A stretch of 38,551 nt of DNA from Myxococcota bacterium (GTDB lineage: Bacteria > Myxococcota_A > Polyangia > Polyangiales > Houyiibacteriaceae): contig JALOQC010000117.1 of assembly GCA_025453555.1 (NCBI GenBank), positions 1 to 38,551 of the forward strand, read 5' to 3'. The notes beneath the pieces were generated by a model. It was not told where the DNA came from. It ran no database searches and saw only the letters and a program-made list of their open reading frames with translations. This document shows, piece by piece, positions 1 to 38,551 of this stretch. The position numbers were made by a program, and so were the translations under genes. The number at the start of each line of letters is the position of its first letter. The stretch's first letter is position 1.

Positions 1-170
1 TCGGCTGGTTGGTCGGCTGCGTCGAAGAGCACGCGCGCCCCGAGGAGCGCGTCTGCTTCGCGACCGTGCTCGAGGTCGACGCTCCCGACGACGCCGCGTT
101 CATGCGCGCGCGCCACACGCTGAGCGCGACGTTGCTCCGCGAGCTCGGCGTGACGGTGCCGACGTATTGA
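1..170 (+). CDS. Class D (OXA-type) beta-lactamase, C-terminal fragment (5' end outside window)
   Basis: Frame 3 reads GWLVGCVEEHARPEERVCFATVLEVDAPDDAAFMRARHTLSATLLRELGVTVPTY*, resembling the GWFVGWVE...FA...LRELG C-terminus of class D beta-lactamases. Confidence 0.6.
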   Translation, partial: GWLVGCVEEHARPEERVCFATVLEVDAPDDAAFMRARHTLSATLLRELGVTVPTY

Positions 171-271
171 GCGCGAGTCGAAGCCGAGCTCGGCGTCGTG
201 GACGACGAAGACGACGTGAGGTTCCGAACGTCGTTGCCGCTCGGGAGCGCGAGACGAATCGACGCGCGAGC

Positions 272-1390
272 TCAGTCCGCCACGAAGCCCTTCCAGCGAC
301 GCATGTAGCCCACGAACGCCTCGCCGAGCGCGGCCGCGCGCAGCTCCTCCGCCGTGCGCGGCGGACGGAGCGGCTCGAGCCCTTCGCGCGCACGCTCGGG
401 CCAGCGCGGATCCACGATCGCCGCGCGACCGAGCGCGATCGCGTCGGCCCCGAGCGCGAGCTGCGCCTCCGCTTCTTCGCGCGTCCAGATCGCGCCCGCG
501 CTCACGATCCGCACCTGCCGGCCCACCGCCTCACGGAAGATCGGGATCGCGTGTGCGTCGGGCCGCTTCGCGGTCGGCAGCGCGGAGCGCCAGAGCGAGA
601 GGTGCAACACGTCGAGCCCGTCGTCCGCGAGCCAACGCGCGACCTGCAGGCTCTCGTCGAGATCGAGGCCCTTCGCTTGCCCGAAGTCTTCCGGCGAGAG
701 CCGCACCACGAGCACGAGCTCCGGCGCGGCGCGTTTCACCGCCGCGAGCACCTCACGCAGGAGCCGCGCACGGTTCTCGAGCGAGCCGCCCCAGCGATCG
801 TCGCGGCGGTTGTAGTGGGTCGAGAGGAACTGCGAGAGCAGGTAGCCGTGCGCGCCGTGCAGCTCGATCGCGTCGAAGCCCGCCGCCTCGCAGCGCGCGG
901 CCGCCGCCGCGAAGTCCGCGATCACGCGCGCGAGATCGTCCTCGGTCGCAGCGAGCGGGACCGTCAGCTCCGGCTCTTCCACCGCGCTCGCGGAGATCGT
1001 CGGCAAGCCGCTCACCGACGGAGTCGCGCGGAGCCCACCGTGGAAGAGCTGCACGCACGAGCGCGCGCCGCCCTCACGCAGCCGCGTCGCCAGACGCGTG
1101 AGCCCCGGGAGCGTCGTGTCGTCGTGCACGCCGAGCTCGCCTGGCCAAGCCTTGCCGTCGAGCGAGACGTACGCCGCGCAGGTCTCGACGACCCCGAAGC
1201 CTCCGTCCGCGCGGGCGGCGAGGAAGCCGAGCTCGTCGTCCGAGAGCGTGCCGTCGGCGTGGCTCTGCTGGTTCGTGAGCGGCGCGAGCCACACGCGGTT
1301 GCGGGCGATCACCCCGCCACCTCGCGCGGCGGATCGGAGCTCGAAGGGATCGAAGATCGAAGGCGTGGTCACGCGCGGACGGTACGACAT
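272..1390 (-). CDS. NADH:flavin oxidoreductase, Old Yellow Enzyme family
   Basis: 372 aa ORF: RNRVWLAPLTNQQSHADGTLSDDELGFLAARADGGFGVVET, QLFHGG, AAARCEAAGFDAIELHGAHGYLLSQFLSTHYNRRDDRWGGSLENRARLLREV; classic OYE motifs. Confidence 0.93.
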   Translation of the reverse strand: MSYRPRVTTPSIFDPFELRSAARGGGVIARNRVWLAPLTNQQSHADGTLSDDELGFLAARADGGFGVVETCAAYVSLDGKAWPGELGVHDDTTLPGLTRLATRLREGGARSCVQLFHGGLRATPSVSGLPTISASAVEEPELTVPLAATEDDLARVIADFAAAAARCEAAGFDAIELHGAHGYLLSQFLSTHYNRRDDRWGGSLENRARLLREVLAAVKRAAPELVLVVRLSPEDFGQAKGLDLDESLQVARWLADDGLDVLHLSLWRSALPTAKRPDAHAIPIFREAVGRQVRIVSAGAIWTREEAEAQLALGADAIALGRAAIVDPRWPERAREGLEPLRPPRTAEELRAAALGEAFVGYMRRWKGFVAD

Positions 1391-1560
1391 GCGCGGCGCT
1401 CCATGGACGTTCCACTCTCGCGAATGCGGGATCGGCGACCGCGAGGGGTCGCGAACGTTCGTGGACGAACGACGCGGCGCCGTGAATCACTCGTCGTGCG
1501 ACACCGCGCCATCCGGGTGCGCGTTGCTCGACCGATGGTCCTCCGACCGCTCGCGAGGCC

Positions 1561-2184
1561 TCACTCCAGATCGTCGCGCCTCTGGAAGACCTCGGCGTTG
1601 CGTCGGATCTGCCGGAGGTCGCGGCTCGCCACGTCGCGCTCCCGATCGAGCGCCTCCGTCTGCCACACGAAGCCCCACCACTGTCCGTCGCGCACCCGGT
1701 AGAAGCGCAGCTCGCCGCGCGAGGTCGTCACCACGAGCTCGTCGCCCTCGCGCCGCTCTTCGGTCGGCGCACCGACGTTCGCGACCAGCTCGTCGCGACA
1801 AGCCCGATCGCAGCGCATCGCGAAGAGCGCCTCGGGGGTCGAGGCCTCCGCCGCGTCCCCGAGCGCGGCGAGCGCGTCCGCACGTTCGTCCTCCGGGTAG
1901 CTCGCCCGCACCACCTCGGCGGCCGCTCGCCGGTCCGCGTGGATCGAGATCAGCGCGTGCCGGGATCGCTCGTCCAGCACGCGGTAGAGCCGCTCTCCGT
2001 CGTCCGCTTCGAGCGCGCGTGCCATGTACGAGAGCGCCCCCTCGACCTTCCTCGGGTCCGGGGTGTCGTCGCAGGCAGATCCAGCCAGGGCGGCCAGCGA
2101 GACCAGAAGCGTCGTCTTTCGGCACGCTTGGCTTGACAGGCCGACGCTCCACGACAGAACCTTCGGACGGTTCCGAGCGCCCAT
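1561..2184 (-). CDS. Predicted lipoprotein, unknown function
   Basis: Signal/lipobox LLVSLAALAGSAC followed by a soluble domain; only plausible ATG starts are at 2184/2193, overlapping the divergent PP2C start. Confidence 0.7.
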   Translation of the reverse strand: MGARNRPKVLSWSVGLSSQACRKTTLLVSLAALAGSACDDTPDPRKVEGALSYMARALEADDGERLYRVLDERSRHALISIHADRRAAAEVVRASYPEDERADALAALGDAAEASTPEALFAMRCDRACRDELVANVGAPTEERREGDELVVTTSRGELRFYRVRDGQWWGFVWQTEALDRERDVASRDLRQIRRNAEVFQRRDDLE

Positions 2185-2950
2185 GAACTTCATCGCGGCA
2201 GGTCTATCGGACGTCGGGCTCCAGCGCGAGCACAACGAAGACAGCTTCGTGATCCTCGCTGAGCACCGACTCTTCGTCGTCGCGGACGGCATGGGCGGGC
2301 ATCGCGCAGGCGATGTCGCGAGCAAGATGGCGACCCACGCCATCGCCTCGTTCTTCCAGGCCACGGCCAGCGAAGACGCCACGTGGCCGTTCAGCTTCGA
2401 CCCCCACCTCTCCATCGACGAGAACCGGCTGGTCACGGGCATCAAGCTCGCGAACCGGAAGATCTTCGAGGCGTCCGTGAAGCACCGCGAGGTGCACGGC
2501 ATGGGCACCACGGTGGTCGCGTGCCTCTTCTCGAAGGAGAAGGGCAAGGTCTACGTCGCCCACGTGGGGGACAGCCGGGCCTACCGGATCCGGGGCGGCG
2601 AGATCACCCAGCTCACGCGCGACCACTCGCTCGTGAACGACTACCTGCTCGTGATGCCGGACATGACGGACGAGCAGCGTGACGAGCTGCCCAAGAACGT
2701 GATCACCCGCGCCCTCGGGATGCAGGACTCGGTCGCGGTCGACATGGTCCCCGACGAGCCGAAGCCGGGCGACGTCTACGTGCTCTGCTCGGACGGCCTC
2801 TCCGGCATGATCACGGACCCCGAGATCGCGAAGATCGTCGCGGACGCGGGCGACGACGTGGAGAAGGCCGCGCGCGAGCTGATCCAGTCGGCGAACCAGA
2901 ACGGCGGCGACGACAACATCACCGTCGCGGTCATCCGCTTCACCGAGTGA
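2183..2950 (+). CDS. PP2C-family protein serine/threonine phosphatase
   Basis: MNFIAAGLSDVGLQREHNEDSFVI, VVADGMGGHRAGDVAS, AHVGDSRAYRIRGGEITQLTRDHS, VLCSDGLSGMI, GGDDNITVAVI; all canonical PP2C motifs. Confidence 0.96.
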   Translation: MNFIAAGLSDVGLQREHNEDSFVILAEHRLFVVADGMGGHRAGDVASKMATHAIASFFQATASEDATWPFSFDPHLSIDENRLVTGIKLANRKIFEASVKHREVHGMGTTVVACLFSKEKGKVYVAHVGDSRAYRIRGGEITQLTRDHSLVNDYLLVMPDMTDEQRDELPKNVITRALGMQDSVAVDMVPDEPKPGDVYVLCSDGLSGMITDPEIAKIVADAGDDVEKAARELIQSANQNGGDDNITVAVIRFTE

Positions 2951-2990
2951 CGACGTCGGTGAGGACGTCGGTTTCCGAGACCGAGACGCA

Positions 2991-3569
2991 GTGACGACGT
3001 CGTCGAAGCTCGGGTCGCTGAAGCTCGGGTTCATCGGGACCCACGGCGTCGGCAAGACGACCCTCTGCTACGGGCTCGCCGCGCGGCTCAAGGCACGCGA
3101 CGTGGTGCTCGACATCGTCCACGAGGTCGCGCGCCGCTGCCCGCTCCCGATCAACGAGCGCACGAGCCTCGCCGCGCAGTCGTGGATCCTCCACACCCAA
3201 GTCGGCGACGAGCTCGTCGCGTCCGCGCGCCACCCGGTCGTGCTCTGCGATCGCAGCGTGCTCGACAACTACGTCTACCTGCTGCTCTCGGCCGGCAAGC
3301 AGCACGGCCTCGAAGCGCTCGTGTCGTGGTGGCTCTCGACCTACGACCTCCTGGTCTACGTGCCGATCGTCGACGGCCCGCGCCCCGACGGCATGCGCTC
3401 GACCGATCCCGCCTTCCAGCGCGCGGTGGACGAGCGGCTCCTGCGCGAGCTCGACCAACGCGGCGTGCCCGCGCTGCGCCTCGACCCCGCCGCCCGCGAG
3501 TCGTGGCTCGACGTGGTGGAGACCGAAGTGTTCTCGCGCCTCGACGACGCCCAGCTCCCGCTGCTCTGA
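2991..3569 (+). CDS. NadR/Ttd14-like AAA ATP-binding protein (AAA_28-type)
   Basis: GTG start; Walker A GTHGVGKTTL, LCDRSVLDNYVYLL, C-terminal kinase-like fold. Confidence 0.75.
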   Translation: MTTSSKLGSLKLGFIGTHGVGKTTLCYGLAARLKARDVVLDIVHEVARRCPLPINERTSLAAQSWILHTQVGDELVASARHPVVLCDRSVLDNYVYLLLSAGKQHGLEALVSWWLSTYDLLVYVPIVDGPRPDGMRSTDPAFQRAVDERLLRELDQRGVPALRLDPAARESWLDVVETEVFSRLDDAQLPLL

Positions 3570-3576
3570 TGCGCGA

Positions 3577-4029
3577 TCAGTCCGTCAGCTCCTGCACCTG
3601 CGTCGCCTTCAATCCCGGAAGCTCGAGGGCCTTGAAGCGTTCGTAGACCGCGCGGTTGCTGCCCCACTCCGTGCCCGACTCGCGAAACCCCGCCTCGAGC
3701 CGCCACGGGCTCTTCTCCGCGTACGGCGTCGACGCTCCCTCGAAGGTGTACGTCACGTAGCGACCCTTCGGTCGCACGAGCAGCAGCCGGTGGCCCTTCA
3801 CGGGGTCGGGCGGATCCATGTCGTCGATGAACTTCACCGCGTAGCGCGGGGCGAAGTGTGCGGCCATCTCGTCGAGGCTCAGCGGCGACTCGAAGCTGCA
3901 CCAGAAGACCCCACGCAACCACTTCGGCGCCTCGGGTGGGAGGAACGCCAGGAGCTCTTCGTCGGTCAGCCCGAGGTCCTTCAAGATCTGCGGCCCCGCC
4001 GTCTTCAGACGCGCCTTCTTCGTCGCCAT
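3577..4029 (-). CDS. Conserved hypothetical protein
   Basis: MATKKARLKTAGPQILKDLGLTDEELLAFLPPEAPKWLRGVF...; compositionally plausible, non-overlapping with neighbours. Confidence 0.7.
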   Translation of the reverse strand: MATKKARLKTAGPQILKDLGLTDEELLAFLPPEAPKWLRGVFWCSFESPLSLDEMAAHFAPRYAVKFIDDMDPPDPVKGHRLLLVRPKGRYVTYTFEGASTPYAEKSPWRLEAGFRESGTEWGSNRAVYERFKALELPGLKATQVQELTD

Positions 4030-4125
4030 TCGCGCGAGGGTAGAGGTCGGGCGCATCCGAGGACAGTGGCTCCGTCGGCGGCCGACCGATCCCCTCCGCG
4101 GGTTCGATCCACGCTGCGAGGTGCG

Positions 4126-4995
4126 TCAGATGCCCGCGAGCAACGCGCGCACCGCGGGGTGCTCGTCCGACGCGGTGATCGCGAAGAGCCGCGCTTCGAG
4201 CTCCGGCGCACGTCCGACCACGCGCACGCCGTACTGACGACGCACCTCGCGCTCCACCGAGGTCGGCATCACGAACACGCCGCGCCCGTCTTCGCCGAGC
4301 GCCTTGAGCAGACCGCTGTCCTCGACCTCCGCGACCACCCGCGGCGTGATGCGGTGAAGCCCGAAGAAGCGCTCCAGCTCGCGCCGCACGCGCGTGGACG
4401 GCATCGGCAGCAGGAACGGCGCTTCGTCGAGACGCTTCGGAAAGCCGCGCCGGATCCGCTCCGCGAGCGCGGGGGCGGCGAAGAAGGAGAGCCCGCTCGT
4501 GCCGAGCTGGTGCGAACGAAGCACACGCCCTCCCGCCGGCAGATCCGAGAGCACGAAGTCGAGCTGCCGCGCGTGCACGCGCGCCACGAGCGCGTCGTGC
4601 TGATCCTCCACGCAGCGCAGGCGCAGCGCGTCGCCGAGCGCGTCGAGCATCGGCACGAGCGCGCGACGCACCACGAGCTTCGGCAGCACGCCGTCGATGC
4701 CCACGCGGCAGACCACCGTGCGCCCCTCGCGGCGCCCTTCGACCGCGTCGAGCAGCGCCGCGCCCATGCCGAAGATCTGCTCCGCGAAGCCGTAGACGAC
4801 GCGGCCGTTCTCCGTGAGCTCGAGCCGCCGGCCGCGGCGCTCGAAGAGCCGGAGCCCGAGCTGCTCTTCGAGCTTGCGGAGCTGCTCGCTCACGGTGGGG
4901 TGCGAGACGCCGAGCCGCTTCGCCGCCGCCGCGAGCCCGCCCGCTTCGACGATCGCGGTGAAGTATTGGAGGTGGTGGTAGTTCAGCCAGGCCAT
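4126..4995 (-). CDS. nhaR: LysR-family transcriptional regulator, NhaR type
   Basis: MAWLNYHHLQYFTAIVEAGGLAAAAKRLGVSHPTVSEQLRKLEEQLGLRLFERRGRRLELTENGRVV; NYHHLQYF N-terminus is characteristic of NhaR. Confidence 0.85.
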   Translation of the reverse strand: MAWLNYHHLQYFTAIVEAGGLAAAAKRLGVSHPTVSEQLRKLEEQLGLRLFERRGRRLELTENGRVVYGFAEQIFGMGAALLDAVEGRREGRTVVCRVGIDGVLPKLVVRRALVPMLDALGDALRLRCVEDQHDALVARVHARQLDFVLSDLPAGGRVLRSHQLGTSGLSFFAAPALAERIRRGFPKRLDEAPFLLPMPSTRVRRELERFFGLHRITPRVVAEVEDSGLLKALGEDGRGVFVMPTSVEREVRRQYGVRVVGRAPELEARLFAITASDEHPAVRALLAGI

Positions 4996-5111
4996 CGGTC
5001 TTCGTCCTCGTCATCCCGGCGGTCGCGCCCCGCCCTCACCACCGCCGTCCGCCGTCGCTCGAGCGTCGCGGTTCGAACGCTGTTCGGCCGCTGCGTGACG
5101 CCGCCGTCTCA

Positions 5112-5128
5112 TGTAGGCACAGCCTACA
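5112..5128. promoter_or_regulatory. Candidate LysR-type operator palindrome TGTAGGC-ACA-GCCTACA
   Basis: Perfect 7-bp arms, contains T-N11-A core, sits in the nhaR/icd divergent intergenic region. Confidence 0.5.
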
Positions 5129-5274
5129 CGAACGTCGAGTTTTCGAACTGGACCGACAAAGGTGGTTTCCCCAAGGTGTGCGCATCCGATCCACGAGCCC
5201 GCGGGAAACGACGCGTCGACGTCGACCCCGACGGGATGGGCACGCTCGTCCCCTCGGATCGGCAGGAGGCGAAG

Positions 5275-6711
5275 ATGGCGCAGACGCAGACGATCACGGT
5301 CGCGATGGGTGACGGAATCGGCCCCGAGGTGATGGAGGCGACGCTCGCGATCTTTCGCGCGGCGAAGGTGCCCCTCCGCTACGACGTGGTGCCGATGGGG
5401 CGCAAGGTCGCCGAGGGCGGCGAGCCGAGCGGGATCGCGGCAGAAGCGCGCGACTCGGTGGAGCGCACGGGCATCTTGTTCAAGGGCCCGATGGAGACCC
5501 CGAAGGGCACCGGCTACAAGAGCGTGAACGTCACCGCGCGAAAGCTCTGGGGCGCGTTCGCGAACAAGCGTGTGTATCGGAAGCTGCGCGGCGTGCCGAT
5601 CCCGGTGCAGATCCGCGGCGAGCTGAACCTCACGATGGTCCGCGAGAACATCGAGGACACCTACGGCGCGGTCGAGCACATGCAGACGCACGACGTCGCG
5701 CAGTGCCGGCGCTTCATCACGCGCCCCGGCAGCCAGCAGGTGCACCGCTACACCTTCGAGATGGCGCAGCGGAAGGGCGCGAAGCGCGTCACCTGCGCGC
5801 ACAAAGCCAACATCATGAAGATGACGGACGGGCTCTTCCTCGAGACCTTCTACGAGGTCGCGAAGGACTACCCGCAGATCACGGCGGACGACGTGATGGT
5901 CGACGCGCTCGCGATGCGCCTCGTGCTCGACCCCGCATCCTACGACGTGATCGTCCTGCCGAACCTGCAGGGCGACATCCTCACGGATCTGGCGGCTGGG
6001 CTCGTGGGCGGCCTCGCGTACGCGCCCTCCGCGAACATCGGCGACGGCATCTGCATCTTCGAGGCGGTCCACGGCACCGCGCCCGACATCGTCGGCCAGA
6101 ACCTCGCGAACCCGACCGCGCTGCTCCTGAGCGGCACGATGATGCTGCGTCACCTCGGCCTCGAACGGCACGCGACGGTGATCGAGGACGCGCTGGAGAA
6201 GACCCTCGACCGCATGCACACGCGGCCGGATCTCGGGCAGCCGATCCCGATCTTCCGCACCTCGCGCTTCACCGAGCTGATGCTCTCGCATCTGCAAGAC
6301 TCGCCCGCGATCACCGGCGCTCCGAGCGCGCCGCTCGTGGCCAAGCGCCAGGACCCGAAGATGATGGTCACCCCGACCCCCGACCGCATCGTGCTGCTCG
6401 GCGTCGACGTCTTCCTCGAGTCCGGCCTCGCGCCGCGCGCGATTGCAGAGCTGCTCGAGCCGCTCGGACGCGAGGGCCTGCGCCTCACGATGATCTCGAA
6501 CCGCGGCACCCAGGTCTGGCCGACCGGCTCGCCGCACACCGACTGCGTCAACCACTACCGCGCGCGCTTCGAGAGCGAGCAGCCCTTGGATCAGCGGGCG
6601 CTCATCGCGCTCCTCGAGCGCGTGGCGGACGTGTTCCCGATCTGCTCGAGCGAGTGGCTGCGCGAGATCGGCGGCATGCGCGGGTACTCGCTCGCGCAGG
6701 GTCAGGGCTGA
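5275..6711 (+). CDS. icd: NADP-type isocitrate dehydrogenase, Thermus-like long form with C-terminal extension
   Basis: MAQTQTITVAMGDGIGPEVMEATLAIF, MVRENIEDTYGAVEH, CAHKANIMKMTDGLF, DVIVLPNLQGDILTDLAAGLVGGLAYAPSANIGD, HGTAPDIVGQNLANPTALLLSG; about 140 aa C-terminal domain. Confidence 0.93.
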   Translation: MAQTQTITVAMGDGIGPEVMEATLAIFRAAKVPLRYDVVPMGRKVAEGGEPSGIAAEARDSVERTGILFKGPMETPKGTGYKSVNVTARKLWGAFANKRVYRKLRGVPIPVQIRGELNLTMVRENIEDTYGAVEHMQTHDVAQCRRFITRPGSQQVHRYTFEMAQRKGAKRVTCAHKANIMKMTDGLFLETFYEVAKDYPQITADDVMVDALAMRLVLDPASYDVIVLPNLQGDILTDLAAGLVGGLAYAPSANIGDGICIFEAVHGTAPDIVGQNLANPTALLLSGTMMLRHLGLERHATVIEDALEKTLDRMHTRPDLGQPIPIFRTSRFTELMLSHLQDSPAITGAPSAPLVAKRQDPKMMVTPTPDRIVLLGVDVFLESGLAPRAIAELLEPLGREGLRLTMISNRGTQVWPTGSPHTDCVNHYRARFESEQPLDQRALIALLERVADVFPICSSEWLREIGGMRGYSLAQGQG

Positions 6712-6727
6712 GCTTCGGCGCGATCGT

Positions 6728-6762
6728 TCGTGACCGCGGTCGCGATCGGGCCGCGGTCACGA
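6728..6762 (+). terminator. Stem-loop downstream of icd
   Basis: tcgtgaccgcgg-tcgcgatcggg-ccgcggtcacga, 12-bp arms; no clear U-tract. Confidence 0.5.
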
Positions 6763-6788
6763 TCGTGTCGCGGTCCGAAACGTAAATC

Positions 6789-6866
6789 GTGATCGTGAAC
6801 GTGAACGTGAACGTGATCGGCGACGTGAACGTGATCGGCGACGTGAACGTGATCGGCGACGTGAAC
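6789..6866. repeat. Hexamer-based tandem array: gtgatc-(gtgaac)x3-(gtgatcggcgacgtgaac)x3
   Basis: Three perfect 18-bp copies at 6813-6830, 6831-6848, 6849-6866, preceded by three gtgaac hexamers. Confidence 0.95.
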
Positions 6867-6880
6867 GTTCACGACGTCAG

Positions 6881-8242
6881 TCACGGATCGAGCGCCGGGC
6901 GCTCCAGACACCCACTCACCCGCGCCACCGCGTCCGGGTCGTTCGCGTTGCCCAAGAACGCGTCGCGGCCCCCCTGAGACACTCGACTCGCCGTGAGCGT
7001 GTCGTGCGTCGCAATCGAGCGGCAGCCCGCGACGCGATCGACGAGCGAGAAATGCGTGACGATTCGCGCGAAACGCTCGCGTGCGAAGCGAGTCGTGTCG
7101 CTCGCGAGCCCACGCGCGTGCTCGCGCGCGAAGCGCGCTTGGCGATCGACGCGGCGCGACTTGCGACCGAGCAACGCGATCGTCATCGCGTTCGGCGGCG
7201 CGGGCGGAACGGAGCCCGAGAGCCTCCAGAGCGGACGCACACAGACGAGATCGCCCGCAGGACACTCGCGATCGAGCCACGCGTGGACCTCGCGACTCGC
7301 GAGATAATGCAGCGCGCGCACGTCGTCCCCACGCGCCGCCGAAGCGCTCGAGCGCTGCGCGAGGAAGGCGACGACCATCGCGGAGGGAACGCGCGCGCCG
7401 CCCGGTCGCAAGAGAGGATCCTCGATCAGTCGGAGCGTCTCTTCCGCGAGCCGTCGCACGTCGGCTTCGAGCGCGGGCGAGGCGAGCACGGCGTCCGAAG
7501 GGACGCGCGCGTAGAGGATCTCGTCGAGGTGCGCGCGCAGCATCGACGACGCGACGGTCGACCCACGCACGACGTCCGAGCCGGTGCCGCCGCGCGCGAG
7601 ATCGTCGGTCGCGCGGAGCGCATCGAGCAGGAGCTCCGCTGCCGCGATCGGATCGCCCGCGCGCGCCCGCTCGCGCGCGACCAACGCGATCGCGGTCGGG
7701 AACCGCGACAGGCGTCGCTCGTCCGGCCCCGGGCTGCTCGGTGGAAACGGAGAGCATTGCGCGTCACGCGCGACCGCGCGCTGCATCGTGCGCGCGACCT
7801 CCTCGCAGAGCGGCGCGAGCGAGCGCTCCTCGAGCGCGGGACGATCGAGGGGCGCCGCCCGGTGCACGCGCTGGAACGTCGTGGTCAGCGTGTCGTGAAC
7901 CCCGTCGTCGATCGCGGCGAAGCACGCGTGACCCGGACCGGTTCGCGTGAAGAGCGGTCCGAGCGTCGGGCCGTTCTCTTCGACGTCGCGCGTTCTCCGC
8001 AGCACCGGCCGCTGACACGATCCGTGCGGATACGTCGCCGCCTCCGCGGTCGCCCAGCGCGCGACGGCCTCCACCTCGTCGCTCGGAACCGCGCGACGCG
8101 CGTGCAGCGCGACGTACCCGAGCACGCTGAGCGCAAAGAACGCGATCCCGAAGAAGCGCGCGCGCCGCGATCGACGAAGCCGGAGCTCCTTGGCGTCGAG
8201 CTCGGGCGCGGTGGGCGCGGTGGTTTCGGGCGTCGGATCCAC
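6881..8242 (-). CDS. Hypothetical membrane-anchored protein
   Basis: 453 aa; one N-terminal TM segment (ARFFGIAFFALSVLGYVALHA) and a large predicted extracytoplasmic helical domain. Confidence 0.75.
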   Translation of the reverse strand: MDPTPETTAPTAPELDAKELRLRRSRRARFFGIAFFALSVLGYVALHARRAVPSDEVEAVARWATAEAATYPHGSCQRPVLRRTRDVEENGPTLGPLFTRTGPGHACFAAIDDGVHDTLTTTFQRVHRAAPLDRPALEERSLAPLCEEVARTMQRAVARDAQCSPFPPSSPGPDERRLSRFPTAIALVARERARAGDPIAAAELLLDALRATDDLARGGTGSDVVRGSTVASSMLRAHLDEILYARVPSDAVLASPALEADVRRLAEETLRLIEDPLLRPGGARVPSAMVVAFLAQRSSASAARGDDVRALHYLASREVHAWLDRECPAGDLVCVRPLWRLSGSVPPAPPNAMTIALLGRKSRRVDRQARFAREHARGLASDTTRFARERFARIVTHFSLVDRVAGCRSIATHDTLTASRVSQGGRDAFLGNANDPDAVARVSGCLERPALDP

Positions 8243-8255
8243 TTCGACCGTCCGC

Positions 8256-9452
8256 CTACGACGACCACCGAAAGGTCGCGCAGCGCGTGTCGTAGTAGCG
8301 CTCGGTCACGCCTTCGAAGGCGAAGCCGCACTTCGTGAGCACGTGACGTGACGCGACGTTGTCCGGATGCGTGACCGCGACCAAGGATGAGACGTCACGC
8401 GCGCGCGCATGCTCGAGCACCGCGCGCGCGGCCTCCGTCGCGTAGCCGCGGCCGTGATGTGCGGTGGCGAAGCGGTAGCCGAGCTCGAGCTCCGGCCCGC
8501 GAAAGCCACGCATTCCCGTACGAAGGATCGGCCACAGCCCGACGTCGCCGATTGGACGATCGTCGATCCCCTCCGAGCCGCGCGCCGCGCGTTCTTCGGG
8601 TGCGAGCTCGACCAGCCAGAAGCCCACTCCACGCGTCTCGAACGCGTCGGCGCTCGCGGCGAGGAAATGTGCGGCCTCCACGCGCGAGCGCGGGCGACCG
8701 TCGCCGACGTAGCGCATCGCGATCGGATCGCCGAGCCACGCGAGCACCGCGTCGACGTCGCGCGGACGCGGACCGCGCAGTCGAAGCCGCGGCGTCTCGA
8801 TCGTCGGCACCTCCGGCGCGAGCCCCTCCAGCGAACGCGCGTACTGCGTGTCGCACGCGAAGTGCCCCGTGTTTCCGAGCGGCGCGCAGAGCTTCTCGAA
8901 GCCTTCGGATTCGTAGAGCGCGCGCGCCCGCGCCATCGACGCGAGGGTCTCGAGGTAACAACGCGAGAAGCCGAGCGACGCCGCGACGCGCAGCGCGTGT
9001 CGGAGCATGCGTCGTCCTGCGCCTCGGCCGCGCAGCGCGGGGCGAAAGTACATCTTCCGCAGCTCGCACACGTCGGGCGGGCCCCCCTCGAGCGGCGCGA
9101 TCGCCGCGCACCCGAGCACGCCTTCGTCGGCCGCTGAACCGGCCGACCGAGAAGCGTCGTCGGCCGCTGAACCGGCCGACCGAGAAGCGTCGTCGGCCGC
9201 TGAACCGGCCGACCGAGAAGCGGCCGCTGACCCGGCCGACCGAGAAGCGTCGCCGAAGGTGTCGACGACGAAGCACGCCGACCGCTCACGCGCGGCGTAA
9301 GCCTCGCTCATCGCCGAGACCTCGGGGTCGTGGATCGCGAACCCGGGCCCCGAGGCGCCGTGCTCGGTCATCACGTCGCGGATGATGGCCGCGACCGCCG
9401 CGTCGTCGCTCGCACGGATGGGTCGCAGCCAGACGTCGTCGAGGGAGGCCAT
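8256..9452 (-). CDS. Protein with two GNAT acetyltransferase domains
   Basis: First GNAT: ELRKMYFRPALRGRGAGRRMLRHAL...YLETLASMARARALYESEGFEKL; second: IETPRLRLRGPRPRDVDAVLAWLGDP...ELGYRFATAHHGRGYATEAARAVLEHA...NVASRHVLTKCGF. Confidence 0.9.
   Translation of the reverse strand: MASLDDVWLRPIRASDDAAVAAIIRDVMTEHGASGPGFAIHDPEVSAMSEAYAARERSACFVVDTFGDASRSAGSAAASRSAGSAADDASRSAGSAADDASRSAGSAADEGVLGCAAIAPLEGGPPDVCELRKMYFRPALRGRGAGRRMLRHALRVAASLGFSRCYLETLASMARARALYESEGFEKLCAPLGNTGHFACDTQYARSLEGLAPEVPTIETPRLRLRGPRPRDVDAVLAWLGDPIAMRYVGDGRPRSRVEAAHFLAASADAFETRGVGFWLVELAPEERAARGSEGIDDRPIGDVGLWPILRTGMRGFRGPELELGYRFATAHHGRGYATEAARAVLEHARARDVSSLVAVTHPDNVASRHVLTKCGFAFEGVTERYYDTRCATFRWSS
9124..9249. repeat. Tandem repeat: three 33-bp units plus one 27-bp unit, in frame inside the GNAT gene
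   Basis: Unit tcgtcggccgctgaaccggccgaccgagaagcg at 9124-9156, 9157-9189, 9190-9222; shortened unit 9223-9249; encodes (DDASRSAGSAA)n. Confidence 0.97.
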
Positions 9453-9650
9453 CGGCGCAGGTTTCCTCGCAGCGCGTGGGAGAGGCAAGCGACTCGCCGC
9501 TCGTTCGCGACCCGGCATCTCCGCTCGGCCGACGGCTCCGCACGAAGCGCGTCGGGATCGGCGTGGCGGTCGCCAGGAGATCGGCGACGCGCGCTGGGAG
9601 GTCGGCGAGAGATCGACGACGCTCCTCCCGTGACCGACTACTCAGTTCCG

Positions 9651-10973
9651 ATGTCGAGGATCGCCGAAGCGCTCGGTGTCGCGCTCGACGACCGTGGCTT
9701 GCTCCCGCTCGAGACCGCGCGGCGCGTCGTCGCGTCCACGAGCGTCTACGAACGCGACGGCAACCCCACGGGCGACATGCTCTGGGCCGCGCTGCTCTCG
9801 CTCGAGGACGGCGCGGAGCTCGCGCGCGAAGGCGCTCGCCTCGAGTGGCGCTTCCCCTACCTGCGCGGGTGGGACAACGAAGACGCGGTCCGTCGCTACG
9901 GCGCCGAGGCGCTGCCGTGGCTCGAGGCGATGCTCACGCACGTCGGGACGTTCGGGTCGATTCCCGCCGAGCCCTTCTACTTCGTGGGCACGCACCTGCT
10001 CGCGATCGGTCCCGAAGCGGTCGCCGCGATCCTGCGTGCGCGTCGCAGCGGCGGCTCGGATCCGGATGGGCTCGACATGCTCACGCTCTGGCTGAAGCGT
10101 CACGGCAAGTCCGCGTGGGTCGCGCTCGGAGAGCTCGCTTCGCGCGGGGATTCCGAGGCGAAGCGCGCACTCGACGCCTTGGCGAAGCGTTCGCCGACGA
10201 GCGTGCGACGTCAGCTCGGCAAGGAGCTCGCCAAGCGCGTGCTCGATCCGGCGGGGGCGAACGTCAAAGGCGCGCCCTCGCTCACCAGCGCGCCGATCCT
10301 CGCGGTCCTCGACGCGGCGGCTGCGAGCGAGATCCACGCGCGCATGCCGTGGCCGGCGCTCGTCGCGGAGGCACCCCACTTCGAGTTCCACGCGCTGCGC
10401 GTGGTGGTGGCGCGCGCGAAAAAGGGCGACGACTGGGGCGTGCTCGTCGAGGTCGTCCAAGGCGACGAGATCGATCACGACGAAGAGGTGCGCTGGCCCG
10501 CGACGATCCAGCACTACACCTACGGCACGCAGGTCGAGACGGGCGGCGCGTACCTCTTCGACGCGCGCCCCATCCCGCGCACGCTCGTGTCCGAGCCGGT
10601 CGACGACGCCACGTGCGCGCGTCTCGACCTGCGACCCGGCCAGTCGATCACGCAGGGCATCGCCGACTGGAACAGCGTGCTCACCCTCCGTCGCACGCTC
10701 GCGACCACCCCGGAGCTCCTCTTTCCGCCTGCGGCGAAGGTCGTGCGCGCGCTCGGCCTCCGCAGCCCGGAGGTCCTGCTCGACGTCTGCGCGCTCGAGC
10801 ACGTCGACGGCACGCGCTACGGCGCCGGCGATCGCCAGCGCCTACCGAGCGCGTCGCCCTCGTGGCGCTCGATCGCGGAGGTGATCGTCGCGCGCGATCC
10901 CTCGCGCTTCGATCCCGGCACCCCGAACACCGACTGGCGCTCGATGCTGCGCTTCGGCACGCCGAGTGTGTGA
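9651..10973 (+). CDS. Hypothetical protein
   Basis: 440 aa: MSRIAEALGVALDDRGLLPLETARRVVASTSVYERDGNPTGDMLWAALLSLEDG...; plausible codon usage. Confidence 0.7.
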   Translation: MSRIAEALGVALDDRGLLPLETARRVVASTSVYERDGNPTGDMLWAALLSLEDGAELAREGARLEWRFPYLRGWDNEDAVRRYGAEALPWLEAMLTHVGTFGSIPAEPFYFVGTHLLAIGPEAVAAILRARRSGGSDPDGLDMLTLWLKRHGKSAWVALGELASRGDSEAKRALDALAKRSPTSVRRQLGKELAKRVLDPAGANVKGAPSLTSAPILAVLDAAAASEIHARMPWPALVAEAPHFEFHALRVVVARAKKGDDWGVLVEVVQGDEIDHDEEVRWPATIQHYTYGTQVETGGAYLFDARPIPRTLVSEPVDDATCARLDLRPGQSITQGIADWNSVLTLRRTLATTPELLFPPAAKVVRALGLRSPEVLLDVCALEHVDGTRYGAGDRQRLPSASPSWRSIAEVIVARDPSRFDPGTPNTDWRSMLRFGTPSV

Positions 10974-11053
10974 AACGTAGTACACCCGCCGGGCTTCGTG
11001 CACCGGCCAGCGCAGCGCCGCGGAGCCGCGCGCGTGCCCGATCGACGGACGAA

Positions 11054-11099
11054 GCTGTGCCTTGACGTCGAGAACTCGACGCGAGGCTCAGGGCACAGC
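11054..11099. repeat. Stem-loop repeat (gctgtgcc...cgtcgag-aa-ctcgacg...ggcacagc), inverted-orientation copy of the window's last ~50 bp
   Basis: Reverse complement matches 38502-38551 almost identically apart from a 4-nt loop difference. Confidence 0.7.
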
Positions 11100-11298
11100 A
11101 CGGCCTCATCCGCACGCGGACGCCTTCGCCGTCGGTCCCGCAGGAGAAGTTGGAGGCGGCGTTCGTCGAGAGCGCGTCGTTCAGCCAAACGGGGCCCTCA
11201 GAACGCGGTCTCTCCGCGGCGCACGCCCGCAAGGCGTCCTCTCCCATAGAGACGAAACCGCTCGCCGAATTTTGCTGTAGTTTCGGGACCGGTGGTAG

Positions 11299-13725
11299 TC
11301 AGCGGACCCGTCGGAGGGGGCCTTCGAGCCGATAGCCGCCAGGGCCGTGCGCGAGCCGCTCACGGAGCCCGAGCGCACGCAACGTCGAGACAGCGACGTG
11401 CACTCGGCTCCGTCGCGCGCGCTCGAGGATGCGCTCGCCCGGCCAGGCCGCCGCGGCAATGGTGTCGATCGACGAAAACGCACCCGGCGTCTCGTGGGCA
11501 CGATCCGCGAGATGGACTAGCACGCGTTGGAGCACGTTTCTCGTCGCGAGCGAGACCTGGGGTCCACCAGCGACCGCGAACCACGAAGCGTCGTGCGCCA
11601 GGATCAAATCGAGGGAAGCGACGGTCGGGGTGATCGCCGGCGCCTCTCTCGCCACCCGCGCCAGCACGCGCGACGTGACCGACCACCGCGCGTGGTCCGC
11701 GTTCGCGCTCCAGGCCGCCTCGACGTCAGTCGCGTCCCCCGTGCACCGCCGCACGTACGCGCGAACGAGCCGCGTGCTGGCCGCGACGACGGGGACCTCC
11801 GGCATCGGACCCGCCGGCTCGACTCCGCGGCCCACGAAGCTTGCCAGCTCCACGAGCGGCGCCAGCTGGACCAAGCCGGGGGGCACGTCCTCGAGCGCGG
11901 CGAGTGATGACGCGATCGCCTCCTCTCGGCGCTCATCCTCTAGCGCTGCGATCGCGCGCAGGAATCGGAAGTACGCGGCGAGCATGTTGCCGACGGCGGC
12001 GTAGCGCGCGATCACGGAGTCGTAGCGCGCGATCGCAGCGGGGAGCTCCCGGCGATCGTGTGCTACGAGCGCCTGCGTGGCATCCAGCGAAAGGGCGACA
12101 CGCGCATCGAGCGCGCGACCCTCGGCAGAGAGCGCTACTTCGGCGAGCGCCGCCTCGCCCTCACCAGTCTCCGCGAGAAGCCGAGCGAGCATCGCCCGAA
12201 TCGCAGGCCGCTGCTCCTCGCCCGCTCGCTCGATGGCACGACGATGAATCGCGACGGCGAGCTCGTGCTCGCCACGGATCGACGCGGCGCTCGCGATTAC
12301 CTCGACGTCCTCGGGCGGAACGCAACCCGGCGGCACGTCGAGGTCGCGCACCCGGTCGTAGCGTCCGGTGCGGAAGTCGATCCGTGCGCGGGCGACCGCG
12401 ACCTCGGTCACCAGGTCGGGCCGCGAGCGGGCGAGCTTCTCGATCTCGTCGAGGGTCGCCTGCGCCTCGTCGAAGCGGGCGGCCTCAGTCGCCGCGCGCA
12501 CAGAGATTCGGAGGAGCGCGCCGTCACCGTGATCCAGCTCCCGCGCGAGCTTCGCGAGGTCGGCGAGCCGGCCACGGATCGCGAGCGCGGAGTACGCGCG
12601 CCGGAGCGCCTCGGCGAGGAGCGGAGCGCGAGGACGGCGGCGTGCCGCGTCGAGGAGACGCTCGAGGGCGGGTAGGCGCCCACGCGCCGCGCCCTCGAGG
12701 AGCGCATCGTCGATCCGCTCCTCGGCGTCAGCCGTGAGCACGGCCTCGGGGCGCGCGTGGATGAACTGCCGGATCGGGGGCAGCACGTCGAACGAAGGCG
12801 GGTTGCCCGAGCGAACGAGCCAGGAGCGATCGCGGAGCGCCCGGACGAACGCGATCGCGCGCGCTCCGAGCACCGCTTCCGCGTCATCGATGTCGAAGGG
12901 CCGGCCGAGCTGCGCGAGCTGCGCGATCGCGGTCCGCTGCTCCTCGGAGAGGCCCGCAAACGATCGCGCGAGCGCCTCGTCGAGCGAGTCACGCGGATCG
13001 TCGCGCCGCTCACCGGCCAGCAGGTCGAGCGGGCGATGGAGGCGCGCGGCGACCGCCGCAGCCCCGAGATCGACGATCTGCGGGGCGACGAGCTCGAGGG
13101 CGAGCGGGAGGTCCCCGAACCGCTCGACGATCGCGCGCAGGTGCGGCTCGTCGAGGGGGGAGAGGCTCCAACTCGGCTCGAGCACGGTGATGCGATCGAG
13201 GAGCAGTCGTCCGGAGGGCGAGCTCGCGAGCGGTGCATCCGGGGAAGGCTTTCCGAACGCGTCGAGGACTAGCGGGCGCTCGCCGGCAAGGCCGAGCACG
13301 CTGCGTGACGTCGCGATCAGTCGCAGGGTCGGAATCGCGGCGCCGAGCCGCGCGATCGCCTCGGCGACCCCACCGATCGCGGCCTCGCACTCGTCGAGCA
13401 CGACCACATCGACGCATTCGCGGAGCGCTCGCACGATCGCGCCCCACTCTCCGGTCGCGAGCCCTCTCGCGAGGGCCAGGCGCGCAGGGACGTCCTCGGA
13501 GGTGGCACCGTGGAGGTCGACCCACAGAACCCGTTCCGGTTCGACCACGGCCTGTGCGACCGCCTCGTGAACGAGCCGTGTCTTCCCAGCGCCGGGCGCG
13601 CCGACGATGGTCAGGAGCACGCGATCACGAGCGCGCAGCCAGCCATGGATCGCGTCGAGCTCGCGATCACGGCCGACGAACGACGTGCGCTGCGAGCGAT
13701 CGGTGGTCCTCGGCATCCGAGGCAT
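11299..13725 (-). CDS. STAND/AAA NTPase regulator with TPR-like region and C-terminal winged-helix-like segment
   Basis: SFVGRDRELDAIHGWLRARDRVLLTIVGAPGAGKTRLVHEAV, VVVLDECEAA, LIATSRSVLGLAGERPLVLD, FGDLPLALELVAPQI; C-term AWPGERILERARRSRVHVAVSTLRALGLRERLAHGPGGYRLEG resembles Trans_reg_C. Confidence 0.85.
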   Translation of the reverse strand: MPRMPRTTDRSQRTSFVGRDRELDAIHGWLRARDRVLLTIVGAPGAGKTRLVHEAVAQAVVEPERVLWVDLHGATSEDVPARLALARGLATGEWGAIVRALRECVDVVVLDECEAAIGGVAEAIARLGAAIPTLRLIATSRSVLGLAGERPLVLDAFGKPSPDAPLASSPSGRLLLDRITVLEPSWSLSPLDEPHLRAIVERFGDLPLALELVAPQIVDLGAAAVAARLHRPLDLLAGERRDDPRDSLDEALARSFAGLSEEQRTAIAQLAQLGRPFDIDDAEAVLGARAIAFVRALRDRSWLVRSGNPPSFDVLPPIRQFIHARPEAVLTADAEERIDDALLEGAARGRLPALERLLDAARRRPRAPLLAEALRRAYSALAIRGRLADLAKLARELDHGDGALLRISVRAATEAARFDEAQATLDEIEKLARSRPDLVTEVAVARARIDFRTGRYDRVRDLDVPPGCVPPEDVEVIASAASIRGEHELAVAIHRRAIERAGEEQRPAIRAMLARLLAETGEGEAALAEVALSAEGRALDARVALSLDATQALVAHDRRELPAAIARYDSVIARYAAVGNMLAAYFRFLRAIAALEDERREEAIASSLAALEDVPPGLVQLAPLVELASFVGRGVEPAGPMPEVPVVAASTRLVRAYVRRCTGDATDVEAAWSANADHARWSVTSRVLARVAREAPAITPTVASLDLILAHDASWFAVAGGPQVSLATRNVLQRVLVHLADRAHETPGAFSSIDTIAAAAWPGERILERARRSRVHVAVSTLRALGLRERLAHGPGGYRLEGPLRRVR

Positions 13726-13851
13726 TCTAGGCTCTGACCAAGCGGTCGTGGGGTTCCAGACGATGTACGCCATCGCCTCCACGCACGCCGTCGCGGTGAC
13801 GTTGTCCGGCTGAGAGGTCGGACGTTCATCAAAAATGACGCTCTTCGTTCA

Positions 13852-14025
13852 CGCGGTACACCACGCTGCGCGGCACAACCGGGTCATCGCCGTCAGACAC
13901 TCTTCGACGGTCGCTGCGCGTACGGCGCCGAGGTCTCGTCGAGCGACATGCTCTACGGTGACCCCACGAGCGCGTCTCGCTTCGGCCCGGACGCGTCGTT
14001 CGGCGTCGCGTCGTTCGGCATCGGC
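13852..14025 (-). pseudogene. Truncated paralogue of the 37143-37472 gene
   Basis: DAERRDAERRVRAEARRARGVTVEH...ATVEECLTAMTRLCRAAWCTA* versus DAERRDAERRARAEARRARGVTVER...TVEERLTTMTRVCRAAWLATGW. Confidence 0.6.
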
Positions 14026-14057
14026 GAGCCCCGCTGGATCCGGTCGCCCCGAGAGCG

Positions 14058-14729
14058 TCAGACCGTCGTCGGCGGGGGAGCCGTCGGGCGCCACATCGCC
14101 GCGGCGCCACCCCAGCCGACGAGCGTGAGCGGTGCCAGTAGGAGCACGGCGTCGGGCCACGACGTCTGCTCGGCCGCGCCGTAGAGGCCACCGGCTCCGA
14201 AGCCGATGCAGAGGAGCAGCGCGAACCCGAAGAACTCCGTCCGCGTCCACACCGCGCCCGCGATGCCGCCCGCTGCGAGCGCGTGGAGTCCGACGAACGC
14301 GCCGAGCAACGAGACCTCGGCAGAGACGGTCGTTTCGAGGAGCCACCCGACGCCCGCGAGGGGGAGCCCGAAGCCCAAGGCCAGTACGAGCGCGCCGAGC
14401 CCGCGCATCGAGAGGGGCAAGACCACGAACGCGATCGTGGCGAGGAAGAGCGCCGAGAGATCGAGCATCGCGAGCGCGAAGAGCGAGCCGGTGCCGTGCC
14501 ACGCCGTGAACGCGAACGTTCGCACGCCCACGAGCCCGACCCACGCGAAGAGCAGCGCGACGAGCGGGCGGAGTCGGAGGCTCGGAGTCGGAGGCACGGT
14601 CGCGAGAGGGTCGGCCTTCTTCGGTGCGACCGCCAGCTTCGTGGCGCGTGGGCGCGATTCGCGCACGAACGTGCGAGATCGACGAGGAGCGCTCGTCGAC
14701 CTCCGTCCGGGATCCCGCGACGCATCCAT
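14058..14729 (-). CDS. Multi-pass membrane protein (about 6 TM helices)
   Basis: PLVALLFAWVGLVGVRTFAF, LFALAMLDLSALFLATIAFVVLPL, GLGALVLALGFGLPLAGVGWLL etc.; start codon uncertain. Confidence 0.7.
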   Translation of the reverse strand: MDASRDPGRRSTSAPRRSRTFVRESRPRATKLAVAPKKADPLATVPPTPSLRLRPLVALLFAWVGLVGVRTFAFTAWHGTGSLFALAMLDLSALFLATIAFVVLPLSMRGLGALVLALGFGLPLAGVGWLLETTVSAEVSLLGAFVGLHALAAGGIAGAVWTRTEFFGFALLLCIGFGAGGLYGAAEQTSWPDAVLLLAPLTLVGWGGAAAMWRPTAPPPTTV

Positions 14730-14744
14730 CGTCGCGGGATCCCG
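14708..14744. promoter_or_regulatory. Perfect 15-bp inverted repeat cgggatcccgcgacg-catccat-cgtcgcgggatcccg
   Basis: Read directly; lies between divergent membrane-protein and FIST genes. Confidence 0.6.
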
Positions 14745-14822
14745 TTCGGCGTGCTCGTCGTCTGTTGCGTGTCCGGGATTCCCGAGCCGCCGTCCGCGTC
14801 CGTGGATGTCATCCTCGGCAGC

Positions 14823-16028
14823 ATGTGGTTGCGGTCGGTGATGGTGGACTCTCTCGCGTCGTTGAGCAGCTCACTCGACGCAGCGCTCGGTGACTCGAGC
14901 TCGAACACGGGGTCGGAGGAGCTAGACTCCGGCGCTGCGCGCTCGGGAGATCCTCGGATTGCGCTTTGTTTTGCCGACCCATCCCACGATCTCGCGGGAT
15001 TGACGTCGCGCATCCACCGACAGCTCGGCGTGCCTTGCCTCGGCGCGACCACCGCGGGAGAGCTCGACGCGCAGGGCCTTCGACGCGGATCCGCGGTGAT
15101 CGCGGTCATCGGCGGCGACGACGTCCGTGTCCGCGCAGTGAAGGAGCGCGACACCTCGAACCGCGCCGAGGACGCCGCTTCGGCCATGACGGTCGGCTTT
15201 CACGACGACGCACGGCGCTACGCGAGCGAAGGCTTCGGGCAGTCGAGCACGCTGCTCCTGACCGACGGACTCTCCGGGGGAGGAGAGGAGCTCGCGGCGG
15301 CGCTGCACCGCAAGACCCGGCCACATCAACAGATCGTCGGCGGCGCAGCGGGAGACGCCGGTCGCTTTCGTCGAACGCAGGTCGCGCTCGACGGGGTCGC
15401 GTTGACCGAAGGCGCCGTGGCGGCGCACGTGTTCTCGCGAGCCGCGCTCGGCGTGGGGCTCGGGACGGGGCTTCGGCCCGCGAGTCGACGCTTCGTCGTC
15501 ACGCGCGCCGAAGGCACACGCGTGTACGAGCTCGACGGAGCGCCGGCCATCGACGCGTACGTCGACTTCGCGAAGGAGAGCGGTCGACCGTTCGATCGTG
15601 GCTCGCCGGGGACGTTCTTCGTGCACCACGAGCTCGGGATCTACTTCTTCGACGAGGTCCGCTTCGCTCGCGCGCCTCTGGTCGCGATGGCAGACGGCTC
15701 ACTCGTGTGCGCCGCCTCGGTCCCCGTGGGCTCGAGCGTGTGCATTCTCGACGGTACCGGGCCCGACCTCGTGCGCGCCGCCGAGGAAGCCGGCCGCGAA
15801 GCGCAGCGGAACCTCGGGCGTGCGTGCGGCGGAGCGCTCGCGTTCGACTGCATCTGCCGAGGTCTCATCCTCGGCGACACGTTCGGTGACGAGGTCGGCG
15901 CGATTCGTGGCGCGCTCCGCACCGATCAAGTCGCCGGCTTCCTCACGTACGGAGAGATCGCGCGGTACCGCGGGACACGCCAAGGGTGGCACAACGCCAC
16001 CGCCGTCGTGGTCGCGCTCCCTGCGTGA
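14823..16028 (+). CDS. FIST domain sensory protein (FIST N plus FIST C)
   Basis: IALCFADPSHDLAGLTSRIHRQLGVPCLGATTAGELDAQGLRRGSAVIAVIG...GGAAGDAGRF...FDCICRGLILGDTFGDEVGAIRGAL...VAGFLTYGEIA. Confidence 0.88.
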   Translation: MWLRSVMVDSLASLSSSLDAALGDSSSNTGSEELDSGAARSGDPRIALCFADPSHDLAGLTSRIHRQLGVPCLGATTAGELDAQGLRRGSAVIAVIGGDDVRVRAVKERDTSNRAEDAASAMTVGFHDDARRYASEGFGQSSTLLLTDGLSGGGEELAAALHRKTRPHQQIVGGAAGDAGRFRRTQVALDGVALTEGAVAAHVFSRAALGVGLGTGLRPASRRFVVTRAEGTRVYELDGAPAIDAYVDFAKESGRPFDRGSPGTFFVHHELGIYFFDEVRFARAPLVAMADGSLVCAASVPVGSSVCILDGTGPDLVRAAEEAGREAQRNLGRACGGALAFDCICRGLILGDTFGDEVGAIRGALRTDQVAGFLTYGEIARYRGTRQGWHNATAVVVALPA

Positions 16029-16175
16029 CGGCAGTCCGCCGTCGCCACGAGCGAGGGTCGTCGTCTCGATCGAGAAGGACGGCCGGGAAGCCAAAGCGGC
16101 GCGTAGCAGGAAGCGTTGCGACGTCGGCGAGCTCGGGTGGACACACGCGGCCGCACGATCGACGCTCCGCGGCCC

Positions 16176-17546
16176 ATGCGTTCGATCGTCTCGTGGACCG
16201 GTTTGAGCTTCGAAGGGCGCGCGCTCGGCTTCACCGCGGAGGGCTCGAAGTTGCTCGTCGCACACGAGGGATCGCTCTTCGCGATCGACGGGCGCGATGG
16301 GGCGCGCGACGAGCTCGCGCGGTCGCTCGGTCGGGTCGTCGGCGCGGTCGCGGTGGACACGCGGCGGGTGGTGGTGTGGGACGACCGTGGCGCGCTCTTT
16401 CGGATCGAGCGCGGGGTGGTGCCGCAGGAAGGAGGTCACGCGCTGCGCTGTCCGTCCGAGCTTCGGCCGGTGTGTGGGAGCGGGTCGTCGACCCTCTCGC
16501 CCTCGGGTCGCTTCGTCGCGGTGGGTGGCTTCGTCGGCGCGGAGCGGACGTGGCGCGTGGCCTTCTTCGATCTCGACGCGCCCGACGAGCTCCCGTGGAT
16601 CGTGGACGACGAACGCGTGCGCTCCGTGCGGTACTGGCTCGGTGACCGCGCGGTGGTCGACGACGGGCTCGTCTGCGATCCGACGCAGCGACTTCTGCTC
16701 ACCGATGCGGACGCTCGCATGGTGGCGCGGCACGTGTCGCCGCGCGGACGACGTGGCTTCGAGCACACGGGCCAGACGATTCGCCTCGTCGGGGACTCGC
16801 CGCACGAGCTGCAATTGTCGCTCGACTCGTCCGACGAGCTCCGATGGGTCGACGATCGTTTCGTCGTGCACGCCGCGTCGCCCTACCTGCTGATCGATGC
16901 CGAGCGCGGTCTCGTGCACCGGTTCGAGCCGGGCGACGAGGGGCGAGGTCGGCTCGTCGTCTCGCCGGACGTGCGACGTGCCGCATGGAGCGGGCACGGT
17001 CGCGTCACGATTGGGGACGTGTTGGTGCATCCGCCGAGCGCGTGTGCGGTCGACGTGTCCAGCCTGCCGTCGCGGGTCTTTCGTGCGACGGCCGAGCGCG
17101 CGCACGTCGAGCGACTCGCGCTCCAGGTCGCGGAGCGCGCGGTGGCCTGGGGTCTCGACGTGAGCCCCGAGGTGCATTGGAGCGAAGGGCCCGCGGAGGA
17201 CGCCGAGCTCGCGGTGCCGTGGGAACGCCCGATCGCGGATGCGCTGAAGGACGCGCACCGCGCGCGCGATGGGCACCGCGCGGTGTTCGACCAAGCGTTG
17301 ACGTCCGTGTGCGCCGAGCTCGAACGCAGTGACGAAGCCTCGCGTTGGGTGGCGCGGATGCTCTTGCTCGACGGCGACGTGCGCAGCGCGGGCGCGCTCG
17401 ATCTGCGCCTCACCCGCGGACCGCGCGCGCGCACGTCGGTCGTGTCGCTCGGCAACCCCTTCGCGCCCGTGCTCGAGCTCGCGACCTGTGGTGTCGTGCT
17501 GCTCGACGTAGGGCTCGGGGGCGTGCGGCTGCTCCAGCCGGGGTGA
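16176..17546 (+). CDS. Hypothetical protein, beta-propeller-like N-terminal region
   Basis: Repeating strands with FAIDGRDGARD, VVVWDDRGALFRIE, LSPSGRFVAVGGFVGAERTWRVAFFDLD. Confidence 0.65.
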   Translation: MRSIVSWTGLSFEGRALGFTAEGSKLLVAHEGSLFAIDGRDGARDELARSLGRVVGAVAVDTRRVVVWDDRGALFRIERGVVPQEGGHALRCPSELRPVCGSGSSTLSPSGRFVAVGGFVGAERTWRVAFFDLDAPDELPWIVDDERVRSVRYWLGDRAVVDDGLVCDPTQRLLLTDADARMVARHVSPRGRRGFEHTGQTIRLVGDSPHELQLSLDSSDELRWVDDRFVVHAASPYLLIDAERGLVHRFEPGDEGRGRLVVSPDVRRAAWSGHGRVTIGDVLVHPPSACAVDVSSLPSRVFRATAERAHVERLALQVAERAVAWGLDVSPEVHWSEGPAEDAELAVPWERPIADALKDAHRARDGHRAVFDQALTSVCAELERSDEASRWVARMLLLDGDVRSAGALDLRLTRGPRARTSVVSLGNPFAPVLELATCGVVLLDVGLGGVRLLQPG

Positions 17547-17548
17547 TG

Positions 17549-17580
17549 CGGAAGCAGGGCGTCGTGCGGCACGACTTCCG
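17549..17580 (+). terminator. Stem-loop downstream of the beta-propeller-like gene
   Basis: cggaagcagggc-gtcgtg-cgg-cacgac-ttccg; paired inner and outer arms. Confidence 0.4.
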
Positions 17581-17634
17581 TTCGTTGGGCGTGCGGCTGC
17601 GGCCGGGTGATCGGAGCGAGATGCGCGTGAGATC

Positions 17635-18807
17635 TCAATACACCGCGAGACCGAGACCGAACTCCGGGCGCACGTCGCCGTGCCCCGCCCAGACACCGCC
17701 GCGGAGCTGCAGCGCGAGGCGCGTGGTCAGCTCGATCTGCACGAGCCCGCCGCCCGAAGCGGCGAACCCGGCTTTGCGGAGGTCGCGCGCGACGTCGCGG
17801 TAGACGGCGTTGGCCGCTTGCACGTAGGCGCCGAGGTGAAGGCGCCCGAGACCCGGCGCGAAGACGGAGGCTTCGGCGCCGTATCGGACGAGCGCCAAGG
17901 GGTCGTTCAGGGCGAAGTCGACGAAGAACTGCAACCCGAAGAGGCGATGCGGGAAGCCGCCGCCCGACAAACGCGATCCTCCGCCGTAACCGTCCTCGAG
18001 ACCGAGCAGCGTTCCCTCGAAACCGAGCGTCCATCCGCGGCGATTCAAGGGCGCACGTTCGAGCTCCGCGAGGTTGCCTTCCGAGGCGTCGATCACCGCT
18101 CCGTCGGCCCATTCGGCGAGCTCGGGCTCGAGCGCGAACGCCGGGACGGAGAGCCAGTGGCCGTCGTTCGTGTAGAGGTGGATCGGGTGGTCCATCGACA
18201 CGCCGATCCAGCCGTCGTGCCGCGCGCCTTCGGTGGCGGCCACGACGACGACGCCCGCCGCGACCGCGACACTGGCGATCACCGCCAAGATCGCGGCCGC
18301 GCCGATCGAGTCGTCGCCCGAGCTGCTGCCGGACGAAGAGCTCCCGGACGACGTACCGCCGCTCGAAGGGCTCGTGCCGCCCGAGACGCTGCCTCCCACG
18401 GGCGTCGCGCGGACACGCACGGGCGTGGGGGTCGGAGCAGGCACGCCGCGACAACCGACGAGCTGACACCGCGTCGCGTGGATCCGTTGCGCGACGAGGA
18501 GCGGGACGACGCCGCTCGGTCCGTGGAGCTCGACGTCGTCGGCGGGCGGTGCGTCGGGGCGCGTGCCGAGCTCTTGCACGCTCCGGATGCGCTCGCCGCG
18601 ATCCTCGGGGGGCAGCGTCGCGAGCCGCGCGAGCTCGTCGGAGCGCACGTGGTAGGTCGATTGAAGGCAACCTCCGAGGAGCACGGCAACGAGGATCGTT
18701 GCTCCGCGCACGAAGGTGTGAACGTGAATTGAATGTTCGGAAGCGTGCGGGCGCGATCCGGGGTTCCTGCGATCGGTCGTCCGCGTCGTCGCGTCGATGG
18801 CGCTCAT
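17635..18807 (-). CDS. Outer-membrane-type lipoprotein
   Basis: Lipobox LLGGC; Ser/Gly-rich linker; C-terminal region with alternating strands (LFGLQFFVDFALNDPLALVRYG...LGAYVQAANAVYRDV) ending GLGLAVY*. Confidence 0.75.
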   Translation of the reverse strand: MSAIDATTRTTDRRNPGSRPHASEHSIHVHTFVRGATILVAVLLGGCLQSTYHVRSDELARLATLPPEDRGERIRSVQELGTRPDAPPADDVELHGPSGVVPLLVAQRIHATRCQLVGCRGVPAPTPTPVRVRATPVGGSVSGGTSPSSGGTSSGSSSSGSSSGDDSIGAAAILAVIASVAVAAGVVVVAATEGARHDGWIGVSMDHPIHLYTNDGHWLSVPAFALEPELAEWADGAVIDASEGNLAELERAPLNRRGWTLGFEGTLLGLEDGYGGGSRLSGGGFPHRLFGLQFFVDFALNDPLALVRYGAEASVFAPGLGRLHLGAYVQAANAVYRDVARDLRKAGFAASGGGLVQIELTTRLALQLRGGVWAGHGDVRPEFGLGLAVY

Positions 18808-19038
18808 GGTTCGTCGTCCGTTCGTGCGTCGCGCGCGGCTGACGCGTCGACGTCCGTATCACCTACGGGCGCAAGATGCGAACGTCGCTCATGTTTCGTG
18901 TTGGGATGTGTGAAGGCGAGGTCGAGGGCCGTCACGGGGGGAACCACGACGACGGGCTTTGCGCCCCTGCGCGGACGAGCGTCGCACGACCCTTCGCCCT
19001 CGGTGTGGCCTTCCTCGCGTCGACCCTCCGTCGGCGTG

Positions 19039-19395
19039 AATCAGACGTTCGTCTTCGCACCGCGGAGCTGACGCGCCGTCGTCGTGTGGCTCTCGTCGGC
19101 GATCACGACACCCCACTCGAGGGCGAGTCGTGGGGTGACGGCGAACCATGCGCGACCTTCGCGGACGCCGAACGACGCGCGGTAGACCCAGCCGACGGAC
19201 GTGGTCGCCGTGACCACGTCCTCACGATCGTCACACGAGAGGATGCAGAAGTCGGCCAGACCACGAAGGCGAACCGCCGAGTGCAAACCGTGTCGACGCT
19301 CGCCGAACCAACGAAACGCGAGCTCGCCTCCCCCGCCGACCGCGAGGATGGAGTCCTCGCTGGGCAGTCGTCCTCGCCGACTGGGAGTCGCTCGA
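19039..19395 (-). pseudogene. Truncated outer-membrane/beta-barrel-like remnant
   Basis: Frame reads DSILAVGGGGELAFRWFGERRHGLHSAVRLRG...SVGWVYRASFGVREGRAWFAVTPRLALEWGVVIADES...* without start or signal sequence before an upstream stop. Confidence 0.35.
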
Positions 19396-19548
19396 GCACG
19401 GTGCGTCGACGACGCTCACGGCTCGCGAGCATCGCTGCCTGCTTCGGCCGGACGGGCAGAAGCCCGTGCTTCGTCGGCTTCCTTCACGTCGACGCGCGAG
19501 TCTGGGTCGCAGCAGGTCGCGCACACGCGCGCGTGCGTTGGTGGGAAG

Positions 19549-20451
19549 ATGGCGGCGATGAACGCCTCCTCGCATCTGCTGGTTCGCCTCCTGAGCTCGC
19601 TCGCGCTCGTCGCGTGTGCGTCGTCGCCGGAAGTGCGTGATGACGAGGCACGGACGGCGGCCCCCGGCACGAACGAGGCGATGCACGAGCCTGCGCGGGA
19701 GGTGCCGATCGACGTTCGAGCACGCCCTCCGGTGTCGCTGAGGCTGGAGGTCGTCGACGCCAACGACGCCACGCGTGGCGCGCACCTCGCGACCCAGCTC
19801 GAGCGTTTTCGGCGGTGCGTCGATCGCTACCGCGCGGCGCGGGGCTTCGCCGGAGGTCGGTTCTCGATGACGGGGTTCATCCAACCGGACGGAACGTTGA
19901 CGCGAAGCTCGGTCATGGCGCTGGAGTACGGCGACGGATTCGAGCGCTGTCTCGAGCCCGACGTCGCCGCGCTCACGTGGCCACCGACCGGGCTCGACGT
20001 GATGGTCGGATTCACGGCCGCCGTCGTCGTGCACGACGACGCCTCGCGGCGCGCGCCGGACGAAGTGCGACCCACCTTTCCAACACACGACGTTCGTCGG
20101 CAGGCCGCGCCGTCTCGAGCTCCGCAGCTCGGGTGGAGCGCGCTGACCACCACCTCGTCGAGCGTGGACGCGTGGCGCGACGAGCTCGTGGGTCGAAGTG
20201 CCGTTCTCTCCGACTGCTTGTGGCACGCGTGGCCGACCTCCTCGCCTTCGGCGGAGGCCGTCGTCGTCGTTCGAATCGCACCGAACGGAGAGCTCTCCGC
20301 GCGCGTGCGAGGAGAGCACGAGACCCCCGCACCCGAGCTCGTGGAGTGCCTCGGTCGTTTGCTCTCGGTGATGAGCGTGCCCGCGGGAACGAGCGGCGAG
20401 GTCCGCGGACACCTGACGGTCGGCTTCGGCGGTGGCTCGCTCACGTACTGA
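19549..20451 (+). CDS. Lipoprotein with two related Cys-containing domains (AgmX/PglI C-terminal-like)
   Basis: Lipobox LALVAC; FRRCVDRYRAARGFAGGRFSMTGFIQPDGTL and DCLWHAWPTSSPSAEAVVVVRIAPNGELS repeats. Confidence 0.7.
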   Translation: MAAMNASSHLLVRLLSSLALVACASSPEVRDDEARTAAPGTNEAMHEPAREVPIDVRARPPVSLRLEVVDANDATRGAHLATQLERFRRCVDRYRAARGFAGGRFSMTGFIQPDGTLTRSSVMALEYGDGFERCLEPDVAALTWPPTGLDVMVGFTAAVVVHDDASRRAPDEVRPTFPTHDVRRQAAPSRAPQLGWSALTTTSSSVDAWRDELVGRSAVLSDCLWHAWPTSSPSAEAVVVVRIAPNGELSARVRGEHETPAPELVECLGRLLSVMSVPAGTSGEVRGHLTVGFGGGSLTY

Positions 20452-20596
20452 AGCGCATCTCATGACCTCCCGCGGCCGCTTCGCGGCATCCGCACGCCGC
20501 TCGCCGCCATCCACTCACGCTCGAAAGTGCACCACATTGCGTCGGTTCGCGGACGCGGCGATCCACGCACGGGCTGCCACGAATCAACTCACGGAG
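20452..20596 (+). mobile_element. MITE-like repeat, copy 1 (left TIR intact, right TIR degenerate/missing)
   Basis: agcgcatctcatgacctcccgcggccgcttcgcggcatccgcacg...; near-identical to 29475 onward; begins at the nucleotide after the TGA of the upstream gene. Confidence 0.75.
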
Positions 20597-20640
20597 GCGC
20601 GGGGTTTCGCGTGCGACGCGAGGCAGGCACGCTTCGACCC

Positions 20641-21197
20641 ATGACAGCCCTCGATCTCGTGCTGCCGACCCCTCGAAAGCTGGAGCTCTCCTCCGTCGAG
20701 CTCGCGGTGCCGCCCGATCGCGCCTGGGAGCTCGTGCGCCACGAGGACCTCGCGCGGTCGTCGCTGGTGAAGGCGCTCTTCGCGCTCCGGACCTTGCCAT
20801 CGCGCCTGACGGGGACCGTCGAGAAAGTGGAGCTGCGCCTCGACGCGATCGCGTCCACCCCCGAGCGTCCGGGCTTTCGGATCCTGCTCGAAGAGCCACG
20901 CGAGGTGGTCGTCGGTGCGATCGGCAAGGTGTGGCAGCTCGACATCCCGTTCGTGCACGTCGACGGCCCGATCCCGCCGCGAAGGCCGCGGGCCGGGCGT
21001 GGGTCGAGACGAGCTGGCTCTTCTTCCTCGAGCCGCTCGGACCGAGCCGTTGCCGCTTCATCAGCCGCTACCGAACGCGCACGTCGGACGACCTCTCGAC
21101 GCGGCTCGCGTACGGCGTCGCGATCGAGCCCATCGGCTTCGCGATGGATCGGCGCATGTTGCTCGGGGTGAAGGAGCGGGTCGAGCGAGGTCGGTGA
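20641..21197 (+). pseudogene. SRPBCC-like protein, interrupted by a frameshift near 20970-20990
   Basis: Frame 1 MTALDLVLPTPRKLELSSVELAVPPDRAWELVRHEDLARSSLVKALFALRTLPSRLTG...VWQLDIPFVHVDGPI continues in frame 3 as PAAKAAGRAWVETSWLFFLEPLGPSRCRFISRYRTR...LLGVKERVERGR*. Confidence 0.7.
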
Positions 21198-21305
21198 GCC
21201 GACGTTCCGGAGAGGATGTGGGGTAGAGGCTGCACATCCGGGAAGGCGAGATCGGGGTCATCGTCGTCCGGACCCACTGGTGCTGCGGCTTCGTCCCTCG
21301 TCCGT

Positions 21306-21935
21306 TCACGTCACGTGCGCGCGGACGACCATCGCGAAGAGCTCTTGGCTCGGTTGCCAAGCCTTCGCGCGTGGCGGGAACGTCGCGTCGAAGGCGTCGA
21401 GTCCCTCGACCGGCTCGAAGACGTCGCTGAATCGCGCGCGCCACCCGCCGTTCTTCAGAGCGCCGGGCGCGAGCTCGATCGCCAACAGGCCGAGCGGGTG
21501 GCTGCCGTCTTCGGCCGCGATGCCGAGGTCTTTCGCGTTTCGGAAGCCATAGCTCACGTAGTTGTGCGGGTGACCGAGGATGACGACCGCCGCGTAGCCC
21601 TTCGCGCGCTCGAGCACGTGGTGCACGAGCTGACGTCCGATCCCGCGACGCTGTCGCTCGGGGTGCACCACGATCGGGCCCATCGTGATCGTGGGCAGCT
21701 CGTCGTGCGCGCCGATCAGCCGCGAGCGCGAGGTCATCACGTACCCGACGATGCGCCCTTCGAGCTCGGCGACGAAGGTGAGCTCCGGGAGGAAGTCCGG
21801 GTGCGTGCGCATTCGATGCACGAGGAAGTGTTCGTCGCACCCCGGGACCTGCAGGTTCCAGAACGCGTCGCGCGTCAGCTCCTCGACCGTGCGATGGTCG
21901 GTGGGTGTCTCGGGGCGCAGGACGAGGTCGGTCAC
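21306..21935 (-). CDS. GNAT family N-acetyltransferase
   Basis: VTDLVLRPETPTDHRTVEELTRDAFWNL...VGYVMTSRSRL...TMGPIVVHPERQRRGIGRQLVHHVLERAKGYAAVVILGHPHNYVSYGFRNA; GTG start inferred. Confidence 0.9.
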   Translation of the reverse strand: MTDLVLRPETPTDHRTVEELTRDAFWNLQVPGCDEHFLVHRMRTHPDFLPELTFVAELEGRIVGYVMTSRSRLIGAHDELPTITMGPIVVHPERQRRGIGRQLVHHVLERAKGYAAVVILGHPHNYVSYGFRNAKDLGIAAEDGSHPLGLLAIELAPGALKNGGWRARFSDVFEPVEGLDAFDATFPPRAKAWQPSQELFAMVVRAHVT

Positions 21936-22235
21936 CTCCGAACGCTCGCACGAGCGATCCCGACGCACCATGCGGAGGAGGTGCCGACGGAATCTCCGAA
22001 GAACCATCGACGCTTCGAGCCGCGACACCGTGAGGTGGCCAGGCGTCGTCCGCGCGAAGTCGCGTGAGCCCGACGTCCGCGGCGAGCCAATGCGTGAAGC
22101 GTCGGAGCCTCGGACACGCTGGCGGAGCCGCGAGCCACCCACCGAAGAGCCGGCGTAGGGCGCTCGAGCGACGCACCTCGCCGGGGTCTCGGCGGGCTTG
22201 GCAACGTCGGGCAGGCTGGTGCACCACCTCACGCG

Positions 22236-24008
22236 ATGCACGCAGACGACATCACGGCGGCACAGGATTCGAACGCGGGACAGCTCGCGTTGGTCGTGTG
22301 GCGGGGACACGAAGCACGTGTGGTCCCGATCACGGGCCATCCGTTCGTGTTGGGTCGCGCGGCTCCGGCAGACGTCGTCGTGGACGAACCGACGCTGTCG
22401 CGCGAGCACGTCCGCATCAGCCCGACCCGTACTGGCAGTCTCGAGGTCGTCGATCTCCAGTCCAAGAACGGCATGCGCGTGCGAGGGGAGCGTGTGGCGC
22501 GCGCCGAGCTGCAGGTCGGCGAGAGCATGGAGGTCGGAGGCGTGATGCTGCTGCTCACGCGCACTCCGCCGCGCCGAGCACACGACCTCGGAGAGCTCCC
22601 TCTGCATCGTCTCCTCGCCGCGATCGACGAAGAGCTCGCGCGGCAGGAGCTCACCGAGCCGACGTTCGGGCGGACCGTCACCGTCGCGGTCGTGGCCTCG
22701 AACGCGCGCCCGCTGCGGACGCGTTCGGTCGATCGTCGCGCCGTTCTCGACGCGACGTGTTCGTGTTGGTTGCTTCCAGAGCTCGATCCTCGAGCGGCGC
22801 GTGCGATGCTGGGCGTCGAGCGGATCGGTCTCGCCTCGTCGACGGAGGCTCGCAGCGGAGGAGCGCTCGTCGAGCTCGCGCGGCGCCGCTGGTCGGACGA
22901 GGCCACGCCCACCCTGCCCGCTCCGAACGACGCGACACCGACGCCCGCACCGAACGCTGCCGCACCGAACGCCGCGTCACCGAACGCTGCCGCACCGAAC
23001 GCCGCGTCACCGAACGCCGCGTCACCGAACGCCGCGTCACCGGACGCTGCCGCCGACGTGGTCGCCGTGAGCGCTGCGACCCGAGCGACCTTCGAGCAGG
23101 CGCGCAAGCTCGCGAGCTCGGATCGCCCGGTTCTCGTCTGCGGAGAGACCGGCAGCGGCAAGGAGTTGGTGGCGCGGCTCGTCCACGCGAGCAGCCCACG
23201 CAGCCGGGGTCCCTTCGTGCCCCTGAACTGCGGCGCCATCCCGAGCTCGCTGGTGGAGAGCACGCTCTTCGGGCACGAACGCGGCGCGTTCACTGGAGCC
23301 ACGGAACGACGCCTCGGAGCGTTCGAGCGAGCGAACGGCGGAACCCTGTTCCTCGACGAGGTGGGCGAGCTCGCGCCGGCAGTGCAAGCCGCGCTGCTGC
23401 GAGTGCTCGAGACGGGTCGACTGCTGCGCGTCGGCGGCACCCGCGAGGTCGAGGTCGACGTACGACTGGTCTCGGCAACCCATCGCGACCTGCGCGAAGA
23501 GAGCGACGAAGGTCGGTTTCGTCTCGATCTCTACCACCGGATCGGCGTCCTCCCGATCCGGGTGCCACCGCTGCGTGAGCGACCCGAAGACGTCGTGGAG
23601 CTCGCGCGGACCTTCGTGCGACGCGCCGCCGAACGCAGCGGTCGAACGCCCCCGCGGCTCGAGCCGGACGCACTTCAGGCGCTGCTCTCGTACGACTGGC
23701 CCGGGAACGTGCGTGAGCTCCACAACGTGATCGAACGTGTGGTGCTTCTCGCGGAGGACCGCATCGAGCTCTCCGACGTCGCGCAACACTTGGTGGTCGC
23801 CTCGACACCACACACGCCACGTCGTCCGGTGCAGACGTGGGATCTCCGAGCGCGGCTGCGGGAGCTCGAGGTGGAGCTCGTCGTCGGAGCGCTCGAGGTG
23901 ACCGCCGGCAACGTCGAAGGCGCGGCCGAGCTGCTCTGCGTCCCGCGTCGAACGTTGGCGCACAAGATGAGCAAGCTCGGGATCCGCCGACGCTGGGACC
24001 GCGGCTGA
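22236..24008 (+). CDS. FHA-domain sigma54-dependent activator (bEBP) with Fis-type HTH
   Basis: FHA: FVLGRAAPADVVVDEPTLSREHVRIS...LQSKNGMRV; AAA+: GETGSGKELVARLVH, GAFTGA motif, GGTLFLDEVGEL; C-term NVEGAAELLCVPRRTLAHKMSKLGI. Confidence 0.95.
   Translation: MHADDITAAQDSNAGQLALVVWRGHEARVVPITGHPFVLGRAAPADVVVDEPTLSREHVRISPTRTGSLEVVDLQSKNGMRVRGERVARAELQVGESMEVGGVMLLLTRTPPRRAHDLGELPLHRLLAAIDEELARQELTEPTFGRTVTVAVVASNARPLRTRSVDRRAVLDATCSCWLLPELDPRAARAMLGVERIGLASSTEARSGGALVELARRRWSDEATPTLPAPNDATPTPAPNAAAPNAASPNAAAPNAASPNAASPNAASPDAAADVVAVSAATRATFEQARKLASSDRPVLVCGETGSGKELVARLVHASSPRSRGPFVPLNCGAIPSSLVESTLFGHERGAFTGATERRLGAFERANGGTLFLDEVGELAPAVQAALLRVLETGRLLRVGGTREVEVDVRLVSATHRDLREESDEGRFRLDLYHRIGVLPIRVPPLRERPEDVVELARTFVRRAAERSGRTPPRLEPDALQALLSYDWPGNVRELHNVIERVVLLAEDRIELSDVAQHLVVASTPHTPRRPVQTWDLRARLRELEVELVVGALEVTAGNVEGAAELLCVPRRTLAHKMSKLGIRRRWDRG
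22923..23054. repeat. In-frame 15-bp tandem repeat in the bEBP linker (PNAAA/PNAAS)
   Basis: ccgaacg(ct/cc)gc(cgca/gtca) units at 22950-23039 (six), flanked by degenerate units. Confidence 0.93.
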
Positions 24009-24036
24009 ACGGAAGCTTCGGCTGAGCTTCTTTCAG
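24005..24036. terminator. Bidirectional stem-loop between convergent bEBP and kinase genes
   Basis: ctgaa-cg-gaagct-tcggctg-agcttc-t-ttcag; both stop codons lie in the stem. Confidence 0.6.
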
Positions 24037-26123
24037 CGCACCGTCGACGCGCACGCGCGACGAAGCGAAAACGCAGGCCAAGGCACGTGACCCGCGTCGA
24101 TGGTGGCGCATGCGCTCCTCGCCCCCTCGAGGTCGCCACGCCGTCGATCGACCTCGGCGGCCCGGACGAGCGCGAGCGGCCGAAACGTTCCTTCGCACGA
24201 TCGCGCCGCAGCGTTCCTCCACGCGGCGCTCGCGGCGGCGAGCTCCCCGCGCTGCTCCGCCACGATCGCCCCCGCCGCCGCGGCGACCTCCGCGCTCGTG
24301 CTGTCGACGAACGCCTCGAGCACGCCGCGATCCCCCCGCCGTTCCGTGACGAGGAGGTCGAGCATCCGAGTGTGGCCTGCGAGCTCTTCCGCGAGCGCGG
24401 TGCGGGTCGGTCCGAGCTCCACGTGCGGTTCCGCCCCAGCGATCGCATGCAGAAGGAGCGCGCGCGTCAGGGCGTCGGCTTCGCGCGCGAGCTCGCGGGC
24501 CGCGCGCAGGTCCCCACGCGCCACCTCGGCCTCCACCCACGCGATCCGCGCGTAGCTTCGAGTCGACGCGTCGGGGCGTACCCGCAGCGCCCGCGACACG
24601 AGCTCTGCCGCCTCGTCCGGCCGCCCTCGCGCCATCGCGAGCCGCGCCTGCCAGAGCACGCGCGTCGACGTCGGCAGCGCATCCGAGCTCGCCAAGAGCG
24701 AGGACACGCGCTCGAGTCGGCCCGTCACCAGGGCATGCATCAGCACGTGCTCGATCCCGAGCGCGAAGTCCGGCTCTCGGGTCACGAGTCGGTCGTAGAG
24801 CGCGACCGCACGCTCGCAGTCTCCCTGATGCCAGTGGGCCTCGAACGCACCGTAGAGCCCCTCGCGCGCGTCGGGGTGTGCCTCGAGGTACGCGTCGAAG
24901 TGGGACACCGCACCGTCGACGTCGTGGGTGCCCAAGAGCCGGAGCCCGTCGAGGAGCGAGCGCGAGCCCGTCGACGGCAACGCGCGATCGAGACGGTCCA
25001 AGAGCGCGGTGTTGTCCCGGCCGTTCCACCACTCGACCAGGCTCGCGAGCTCGAGCGTGCGTGGATCGTTCGGGTCGGCTTCGAGGAGCGCCGCCTCGGC
25101 CCCGACGAGGTCGTTCCGCGCAAGGGCGGTGCGCGCCACGTCGAGCGCGTCGCGGTTCGAATCGGGGAGTGGCTCCGCGAGCGGCGCGTCGAGCGGTGCC
25201 TCCACCGGTTCCGCTGCCATCCACTCGGCTCCCACCGACCGCGCTCCCACGTACACGACGAGCGACAGCAGAAGCGACAGCATCACCCACAGCGCGCGCG
25301 ATCTGCGCGTCTCGGGAACCGCGAGGGCGTGGACCACGTCGATGGCCGAAGAGAAGCGAGCGTTCGGCTCGGGGGCGAGGAGCCGCCCCACCACGCGCGC
25401 CAACCGCCGATCGCGTGTCGCACGCGCCACGGCTTCGGCGGGCGGCATGCCTTCGAGCGATGCCAGCGTCGACCCGGTGGTGGCGAAGAGGAGCGTCGCA
25501 CCCATGCCGAACAGATCGCTCGCGACCGAGGCCTCACCCGCGAGCTGCTCGGGGGCGGCAAAGGCCTGGGTGCCCGCACCATCCGTCACGCGATCGACCG
25601 CGGCCGCGATGCCGAAGTCCGCCAAGCGCGGCCGCCCGTCGCGATCGAGCAGCACGTTCGAGGGCTTCACGTCGCGATGCAGCACCCCCGCGCGGTGGGC
25701 ATGCGCGAGCGCGAGACCGAGCTCGCGACCGAGCGCGACTGCTTCCGATCCCGTGAGCGTCGAACGCATCGCACGATCCGCGAGGGTGCCCCCCTCGAGC
25801 AGCTCCATCACGAGCAAGCCATGCTCGACGTCGACCTCGTGAACACGAACGATCGCTGGATGGTCGAGTGCCACCACGGTGCGCGCCTCGTGCAGGAGCC
25901 GCTCCGGCGCGCCCGGCCTGCGATCGAAGCACTTGATGGCGACCCGACGCCCGAGCGTCCGATCGCGCGCCGCCCAGACCACCGCAGTGCCGCCGCGCCC
26001 GAGCTCGTGCAGAAGCTCGAACCGCGCGGGGACTCGAGGCGGCGCGGCCTTCTGCGCGTCGGCGGGCGCGGGTCGCTCGTCGCGTGACGATCCGTCGAGC
26101 GTGACGGTGCGATCGTCGGTCAC
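24033..26123 (-). CDS. Ser/Thr protein kinase with TM segment and C-terminal TPR-like region
   Basis: FELLHELGRGGTAVVWAARDRTLGRRVAIKCF, GVLHRDVKPSNVLLDRDGRPRLADFGIA, APEQLAGEASVASDLFGMGATL; TM ALWVMLSLLLSLVVYVGA; start VTDD inferred. Confidence 0.93.
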   Translation of the reverse strand: MTDDRTVTLDGSSRDERPAPADAQKAAPPRVPARFELLHELGRGGTAVVWAARDRTLGRRVAIKCFDRRPGAPERLLHEARTVVALDHPAIVRVHEVDVEHGLLVMELLEGGTLADRAMRSTLTGSEAVALGRELGLALAHAHRAGVLHRDVKPSNVLLDRDGRPRLADFGIAAAVDRVTDGAGTQAFAAPEQLAGEASVASDLFGMGATLLFATTGSTLASLEGMPPAEAVARATRDRRLARVVGRLLAPEPNARFSSAIDVVHALAVPETRRSRALWVMLSLLLSLVVYVGARSVGAEWMAAEPVEAPLDAPLAEPLPDSNRDALDVARTALARNDLVGAEAALLEADPNDPRTLELASLVEWWNGRDNTALLDRLDRALPSTGSRSLLDGLRLLGTHDVDGAVSHFDAYLEAHPDAREGLYGAFEAHWHQGDCERAVALYDRLVTREPDFALGIEHVLMHALVTGRLERVSSLLASSDALPTSTRVLWQARLAMARGRPDEAAELVSRALRVRPDASTRSYARIAWVEAEVARGDLRAARELAREADALTRALLLHAIAGAEPHVELGPTRTALAEELAGHTRMLDLLVTERRGDRGVLEAFVDSTSAEVAAAAGAIVAEQRGELAAASAAWRNAAARSCEGTFRPLALVRAAEVDRRRGDLEGARSACATIDAGHVPWPAFSLRRACASTVR

Positions 26124-26153
26124 GGTACCAGCGTACCCAACGCCGGGCTCGCG

Positions 26154-26227
26154 CGGCGAGCGACCGGCGAGCCACGGCGAGCGACCGGCGAGCCTCGGCG
26201 AGCCACCGGCGAGCCTCGGTGAGCCAC
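26154..26227. repeat. 21-bp tandem repeat (ggcgagcgaccggcgagccac type), about 3.5 units, upstream of the kinase
   Basis: Units 26154-26174, 26175-26195, 26196-26216, half unit to 26227. Confidence 0.9.
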
Positions 26228-26336
26228 CGATGGGACAGCCCCTCGGCAACGAGTTGCCAGACGGGACAACGGTTGCGCGCCATCCGCCGAGAACACCCAC
26301 GAATTCGTGAGGCACACGGGTTGCTCAGCTCCGCGC

Positions 26337-28640
26337 ATGCTCGGTGCACGACTCCCCCTCCTCGTCTTCTGCATCGCGTGCTCATCCGCACCCGTCGACG
26401 AACCCCGCCTGGACGGCGCGGTCCGAGACGCCACACGATCACCCGACGCGACCGATCCACGCGACGCGGAGACCGACGCGCGGGTCGTCACGCTGCCGAT
26501 CGAGATTCTCGGCGAACCGGGGACGATCGAGCGGGTGATGCTCGACGTCGCTCGCCCGACCGATGCCGCGTATCTCTGGCTGCAAACCCACCGACTCACG
26601 TGGCGCGAAGACGGCGAGCACGCGACCCTCGAGGCGCCTCGCAACGCCGTGCGACCTGGCACGAAAGGGAGCGTTCGCCTCAACGGCGGCCCCTGGGTCG
26701 GGCTCTCCAACGAGACCGTCTCGTGCGAGTCCCACGAGGCAGAGTACGGCTGCCTCAACGGTGGCTACATGACGGTCCGTCTGCGCGTCGACCTCGCTCG
26801 ACTCGGAGCGCCCGGCTTGCGCGAGGTCGACAACGAGCTCGAGCTTCGCTTCGACGAGACCGACGGGATCACGAGCGGATGGCGTGTGCTCGCGCTCGAC
26901 TTCCGTGACGCCGGCGGGGCGTCCCTCTCGACCACGACCTTCGTCGAGGACGACCCCGACACGTGGGTGGCGCCTCTGACCGGCGCGGAAGACATCGCGC
27001 GCGGGCGCGAGCTCTTCGTCTCCGCTCCCCTCACCGACCTCGGCTTCGAGAACGAGCGCCACGCGATCCGAGGAACGTGTGCCAGTTGTCACTTCGAGGA
27101 CGGCTACGACCTGGCGTACTTCAACTACTCCAACCGTTCGATCATCGCTCGTTCGCAGTTTCACGGTTTGAGCGAGCTCGAGTCGATGCAGATCGCTTCG
27201 TACGTTCGCTCGATCGACCTCGAGTTACCCGCGGGCCGTCGACGCTCGGAGGCGGGTCGGCCGTGGAACCCGCCCTACCAACCGGGCCCCGGACTCGACT
27301 CGCGGCCGGTCGAGCTCTGGGCTGCGGGCGCCGGCCTCGACGCCGTGCTCGAGCGCGACAGCGAGATGAGGCCGTACTTCTTCCCCGAGGGTCGCATCGA
27401 CCCGCGAATCGTGGGGTCCGAGGGCCACCTGAACCCCCGCGAGACCCCTCAGGCGCTGCAGTATCCCGATTGGAACGCCTGGCTTCCGACGATCGCCGTC
27501 GAGGACCTCGTCGAGGACCCGGCGCTGATCCCCACGAGCGCCCCCTACGAGCGCCTCGCCGAAGCGCGGAGCCTCCTCGCCACGCATCGACGCACCGACT
27601 TCGACACCGCCCCCCAGGCTCGCGCCAGGGTGTTCTTCGCGATACGTCGCTTCGCCGAGTCCCGTTCCATCGGGTTCCCTGGGTCGTACCACTACACCGA
27701 TCGTGACGTACCGACTCCGACTCGAACCCACGAGCTGATGGTGAAACAGACGCGACACAACCTCGCGTACGTCTCGTGGTTCAACCTGCGCCAGTTCGAG
27801 CTCTTTCATCGCTTCGGCCTCGAAGATCAGACCCACGTCAGCCCGGCGTCCGGGGCGCCACGGGTGCCGATCGGCGACCGCAGCTGGGGTTCGACCTTCC
27901 GAACCGTCTTCGAGACGGCTCCTCACTTCGTCGCGGACGGTGCGGGCTTGTCGTTCAACTTCACCCAACCGGGGAACTACCTGTCGACGGCTTGGTACAG
28001 CTTGGAGCAGATCATCAACGGTGGTTTCAACGCAGCTTCGTTCGGAATCGACTGGAACTACCACCCCGGCCACATCTGGAACACGCGCCAGAGCGCGGTG
28101 GGATTCTACCTCGATGGACCGATCCCCGCATATCGCCTGGCGTGGGCGCTCATCTGGTTCTACCAAGCGGTCCCCACGGAGGATTGGCGCACCGAGCCGC
28201 CGACGCCTTTCACGCCTCGTTCGTTCGGGTTCTACCAGCGCCAGTTCATCATCGGCCTGGGTGTCCAGGAAGGAGCGCGCTTGCTCGAAGAGCGGGGCGA
28301 AATCACCCGCGAAGATCGGGCGATGCTGCAAGAGGCGCTGACGCTCGCGTTCCTCGGAGTGGCCGAGAGGTACACACCGGATCAATGGGTGCGACGCACC
28401 GTCGACGACGAGGCACATCGCACGGCCGACAACTTCGAGACGATCGACTACGTCCCGCGCGTTCGCACCGATCTTCCCGAAGGTTACGCGGAGTGGGGCT
28501 ACCAAGCCGACGCCTACTACGCACGAATTCATGAATTGAGCGAGAGCGGCTTGGTGACCCCTGCCACGATTCATCGTCTCTGCGACTGGGGCGCGGGAGT
28601 GTGGCCGCGCGGAGACTGGGATGCGCTGCGCCCGCGATGA
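26337..28640 (+). CDS. Large secreted lipoprotein with a single c-type haem motif
   Basis: Lipobox LLVFCIAC; one CASCH motif (GTCASCHFEDGYDLAYFNYSNRSIIARSQFHGLSELESMQIASYVRSIDLE). Confidence 0.85.
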   Translation: MLGARLPLLVFCIACSSAPVDEPRLDGAVRDATRSPDATDPRDAETDARVVTLPIEILGEPGTIERVMLDVARPTDAAYLWLQTHRLTWREDGEHATLEAPRNAVRPGTKGSVRLNGGPWVGLSNETVSCESHEAEYGCLNGGYMTVRLRVDLARLGAPGLREVDNELELRFDETDGITSGWRVLALDFRDAGGASLSTTTFVEDDPDTWVAPLTGAEDIARGRELFVSAPLTDLGFENERHAIRGTCASCHFEDGYDLAYFNYSNRSIIARSQFHGLSELESMQIASYVRSIDLELPAGRRRSEAGRPWNPPYQPGPGLDSRPVELWAAGAGLDAVLERDSEMRPYFFPEGRIDPRIVGSEGHLNPRETPQALQYPDWNAWLPTIAVEDLVEDPALIPTSAPYERLAEARSLLATHRRTDFDTAPQARARVFFAIRRFAESRSIGFPGSYHYTDRDVPTPTRTHELMVKQTRHNLAYVSWFNLRQFELFHRFGLEDQTHVSPASGAPRVPIGDRSWGSTFRTVFETAPHFVADGAGLSFNFTQPGNYLSTAWYSLEQIINGGFNAASFGIDWNYHPGHIWNTRQSAVGFYLDGPIPAYRLAWALIWFYQAVPTEDWRTEPPTPFTPRSFGFYQRQFIIGLGVQEGARLLEERGEITREDRAMLQEALTLAFLGVAERYTPDQWVRRTVDDEAHRTADNFETIDYVPRVRTDLPEGYAEWGYQADAYYARIHELSESGLVTPATIHRLCDWGAGVWPRGDWDALRPR

Positions 28641-28696
28641 TCGTCGCCACCGCTCGACCCGAGGGTCTCGATTCGTGGGACGAGCCGACGGATCGG

Positions 28697-28716
28697 CCCG
28701 GCGGTCGTTCGCCGGG
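28697..28716 (+). terminator. Small stem-loop downstream of the cytochrome gene
   Basis: cccggcg-gtcgtt-cgccggg. Confidence 0.35.
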
Positions 28717-28779
28717 AGGCGGCTTGGTGCGGTGACTGCCGCAGCCCGCGACCGCCGAGATCGCTTCGAAGGAGGATGT

Positions 28780-29466
28780 GTGCTCAGGTTCGGAATCCTC
28801 GCCCTCGCGGCGCTGGCCCTCGTCGGTTGCCCCAGCTCCTCGCCCACGCGTGGGAGCGTCTGCGACGACCTCGCCGCCGCAGCGTGCGCTCACGCGATCC
28901 GTTGCGAGGCCTGGGGTGGCAGTCGAGCGGACTGCGAGCTCGTCCAGCGGCACGAATGCTGTGGCGAAGACGGCACCTGCGATCAATCGGTCGATCTCGA
29001 CGCCGACGCGTTCGAGGTCTGTGAGGCGACCATTCGTGGTGCGACGTGCGGCAGCAACCCTCTCGTCAGCGACGCGTGTCGGACCGCGATCCGCCCCAGG
29101 TCGAGCCCCGACGCCAGCGTTGGTGTGGATGCCGGGCGCGATGGCGTCGATGCATCGACGGCTCCCGACGCCGGTTCCCCGTCACGGCTCTACGCCAGCT
29201 GTGCGGCGGGGCGAACCTGTGGGTCGAGCGAGGCTTGCTACACGGTCGCGTACGGCACCATCGACTACGTCTGTTCGTCTACGTGCGACGACGACTCGAT
29301 GTGCCCGAGTGGACACTGCTTGCGAACGCGCGCTGCCGCTTCTGGCGAAGACCTCATGGACAGGACTCCGTTGTGCCTCGAAGCATGCACGACGGCGACC
29401 GATTGCACGATCGCGGGCTGGCAGTGCGCGGCGACCCGGACCGGGGCTCAGGTCTGCGTTCCCTGA
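28780..29466 (+). CDS. Cys-rich lipoprotein, Myxococcota type
   Basis: GTG start; VLRFGILALAALALVGC lipobox; many paired cysteines (CSSTCDDDSMCPSGHC, CLEACTTATDC). Confidence 0.8.
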   Translation: MLRFGILALAALALVGCPSSSPTRGSVCDDLAAAACAHAIRCEAWGGSRADCELVQRHECCGEDGTCDQSVDLDADAFEVCEATIRGATCGSNPLVSDACRTAIRPRSSPDASVGVDAGRDGVDASTAPDAGSPSRLYASCAAGRTCGSSEACYTVAYGTIDYVCSSTCDDDSMCPSGHCLRTRAAASGEDLMDRTPLCLEACTTATDCTIAGWQCAATRTGAQVCVP

Positions 29467-29470
29467 CTAG

Positions 29471-29637
29471 CTAGAGCGCATCTCATGACCTCCCGCGGCC
29501 GCTTCGCGGCATCCGCACGCCCCTCGCCGCCATCCACTCACGCTCGAAAATGCACCACATTTCCTCGGTCGCGGACGTGGCGATCGACGCACGGCTGCCA
29601 CGAATCACCTCACGGGAGGTCATGAGATGCGCTCCAG
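29471..29637 (+). mobile_element. MITE-like repeat, copy 2 (complete; perfect 21-bp TIRs)
   Basis: Left TIR gagcgcatctcatgacctccc 29474-29494; right TIR gggaggtcatgagatgcgctc 29614-29634; no transposase inside. Confidence 0.88.
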
Positions 29638-29784
29638 AAGCTCGTCCGATTGCCGCAAGCCGCCCTACCGGACGGCGCGCAGCGAGCGACAGCGAGCGAA
29701 GGCTCGTGGGAGGGCCCCTCGGGCAAGCTGAAGTCGAACCGTCTTGGCGGCGGACGATTCGTCGAACAGCCGTCACGGCGGCAG

Positions 29785-31182
29785 TCATCGAACGCAGGTG
29801 GGCATGGTCCAAGCCGTCGACCGCTCTGGCCCGTAGGTCGCGATCGACGCACGCAATCCGCCGCGGGTCTCGACCAGGTCGCCTCCGAAGCTGTTCCCGG
29901 TGCCGCGATGAACGAGCACGTCGTCGACTCGCGCGCCGCTCCGATCGAACCGGGTGACGATCCACTCCTGGCCGTCGACGAACGCGCCACCGCAAGCGTG
30001 ACGGCGTGCGAGCCACAGCAACGCAACGTGACCGTCGCGCTGCTCCACCATCGCGCGGAGGGTGCCGTCGGCGACCTCCACAGGCTCGCCGATCGGCGCG
30101 CCTTCCGCGTTCGTGCGCACGAAACGAAGACCTGTCGCATCGGACCACACGACGAGGTTGCCCTCCGCGCTCGGACGCACGATCAATTGGATGGGCTCAG
30201 CCGTCGCGCTCGCGATCTCCACCGCCGCTCCCTCCTCACCTTCGGCGGTCAAAGGCACGAGCACGAGCGATCCAGCGGTCCAGCGCCCGAACCAGAAGCC
30301 GTCTCCCCGCCGCACGAGCGCTCGGGTACCGCTGTATTCGCGTTCGGCGCCCGCCACTCGGACGACGTCCCCCACACGCGCGCCGTCTTCGTTCAACGCG
30401 AAGAAGAATGCCCCCGCCCCCGCAGCCGAAGGCGGCGCGGTTCGCGACATCACGACCCCGTATCCGGTGCCTGTCGAGGCCAACTCGACGCCCATCACCG
30501 CCCCCGGGTCGGCGGCGTCGACGAGGACGACACGGGGCTCTTCGATCCAGCTCCCGCTCGCGAGGTCGAGGCGAGCGAAGTAGAGGGACGGTGGCGCCGA
30601 CTCGCCATCACGCTCGTCCGCGAAGACGAGCGTCAACGCGTCGCCTTCGAGCACCGCTCCTTGCTGGACCCAGGCGCTCGAACGAGAGACCTCGATCGGC
30701 GCGCCCACCGGCGCGCCCGCGGCATCGAACCGATGCACTTCCAGCGTCGCGCGCGCGTCGTCGCTGCAGTCTTCGATGCAAACGCGCTGGTGAACGGCCG
30801 CGAAGCCGCCCGACGAGGTCGGGCCCAACAGAGCGGTGTGTTGGCCGCCACCCTCCCCGATCTCCGAGAACGCAGCAGCCTCCCCCACGAAGCACGTGCA
30901 TGCCTCGCTCGTGTCCTCGCCCCGCTCGCAAACGAGCTCGGGAAGCACCGGGTCGCCGTCGAACGACGTCGCATCCGACGCCGAGCAAGTCGCGGCATCG
31001 GAGGGACCCGGACCCGCGTCGTGTCCGTCGAGGGGGTTTCCGCCCTCCGTACCCGAGCACGCCACGACGGTTCCGAGCAGGATCCACGAAGCACGTGTCG
31101 TGAGACTCCACTTGCTCTTCCCGACCGGGCCGACGGGGTCATCCGCCGACTTCATCGATTGAATCATTCGAGCGCTCATCAC
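29785..31182 (-). CDS. Lipoprotein with repeated beta-strand segments, unknown function
   Basis: ILLGTVVACSGTEGGNPLDGHDAG lipobox; GTGATG start overlapping the upstream TIGR02147 stop. Confidence 0.75.
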   Translation of the reverse strand: MMSARMIQSMKSADDPVGPVGKSKWSLTTRASWILLGTVVACSGTEGGNPLDGHDAGPGPSDAATCSASDATSFDGDPVLPELVCERGEDTSEACTCFVGEAAAFSEIGEGGGQHTALLGPTSSGGFAAVHQRVCIEDCSDDARATLEVHRFDAAGAPVGAPIEVSRSSAWVQQGAVLEGDALTLVFADERDGESAPPSLYFARLDLASGSWIEEPRVVLVDAADPGAVMGVELASTGTGYGVVMSRTAPPSAAGAGAFFFALNEDGARVGDVVRVAGAEREYSGTRALVRRGDGFWFGRWTAGSLVLVPLTAEGEEGAAVEIASATAEPIQLIVRPSAEGNLVVWSDATGLRFVRTNAEGAPIGEPVEVADGTLRAMVEQRDGHVALLWLARRHACGGAFVDGQEWIVTRFDRSGARVDDVLVHRGTGNSFGGDLVETRGGLRASIATYGPERSTAWTMPTCVR

Positions 31183-32030
31183 GGTTTTCCCCTCTGCGGG
31201 TCCTCCACCGCCACGGACAGCGGAAAGACCTGCACGTTGATCTGCACGACGCGGTTGCGTCGACCGGCGAGACGAGGTTCATCGAGCAGCAGCTCGCGCC
31301 GAAACTCCTGAACGCGCTTCTTGAGTCGCGCGAGGCCTTCGTCGTCGATACACAAGGTCAGCGCGCCGAGGTCGCGCTCTTCGCGCGGGAAAAGGTCGAT
31401 CGCCTCCGACGCGCGCTGCATCATCGCGCGATGAAATCGCGCGAGCTGGAGGCTGCCCGTTTCGAGCCCGCTGGTCACCGCCGCGTCCGTTTGTCGAAGC
31501 TTACCCTCCGCATCGCGTTGGAGCAGGCCGAGTGACTCGAGCGTTCGCAGCGCTTTGCGTACTTGAGCGACCTTCAATCGCGGTCGCAGTTGTCGGGCGA
31601 TCCATCGCGGATCTTCGACGAATGATTCGCTCGAGACGAGCTCTCGAATGGCGGGCAGGTACCAGCACGAGAAGTACTCGTCGCGCGCGAGATCGAGCGC
31701 ATGAATGCGACGCCAGCGTCCGAAGGTTCGGAGGCGCTCGTAGGACGCGCGCTTCGTGTCGTCGTCTCGGGCCTGGTTGAACGCGACGAGGTGCGCGAAG
31801 TACTCCGCGGCTTCCCCTTCGAGCCGACACGCCTTCGCGACCCGAAGGGCCGTGCGCATCGCGAGCGACTTCTCACCGTCCATCACGGACTTGAGAAAGC
31901 TGGGCGAGCGAATCCCCGCCCGTCGCGCGAGCCCACGGTGCGAGAGACCGCGCTCGCGCGCGAACGCGAAGTGCGCGCGCAGGTAGGTCCGGTAGTCGAG
32001 GTACGCGAACACGTCGGGCGGAATGGCCAC
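31179..32030 (-). CDS. TIGR02147 family protein (predicted transcriptional regulator)
   Basis: FAYLDYRTYLRAHFAFARERGLSHRGLARRAGIRSPSFLKSVMDGEKSL...EYFAHLVAFNQARDDDTKRASYERL...YFSCWYLPAIRELV. Confidence 0.9.
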   Translation of the reverse strand: MAIPPDVFAYLDYRTYLRAHFAFARERGLSHRGLARRAGIRSPSFLKSVMDGEKSLAMRTALRVAKACRLEGEAAEYFAHLVAFNQARDDDTKRASYERLRTFGRWRRIHALDLARDEYFSCWYLPAIRELVSSESFVEDPRWIARQLRPRLKVAQVRKALRTLESLGLLQRDAEGKLRQTDAAVTSGLETGSLQLARFHRAMMQRASEAIDLFPREERDLGALTLCIDDEGLARLKKRVQEFRRELLLDEPRLAGRRNRVVQINVQVFPLSVAVEDPQRGKP

Positions 32031-32283
32031 GTGCTCAAGGTGGATGGCATCGGCGTGCCCGGCCAGCCTCCGCGAACGAAAACGTGCACTTGCTGGTGTA
32101 CGATTCTCGGCAAATTTCCCTCAAATTCGGTCCTTCGTTCGGCGACGATGCCATTCTTCGCACGGATTCGTGTACGGCCGAACGACGCATCCGGTCTGGC
32201 GAGCATCGTCGCGCTTTCGTCTCCGAGCCGACCTCTTCGGGTGCGAAGAGGGCTCGCGGGGCCGAGTCTGGTATCCACTCTCC

Positions 32284-32670
32284 ATGCGCAACGCCGTCAT
32301 CCTCTGGCTCGTGCTCGTGGTCGGTTGTGGGGCCGCCGAGCCTCCCATCGAAGAGCCCGTCACGCCGACCGCGGACGTCGTGGTCGCGGAGGACGACGAC
32401 GTCGCGGACGACGACGTCGACGACGTCGCGGACGACGACGAGGACATGCGCTGCACCTCCGACGACGACTGTGTCTTGGGCGGACCGCCGCGCTGTTGCG
32501 CCAGCAGTGGCCCGGACTGCGCACAGGCGTGGTCGCGCGTGGCGTGGGAGGCCTTCCGAGCCGAGTGCGCGGTGCGCGACTGCGACCGCGACGTGATGTT
32601 GGCCTGCCCCGAACGCGAGGGACCTCCTCCGACCGCCGCATGCGTCGACGCGCGTTGTGTCCTCCGCTGA
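32284..32670 (+). CDS. Small lipoprotein with acidic linker and Cys-rich domain
   Basis: MRNAVILWLVLVVGC lipobox; EDDDVADDDVDDVADDDEDM linker; CTSDDDCVLGGPPRCCASSGPDC. Confidence 0.75.
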   Translation: MRNAVILWLVLVVGCGAAEPPIEEPVTPTADVVVAEDDDVADDDVDDVADDDEDMRCTSDDDCVLGGPPRCCASSGPDCAQAWSRVAWEAFRAECAVRDCDRDVMLACPEREGPPPTAACVDARCVLR

Positions 32671-32822
32671 ACGTTCGAAGTGCGCCGATCGCCCTCGATC
32701 GCCCACGCCCACGTCGCCTCCGAGACACGCTCGATCCTCGGATCGTCGGCGCATGCGGGTCGACGTCGTCGTGGTGTGGGACGTGCTGAGGGACGTGCTG
32801 ATCGACACGAGGAGGAGACGCG

Positions 32823-33941
32823 ATGCGGATGAGTCGTTCGATGTTCGTGCTCGGGCTCGTGGCGGGGGTGTTGGGGCTCCCGAGCGTCGTGGACGCGTGT
32901 GCGTGCTGCGACGGGGGCGAGGAGCGGACGGTCGTGGCGTGGTCGGCGAGCGGTCGCAGCGCGCTCGTCGAGATGCGCACGACGGGATGCCAAGCCTCGG
33001 CGGCCTACGAGGTCTGGGAGGTCGGCCGAGACGCGCCGGTTCGCTGCTTCGATCGGTACGGTGACGCCGAGCGCGCGATCGCGTGCGATGCGCTGGTGGA
33101 TGCGTGGGATGTCCACGACGGTGGTCCGGAGGGTGTTCCGCTCGCGACCTCGCGACGGCTGGCGACGCGCTTCCCACGAGCGGCGCGACCGCTCGCGGCG
33201 ACGTTCCTCCACGCGACCCTCACGCACGTTGCCGATCCCGGCGACCCCGCCTCGTCGCGGCGTGTGCGACTCGACGTCTACGTGAGCCCCTCCAGCCACG
33301 CCACGATCGTGACGGGGTCTTCGGGCTCTCCGAGCACGGTGTCTCCGAGCGCCGCCGGCACCGCCGACTTGCGGCTGCTGAGCTCACGCGTGCTTCAGCT
33401 CGGCCGACCCGAGGACTACTCGGTGCCCGAGGAAGAAGAGCGCACCCCGACGCCGATCGCGATCCGAGTCTGGCCCTCGCCCAACGGTCACGACGTGCTC
33501 GTGGAGGTGCGTGGGGAGAACGCCGACCCCGACATGGGGTTCTTTCCGGATCACCTCAGCTTCGCGCGCCTCGACGCGATCGCGGCCCTCGGAACGGTGG
33601 AGCGGACCGAGCCCGTGTTGGCGTCGCCGACGTACCAGCCGAGCTCTCCGAGCGCCGACGCGCGTCGGGACGCGGCACGCTTCATTCGGCGCGGGCTCGC
33701 GCTGCACGCGACGGGAGACTTCGTCGCGTCGGCGGCGCTCTTCGTGTCTGCGTTGATGGCCGACCCGTCGAGCGCGGGCGCCCGCTACGACCTCGCCTGC
33801 GCGCTCGCACGCCAGGGACGCCACGCGGCGGCGTTGGCCTTGCTCGGCGAGCTGCGGCTCGCGGACTGTCGTCGATGTCGCGCACTGCTTCGCCGCGCGA
33901 CGTCCGATCCCGATCTCGAGTCGCTGCGCGGGAGGATGTGA
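32823..33941 (+). CDS. Secreted protein with C-terminal TPR-like segment
   Basis: Signal peptide MFVLGLVAGVLGLPSVVDA; FIRRGLALHATGDFVASAALFVSALMADPSSAGARYDLACALARQGRHAAALALLGEL. Confidence 0.75.
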   Translation: MRMSRSMFVLGLVAGVLGLPSVVDACACCDGGEERTVVAWSASGRSALVEMRTTGCQASAAYEVWEVGRDAPVRCFDRYGDAERAIACDALVDAWDVHDGGPEGVPLATSRRLATRFPRAARPLAATFLHATLTHVADPGDPASSRRVRLDVYVSPSSHATIVTGSSGSPSTVSPSAAGTADLRLLSSRVLQLGRPEDYSVPEEEERTPTPIAIRVWPSPNGHDVLVEVRGENADPDMGFFPDHLSFARLDAIAALGTVERTEPVLASPTYQPSSPSADARRDAARFIRRGLALHATGDFVASAALFVSALMADPSSAGARYDLACALARQGRHAAALALLGELRLADCRRCRALLRRATSDPDLESLRGRM

Positions 33942-33966
33942 GCGAGCCGTGCGGGAGACCCACGAA

Positions 33967-34133
33967 AGCTTCGTACTGCGCTACCAGGCTGCTGAAACCT
34001 CACGCGCGCGCTTCACGCGACCAGCGCTCCGCTCGCGCCATCCTCTCACGCTCGAAAATGCCCCGCATTTCCTCGGTTCGAGGCCGCGTAGTTCGAAGCA
34101 CTGGCCTGCACGAATCAAATCACGTAGCTCGAA
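33967..34133 (+). mobile_element. MITE-like repeat, copy 3 (diverged; TIR signature largely lost)
   Basis: Core tcacgctcgaaaatgccccgcatttcctcggttcg...gcctgcacgaatcaaatcac aligns with copies 1 and 2. Confidence 0.6.
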
Positions 34134-34169
34134 GCGGCCGGCCGCGCTCGCACGTCCCCGACATGGGCG

Positions 34170-34979
34170 TCACTCGAGGAAGGACACGCGACCGCTCTCC
34201 ATGTCGTACATCGCCCCCACGATTGCCAGCTCGCCGCGCTCCTCGCGCTCGCGAAGAATCGGGCTGTTGGCGCGGATGTCGGCCACCGTGTTCCGGACGT
34301 TCTGATTCGCCACCATTTGCACGAACTCCGGGTTGTTGCTGCTTCGATCTCCGGTGTAGTCGGCGAAATGCTCGACCGCCGGGCGGATGTTGGCGAGCGT
34401 CGCCGTCAGATTTCCCATCTCGACCCCGTCGATCGCGCCTTTGACGGCACCACAGTTCTCGTGCCCGAGGACGAGGATGACCCGCGATCCCGCGACGGCG
34501 CTGGCGAACTCCATGCTCCCGAGGATGTCGGGATTCTCGAAGTTGCCGGCGACGCGAGCCACGAAGACATCGCCGATCCCGCGATCGAACACGTCCTCGA
34601 CGGGGACCCGAGAGTCGATGCACGAGAGAACGGTCGCCTTGGGCCACTGTCCGAGAGACGCTGCACGAACCTGCGCGGTGTGATCGCGGACGGTGACGTC
34701 ACCCGCCACGAAGCGTTCGTTGCCTTCACGGAGCGCACGCACGATCTCTTGCGGCGCGAGGCGGTCGCGCTCCTCGCGCGTCAGGACGGCTTCGACGCGA
34801 GGCTCCGGCAACGCAGCTCCGGCCGCCTCCCCGCCCGTCGCGGAAGGAAGCTCGGTCGTGGGAGCCGTCGGAGCGGAGGGCGCGGAGGGCGCGGAGGGCG
34901 CGGAGTCGTTCTCCGCGGAGCCACACCCCACATAGAGAACGAAGGCGAGCACGGGAGGGACACGACCTACGAGCTGCAT
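34170..34979 (-). CDS. Beta-class carbonic anhydrase, predicted lipoprotein
   Basis: VLSCIDSRVPVEDVFDRGIGDVFVARVAGNFENPDILGSMEFASAVAGSRVILVLGHENCGAVKGAIDG; N-term VLAFVLYVGC lipobox. Confidence 0.93.
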   Translation of the reverse strand: MQLVGRVPPVLAFVLYVGCGSAENDSAPSAPSAPSAPTAPTTELPSATGGEAAGAALPEPRVEAVLTREERDRLAPQEIVRALREGNERFVAGDVTVRDHTAQVRAASLGQWPKATVLSCIDSRVPVEDVFDRGIGDVFVARVAGNFENPDILGSMEFASAVAGSRVILVLGHENCGAVKGAIDGVEMGNLTATLANIRPAVEHFADYTGDRSSNNPEFVQMVANQNVRNTVADIRANSPILREREERGELAIVGAMYDMESGRVSFLE

Positions 34980-35326
34980 GGAGGGTTTCTCCTCGTGTTT
35001 GAAGGCTGATCCGTAGCCTCAGCTCCCCAGACCTCGGGCCACCGCCGGACTCATGCAACCCCTTTCACGAAAAAAATGTCGTGCAATGGATAGCAGACGT
35101 AGCCGGCACGTGGGTTCCGGCCTCGCCGCACTGCGCGCAGTCGTCGCGTTCGTTCGCGCACGCCTCGGCGTCGAGGCTCCTTCGCCAACACCTTCGTCTC
35201 GTCCATCACGCACTCGTGGCGCGGCAGGAGAGGCGGAGAGGCGGCCGTCACGACGGGGTCTGGCGAGCACATACCGCCACTGTGGCTGGCTCCGCTCGCG
35301 CGCGGGTGCGGTGACCTTCGGATATC

Positions 35327-36169
35327 ATGCGGCTCATGTTCAAGGTCGAGGATCTCCGCGCCGCTGCGACGGCCTTCCAACGGCTGAACCAGGCCGTCCG
35401 AAACGTCGATCCCGAAATCGTGTTTGACGCGTTGTCGACCGAGATGGGTGATCCGGAACGAGTCGGCCACATTCTCGCCGTCCTCGCTCAGCCCAACTGG
35501 ACTGCGAAACAGGTGGATCCACGACGGGCCGCCCGTGAGCAACTGCTCCCCCCCGCGCAACAGCCCGACCCACGATGGTTCGAGGTCTTGTGGCCACTCA
35601 CGACCGAAGGCACACCGGAGACGGTGCGCGCCCGGGCCATCGAGGTGGTCCGGTACCTCCTGCTCACGGATGGCCCGGCGAGGGCCACACTCGTCGACGC
35701 GCTCGGAGACGCGCTGTCCGAGTCCGCCCAACCTGGCGGATACAGCCGTCTGTACGCGGAGCTCTGTCGAACCCGTGAGCGACGCCTCGTGACGGTCGTC
35801 GAACAGGCCCTGGAGGACGCCACGCCGTTGACACGAGCTCGCGCGGCGAGCGCGCTCCTGTACGAGGATGCCGCGCGCGAGAGGGCGCCGCTCGTCGAGC
35901 GGCTACTCGCGGAAGTCGCGGAGACCGACGACTTCCGCGTCTTCGAAGCGGCCATCTCTGCCATCGAAGCGTTCGCGACCGTCGACAACGCGTCGGCGCT
36001 GAAGGCCGCAATCGTCGCATGGCAGGCCCGATCGGCCGGCTTGAAGAAGACCCGCGACGAGATCCCCCAGCCGTTGCTGGCATGCCAGCTACTCGCGGGG
36101 GTCGCGGAGAATCTCGGAATCGTCGTCGCGAAACCCACATCCAGCAGAAAGCGGCGCGGCCTACCGTGA
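35327..36169 (+). CDS. Hypothetical protein, helical repeat (HEAT-like)
   Basis: 280 aa: VEDLRAAATAFQRLNQAVRNVDPEIVFDALSTEMGDPERVGHILAVLAQPNW... Confidence 0.65.
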   Translation: MRLMFKVEDLRAAATAFQRLNQAVRNVDPEIVFDALSTEMGDPERVGHILAVLAQPNWTAKQVDPRRAAREQLLPPAQQPDPRWFEVLWPLTTEGTPETVRARAIEVVRYLLLTDGPARATLVDALGDALSESAQPGGYSRLYAELCRTRERRLVTVVEQALEDATPLTRARAASALLYEDAARERAPLVERLLAEVAETDDFRVFEAAISAIEAFATVDNASALKAAIVAWQARSAGLKKTRDEIPQPLLACQLLAGVAENLGIVVAKPTSSRKRRGLP

Positions 36170-36250
36170 GCCCGGTAGTCGTCGATGCGGGTGCTCGATG
36201 GATCTCGCTCGAGTGCCGCTCGAGCGCCGCCCGAGCTGGGCCATCGAGGT

Positions 36251-36385
36251 ATGTTCTCGCGATCCCCGAACAGGCACGTCCTCATCGAGGCGTTGCCGGA
36301 CGACGCGCGCGATCTCCTCGTCGGGCTCCCGGATGCCGACGCGGAGCTCGCTGAGTGGCGGTTGGGCGATGGCGGTGCACGGAAG
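36251..36385 (+). pseudogene. 5' remnant of a small ORF truncated by repeats
   Basis: MFSRSPNRHVLIEALPDDARDLLVGLPDADAELAEWRLGDG, after which repeat DNA begins. Confidence 0.3.
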
Positions 36386-36393
36386 ACCGCGAG

Positions 36394-36619
36394 CCACCGT
36401 CGGTGCTGGCTCGTGGCGTCACGCGTACACGAAGTTGCGGTCGTCATGGCCGGTCGCGCGCAGCGCGCCCGGGTCGGGCGCATCAACCGGTCGGCGACCG
36501 GAGCCATCGGCCGCCGACCGGTTGATGCGTTCGGCGTGCTCACTGGTGTGTGCGCCACCTCAGAAGCGCCCGTCGAGCTGCACCCCTCCACCATCGGTGC
36601 TGGCTCGTGGCGTCACGCG
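36394..36619. repeat. Direct repeats 36394-36425 and 36588-36619 (31/32 identical) flanking an 18-bp perfect inverted repeat (36479-36496 / 36512-36529)
   Basis: ccacc(g/a)tcggtgctggctcgtggcgtcacgcg twice; cgcatcaaccggtcggcg ... cgccgaccggttgatgcg. Confidence 0.9.
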
Positions 36620-36736
36620 AAGGCCGGGCTCCCCGCTGGCGTAGTACTCGACGTAGGAGCGTGGGAGGAAGCCGAAGATCAAAAGCGGTCGGGTCTTTGC
36701 CCGTTTGCCAGAGCGTGCTGGGCGGGGACCCTTCAC

Positions 36737-36853
36737 GAGCGCCTCGCCTCGAAGGTGCCACCGAGCGCCCCGCCTCGAAGGTGCCACCGAGCGCCTCGCC
36801 TCGAAGGTGCCGAGCGCCTCGCCTCGAAGTTGCGGCGAGCGCCTCGCGCGCGG
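36737..36853. repeat. Degenerate 23-26 bp tandem repeat (gagcgcctcgcctcgaaggtgccacc)
   Basis: Units 36737-36762, 36763-36788, 36789-36811, 36812-36836, partial to 36853. Confidence 0.92.
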
Positions 36854-36923
36854 AAACCGGGCAAGGCCCGACCGCACTTCGTGTCCCGCGAAGTTGGGGT
36901 CGTTATGGCCGGTCGCGCGCGCG

Positions 36924-36981
36924 CTGCTTCGCCGCGCGCCGTCGGATCCCGATCTCGAGGCGCTGCGTGGGAGGATGTGAG
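36924..36981 (+). pseudogene. Duplicated 3' end of the 32823-33941 gene
   Basis: ctgcttcgccgcgcg.cgtc.gatcccgatctcgag.cgctgcg.gggaggatgtgag matches 33885-33942; encodes ALLRRAPSDPDLEALRGRM*. Confidence 0.65.
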
Positions 36982-37142
36982 GGGATGATGCGAGGGAGAA
37001 CACCCGCCGCTCAGGAACGTGGACCGTTCGAGCGACGGGTCCCCTGCGAAGTCGTCGTGGCCGGTCGCGCGCTCGCGCTCCGACGAGGAGGAAGCCTCGC
37101 TCGTTCTCACCGCAAGTGGGCTCTGTCGAGTACGATGACGGC

Positions 37143-37472
37143 ATGTCCGACGCCGAACGACGCGACGCCGAACGACGCGACGCCGAACGACGTGCCCGGG
37201 CCGAAGCGAGACGTGCTCGTGGGGTCACCGTGGAGCGAATGACCTCGAGATTTTGGCGCCGTATGTGGGCGACCGTCGAAGAGCGTCTGACGACGATGAC
37301 GCGGGTGTGCCGCGCGGCGTGGCTCGCCACCGGTTGGTCGATGCCGCTCGAAGGACGAGCGCATCGCGCGTCCCAGCCGGGCGAAGTGTATTGGCCCGAC
37401 CACGCCTCGCGCGCGTGCGCGCTGAACGATGTCGACGTGCTGGGCGACTTTCGCGATCTGGAGGCTTGGTGA
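37143..37472 (+). CDS. Small Arg/Glu-rich protein with N-terminal 5-aa repeats, first gene of a two-gene operon
   Basis: MSDAERRDAERRDAERRARAEARRARGVTVERMTSRFWRRMWATVEERLTTMTRVCRAAW...; TGATG overlap with next gene. Confidence 0.65.
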   Translation: MSDAERRDAERRDAERRARAEARRARGVTVERMTSRFWRRMWATVEERLTTMTRVCRAAWLATGWSMPLEGRAHRASQPGEVYWPDHASRACALNDVDVLGDFRDLEAW

Positions 37473-38146
37473 TGAGCACAACTCCCCGCTTGACGATTCC
37501 CGAGTCTCCGTGGAGCCCGGGACCTCCAGCGGTTCACGACCTCGGCGAGCTCGTGGTGGACGGTGCCGCGCGCGTCCTCACACGAGGGTGGCACGACGGT
37601 GAAGACGACGCCGACCTCGGGGACGATCGAGTCGTCCTCTCGCTTCGTCCGGGAACGTGGCGGGCGCAGATCGTCGTTCAGCCCGAAGGGGTGCCCGACG
37701 AGCTCGCGGTCGCGCTCTCCACACATCCTGACGGGCGCTTCTTGGTTTCGACGTTCGAAGTGATTCATCGTCGTCCCTGGCTGGTGCTCGCGCACTCCGA
37801 TCTTCGCGTCGGCACCCCTCGAGCCGCGGAGCCCGTGACGGTGGATTCGCTCGAACGCGGACTCGATCTCGCCGAGGTGCCCTTCGAGGTGGCGACCGAA
37901 TCGTCGGTGGTGCCGCTTTCGTGCGTCGGACGACCCGAGCCCTGGGTGCACCATGTCGCGTTGGTCGTCGGGGATGAGCTGACGGGCGACCCGTATTGCG
38001 CGTTGCGAGCGACGGTGCCCGGCAATCTCGTTTCCGTGTGGGAGTGGGGGCTGTTGTTCTGCTGCGGTCGCGACGGCAGCTTCGCCGTGCTCGCCGGTGG
38101 CCCCGAGTCGAATCGAACTGTCGTGGCCATGCCCGGCCGCATCTGA
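37472..38146 (+). CDS. Hypothetical protein, second gene of the operon
   Basis: MSTTPRLTIPESPWSPGPPAVHDLGELVVDGAARVLTRGWHDGEDDADLGDDRVVLSL...; ATG overlaps upstream TGA. Confidence 0.7.
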   Translation: MSTTPRLTIPESPWSPGPPAVHDLGELVVDGAARVLTRGWHDGEDDADLGDDRVVLSLRPGTWRAQIVVQPEGVPDELAVALSTHPDGRFLVSTFEVIHRRPWLVLAHSDLRVGTPRAAEPVTVDSLERGLDLAEVPFEVATESSVVPLSCVGRPEPWVHHVALVVGDELTGDPYCALRATVPGNLVSVWEWGLLFCCGRDGSFAVLAGGPESNRTVVAMPGRI

Positions 38147-38313
38147 CCGCGAGCGCGGTCTCGAACCCGCGGGGCATCGGCGCGGTTTGGGAACGGGGGC
38201 GATCGCTCGAGTGGCGCCGCGTTCACCGCCACTCGCCCGCCACCGCCATCGCGAGTGGTGAGCCAAGGCCGGAAAATGTTTGTTCGGGTTCTGGGAAAGC
38301 CACGCCGACGCGC

Positions 38314-38551
38314 GCCGACGCATTCGCGGGCGAGCTCGGGGTGGTGTTCCCCGCGGGCACGTTCCGTTGGCACCGGTTGTTCGGGTTCCCGCGCGAAGAG
38401 ATGGAGGCGGCGTTCTTCGAGAGCGCCTCGTTCGGCCAACCAGCGACGCCCAAGAGGCGACCCCGTCCGAACGCGCCGCGAGCGCGTGAGGGAGAGGTGC
38501 GCCCTGAGCCTCGCGTCGAGAGGGATCTCGACGTCGAGGCACAGCTCCGTC
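38314..38551 (+). other. Repeat-derived partial ORF running off the window end
   Basis: ADAFAGELGVVFPAGTFRWHRLFGFPREEMEAAFFESASFGQP...; blocks shared with 11050-11190. Confidence 0.4.

Follow-up and report, generated by a model that had tools for sequence, protein, structure and literature searches.

A TA-bounded repeat element in the window

The window, a stretch of 38,551 nucleotides, is contig C545 (JALOQC010000117.1) of an 8.33-Mb Myxococcota draft genome in 699 contigs (G000). At positions 29472-29636 it carries a 165-bp element, preceded by a gene (28621-29466, by the simple codon-bias calls made for the present analysis) that has its own TGA stop, 5 bp before the TA at which the element begins. 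The predicted product of this gene is a cysteine-rich, lipoprotein-like protein of 281 aa with no Pfam match.

The element is bounded by a perfect 21-bp terminal inverted repeat (TIR), GAGCGCATCTCATGACCTCCC, at 29474-29494 on the forward strand and by its exact reverse complement at 29614-29634, precisely where the sequence-only reading had placed them. When the window was shuffled 100 times with its dinucleotides preserved, no such pair appeared, even with up to three mismatches allowed. That reading had also extended the repeat to 24 bp with one mismatch; the single mismatch holds, and the extended repeat (29471-29495 and 29613-29637) measures 25 nt. The transposase-free core that it had put at about 120 bp is likewise as described, with 119 bp between the perfect repeats and no transposase gene inside 29472-29636. 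The left TA of a target duplication (29472-29473) lies inside a CTAG at 29471-29474, with a further CTAG at 29467-29470, and its right counterpart (29635-29636) is mutated to CA.

A conserved structured core occupies 29522-29585 on the reverse strand, as delimited by our covariance model R1, and includes the hairpin CGAGGAAATG-TGGTG-CATTTTCGAG; the strand that reads CGAGGAAATG defines the orientation of the element. The window core scores 73.7 bits against this model of 65 positions, this copy being one of its 19 training sequences. Neither this element nor the Lachnospiraceae element described below matched any of the covariance models of Rfam 15. Two other copies lie in the window, both on the reverse strand: one with the same ends (TIR class A), at 20451-20594, which has lost its right TIR and has its core at 20499-20563, and a decayed copy of a sister class, D, at 33982-34129, with the IS5-type TIR TACCAGGCTGCTGAAA and its core at 34030-34094.

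Copies, target site and empty site

A 167-bp query found about 40 places in the genome of the window, 26 of which are 85-100% identical to the element over most of its length, so the feature is not single-copy. When copies were aligned with their flanks, complete ones spanned TA-GAGCGCATCTCA to TGAGATGCGCTC-TA, and the sequence outside was unrelated between copies. Nearly all end as C-TA-GAGCGC...GCGCTC-TA-G. In most copies a C precedes the TA and a G follows the right TA, which points to CTAG as the target, and since copies with T or G before the TA keep CTCTAG at their far end, the duplication is TA and not the four-base CTAG.

The window element adjoins a second GC-rich repeat, R2 (...GCCGTCCGGTAGGGCGGC...GAGCTTC), as do at least two further copies (L006, L027). 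Where R2 stands without the element it reads GAGCTTC-TA-GTCAGGG (L355) or GAGCTTC-AA-GTCAG (L359), and the window has, in the same reading direction, GAGCTTC-TG-[element]-TAGC-TA-GTCAGGG, with the TA changed to TG (CA on the forward strand) and the CTAG unit doubled. The uninterrupted R2 copies are thus the pre-insertion site of the element, the matching stretch on the gene side of this comparison being short (about 19 nt). The sequence-only reading had seen no target-site duplication and had proposed a comparison of occupied and empty sites. Both versions of one site are found in R2, and the duplication does exist; it was overlooked because it is just a TA within CTAG, one TA is mutated and the CTAG unit is doubled. 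Together with the roughly 40 copies and their precise TA-bounded ends, the empty site supports the architecture of a miniature inverted-repeat element (MITE) that this reading had recognised.

R2 (GCCGTCCGGTAGGGCGGCTTGCG..TCGGCTGAGCTTC) is a dispersed repeat in its own right, present in the window at 29638-29690 on the reverse strand and also at L355, L352, L359, L363 and L367, and it hosts MITE insertions at at least three places. At L409 (1339-1666, contig C36 of genome G009) two elements stand in direct tandem with one common TA, as if the terminal TA of one had served as the target for the other, and at L403 (1501-1532) two class A terminal repeats meet directly to form a 32-bp near-perfect palindrome. 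Draft contigs of the window genome, G005 and G026 often end inside these elements, so the copy numbers given are minimum values, and assembly gaps may conceal autonomous partners.

Placement relative to genes

Coding flanks that run into an element end in frame at its terminal TAG in 27 of 34 cases. CTAG is nearly absent from coding sequence in these genomes: in G010, the 75 CTAG sites outside elements comprised 22 stop codons, 46 intergenic sites and 7 coding sites, and 10 of the 16 CTAG sites at element ends were stop codons. A preference for CTAG targets in a GC-rich genome therefore explains most of the placement on stop codons. Because the element starts with G, a TAG stop is rebuilt when it inserts at the TA of a TAG or TAA codon. 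The orientation of elements relative to neighbouring genes and to GC skew showed no consistent bias in G010 and the window genome.

Differing ends around a conserved core

Of 38 genomes searched, the element was present in 13, which are related Myxococcota, and beyond the closest copies the sequence matches covered mainly its middle. By reading the flanks, and by searching automatically around the core for inverted repeats bounded by TA, we obtained a usable set of 57 elements from these 13 genomes, nearly all of which, when full-length, measure 163-168 bp, and which fall into about ten or more TIR classes. Class A, that of the window element, is TAGAGCGCATCTCATRACC; others include TAGAGCCTGATCCAGGA, TAGCAGGCTGCTGAAAAA, TAGAGCGTGATTCGAAATAGG and TAGGAGGCTGGTGTCAAACG, as well as TAGGAGTGYGTMGCGC, TAGCAGCTTGCGGCRAAA, TAGTGCGTGATCCAGACC and TAGCAGGCCGTTGAAG. 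One genome can hold several classes (three in G010, at least three in that of the window). For class pairs with a TIR identity below 55%, the TIRs are on average 33% identical and the cores 69%, against 48% (maximum 59%) for shuffled cores. The core, and not the ends, is the conserved part of this element superfamily. Across 377 Myxococcota genomes the core covariance model matched in 10, convincingly in 7 genomes of the family of the window genome and in G026, which belongs to a different family of the order. Plasmid sequences gave no match.

These data bear on a simpler account, in which a single old palindromic MITE lineage had TIRs that drifted along with the diverging transposases of one superfamily, its core being functionless and its copies young or exchanging sequence. 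The TAG and TA duplication common to all ends, and the likeness among several classes (TAGAGCGCATCTCA, TAGAGCACATCTCA, TAGAGCGTGATTC), are what such drift would leave. However, TIRs are normally the conserved part of such elements, and here their identity is near random against 69% for the core. On this and the evidence of the next two sections we consider this account rather improbable, and favour ends that were exchanged around a conserved middle. Class C and class A elements abut end to end at several loci, and one such junction is a fused, chimeric terminal repeat (L004/L369), which shows that ends can recombine and offers a possible route for end swapping.

Candidate transposases

On contig C525 of the window genome we found an intact IS5-family element that encodes a 325-aa protein (NCBIfam NF033581, 265 bits; Pfam DUF772 and DDE_Tnp_1), with the ends TAGCAGGTTGCTGAAAAACGG and TA on its flanks. 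A class D copy in the same genome (L242) begins TAGCAGGTTGCTGAAAAACG, and its 20 terminal bases are identical to those of this element. The sole IS630-type (DDE_3) gene found in the window genome lies between the ends TAGAGCACGGATCACG and TAGAGCACGATCCAGGAGCGG. The class C end, TAGAGCCTGATCCAGGATCGG, resembles TAGAGCACGATCCAGGAGCGG, whereas class A has little in common with TAGAGCACGGATCACG beyond TAGAGC. There is thus fair evidence overall that two transposase families may serve one core, firm for IS5 and suggestive for IS630, as judged from the terminal bases. The presence, in one genome, of ends that agree with or are similar to those of transposons from two families distinct in Pfam is at odds with TIRs that merely drifted within one transposase superfamily.

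Two derivations of the window element itself were rejected. As an IS630-derived element of the Correia or RUP type it would carry a TIR that matches an IS630 element, and its class A TIR has little beyond TAGAGC in common with the only one found in the genome, class C being closer; as an IS5-derived element it would carry the IS5 TIR, a match that holds for class D and fails for class A. The sequence-only reading had suggested looking for an autonomous transposon bounded by the same 21-bp ends. None turned up in the genome itself or in 116 genomes of the order: a search with the exact class A TIR pattern returned no inverted pair at 0.8-2.5 kb among the first places listed for each genome, just spacings of about 150 bp and single ends. 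No IS5-like protein was present in the loci examined for a class A partner, and the few elements that PF13751 and PF05598 retrieved from relatives all had ends other than those of class A.

Folding and strand asymmetry

The core hairpin has the form C-GA-G-G-AAATG...CATTT-T-C-GA-G (CGAGGAAATGC), that is, an outer C-G pair, two facing G-A mismatches, a G-C pair and a fixed G-U pair, followed by the stem. In 19 representatives, 95% of cells are paired and four pairs have changed on both sides, a covariation signal that is abolished when the pairing partner is shifted; the CGAGG and TCGAG segments are invariant. The whole element forms a hairpin of about 70 pairs. Folded as RNA, the forward strand of the window element reaches -92 kcal/mol (z = -7), and in its family the opposite strand folds even better. 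In every one of 49 elements the CGAGG strand gives the more stable fold, with a mean of -104 kcal/mol against -79 for the other strand when folded as RNA, and in 26 representatives the outer helix, outside the core, has 120 G-U pairs on the CGAGG strand against 23 on the other, in classes that have common ancestry and so are not independent cases. A freely drifting palindrome should prefer neither strand, and we read the asymmetry as past selection for the folding of the CGAGG strand, as RNA or as single-stranded DNA. Among recent copies in three families, transitions that keep a pair exceed those that break one weakly (53 against 35). Selection in place that is so weak among recent copies would suit a MITE with a functionless core, but the strand-specific excess of G-U pairs extends outside the core, which argues against that account and for the conserved structured middle that we prefer.

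A module that may change its transposase

We propose, with a probability of roughly 0.7, that the window feature is a complete MITE of a Sandaracinaceae-type superfamily with a conserved structured middle and exchanged ends, mobilised in trans. A transposase acting in trans would cut at the TIRs of the class A element, which would then insert at TA, with CTAG preferred; when that TA belongs to a TAG or TAA stop, insertion would restore TAG, and many copies do sit exactly on stop codons. In the superfamily of about 165 bp, the terminal 20-25 bp or so would have been exchanged for the ends of different transposases, IS5-type for one sister class and probably IS630-type for others, while the middle was kept. 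We infer that the middle is a structured module acting at the RNA level, read from the CGAGG strand, and that sequence drift in the long closing helix could lead it to mimic the ends of such transposons as are present.

The definition and naming of MITEs rest on the ends, and what lies between is regarded as filler. The window copy itself is an ordinary-looking MITE; its family is out of the ordinary in its conserved structured middle and exchanged ends, the reverse of the usual pattern in such elements. Searches of the open-access literature yielded no account of MITEs whose core is conserved while the ends are exchanged, and none of MITEs in myxobacteria. The Correia elements of Neisseria and the RUP elements of Streptococcus pneumoniae are moved in trans by an IS630-type transposase and their transcripts fold (for reviews, see PMC10969869, PMC2229807, PMC3049150). 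The present elements are similarly short, TIR-bounded, TA-duplicating and multi-copy, but Correia and RUP keep one kind of TIR, whereas here a constant core carries the TIRs of several transposon types. Likeness to the IS630 family (Pfam DDE_3) lies in the TA duplication inside CTAG and in the TAGAGC with which the genome's IS630 element also begins; past TAGAGC its ends are unlike class A, and only class C is close. With the IS5 family (NF033581, transpos_IS5_4), identity over the 20 terminal bases concerns class D, and class A ends differ. If our proposal is true, a conserved middle with changing ends would make the middle the unit of selection, and the family would offer a direct system for the study of how non-autonomous elements change transposase.

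A similar hairpin in Lachnospiraceae

A scan of GTDB genomes for the pattern CGAGGAAATGN{3,6}CATTTTCGAG returned at least 104 stretches and, among the matches listed, almost all came from Myxococcota or from Lachnospiraceae-type Clostridia. Among 300 Bacillota genomes drawn evenly, the exact-hairpin pattern matched in the centre genome only, so that the Lachnospiraceae form is restricted. There the outer helix leads into a long variable stem, which commonly has a CTTG loop; in many cases a small GA-loop hairpin comes next, and then the core-type hairpin, with CGAG/GCGA motifs at its foot. In genome G389, unselected copies found with the whole element gave the same hairpin consensus, and a model built from Myxococcota only found the hairpin in 20 of 20 regions (E = 0.001-0.5). 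The CGAGG strand again folds better, in 68 of 71 elements (61 of 71 with the hairpin masked), and 7 of 18 copies in G389 lie on the G-richer strand. In G389 and related genomes there are copies that have the TIR GTAACTATTCAGAGCC and duplicate 8 bp of target, without a mismatch in L087, L091 and L138, as is typical of IS66 elements. Copies without IS66-like ends are mostly placed in sense behind genes, 36 against 7 in antisense.

The likeness between the two phyla gives thin ground for homology, since it spans 25 nt and the stem already accounts for half of these. It could reflect common ancestry, a shared binding partner or chance, of which we consider chance the least likely. A wider reading, which we put forward tentatively and hold to be clearly less probable than our main proposal, is that of a mobile structured-RNA module, with the hairpin C-GA-GG-AAATGC-NNN-GCATTT-T-C-GA-G, its tandem G-A mismatches and fixed G-U, which travels between bacteria in two phyla on borrowed ends, its closing helix imitating the TIRs of three or more kinds of transposon (IS5-like, IS630-like and IS66-like), and which settles in the 3' regions of genes and acts on mRNA. 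Such a module would be a further mobile structured element, one that Rfam lacks and that may act on genes both in myxobacteria and in gut Lachnospiraceae.

The hairpins could instead resemble REP/BIME sequences, the core hairpin being the substrate of a REP-associated tyrosine transposase (RAYT) or another single-strand enzyme and the TIRs secondary. Like REP/BIMEs, these are intergenic hairpins that often lie behind genes; their structure is strand-specific, CGAG/GCGA motifs mark the foot, and the sense bias of Lachnospiraceae copies behind stop codons fits as well. Nevertheless, the window family has clean TIRs and target duplications, and precise TIRs with TA or 8-bp duplications indicate DDE transposition. 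No RAYT-like protein or motif, and no convincing reverse transcriptase, was found near elements in the examined loci, and we regard such an origin as quite unlikely. Least probable of all is that the elements are no longer mobile and represent a fixed structured RNA, or an element of mRNA 3' regions, spread by duplication of flanking genes. The constant spacing behind tuf, 114-116 nt after the stop codon at most loci in that Lachnospiraceae group, would suit this, yet different copies in the Myxococcota have nothing in common in their flanks as far as the TA itself, and one insertion site is also seen in its empty form; this refutes the idea for the family of the window. For that family we retain a mobile element with exchanged ends.

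At L082, L104, L130, L137, L146, L150 and L105 the tuf-linked element lies in sense at a fixed distance after the stop codon, 114-116 nt in most of them, tuf being named from its N-terminal sequence, and part of the element there resembles an intrinsic terminator, beyond which two more hairpins follow. At L133, L113, L095, L103, L106 and L119 the element stands behind peptide chain release factor, guaA-like or ribonuclease Y-like genes, or between acyl-CoA dehydrogenase and etf genes, all named from N-terminal sequence only, and at loci of this type it could possibly be a recurrent 3'-region RNA of expressed operons.
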